NCBI GenBank assembly: GCA_025453925.1 | Contig: JALOPK010000077.1 | Span: 1 to 11,707, forward strand | Direction: 5' to 3' | DNA length: 11,707 nt | Source: Candidatus Eiseniibacteriota bacterium | GTDB taxonomy: Bacteria > JAFGKV01 | In this document: positions 1 through 11,707 of the stretch, in pieces | How the letters are laid out: each line of letters opens with the position of its first letter | Numbering within the stretch: position 1 is the first letter of the stretch | The notes under the pieces: model-generated | The model's database searches: none | Told to the model about the DNA's origin: nothing | What the model saw: only the letters and a program-made list of their open reading frames with translations | Program-made: the position numbers and the translations under genes

Positions 1-312
1 CCGGTCATAGGGTTCTCGCTCCTGGACCAGCGGGGCGCCGTCGCGTTCGGCAGTAACACCCAGATCGAGGGTTCGGCGGTCGATCTCTGTGGGGAGGGCG
101 TGATCGAGATCGGCATTCGACGGCTTTCGCTCCTGTCCGGCCTGTTCTATGTCGGCTTCGCGGCCCATTCCACCGACCAAGCGGTGCAGTATCACCGTTT
201 TGACAACTACTACAGCATCATCATCGACCCTCGCAGGAGCTTCGATGGCCGCGTTGACATGGAGTGCCGCTGGCGGATGCTTCCGACCGGCAACGAGGTG
301 CGCGGTGACTGA
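1..312 (+). CDS. wzt: Wzt-type polysaccharide ABC transporter ATP-binding protein, C-terminal carbohydrate-binding domain (5' partial)
   Basis: The reading frame is open from the first base to TGA at 310-312, giving the last 103 residues of a protein whose start lies off the window. The pattern matches the Wzt C-terminal domain: an early segment PVIGFSLLDQRG, then FGSNTQ, a central IEIGIRRLSLLSGLFYVGFA strand pair, and a closing YHRFDNYYS segment. In E. coli O9a and relatives this beta-sandwich sits behind the ABC ATPase domain and binds the capped non-reducing end of the O-polysaccharide, coupling chain termination to export through Wzm. Walker motifs are not visible because that half is missing. 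The next gene starts inside its last codons, and the following genes encode coiled-coil and methyltransferase proteins, as expected for a termination-coupled exporter. Family assignment is fairly secure; the ligand is unknown. Confidence 0.82.
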   Translation, partial: PVIGFSLLDQRGAVAFGSNTQIEGSAVDLCGEGVIEIGIRRLSLLSGLFYVGFAAHSTDQAVQYHRFDNYYSIIIDPRRSFDGRVDMECRWRMLPTGNEVRGD

Positions 313-1012
313 GGTGCGCCCCAGTGACGAGCTCGATGTCCGCGAGATCCTGCGCGCGATTCGCGCGGAGGTTTCCGCTCCCGCGGAGGAGCCCGCCGAA
401 GATGCTGCGACTTCGCACAATGATCTCCAAATCCTGCGGTCTCAGCACGACATACGGCGATACGACCTATCGACCGACAAGTCCTTCGCCCCGCTGGTGA
501 TTGGCGCGAAGCGGTTGGTCGAGGCGGTGGTCCGACCCTACGCGGGACACTTCCTCGACAAGCAGGCCCACTACAATGCGGCACTGAACCGGGTCGTATC
601 CCGGATTCTGGCGGAGATTGAGGGCGTGAGCCAGCAGTTGACGACAATCCAAAATGAGCAGAAGGCGCTGCAGCAACTGATCCGCACCGACATGGACGAC
701 CTTCGATCGCGGCTGGAGCGTCTCCGTGGCGAGATGGCCCAGCGGCACCAGAGCCTTCATCATGCGCTCCATGCCGGTCTGGAGGAGCAGGACCGCAGGT
801 CCGCGGAGCGCGAAGAGGTTGGGCAACAGGAACTGCAAGAGGCCGCCATTGGCCTCCAGCGCAATCTGGCGGAGGCCGTGGATCGTCTACAAGTGCGACT
901 GGCCGAGGTCGAGCACAAGACCGTGGAGAGCCAGAAGGATGTTCAGGACCGCCTGTCCCGTGAGATCGCCGCGGTCGTGGACTTCATCGAAGAGGTGCTC
1001 CCGGCGCTGTAG
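305..1012 (+). CDS. Coiled-coil protein associated with polysaccharide export and termination
   Basis: The protein has 235 residues from GTG at 305, which overlaps the upstream stop by 8 bases and has GAGGTG at 295-300 as a possible ribosome site. An in-frame ATG at 149 would add 52 low-complexity residues lying wholly inside the Wzt frame, so I rejected it. Residues 9-23 (ELDVREILRAIRAEV) resemble the short amphipathic helix that opens many cluster-encoded methyltransferases and glycosyltransferases. Residues 58-95 carry a compact module (KSFAPLVIGAKRLVEAVVRP, then a FLDKQAHYN segment) that I recognise as usually preceding a coiled coil in such proteins. Residues 88-230 are almost uninterrupted charged heptad-like helix rich in Q, E, R and L. 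There is no catalytic motif, signal peptide or membrane span. It probably acts as a scaffold or ruler subunit paired with the next gene product; that role is inference. Confidence 0.75.
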   Translation: MTEVRPSDELDVREILRAIRAEVSAPAEEPAEDAATSHNDLQILRSQHDIRRYDLSTDKSFAPLVIGAKRLVEAVVRPYAGHFLDKQAHYNAALNRVVSRILAEIEGVSQQLTTIQNEQKALQQLIRTDMDDLRSRLERLRGEMAQRHQSLHHALHAGLEEQDRRSAEREEVGQQELQEAAIGLQRNLAEAVDRLQVRLAEVEHKTVESQKDVQDRLSREIAAVVDFIEEVLPAL

Positions 1013-1035
1013 CCGAGGGGCGTACCGCAATTCTC

Positions 1036-1043
1036 AGGGAGGA
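1036..1043 (+). promoter_or_regulatory. Strong ribosome binding site for the methyltransferase gene
   Basis: AGGGAGGA lies 4 bases before ATG 1048. It shows that the methyltransferase is translated as its own polypeptide and is not simply a frameshifted continuation of the coiled-coil gene that ends at 1012. Confidence 0.7.
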
Positions 1044-1047
1044 AGTC

Positions 1048-2502
1048 ATGGCGTCAGGGAAGGGACCGGCCGGCTCAGCGCCGGAGATGGCCCGCGGGAA
1101 TGACGGCACCGTCAGCATTGCCGCAAGGCTTGAGGCCATCCGGTCCAAGACCAGAGCCAGCGAAGAGCGCATGGATGCGGTCCTGCGGTCCATCGAGGAG
1201 GTTCGGTCGGAGGTCAAGGATCACGTCGCCGCAACTCAGCGCGACTTGGCTGAGCGCGTGCAGACCGCCGAACGGAAGAGTGTGGAAATCGAGGCGAGGC
1301 TCTTGGACATGCAGCAGGGAGAGCATGGGCTGCAATCGCAAGTAAGCACGGCGGTGGACTTGATGAAGACAGGGCTTGATCGTCACATGCAGGAACTCGG
1401 CCGGGAGCTGGCGGGGCGACTGGAAAGCATGCAGCGGAGCGAACAGGAAGTCGAGGGTCGGGTGAAGTGCTTTGAGGCCATCGGCGACCGGCTCAAGGCA
1501 ATGATCAGTGCGACCGAGAGCGTCGGCCCTCAGCTCCGCGAGCTTCTTGGGGCCGTTGACGATATGCGCACGAATCTTGGCGTGAGCATTGACGCCATCG
1601 GAACGGTGCGCGATGACGTCCAGGGCAGTATCGCTACCCTCACGAAGGCCCAGGCTGATCTTGGCGCGCGTCTCACGCTGTTGGAGACAGGGCTGAGCGA
1701 AGCGCGGGCGGAGCTTGCTGCTTCGGCCGGCAGACTGAGCAAGGAACAGGAGAACGCGCTGCAGAGTGCCCTGGCGCCAATCGATCGTCGTGCGACGGAG
1801 GCACGGCAGCTATCCGTCCTTGCGCCGGGCGATTTTCCCTATTTCCGCTTCGAAGATCTCCATCGGGGGAGCGCCGAAGCCGTCAGGGACCTGATTCGCC
1901 CCCTGGTTCGCAACTTCGTCCGATGTCAAATGGTCGTGGATCTTGGCTGTGGCCGTGGCGAGTTCCTTGATCTGTGCGTGCAGGAAGGGATCGGCGCCTA
2001 CGGTGTTGACTCCAATGAGGACATGGTTCTTCACTGTCAGCGCATTGGCCTCGATGTCGTGCGCGATGATATCGTGGACCACCTCCGCGGGCTCAAAGAG
2101 AAATCGGTGGACGGCGTCTTCTGTTCGCAGGTCGTGGAGCACCTTCCGATGCTCAAGGTGCAGGCACTGCTGCGCGAGTGTTTCCGCGTGCTCAAGGTCG
2201 GCACCCACATGGTCCTGGTGACGATCAACCCTCTGTCGCTCTATGCACTGGCGAACAACTTCTACCTCGACCCAACCCATGTGAGGCCGCTCCCGCCCGA
2301 AACCATGCGGTTCCTGGCGGAGGATGCGGGCTTCCGGAAACTGTCCGTCTCCTATTTCTCTCCGTTCGGCCCGGACTACACGCTGCTGCCGGTGCGGTTT
2401 GAGCAGGAGAGCGAGGAGCAGCGCGCCATACGCGTGAACTTCGACAGGCTGAACCACGTCGTGTTCGGCAACCAGGAATACGCACTCATTGGCCTCAAGT
2501 AG
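1048..2502 (+). CDS. Coiled-coil / SAM-dependent class I methyltransferase fusion
   Basis: The protein has 484 residues from ATG 1048, preceded by AGGGAGGA. Residues about 20-260 form long helical, heptad-like stretches with few prolines and read as coiled coil. A linker (FPYFRFEDLHRGS, from about 263) leads into a Rossmann methyltransferase domain: SAM-binding motif I DLGCGRG at 298-304, an acidic post-I segment GVDSNEDM, the SQVVEHL motif around 360-366, and a beta-hairpin LKVGTHMVLVTINP. A DPTHVRP signature at 408-414 is common in O-antigen-locus methyltransferases. There is no kinase domain. By analogy with WbdD it may methylate the terminal sugar and stop chain growth, with the helix setting distance from the membrane. 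In WbdD, however, the methyltransferase is N-terminal and the coil C-terminal. It could instead modify an internal sugar. The fold call is firm; the substrate is unknown. Confidence 0.88.
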   Translation: MASGKGPAGSAPEMARGNDGTVSIAARLEAIRSKTRASEERMDAVLRSIEEVRSEVKDHVAATQRDLAERVQTAERKSVEIEARLLDMQQGEHGLQSQVSTAVDLMKTGLDRHMQELGRELAGRLESMQRSEQEVEGRVKCFEAIGDRLKAMISATESVGPQLRELLGAVDDMRTNLGVSIDAIGTVRDDVQGSIATLTKAQADLGARLTLLETGLSEARAELAASAGRLSKEQENALQSALAPIDRRATEARQLSVLAPGDFPYFRFEDLHRGSAEAVRDLIRPLVRNFVRCQMVVDLGCGRGEFLDLCVQEGIGAYGVDSNEDMVLHCQRIGLDVVRDDIVDHLRGLKEKSVDGVFCSQVVEHLPMLKVQALLRECFRVLKVGTHMVLVTINPLSLYALANNFYLDPTHVRPLPPETMRFLAEDAGFRKLSVSYFSPFGPDYTLLPVRFEQESEEQRAIRVNFDRLNHVVFGNQEYALIGLK

Positions 2503-4594
2503 ACTCACGATCCTCGCCCCTCAGCCGGGGGTGAACCGTGGCTACTGGGTGAGCTTCGTGGGGGAGATGCTCAGGCGGCTTACCGCCGAGTACGAAACCG
2601 TGGTCGTCGAGAGTCCCCACGGCCCCTTGCACACCGCAGCCACCCCGGGGGACGAAGTCGTCATCGGAGTCGCTCCGTCGCGGGAGACCGTGCCACCGCC
2701 GGGACCGCATGTCTGGATCCCACGCATCGGTGAACCAGTTGAACGCACGCACCCCTGGTCCTCTGCCGGCGTGATCTTGCTCCCCTTGGGCGTCGGCGCC
2801 GTAGATGCCAGCCTCCCGGTGACCCACCTTGGGGCCGGCCTCCCTCATGCTGAAGGACAACCCGACAAAGCCGGGCCCCACCCCGCCGATAACGTCCCCG
2901 GAATCATCAAAGTAAGGCCCGATGGGGAAGACTGCGTGACGTCGTTCCTGGCGGCTCTTGCCAAGGGATGCATACCGATCGTCCCCGCGGATAGCCCACT
3001 GCTGGCGTATCTCTGCGAGCGATGGAAGCTGGGCCTCCCCTGCGGGGATGAGTCGGAGGCGACTGCGGCGCAACGGTACCTTGAGGGCAACCCAACCGTT
3101 GCGCACAGGATGAGCGACGCCGGCCGCCGCTTCATCACGCGATCGCTTTCATGGCCCAGGGTGTATCGGCGTTTCCGCGCAGGCGTTCGCGCCGTCGAGT
3201 CACCGCTGGCCGTCACCCATGTGATCGTCCTGAACTGGAACGGGAGAGACCTCCTTCCCGACTGCCTCGAGTCACTCCGTGATCAGTGCTATCCCCGCAT
3301 GGTGCCGGTGGTGGTGGACAATGGCAGCGGTGACGGCAGTCCCGCCTTCGTTGCCAGCGTGTTCCCGGAGTGCCGTGTCATCGTGAATCGCAGGAACCTC
3401 GGCTTCGCCGAAGGGAACAACGTGGGCATGCGGGTTGCCATTGAGGAGCGCGCCGAGCATGTCGTTCTGCTGAACAACGATACCAGGGTCGCACGGGGGT
3501 GGCTCAAGGCACTGATTTCCCGCGCCGGCGAGAGCGCGGACATAGGTGCGGTGGGTTCGCGAATGCTGTTCTTCGACAGACCCCGTACCGTGAACAGCGC
3601 GGGGGGGGCAATGAACCAGTCGCTGTATGGCTGGGATCGCGGTGTGTTCGAACATGATGCCCGCAAATGGCGCCAACCGGAGGATTGCCTCTCGGTCACC
3701 GGCGGGTCCGTTCTCCTCCGCGTCGACGCCCTGCGTGCATCCGGACTTCTCGACAAAGTCTACTTCGCTTACTACGAGGATACCGATCTCTGTCATCGGA
3801 TCCGCCTGGCAGGCTGGCGCGTCGTGTACGCACCGGCGAGCAAGGTGTTTCACAAGCTCTCGGCGACCTCGGGTCCGGTTTCTGAATGGAAGACCTTCCT
3901 CCTGGAACGCTCCCGGTATCGGTTCATCCTTAAGAACGTGCCGCTCAGCTATCTCGCACGCCACGGCAACCGGCTGCTGGGGCAGGAGTGGGGAGAACTC
4001 CAATCGTGGTGGAGAGCTCGCGAGTACCGTCGCGTCCTCGCGCAGCTTCGGGCGGCCTTCTCCGCGTGCGCCAAACTGCCGGGAATCGTTGCATGGAGGG
4101 TGCTCAGCGGCTCCGGGCGGGACAGTGACTGGACGGCCGAGCTCACCCCCGGCTTCGCGCGCCCCTCGTTCCCCGGTGCAGATGAGGAGTTCGCTGACCT
4201 GTATGCCGGGATGACGCCCGAGGGCCGCACCATCCCCACCTGTGTGTGCACGTCGTTGCGGGGCGAGTGGTCGGCGGTGCAGGCGACCTTCCCCAAGGTT
4301 CGGATGATTGGTGGGTGGTGCGCGCTCAACATGACCAACCACCGAATCGCCGAGGGCAATCTCCAGGTCCACCTCTTCCTGCCTCCGGATAGGTCCTCGG
4401 CGGAGCTCACCCTTCTGTGCCCGCCTGAGGGGCCACGGACCGTGACCATCCCCCATCCAGGATGGCACACTCTCATCCTTCCGATCCGGAACGTGCCCGC
4501 CCGCGCGGTGGTTGAGCTCTCGGCATCGCATCCTTTAGGGATAAACGAAGTGAGCCTGCTGCCGTCGGGGAGTGCCCTTCTGCGAAGCGGCTGA
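2489..4594 (+). CDS. Multidomain glycosyltransferase: degenerate GT-B-like N-terminus, GT2 catalytic domain, beta-rich C-terminus
   Basis: The protein has 701 residues from TTG 2489, overlapping the previous gene by 14 bases with AGGA at 2474-2477 upstream. GTG 2531 is an in-frame alternative but would cut into the first beta strand (LTILAPQ). Residues 1 to about 235 look like a shortened GT4-type GT-B fold. The place of its E-x7-E motif is occupied by E147 with A155 in the second position, so this half may be inactive. Residues about 241-500 are a GT2 (GT-A) domain of the rhamnosyltransferase-like type: VIVLNWNG from 245, VDNGSGD, the NNDT metal and nucleotide-sugar motif at 329-332, and EDTDLCHR at 430-437. 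Residues about 550-700 are beta-rich, ending in a segment with PGWHTLILPI, resembling a small sandwich domain seen behind similar transferases. It is probably cytoplasmic, adding a sugar to the growing glycan. Donor and linkage are unknown. Confidence 0.85.
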   Translation: MASSRLTILAPQPGVNRGYWVSFVGEMLRRLTAEYETVVVESPHGPLHTAATPGDEVVIGVAPSRETVPPPGPHVWIPRIGEPVERTHPWSSAGVILLPLGVGAVDASLPVTHLGAGLPHAEGQPDKAGPHPADNVPGIIKVRPDGEDCVTSFLAALAKGCIPIVPADSPLLAYLCERWKLGLPCGDESEATAAQRYLEGNPTVAHRMSDAGRRFITRSLSWPRVYRRFRAGVRAVESPLAVTHVIVLNWNGRDLLPDCLESLRDQCYPRMVPVVVDNGSGDGSPAFVASVFPECRVIVNRRNLGFAEGNNVGMRVAIEERAEHVVLLNNDTRVARGWLKALISRAGESADIGAVGSRMLFFDRPRTVNSAGGAMNQSLYGWDRGVFEHDARKWRQPEDCLSVTGGSVLLRVDALRASGLLDKVYFAYYEDTDLCHRIRLAGWRVVYAPASKVFHKLSATSGPVSEWKTFLLERSRYRFILKNVPLSYLARHGNRLLGQEWGELQSWWRAREYRRVLAQLRAAFSACAKLPGIVAWRVLSGSGRDSDWTAELTPGFARPSFPGADEEFADLYAGMTPEGRTIPTCVCTSLRGEWSAVQATFPKVRMIGGWCALNMTNHRIAEGNLQVHLFLPPDRSSAELTLLCPPEGPRTVTIPHPGWHTLILPIRNVPARAVVELSASHPLGINEVSLLPSGSALLRSG

Positions 4595-4596
4595 CC

Positions 4597-5850
4597 ATGC
4601 ACCTCCTTGTCGTTACGCCGCTCTACTGGCCCGATGAATCGGGTGCCACCCGGCTGCTCCGGGGTTATGCGGAGAGCCTTGCCGCCATGGGCCACACGGT
4701 CGAAGTGTGGACGACCGATGCGGCCGAGAATCGCGCGTTGTACGATCCCTGCGCGGCCCAGACTCCCGCCCGGGCGGCAACCCACGGGGGAGTGAGAGTT
4801 CGCCGGTTTCGGCTCTGGCATCCCGTTGACAAGCACCGAGCATTCACCAAGGCCTTCCGCATGCCTTTGCCCGGCTCCGGCTACGTGTTCGATGCCCCTC
4901 ATGTCGCATCCCTTTCCCTGCAGCGTGCCGCGTTGCTGTCCCGGCAGTCCTTCGACATGGTGTTGGCCGGCTATCTTCCTTTCACGGGCTTCATCCATGC
5001 CGGGGCGGTCGTGGCGAAGCGCCTCGACATTCCCCTAGTCGTGTTGCCGCTCCTCCATCTGGGGGAACCCAGCGACCATACGCTGCTCGCGGCATTCGGG
5101 CGTCCTCTGCAGCGCCGAGTGCTTCATCGGGCAGATATGCTGCTCGCCAACACCGAGGTCGAGGCGACCGCACTCAGGCGATGGGGTATCGAGCCCAGGC
5201 GCATCGCCGTTGTCGGGGCAGGATTGGATCCTGATTGCCTGAGAAACGGATTGCCTTCCCGCTTCAAGAAGCGCTTCGGCCTCCACCACCCGATAGTATT
5301 CCAGATCTCCACGCAGACCCACGACAAGGGATCTCACCATGTTGTCGAGGCCATGAAACAGGTGTGGGGCGCGGGAATTGAAGCCCATCTGGTCATGGCT
5401 GGCAGTGTCCTTCCGGACTTCGACGACTATCTGTCGCATCAGCCAAAGGAAGTGCTCGAGCGGCTGGTCTGCGCGGGGCATCTGGAGGAGCAATCCAAGA
5501 ACGATCTCCTTGCCGCGGGGGATGTGATGGTGATGATGTCCAGGGCGGAGAGTTTCGGGATCGCGTATCTAGAGGCCTGGCTGTACGGGAAACCCGTGAT
5601 AGGCTGCTACGCGGGTTCGCTTCCCGCGCTTATCTGGGATGGAGTCGACGGATTCCTTGTGCCGTTCGCAGATGTTCATATGCTTGCCGAGACCCTACGA
5701 ATCCTCCTGACGCGGCCCGATCTTCGGGCACAGCTTGGCGAGGCGGGAAAGTCCAAGGTGGCCGCTTCGTACCTCTGGAGGCAGCGGATGGAGAGGCTTC
5801 TGCGTGCCTTGCGCACGGTGGATCGACGGAGAGAATCTTGCACAGAATAG
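4597..5850 (+). CDS. GT4-family glycosyltransferase
   Basis: The protein has 417 residues from ATG 4597, 2 bases after the preceding stop, so translation is probably coupled. The N-terminal Rossmann half starts with LLVVTPLYWPDESGATRLL and the AMGHTVEVWT strand typical of retaining GT-B enzymes. The C-terminal half has a donor-binding DKG at 243-245 (the usual position of the R/K-x-K-G or similar diphosphate contact) and the E-x7-E pair at E318 and E326 in ESFGIAYLE. The GKPVIG and DGVDGFLVP segments follow as normal. Length is ordinary for GT4. There is no membrane span or signal peptide, so it is expected to act on the cytoplasmic face, using a nucleotide sugar to extend the polysaccharide. 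All key residues are present, so it is probably active. The sugar transferred cannot be read from sequence. Confidence 0.9.
   Translation: MHLLVVTPLYWPDESGATRLLRGYAESLAAMGHTVEVWTTDAAENRALYDPCAAQTPARAATHGGVRVRRFRLWHPVDKHRAFTKAFRMPLPGSGYVFDAPHVASLSLQRAALLSRQSFDMVLAGYLPFTGFIHAGAVVAKRLDIPLVVLPLLHLGEPSDHTLLAAFGRPLQRRVLHRADMLLANTEVEATALRRWGIEPRRIAVVGAGLDPDCLRNGLPSRFKKRFGLHHPIVFQISTQTHDKGSHHVVEAMKQVWGAGIEAHLVMAGSVLPDFDDYLSHQPKEVLERLVCAGHLEEQSKNDLLAAGDVMVMMSRAESFGIAYLEAWLYGKPVIGCYAGSLPALIWDGVDGFLVPFADVHMLAETLRILLTRPDLRAQLGEAGKSKVAASYLWRQRMERLLRALRTVDRRRESCTE
5828..5834 (+). promoter_or_regulatory. Ribosome binding site supporting a TTG start
   Basis: GGAGAGA lies 3 bases before TTG 5838, inside the end of the upstream glycosyltransferase gene. 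Together with the immediate GT-B opening strand (HRIGIDISR) it supports the TTG as the true start. Confidence 0.55.
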
Positions 5851-6980
5851 GCATTGACATATCCCGGACCCTCGGGCAGCCCGGTGGGGTAGGCTGGTTT
5901 GTCGATCGGTATGTCCGTGCCCTGGCGACTGTGGATTCGACGAACCACTACACGTTCTACCCTTTCTTCTGGTTCTGCCATCCCCGCGAGTACCGAGACG
6001 CCTTCCGGCCATCCCACCCCCACTTCCGGGTTCATGACCTGAACAGGAGTTTCGAAGATCTCAGGCAGCGTTGGTCCGGCCAAGGCCTCACCCCCCGCGA
6101 ACTGCTCGGTCCCATCGAGTTGCTCCATTCTCCGGGATACACGGCACCCTACGTGCCGGGGATCAAGCTGTGTGTCACCATTCACGACATGAGCTTTCTC
6201 ACCCACCCGCATTTCCACACCGAGGAGAACCGGCAGTTCTGCATGGTGCAGTCCATGCGGGCTGCTCGCCTCGCCGATGCGATCTTGTGCGATTCCCAAG
6301 CAACCGCGGATGACGTGAGACGCTATCTGCACGTGCCTTTGGAGCGGCTCTTCGTGGTCCCCGGCGCGGCAGGGCCTGAGTTCAGGAGGCTCACCGACGC
6401 CCGAGCCATCGCGGCGACGCTGTTCCGGCTGGGAATCACGGAGAACTTCCTGCTGTTCGTCGGGACCGTCGAACCACGGAAGAACCTTGCGACGCTGATC
6501 GAGGCTTTTGCCCGGGTGACGAAAGGGACTCAGCGCCCGGAGCTCCTGGTGATCGCCGGCGGTACGGGGTGGAAGAACGACCAAGTCTATGAGCGGGTCA
6601 GGGAACTCCGGCTGGAGGCCGCCGTCCGTTTTCTGGGCTACGTCACCGTGGAGGATCTGGTCGTGCTCTACAACGCCTGCCGCGCGTTTGTGTATCCCTC
6701 GCTCTATGAGGGATTCGGGCTTCCGGTACTGGAAGCAATGTCCTGCGGGGCGCCGGTGATAACGTCGGGGGTGTCCTCGCTTCCGGAGGTAGCAGGCGAC
6801 GCCGCACTGCTACTCGACCCTCGTGACACGGATGCGCTCGTCGACGCGATCTGCGCCGTGCTTGACGACTCAGGGCTTCGGTCTGGATTGAGGACCAAAG
6901 GCCTGGAAAGATGCCGCCGGTTCTCCTGGGAACAGACGGCCAGACTCACCGTTGAGGTTTATCGGAGGTGCCTTGCGTGA
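5838..6980 (+). CDS. GT4-family glycosyltransferase (mannosyltransferase-like)
   Basis: The protein has 380 residues from TTG 5838, overlapping the previous gene by 13 bases. It opens with a strand RIGIDISR and the glycine loop GGVGWF (residues 16-21), which replaces the usual GGIG motif. The middle has HDMSFLTHP, a conserved stretch of this GT4 subgroup. The donor site shows GTVEPRKN with R214, K215 and N216, and the E-x7-E pair is E291 and E299 in EGFGLPVLE, followed by the APVITSGVSSLPEVAGDAA segment. This pattern is close to the WbdA/WbaZ-like and other mannosyl- or rhamnosyltransferase-annotated GT4 enzymes of O-antigen loci, but donor specificity is a guess. It is soluble and expected at the inner membrane cytoplasmic face, extending the same glycan as its neighbours. 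It looks intact and active. Confidence 0.9.
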   Translation: MHRIGIDISRTLGQPGGVGWFVDRYVRALATVDSTNHYTFYPFFWFCHPREYRDAFRPSHPHFRVHDLNRSFEDLRQRWSGQGLTPRELLGPIELLHSPGYTAPYVPGIKLCVTIHDMSFLTHPHFHTEENRQFCMVQSMRAARLADAILCDSQATADDVRRYLHVPLERLFVVPGAAGPEFRRLTDARAIAATLFRLGITENFLLFVGTVEPRKNLATLIEAFARVTKGTQRPELLVIAGGTGWKNDQVYERVRELRLEAAVRFLGYVTVEDLVVLYNACRAFVYPSLYEGFGLPVLEAMSCGAPVITSGVSSLPEVAGDAALLLDPRDTDALVDAICAVLDDSGLRSGLRTKGLERCRRFSWEQTARLTVEVYRRCLA

Positions 6981-7018
6981 TACGCGACGTTTGTCGCCCG
7001 TCCCGCGAATCCGTCGTG

Positions 7019-7025
7019 AAGGAGG
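7019..7025 (+). promoter_or_regulatory. Near-consensus Shine-Dalgarno deciding the start of the small exported protein
   Basis: AAGGAGG lies 7 bases before ATG 7033. A farther upstream in-frame ATG at 6952 lies inside the preceding glycosyltransferase gene and has no comparable site. This is the strongest ribosome site seen in the window and may mean higher expression of this gene than of the rest of the operon. Confidence 0.75.
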
Positions 7026-7032
7026 TTATGCC

Positions 7033-7515
7033 ATGAGTTCCATGCGCGCGCTCGTCATCCCACTCCTTGTGATCGGCCTTTGCTGCAGCACGAAGGAGCC
7101 GTCGACACAACAGATCTCGGACCCGGGTCTTGACAATCGTCTGAGCTGGGAGACCGAGAACGCAACTATCGCGGAAGGGACGGTGATCCTCAAGAGCCCC
7201 ACCGGAACCGAGGTCGCACAGGTACGGCAGAAACTGCTGGGTCTGAAGCCGCATACGCACTACTCGCTCTCGGCGCGGGTCCGTGCGCTCAACACGCCCA
7301 GCGCCCAGCTCAGCATCGATCTCTTTCTGGATGACGGCTACGACAGCCCGGACCAGGAGCTTCTCATCATGCCCGATGAAGTCGACGCGACGTTTCGGAC
7401 CTACCATCGGGTGTTGAACACAGGCGCGTTTCCTGATCAGCCCTATGTACGGATCTTCACCTTCAGCACCATTCCCATCGAGCTCGACGAGCTGGGTCTT
7501 GTGGAAGTGAAGTAG
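7033..7515 (+). CDS. Small putative exported or lipoprotein-like protein with a jelly-roll-like domain
   Basis: The protein has 160 residues from ATG 7033 (ATG 7042, three codons on, is also possible). Residues 5-16 are a hydrophobic stretch after one Arg, followed by Cys17-Cys18-Ser. This looks like a lipoprotein signal, but the residues before either Cys (IGL or GLC) do not fit a canonical lipobox, so lipidation is uncertain. The mature part reads as a beta-sandwich: an opening LSWETENATI, a strand pair around LLGLKPHTHYSLSARVRAL, and a closing IPIELDELGLVEV. That order is typical of CBM4/9-like carbohydrate-binding modules, where a final strand reports ligand or calcium binding. It has no catalytic motif. 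It sits directly after three glycosyltransferases, so a role in binding or organising the exported glycan in the periplasm or outer membrane is plausible but inferred. Confidence 0.7.
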   Translation: MSSMRALVIPLLVIGLCCSTKEPSTQQISDPGLDNRLSWETENATIAEGTVILKSPTGTEVAQVRQKLLGLKPHTHYSLSARVRALNTPSAQLSIDLFLDDGYDSPDQELLIMPDEVDATFRTYHRVLNTGAFPDQPYVRIFTFSTIPIELDELGLVEVK

Positions 7516-7626
7516 CCCTCCACAACTCGAGGAACCCATACTGCTGGACGCATGTGAGGGGTCGTGAGGATGCGGACCTGTCGCCGGAGCTGCCTTTCGG
7601 GGCCATCGATACTGCCCGTCGACCGG

Positions 7627-7669
7627 CCTCCTGCGGCTGGACGGTGCCTTTGGCCGTCCGCCGGCGAGG
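7627..7669 (+). terminator. Strong intergenic hairpin, possible attenuator or terminator without a T-run
   Basis: Within the 215-base gap 7516-7730, CGGC-t-GGACGG at 7634-7644 pairs with CCGTCC-GCCG at 7654-7663, around an inner CC-TTT-GG. CCTC at 7627-7630 can extend the stem with GAGG at 7666-7669 across a small internal loop. No T-tract follows, so it is not a classical intrinsic terminator. It may slow transcription, protect the upstream mRNA end, or act as an attenuator before the membrane protein gene. Nothing else is evident in this gap: no open frame with coding character and no recognisable promoter. Confidence 0.45.
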
Positions 7670-7730
7670 TCGGGCCCCGGGGCTCCCCACCGTCAACTGA
7701 TCGGAGCGCTACGAGGCCGAGGAGCCTCGC

Positions 7731-8987
7731 GTGAGCACGCTGAGCAGGCTTGCCGGGCGCTTGCGGGCGGATCGGCGGTGCCTGCTGGCATGCCAAGTCC
7801 TTTGCATGGTGTCGCCGATGCTCATGCCCTGCCTCGTGCCAGTGGTGAGATACGGAGATGCCAGCGACTATGTGATGATGACCGCAAGCATGGTCCACGA
7901 CCGAGATCTTCTCTACGACGCAGGCGATCTCTCGCGCATTCTGGCGACACGACCGCAGGGGACCGACTACCCCGCGGGCATGTTCCTCGTTCGGGACCAT
8001 GTCCGCAGGCTCCACGTAGGAGGCCACAGTTCCGTCTATTCCGTGATGGCCGCGCCGTTCTACCTCGTCTTCGGCTTCCGCGGCTTCGGCGTCCTGAACG
8101 GTCTTCTTCTCGGGGCCGCGATATGGCTCGTGTCAAGAGGCATCGTCGGTTGCCGACTGTGGGCGTGGGTCTGGGCATGGGCGGGGGTCTGCTTCTCCGC
8201 GGCGTTCGACTATGCGATATGGCCCACGGCGGAGACGTGGCTGCTTTTCCTCAGCGCCGCTTTTCTGTGGTCGTACCGCACACGGAGACTCTGGCTCAGC
8301 GGAGCGCTGCTGGGGATGGGAGCCGCGAGTCAGGCGCCTATGGTCATGTGGAGCGTTCTTCCCCTTCTGGATCTCGTCCGGGGCCGTGTCCGCCCTGGCG
8401 ATATGGCACGCGTGGGTGTCGCCGCTGTCGTGATGGCGGCCCCGCAATTGGCCTACAACATCACGACAACGGGGTTGCTGCAGCCTGCGTGGTTGGATCT
8501 GCAGAGCAGAGCCAGATTCCTCTACTACCCCTTTGCGTTTCCGGGACAGCCAGGCTTCGATCGGGCGGCGCACACCGTGGCCTACGCACGGTTCACCCGC
8601 CCGGAGTTCTTGAGTCCGGGCGATCTGGTGAGCGCGCTGGTCTCCCCTAGGATGGGATTGCTCTGGTTCTACCCGTTGTCCGCGCTGGCGGTGCTCAGGA
8701 TGTGGCGCGAGCGCGCGGGCGGGGGTGCGTTGGTTGCGGCAGCGATGGTTCTTGGTGCTTTCTGCACCGCGGGCCAGCTTTCCAGCCATCAGGTCGGACT
8801 CCGGTACCTGAACCCGGTGTATGCCGCGCTGCTGCTCGGGTTTCGCTCCTTCAAGTGGGACAGGTCGGAGCGGCTGCTCCTGCTGCTCGGATTGCTTCTG
8901 GGGATCACATTCCTGCTGTTTCCTCGTGCGAACTCGAACGAAATCGTGGCCCTGAAGGCGGTGCCGACCGCGCTGCTCTACAGGTAG
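7731..8987 (+). CDS. Polytopic membrane protein, GT-C-like (GT39/ArnT-type) putative glycosyltransferase
   Basis: The protein has 418 residues from GTG 7731, with GAGGAG at 7719-7724. An in-frame TGA at 7698-7700 rules out a longer start. A first hydrophobic span (about residues 17-39) is followed by GDASDY at 42-47, with D43 and D46 in the position of the acidic first-loop motif of GT-C enzymes. A following HDRDLLYDAGDL and a DYPAG then SSVYSVMAAPFYLVFG region match the usual layout of GT39-like hypothetical proteins. Roughly eight to ten membrane spans follow, to a last one near 375-395. Such enzymes use polyprenyl-phosphate sugars and act on the periplasmic face. In this locus it could add a side-branch or a lipid A or core sugar. 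Catalysis is not proven: the motif is imperfect and no family name can be given safely. It might be transcribed apart from the operon because of the structured gap upstream. Confidence 0.72.
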   Translation: MSTLSRLAGRLRADRRCLLACQVLCMVSPMLMPCLVPVVRYGDASDYVMMTASMVHDRDLLYDAGDLSRILATRPQGTDYPAGMFLVRDHVRRLHVGGHSSVYSVMAAPFYLVFGFRGFGVLNGLLLGAAIWLVSRGIVGCRLWAWVWAWAGVCFSAAFDYAIWPTAETWLLFLSAAFLWSYRTRRLWLSGALLGMGAASQAPMVMWSVLPLLDLVRGRVRPGDMARVGVAAVVMAAPQLAYNITTTGLLQPAWLDLQSRARFLYYPFAFPGQPGFDRAAHTVAYARFTRPEFLSPGDLVSALVSPRMGLLWFYPLSALAVLRMWRERAGGGALVAAAMVLGAFCTAGQLSSHQVGLRYLNPVYAALLLGFRSFKWDRSERLLLLLGLLLGITFLLFPRANSNEIVALKAVPTALLYR

Positions 8988-9047
8988 CGAGATCCCTCGC
9001 ACCCGTCCCGTCCCCCACATGGACGCTGAGCCTGGGACCCTAAACGG

Positions 9048-9075
9048 GAGCGGGGCAGCCCGGGCTGCCCCGCTC
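9048..9075. terminator. Perfect 28-base palindrome, likely bidirectional terminator
   Basis: GAGCGGGGCAGCCC at 9048-9061 is followed at once by its exact reverse complement at 9062-9075. The RNA would fold into a GC-rich stem of about 12 pairs with a 4-base loop. It lies 60 bases after the stop of the + strand membrane protein and 18 bases after the stop of the - strand gene, so it can end both transcripts. Reading on the - strand, CCCGTTTAG follows the stem, a weak T-run; the + side has none. Confidence 0.75.
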
Positions 9076-9093
9076 ATCGCGGACTGATCTGCC

Positions 9094-11707
9094 CTACGGA
9101 AGCAGTACAACCCTCTGGGCGCGGGTCGCGTCAACGCCCTGGATCCGCACCAGGTAGGCACCGGCCGCGGGGGCGCCGAAGGCACCGACGTCAATGGACA
9201 CGTGATGGATGCCGGGGCGCAACGTGCCCAGATTCAGCACGCCGAGCCGGCGACCCGCCAAGTCAACCAGTTCGGCCCGCACGGGCTGACTGCTGCCTAC
9301 CGAGAGGGTGAGCGCGATCCGACCATTTGCCGGGTTCGGGCTGAGCGACTCAAGCGTCAGGTCTCCGGGTAGGCCTGGATGCGTATCCGAGCCTTGTCCC
9401 TGGAAGCCCAACGTGAAGTTGATGTTCGACGAAGGGGCCGGCACCTGCGTCGCGTCGAACGGTGGGTCAACGTAGGGCATGAAGCCGAAGAAGTAGTAGT
9501 AGCCGAAGGGCATCAGGTAGCCGAGTTCGAGGGGCAGGTCAAAAGTGTCCAGCTCCTCATACCATTCATCGGTAATCGCGATTCCCGAATCTGGGTTCAA
9601 CATGCCATAGTACAGCCATGAGAACAGGCTCCACGTTCGCACGTAGTGAGTGCTTCCGTTGAAGAGACTCCGGATCTCGTAGCGCCCATTCTGCCAGGGA
9701 TCGTCGGTAGCGGGGTTCACCCCGCTGGCAGCGAAGCCCGAGAGATGCCCGGTCAGGTCATATGACGCCACGACCACCCAGTTCAATGGAGATCCGTCGT
9801 CTTGCCTCGTCACCATGCCGCTGATGGTCGCGTTGCCTGGTTCCAGCGTGATGTTCACGTCGGAGGCGAAGACCTGACCGGCGGTGAGCGTCACCGACCC
9901 ACCCTGATCGAAAGTATGTCCGCCGCCGTAGTAGCCAACCGCGGCCGGTGCTCCGTACGGCACCGCCGCGACTTTGACCGCCCGAGCAGGCAGGCGTCTG
10001 ATCCGGTATCCCGCGCAGAACGTGTTGTTGTCGTCAGTGTAGACAGGCGCCTCATCGGAGACCCCTATGCCGACAGGATAGCCCAACTGAGCGTCATAGG
10101 CGATCAGCACGACCTCGGTATCCCTGTCACCTGCGGGGGAGCCGCCGGGCAGCGACACGAAGCCCTGTACGATGGCTTCCCTGTCGAGCTGAACGTCGAT
10201 TCCGGTGGTCGTCTGTCCGTCGGTGACCTGCACAACCGTTGCCGCGTCGAAATTGAATGCTCCGCCATGATACTCGGAGCAGTAGCCGATCTCATCATAG
10301 CCCGCGGGGTACGCCGACACCCACACTCTGTAGCCGCCGGTCGGGAGCCCGGCGATGGTGTAGGTGCCGTCATCGTTTACCATGCTGGGGAAGAGGAACC
10401 ACAAACCGAGGTCGCCCTGCGTCAGAAGCTCCTCGGGGTAGGCGATGACGAACTCCACCTCTTCCGTTGTGGCGGGTGCGCCGCCGACGAGGGTCACCCG
10501 TCCCGAGATACGCCCTCGACTGGGAAGGAAGAAATCGATGCCGTCGGCGGTTCCGGAGGCCGGGACTGATACCACCGATGCGTCTTCGAAGGACAAGGCA
10601 TTGTCGTAGTACAGGGGGAGCACGGGGAACGGAATGCCCTGAAGCGCGACCTTGTAGTCGCCCTCACGCAGCCCTCCGAGGGTGTACTCACCGAGGCCCG
10701 AAGTGAACGTGTATGCTACCGAGCGGAGGCTGTCATCAGGGGGGTAGGCCCACACGATGAAGAACGCGTCGGTGAACGCATCCGATATGTCCGAGGCGAT
10801 GGTTCCATTGATAGATCCGCCCGGCGAAAGCACGAAGTCGATCCCGGAGGTGGTCTGGCCAGGCTCGACCTGCACCGGGTCCGCTGTCTCAGCGCTGGGC
10901 TTGTCGTCCCAGTACTCCGCGGCATAGTCGGGCAGGATGAAGCCGGGGAACGCCCGGATGAGATACTGCCCGGGAGGAATGCCGTTCAACTCATAGGCAC
11001 CGTCAAACATGGAAAATGTCGTGGCGATGTAGTCGTCAGCGCCCACCGGGTACGCTTCGATCTGCACGAACATCCCAGGGGTCCCATCATCCAACGTCAC
11101 CACACCGCTTATGTTCCCGCCCGGCGGCATGTCGAACTGGATGCCGGAGATGGTCTGATTCACGGTGGAGAGAGTGAGGGACTGGGCGGCCATAGGATCG
11201 CCGGTGTTCGGGTAGTAGACCATCGCGTAGTTCTCTACCCGGCAGTTCATGTAGAACGTTCCCAACGGAATCGGCCCGATGGTCGCCTGCCCGCTCCCAT
11301 CGGTCTGCAATCCAAAGCGCAAGGTGCGCCCCTGATCCAGTAGCTCATTGTCTTCAGTGGGCAGGTAGGGGAAGAGCTCGAAGTCCGCCGCGGTGTTCGC
11401 CAGCGGCTGCCCCGCGCCGTCCCTGATCGTTACCGCCACATACCCGCTATTGCTCTGGAGGTCGAAGTTCACCCCAGTGGCAGTGCCGCCTTCGGTCACG
11501 GTCACTTTGGTGGCCTGCGGCCACTGGGTGACGTTGTTGTAGAACTCGTTGATAACCGTGCCCGTTTCCGCGTCGTAGCCCCAGCCTTCGCTCAGGAAGA
11601 AGACGTAGTATTGGCCGGGCGGAAGATCGTCCAATTCGTACTCTGGACCGGAGGATTGCCACCAGAGGTCCGAGGCAGCCACAAAGCCGTAGTGATCAAG
11701 CGCGAGC
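9094..11707 (-). CDS. Secreted multi-repeat surface protein with Por/type IX-like C-terminal sorting domain (5' partial)
   Basis: The frame is open to the right edge: reading leftwards from 11706, residues LALDHYGF precede a GTG at 11682, so the start is off the window and at least 870 residues are visible. Most of it is a chain of diverged beta-sandwich repeats of the carboxypeptidase-regulatory/CnaB-like type, each with an opening G-x-I-x-G-x-V strand, a mid Y-x-[IL]-x-G-[LI]-P-x-G-x-Y motif and a closing GIDF-L strand. The last 90 residues (about 9097-9370) hold LSPNPANG, VRAELVDLAGRRL, a GIHHVSID turn and GAYLVRIQG, the pattern of T9SS type A or FlgD-like C-terminal sorting domains that are cleaved during export to the surface. 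No enzyme motif is visible. It is probably an adhesin or structural exoprotein. It converges on the polysaccharide operon, so it is a separate unit. Confidence 0.85.
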   Translation of the reverse strand, partial: LALDHYGFVAASDLWWQSSGPEYELDDLPPGQYYVFFLSEGWGYDAETGTVINEFYNNVTQWPQATKVTVTEGGTATGVNFDLQSNSGYVAVTIRDGAGQPLANTAADFELFPYLPTEDNELLDQGRTLRFGLQTDGSGQATIGPIPLGTFYMNCRVENYAMVYYPNTGDPMAAQSLTLSTVNQTISGIQFDMPPGGNISGVVTLDDGTPGMFVQIEAYPVGADDYIATTFSMFDGAYELNGIPPGQYLIRAFPGFILPDYAAEYWDDKPSAETADPVQVEPGQTTSGIDFVLSPGGSINGTIASDISDAFTDAFFIVWAYPPDDSLRSVAYTFTSGLGEYTLGGLREGDYKVALQGIPFPVLPLYYDNALSFEDASVVSVPASGTADGIDFFLPSRGRISGRVTLVGGAPATTEEVEFVIAYPEELLTQGDLGLWFLFPSMVNDDGTYTIAGLPTGGYRVWVSAYPAGYDEIGYCSEYHGGAFNFDAATVVQVTDGQTTTGIDVQLDREAIVQGFVSLPGGSPAGDRDTEVVLIAYDAQLGYPVGIGVSDEAPVYTDDNNTFCAGYRIRRLPARAVKVAAVPYGAPAAVGYYGGGHTFDQGGSVTLTAGQVFASDVNITLEPGNATISGMVTRQDDGSPLNWVVVASYDLTGHLSGFAASGVNPATDDPWQNGRYEIRSLFNGSTHYVRTWSLFSWLYYGMLNPDSGIAITDEWYEELDTFDLPLELGYLMPFGYYYFFGFMPYVDPPFDATQVPAPSSNINFTLGFQGQGSDTHPGLPGDLTLESLSPNPANGRIALTLSVGSSQPVRAELVDLAGRRLGVLNLGTLRPGIHHVSIDVGAFGAPAAGAYLVRIQGVDATRAQRVVLLP
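9420..11452 (-). repeat. Tandem array of about six diverged CarboxypepD-reg-like protein repeats
   Basis: Repeat units begin (going down the - strand) near 11452, 11122, 10823, 10519, 10180 and 9838, a spacing of about 300-340 bases (100-114 residues). Each starts with a strand like GGNISGVVTL, GGSINGTIAS, RGRISGRVTL or GNATISGMVT and ends with GIDFVL or similar. The copies are diverged at DNA level, with no obvious identical tract, so this is an old protein-level array and not a recent tandem duplication. The last unit, downstream of 9838, is longer and degenerate, with an aromatic-rich insert around 9470-9620. Confidence 0.7.

Follow-up and report, generated by a model that had tools for sequence, protein, structure and literature searches.

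P0001 and P0002 are, with a probability of about one half, the separately encoded halves of a widespread chain terminator for glycans exported by Wzm/Wzt. Their likeliest function is predicted to be that of a kinase-free capping methyltransferase, which a coil keeps off the polymerase. The window, which is the whole stretch of DNA analysed, is one entire contig (C475; 11,707 bases) from a fragmented assembly of 3.9 Mb in 502 contigs.

The plus strand encodes, in order, the end of wzt, P0001, P0002, a GT2-type and two GT4-type glycosyltransferases, a small secreted protein, and a membrane protein. The contig edge cuts wzt, so that the sequence begins inside the gene, and the remaining 3' end (1..312, plus strand) encodes the carbohydrate-binding domain at the C-terminus of the ABC-transporter ATPase (Pfam Wzt_C against window positions 1-309; E 2.7e-9, profile 49-143). 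The free helical protein P0001 (305..1012, plus strand; 235 aa, GTG start) overlaps the stop codon of wzt (GTGACTGA). The coil-methyltransferase P0002 (1048..2502, plus strand; 484 aa) follows a Shine-Dalgarno-like AGGGAGGAAG read from the sequence (1036..1045, plus strand). This trio lies where the first-pass annotation had placed it. The GT2-type gene (2489..4594, plus strand; Glycos_transf_2, 7.5e-17) in turn overlaps the P0002 stop codon. Because of the two overlaps and the ribosome-binding site that P0002 has of its own, the genes from wzt through GT2 look like one operon. The two GT4-type genes are found at 4597..5850 and 5838..6980 (both plus strand; Glycos_transf_1, 9.1e-23 and 1.9e-37, respectively). 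A large gene on the minus strand (9094-11682) encodes repeated CarboxypepD_reg domains and has a weak C-terminal match to Por_Secre_tail (E 0.015), which makes its product possible type IX secretion cargo. An end related to this gene is found close to the same cluster of glycan genes in a second genome, G002 (L037 1-837).

P0002 is composed of a helical/coil region (residues 24-255; 1117..1812, plus strand) and a class I SAM-dependent methyltransferase domain (residues 265-483; 1840..2496, plus strand), the latter supported by conserved columns and the match to PDB 3DLI. AlphaFold2 places helices at residues 24-90, 96-125, 128-227, and 232-255, and models the methyltransferase at about 265-483 confidently. 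A COILS-type scan assigns 114 residues to coil (24-96 and 196-236), while 100 shuffles give a mean of 3.1 and a maximum of 43. Thus, the roughly 240 residues of coil originally described in P0002 hold as helix, but only about half of them score as coiled coil. The enzyme belongs to Pfam Methyltransf_23 (E 3.3e-14), and its closest solved structure is 3DLI, with 41% identity, a Z of 30.9, and an rmsd of 1.8 over 220 residues. An alignment of 12 diverse relatives (A1) contains 22 invariant columns. P0002 retains the conserved positions of the family (GCGRGE, EH, TxN, and DxxHxxPxxP), and the SAM motif of its methyltransferase fold is intact. No kinase was matched in P0002, in the neighbouring genes scanned, or in 20 relatives, as had been noted from the first reading. 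With no kinase present, the predicted cap is a simple O-methyl group, for which O8 WbdD and the proposed activity of WsaE are precedents. P0002 is proposed as the capping enzyme.

P0001 contains 108 coil residues in the same scan (91-146 and 164-215; mean 8.75 and maximum 61 in 100 shuffles), and the adjacent glycosyltransferase, scanned for comparison, contains 0. Its AlphaFold2 model shows a short helix at residues 12-24, a second helix, and then one helix that spans residues 62-234, with pLDDT mostly >95 from about residue 100 on. Ordinary searches with P0001 match its own family alone, and a profile from relatives in which an N-terminal module, coil, and methyltransferase are fused is needed to reach beyond it. 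This N-module profile, made from 26 fused relatives with Fermentibacteria left out, matches P0001 with an E of 2.4e-11 and two P0001 homologues with 3.4e-16 and 5.2e-13. The best E among 200 shuffled P0001 sequences is 1.4. The profile does not match P0002. By homology, then, P0001 is a free-standing N-module and P0002 is the methyltransferase half.

The N-module corresponds to P0001 residues of about 9-100 and is not described in Pfam or NCBIfam. In the fused relatives, the start of the extension carries the motifs xDVxEIMxxIRxxV and SHRxxxGxxIxxxKKxxRxxxxxYxxxxxxxQxxFN. Motif 1 of P0001 (LDVREILRAIRAEVSA; 329..376, plus strand) lies in the short helix 12-24 and aligns with xNVEEIMxxIRENI of fused relatives. 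Motif 2 (SFAPLVIGAKRLVEAVVRPYAGHFLDKQAHYN...; 479..604, plus strand) is a basic hydrophobic helix in which Q87 and N91 are invariant and Y79 and F90 nearly so (alignment A2). In several Firmicutes, motif 2 forms a markedly amphipathic basic helix, with moments of 0.59-0.76 that are exceeded in at most 10% of shuffles and mostly in <2%. The moment of the helix in the window is 0.52, a value matched by 16% of shuffles and hence not beyond them. P0001 is proposed to be a membrane anchor or polymerase docking subunit.

The order wzm-wzt-P0001-P0002-GT2-type protein is kept in two other genomes, G001, a member of Candidatus Fermentibacteria from the same genus, and G002, which belongs to the same family, with GT4 genes located further on. 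The exporter is of the O-antigen type: the window has the Wzt_C end, both of the other genomes have whole wzm and wzt genes, and the full-length Wzt homologue in G001 contains ABC_tran and Wzt_C (1.1e-25). The conservation of the trio with its exporter, which the first-pass annotation had proposed to check, is thus borne out. The two parts are encoded by two genes, not as a single polypeptide, in all three genomes of the lineage. Protein identity to the window genes is 68-74% in G001 and 53-66% in the more distant G002, and is distributed unevenly. The methyltransferase is 85% (G001) and 72% (G002) identical and motif 2 of P0001 is 81% and 71% identical, whereas identity in the P0002 coil drops to 50% and 30%, and its alignment contains many gaps. 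The residues ahead of the enzyme number 274 in G001 and about 150 in G002. A fast-evolving coil with conserved ends is the pattern that would be expected of spacers.

Two further features of these loci were considered. The linker between the ATPase and the binding domain of Wzt is 185 residues long in G001 (L036 7668-9458) and 107 in G002 (L037 10608-12179), compared with 10-68 residues in the other Wzt proteins compared, with alignments that placed Wzt_C ahead of the ATPase end left out. Wzt was rejected as a third coil protein, as this long linker has no coil in the COILS-type scan. Directly upstream of wzm are two very large genes in G001 (L036 1-6891) and G002 (L037 12961-19899), one CARDB-rich and the other with Peptidase_C25 (E 2e-42 in G001). 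The adjacent Peptidase_C25 gene was likewise rejected as evidence of a connection with type IX secretion, because C25 is too common in this lineage (14-23 matches per genome; none in 14 control genomes) for adjacency to be informative.

The usual form of the protein is a single chain, ordered N-module, coil, and methyltransferase, which is found in archaea, Firmicutes, and other bacteria. Most relatives of the methyltransferase, drawn from 80 named loci and from other genomes, have an N-terminal extension, with a median of 218 residues (n = 82 proteins). At least 28 coil-scored residues precede the enzyme in 79% of these 82 proteins, and 7% have them within or after it. In 47 of the 81 tree rows, the N-module and a methyltransferase of this family are part of one polypeptide, and the fused gene is often directly after wzt, including in methanogens and Firmicutes (L050, L052, L072, L079, and others). 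The first-pass annotation correctly placed the P0002 coil on the opposite side of the enzyme from that of WbdD, since it precedes the methyltransferase, but treated the reversed order as special to this locus. Judged from the sequences compared, it is the normal layout of the family across archaea and bacteria, which leaves the split as the only local peculiarity. That P0001 and P0002 correspond to a single chain in relatives argues that the two work together. Spacers in the fused proteins range from about 3 to 446 residues, and at the short end of this range a ruler function is difficult to envisage.

Other arrangements occur in the same family. In a Burkholderiales locus (L123 9404-10513), the methyltransferase is directly after wzt and its coil is C-terminal, which is the polarity of WbdD; both polarities therefore exist within one family. 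DUF4214 lies ahead of the coil and methyltransferase in L128 (8747-10654), L044 (8391-9980), and L046 (8686-10113), Pfam-confirmed only in L128 (E 2.6e-6). In these three loci it apparently replaces or accompanies the N-module.

Linkage to Wzt, defined as a Wzt within three genes upstream, was counted for proteins whose upstream sequence extends over at least 2.5 kb. Wzt is near 28 of 46 fused-module proteins, 6 of 6 splits, and 3 of 23 module-less proteins. A fused or free module compared with none gives 34/52 versus 3/23 (p 4e-5), in a sample that is not a census because it comprises the 80 loci closest in similarity to the query and about ten others. The first reading would be refuted if homologues of the methyltransferase were mostly away from Wzt, and the answer is mixed: they are so where the module is absent, but not where it is present. 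Many relatives, mostly from Acidobacteria and Aminicenantes, have no Wzt nearby, so the methyltransferase is not confined to ABC export. These relatives, together with those that have almost no spacer, argue for a different reading, in which P0002 methylates sugars within the repeat unit, the coils merely assemble a membrane enzyme complex, and length is set otherwise. This alternative is unlikely, though the strongest of those considered. It does not account well for the strong Wzt link where the N-module is present, for the presence of a carbohydrate-binding domain at the C-terminus of Wzt, a type that is known for reading end caps, or for a layout that is the same as that of known terminators apart from polarity.

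The split arose at least twice, in this lineage and in Ruminococcus-type Clostridia. In the latter, the same N-module profile detects free modules, 152-170 residues long, in the order wzm-wzt-methyltransferase (without module)-free module-GT4 (L122, L127, L107, and L077). On the tree of 81 methyltransferase domains the split needs two origins, which well-supported branches force. Of the 9 Wzt-adjacent methyltransferases that lack a fused module, 6 have a free module nearby; of the 28 that have a fused module, 1 does (Fisher p 2e-4, which overstates the evidence, as the rows come from related genomes and are non-independent).

The N-module is held by 35 of 386 genomes spread over the domain. 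Of 18 small free modules with a downstream gene in view, 12 have a glycosyltransferase gene directly next, against a background of 10% of all genes in free-module loci. Free modules are also common next to GT4 genes where no methyltransferase of this kind is visible, as would be expected if P0001 were a general glycosyltransferase scaffold that does not contact P0002, the two being neighbours because both serve the same glycan. We regard this as improbable, given that the module is so often covalently joined to this very methyltransferase family and that free modules occur where the Wzt-adjacent methyltransferase lacks one. Although coil sequences weakly match many unrelated families, it is highly implausible that P0001 and P0002 are unrelated ordinary coiled-coil proteins brought together by chance, as the N-module homology is far above shuffles and the order is conserved in three genomes and recurs independently in Clostridia.

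A possible third split arrangement is seen in L171 (9036-12013), which encodes, in order, wzm, wzt, a free N-module, a 1094-aa glycosyltransferase, a GT4, and a 579-aa protein with an N-terminal methyltransferase. The N-module profile also matches inside larger proteins of different types in L176 and L187 (about 740 aa), L178 (770 aa), and L185 and L190 (409-415 aa), two of which are beside primase-like genes. These matches may represent further uses of the module, or amphipathic stretches that resemble it.

If P0001 and P0002 are the halves of a chain terminator, the N-module would be at the membrane, holding the glycosyltransferases that extend the lipid-linked chain. The coil would distance the methyltransferase, so that only a sufficiently grown chain would be methylated at its growing end. 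Methylation would end growth, and the carbohydrate-binding domain of Wzt would then admit the chain to export. Because both split parts carry coil, the halves would have to meet through it, either end to end (122 + about 260 residues) or side by side. The position of the N-module at the far end of the coil and the association of free modules with glycosyltransferases suggest the same geometry as in WbdD with the opposite chain direction. Capping, the position of the cap, ruler action, membrane anchoring, polymerase docking, and a P0001-P0002 complex are what we infer from these comparisons, and the interpretation in the first-pass annotation is partly supported. The natural split makes the ruler testable, since both parts can vary separately.

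A broader claim is somewhat more tentative than the assignment of P0001 and P0002. The fused and split proteins may form a widespread, undescribed class of glycan chain-length rulers that mirrors WbdD, with a membrane/polymerase module at the N-terminus, then a coil, and a kinase-free capping methyltransferase at the C-terminus. This class would be present in archaea, Firmicutes, and Gram-negatives, and would have been divided into a ruler of two subunits on at least two occasions. No prior description of the fused family was found in the open-licence literature, and it may be mentioned elsewhere. To our knowledge, how the length of ABC-exported glycans is controlled has been worked out in detail for just a few enterobacterial systems, and in each of these the enzyme precedes the coil. 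If the broader claim is true, the ruler idea would extend to methanogens and Gram-positive bacteria, and the un-annotated N-module would mark glycan-assembly complexes in many genomes.

In characterised terminators, the enzyme is at the distal end of the coil, away from the polymerase (PMC11231755). WbdD of E. coli O9a/O8 and K. pneumoniae O3/O5 resembles the present pair in combining a methyltransferase with a long coil in a Wzm/Wzt glycan locus, and the far end of its coil bears a membrane helix and the polymerase docking site (PMC11231755, PMC3482155). However, WbdD is ordered methyltransferase-(kinase)-coil-membrane end, whereas here the N-module and coil come first, the enzyme is C-terminal (residues 265-483 of 484 in P0002, with the coil ahead), and the protein is split. 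P0002 has no match to the kinase domain of O9a-type WbdD; O8 WbdD is a simple methyltransferase (PMC3482155). The structure matches listed for P0002, including the solved structures closest by sequence, contain neither WbdD nor the other known terminators, but this absence does not show that the folds differ. In K. pneumoniae, ORF6 (O7) and WbbB (O12) likewise integrate a terminator enzyme, a coil, and a polymerase in ABC-dependent assembly, but the enzyme is N-terminal and the glycosyltransferases are C-terminal in the same chain, with a kinase in ORF6 and a Kdo transferase in WbbB (PMC11231755). WsaE of the Geobacillus stearothermophilus S-layer system is a kinase-free methyltransferase next to wzm/wzt, for which capping by 2-O-methylation is proposed (PMC2943079). 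Compared by description, its methyltransferase is N-terminal and fused to two rhamnosyltransferase domains, unlike P0002, in which the methyltransferase is the only enzyme domain. The chain of 3DLI, from Archaeoglobus fulgidus, is numbered 253-473, which suggests that it is the C-terminal part of a longer protein with the same layout; it is known from its structure. The fused proteins beside Wzt share with the window the same module, methyltransferase family, and position after wzt. They are one chain with a median spacer of 89 residues, whereas P0001 and P0002 are two chains with 122 + 260.
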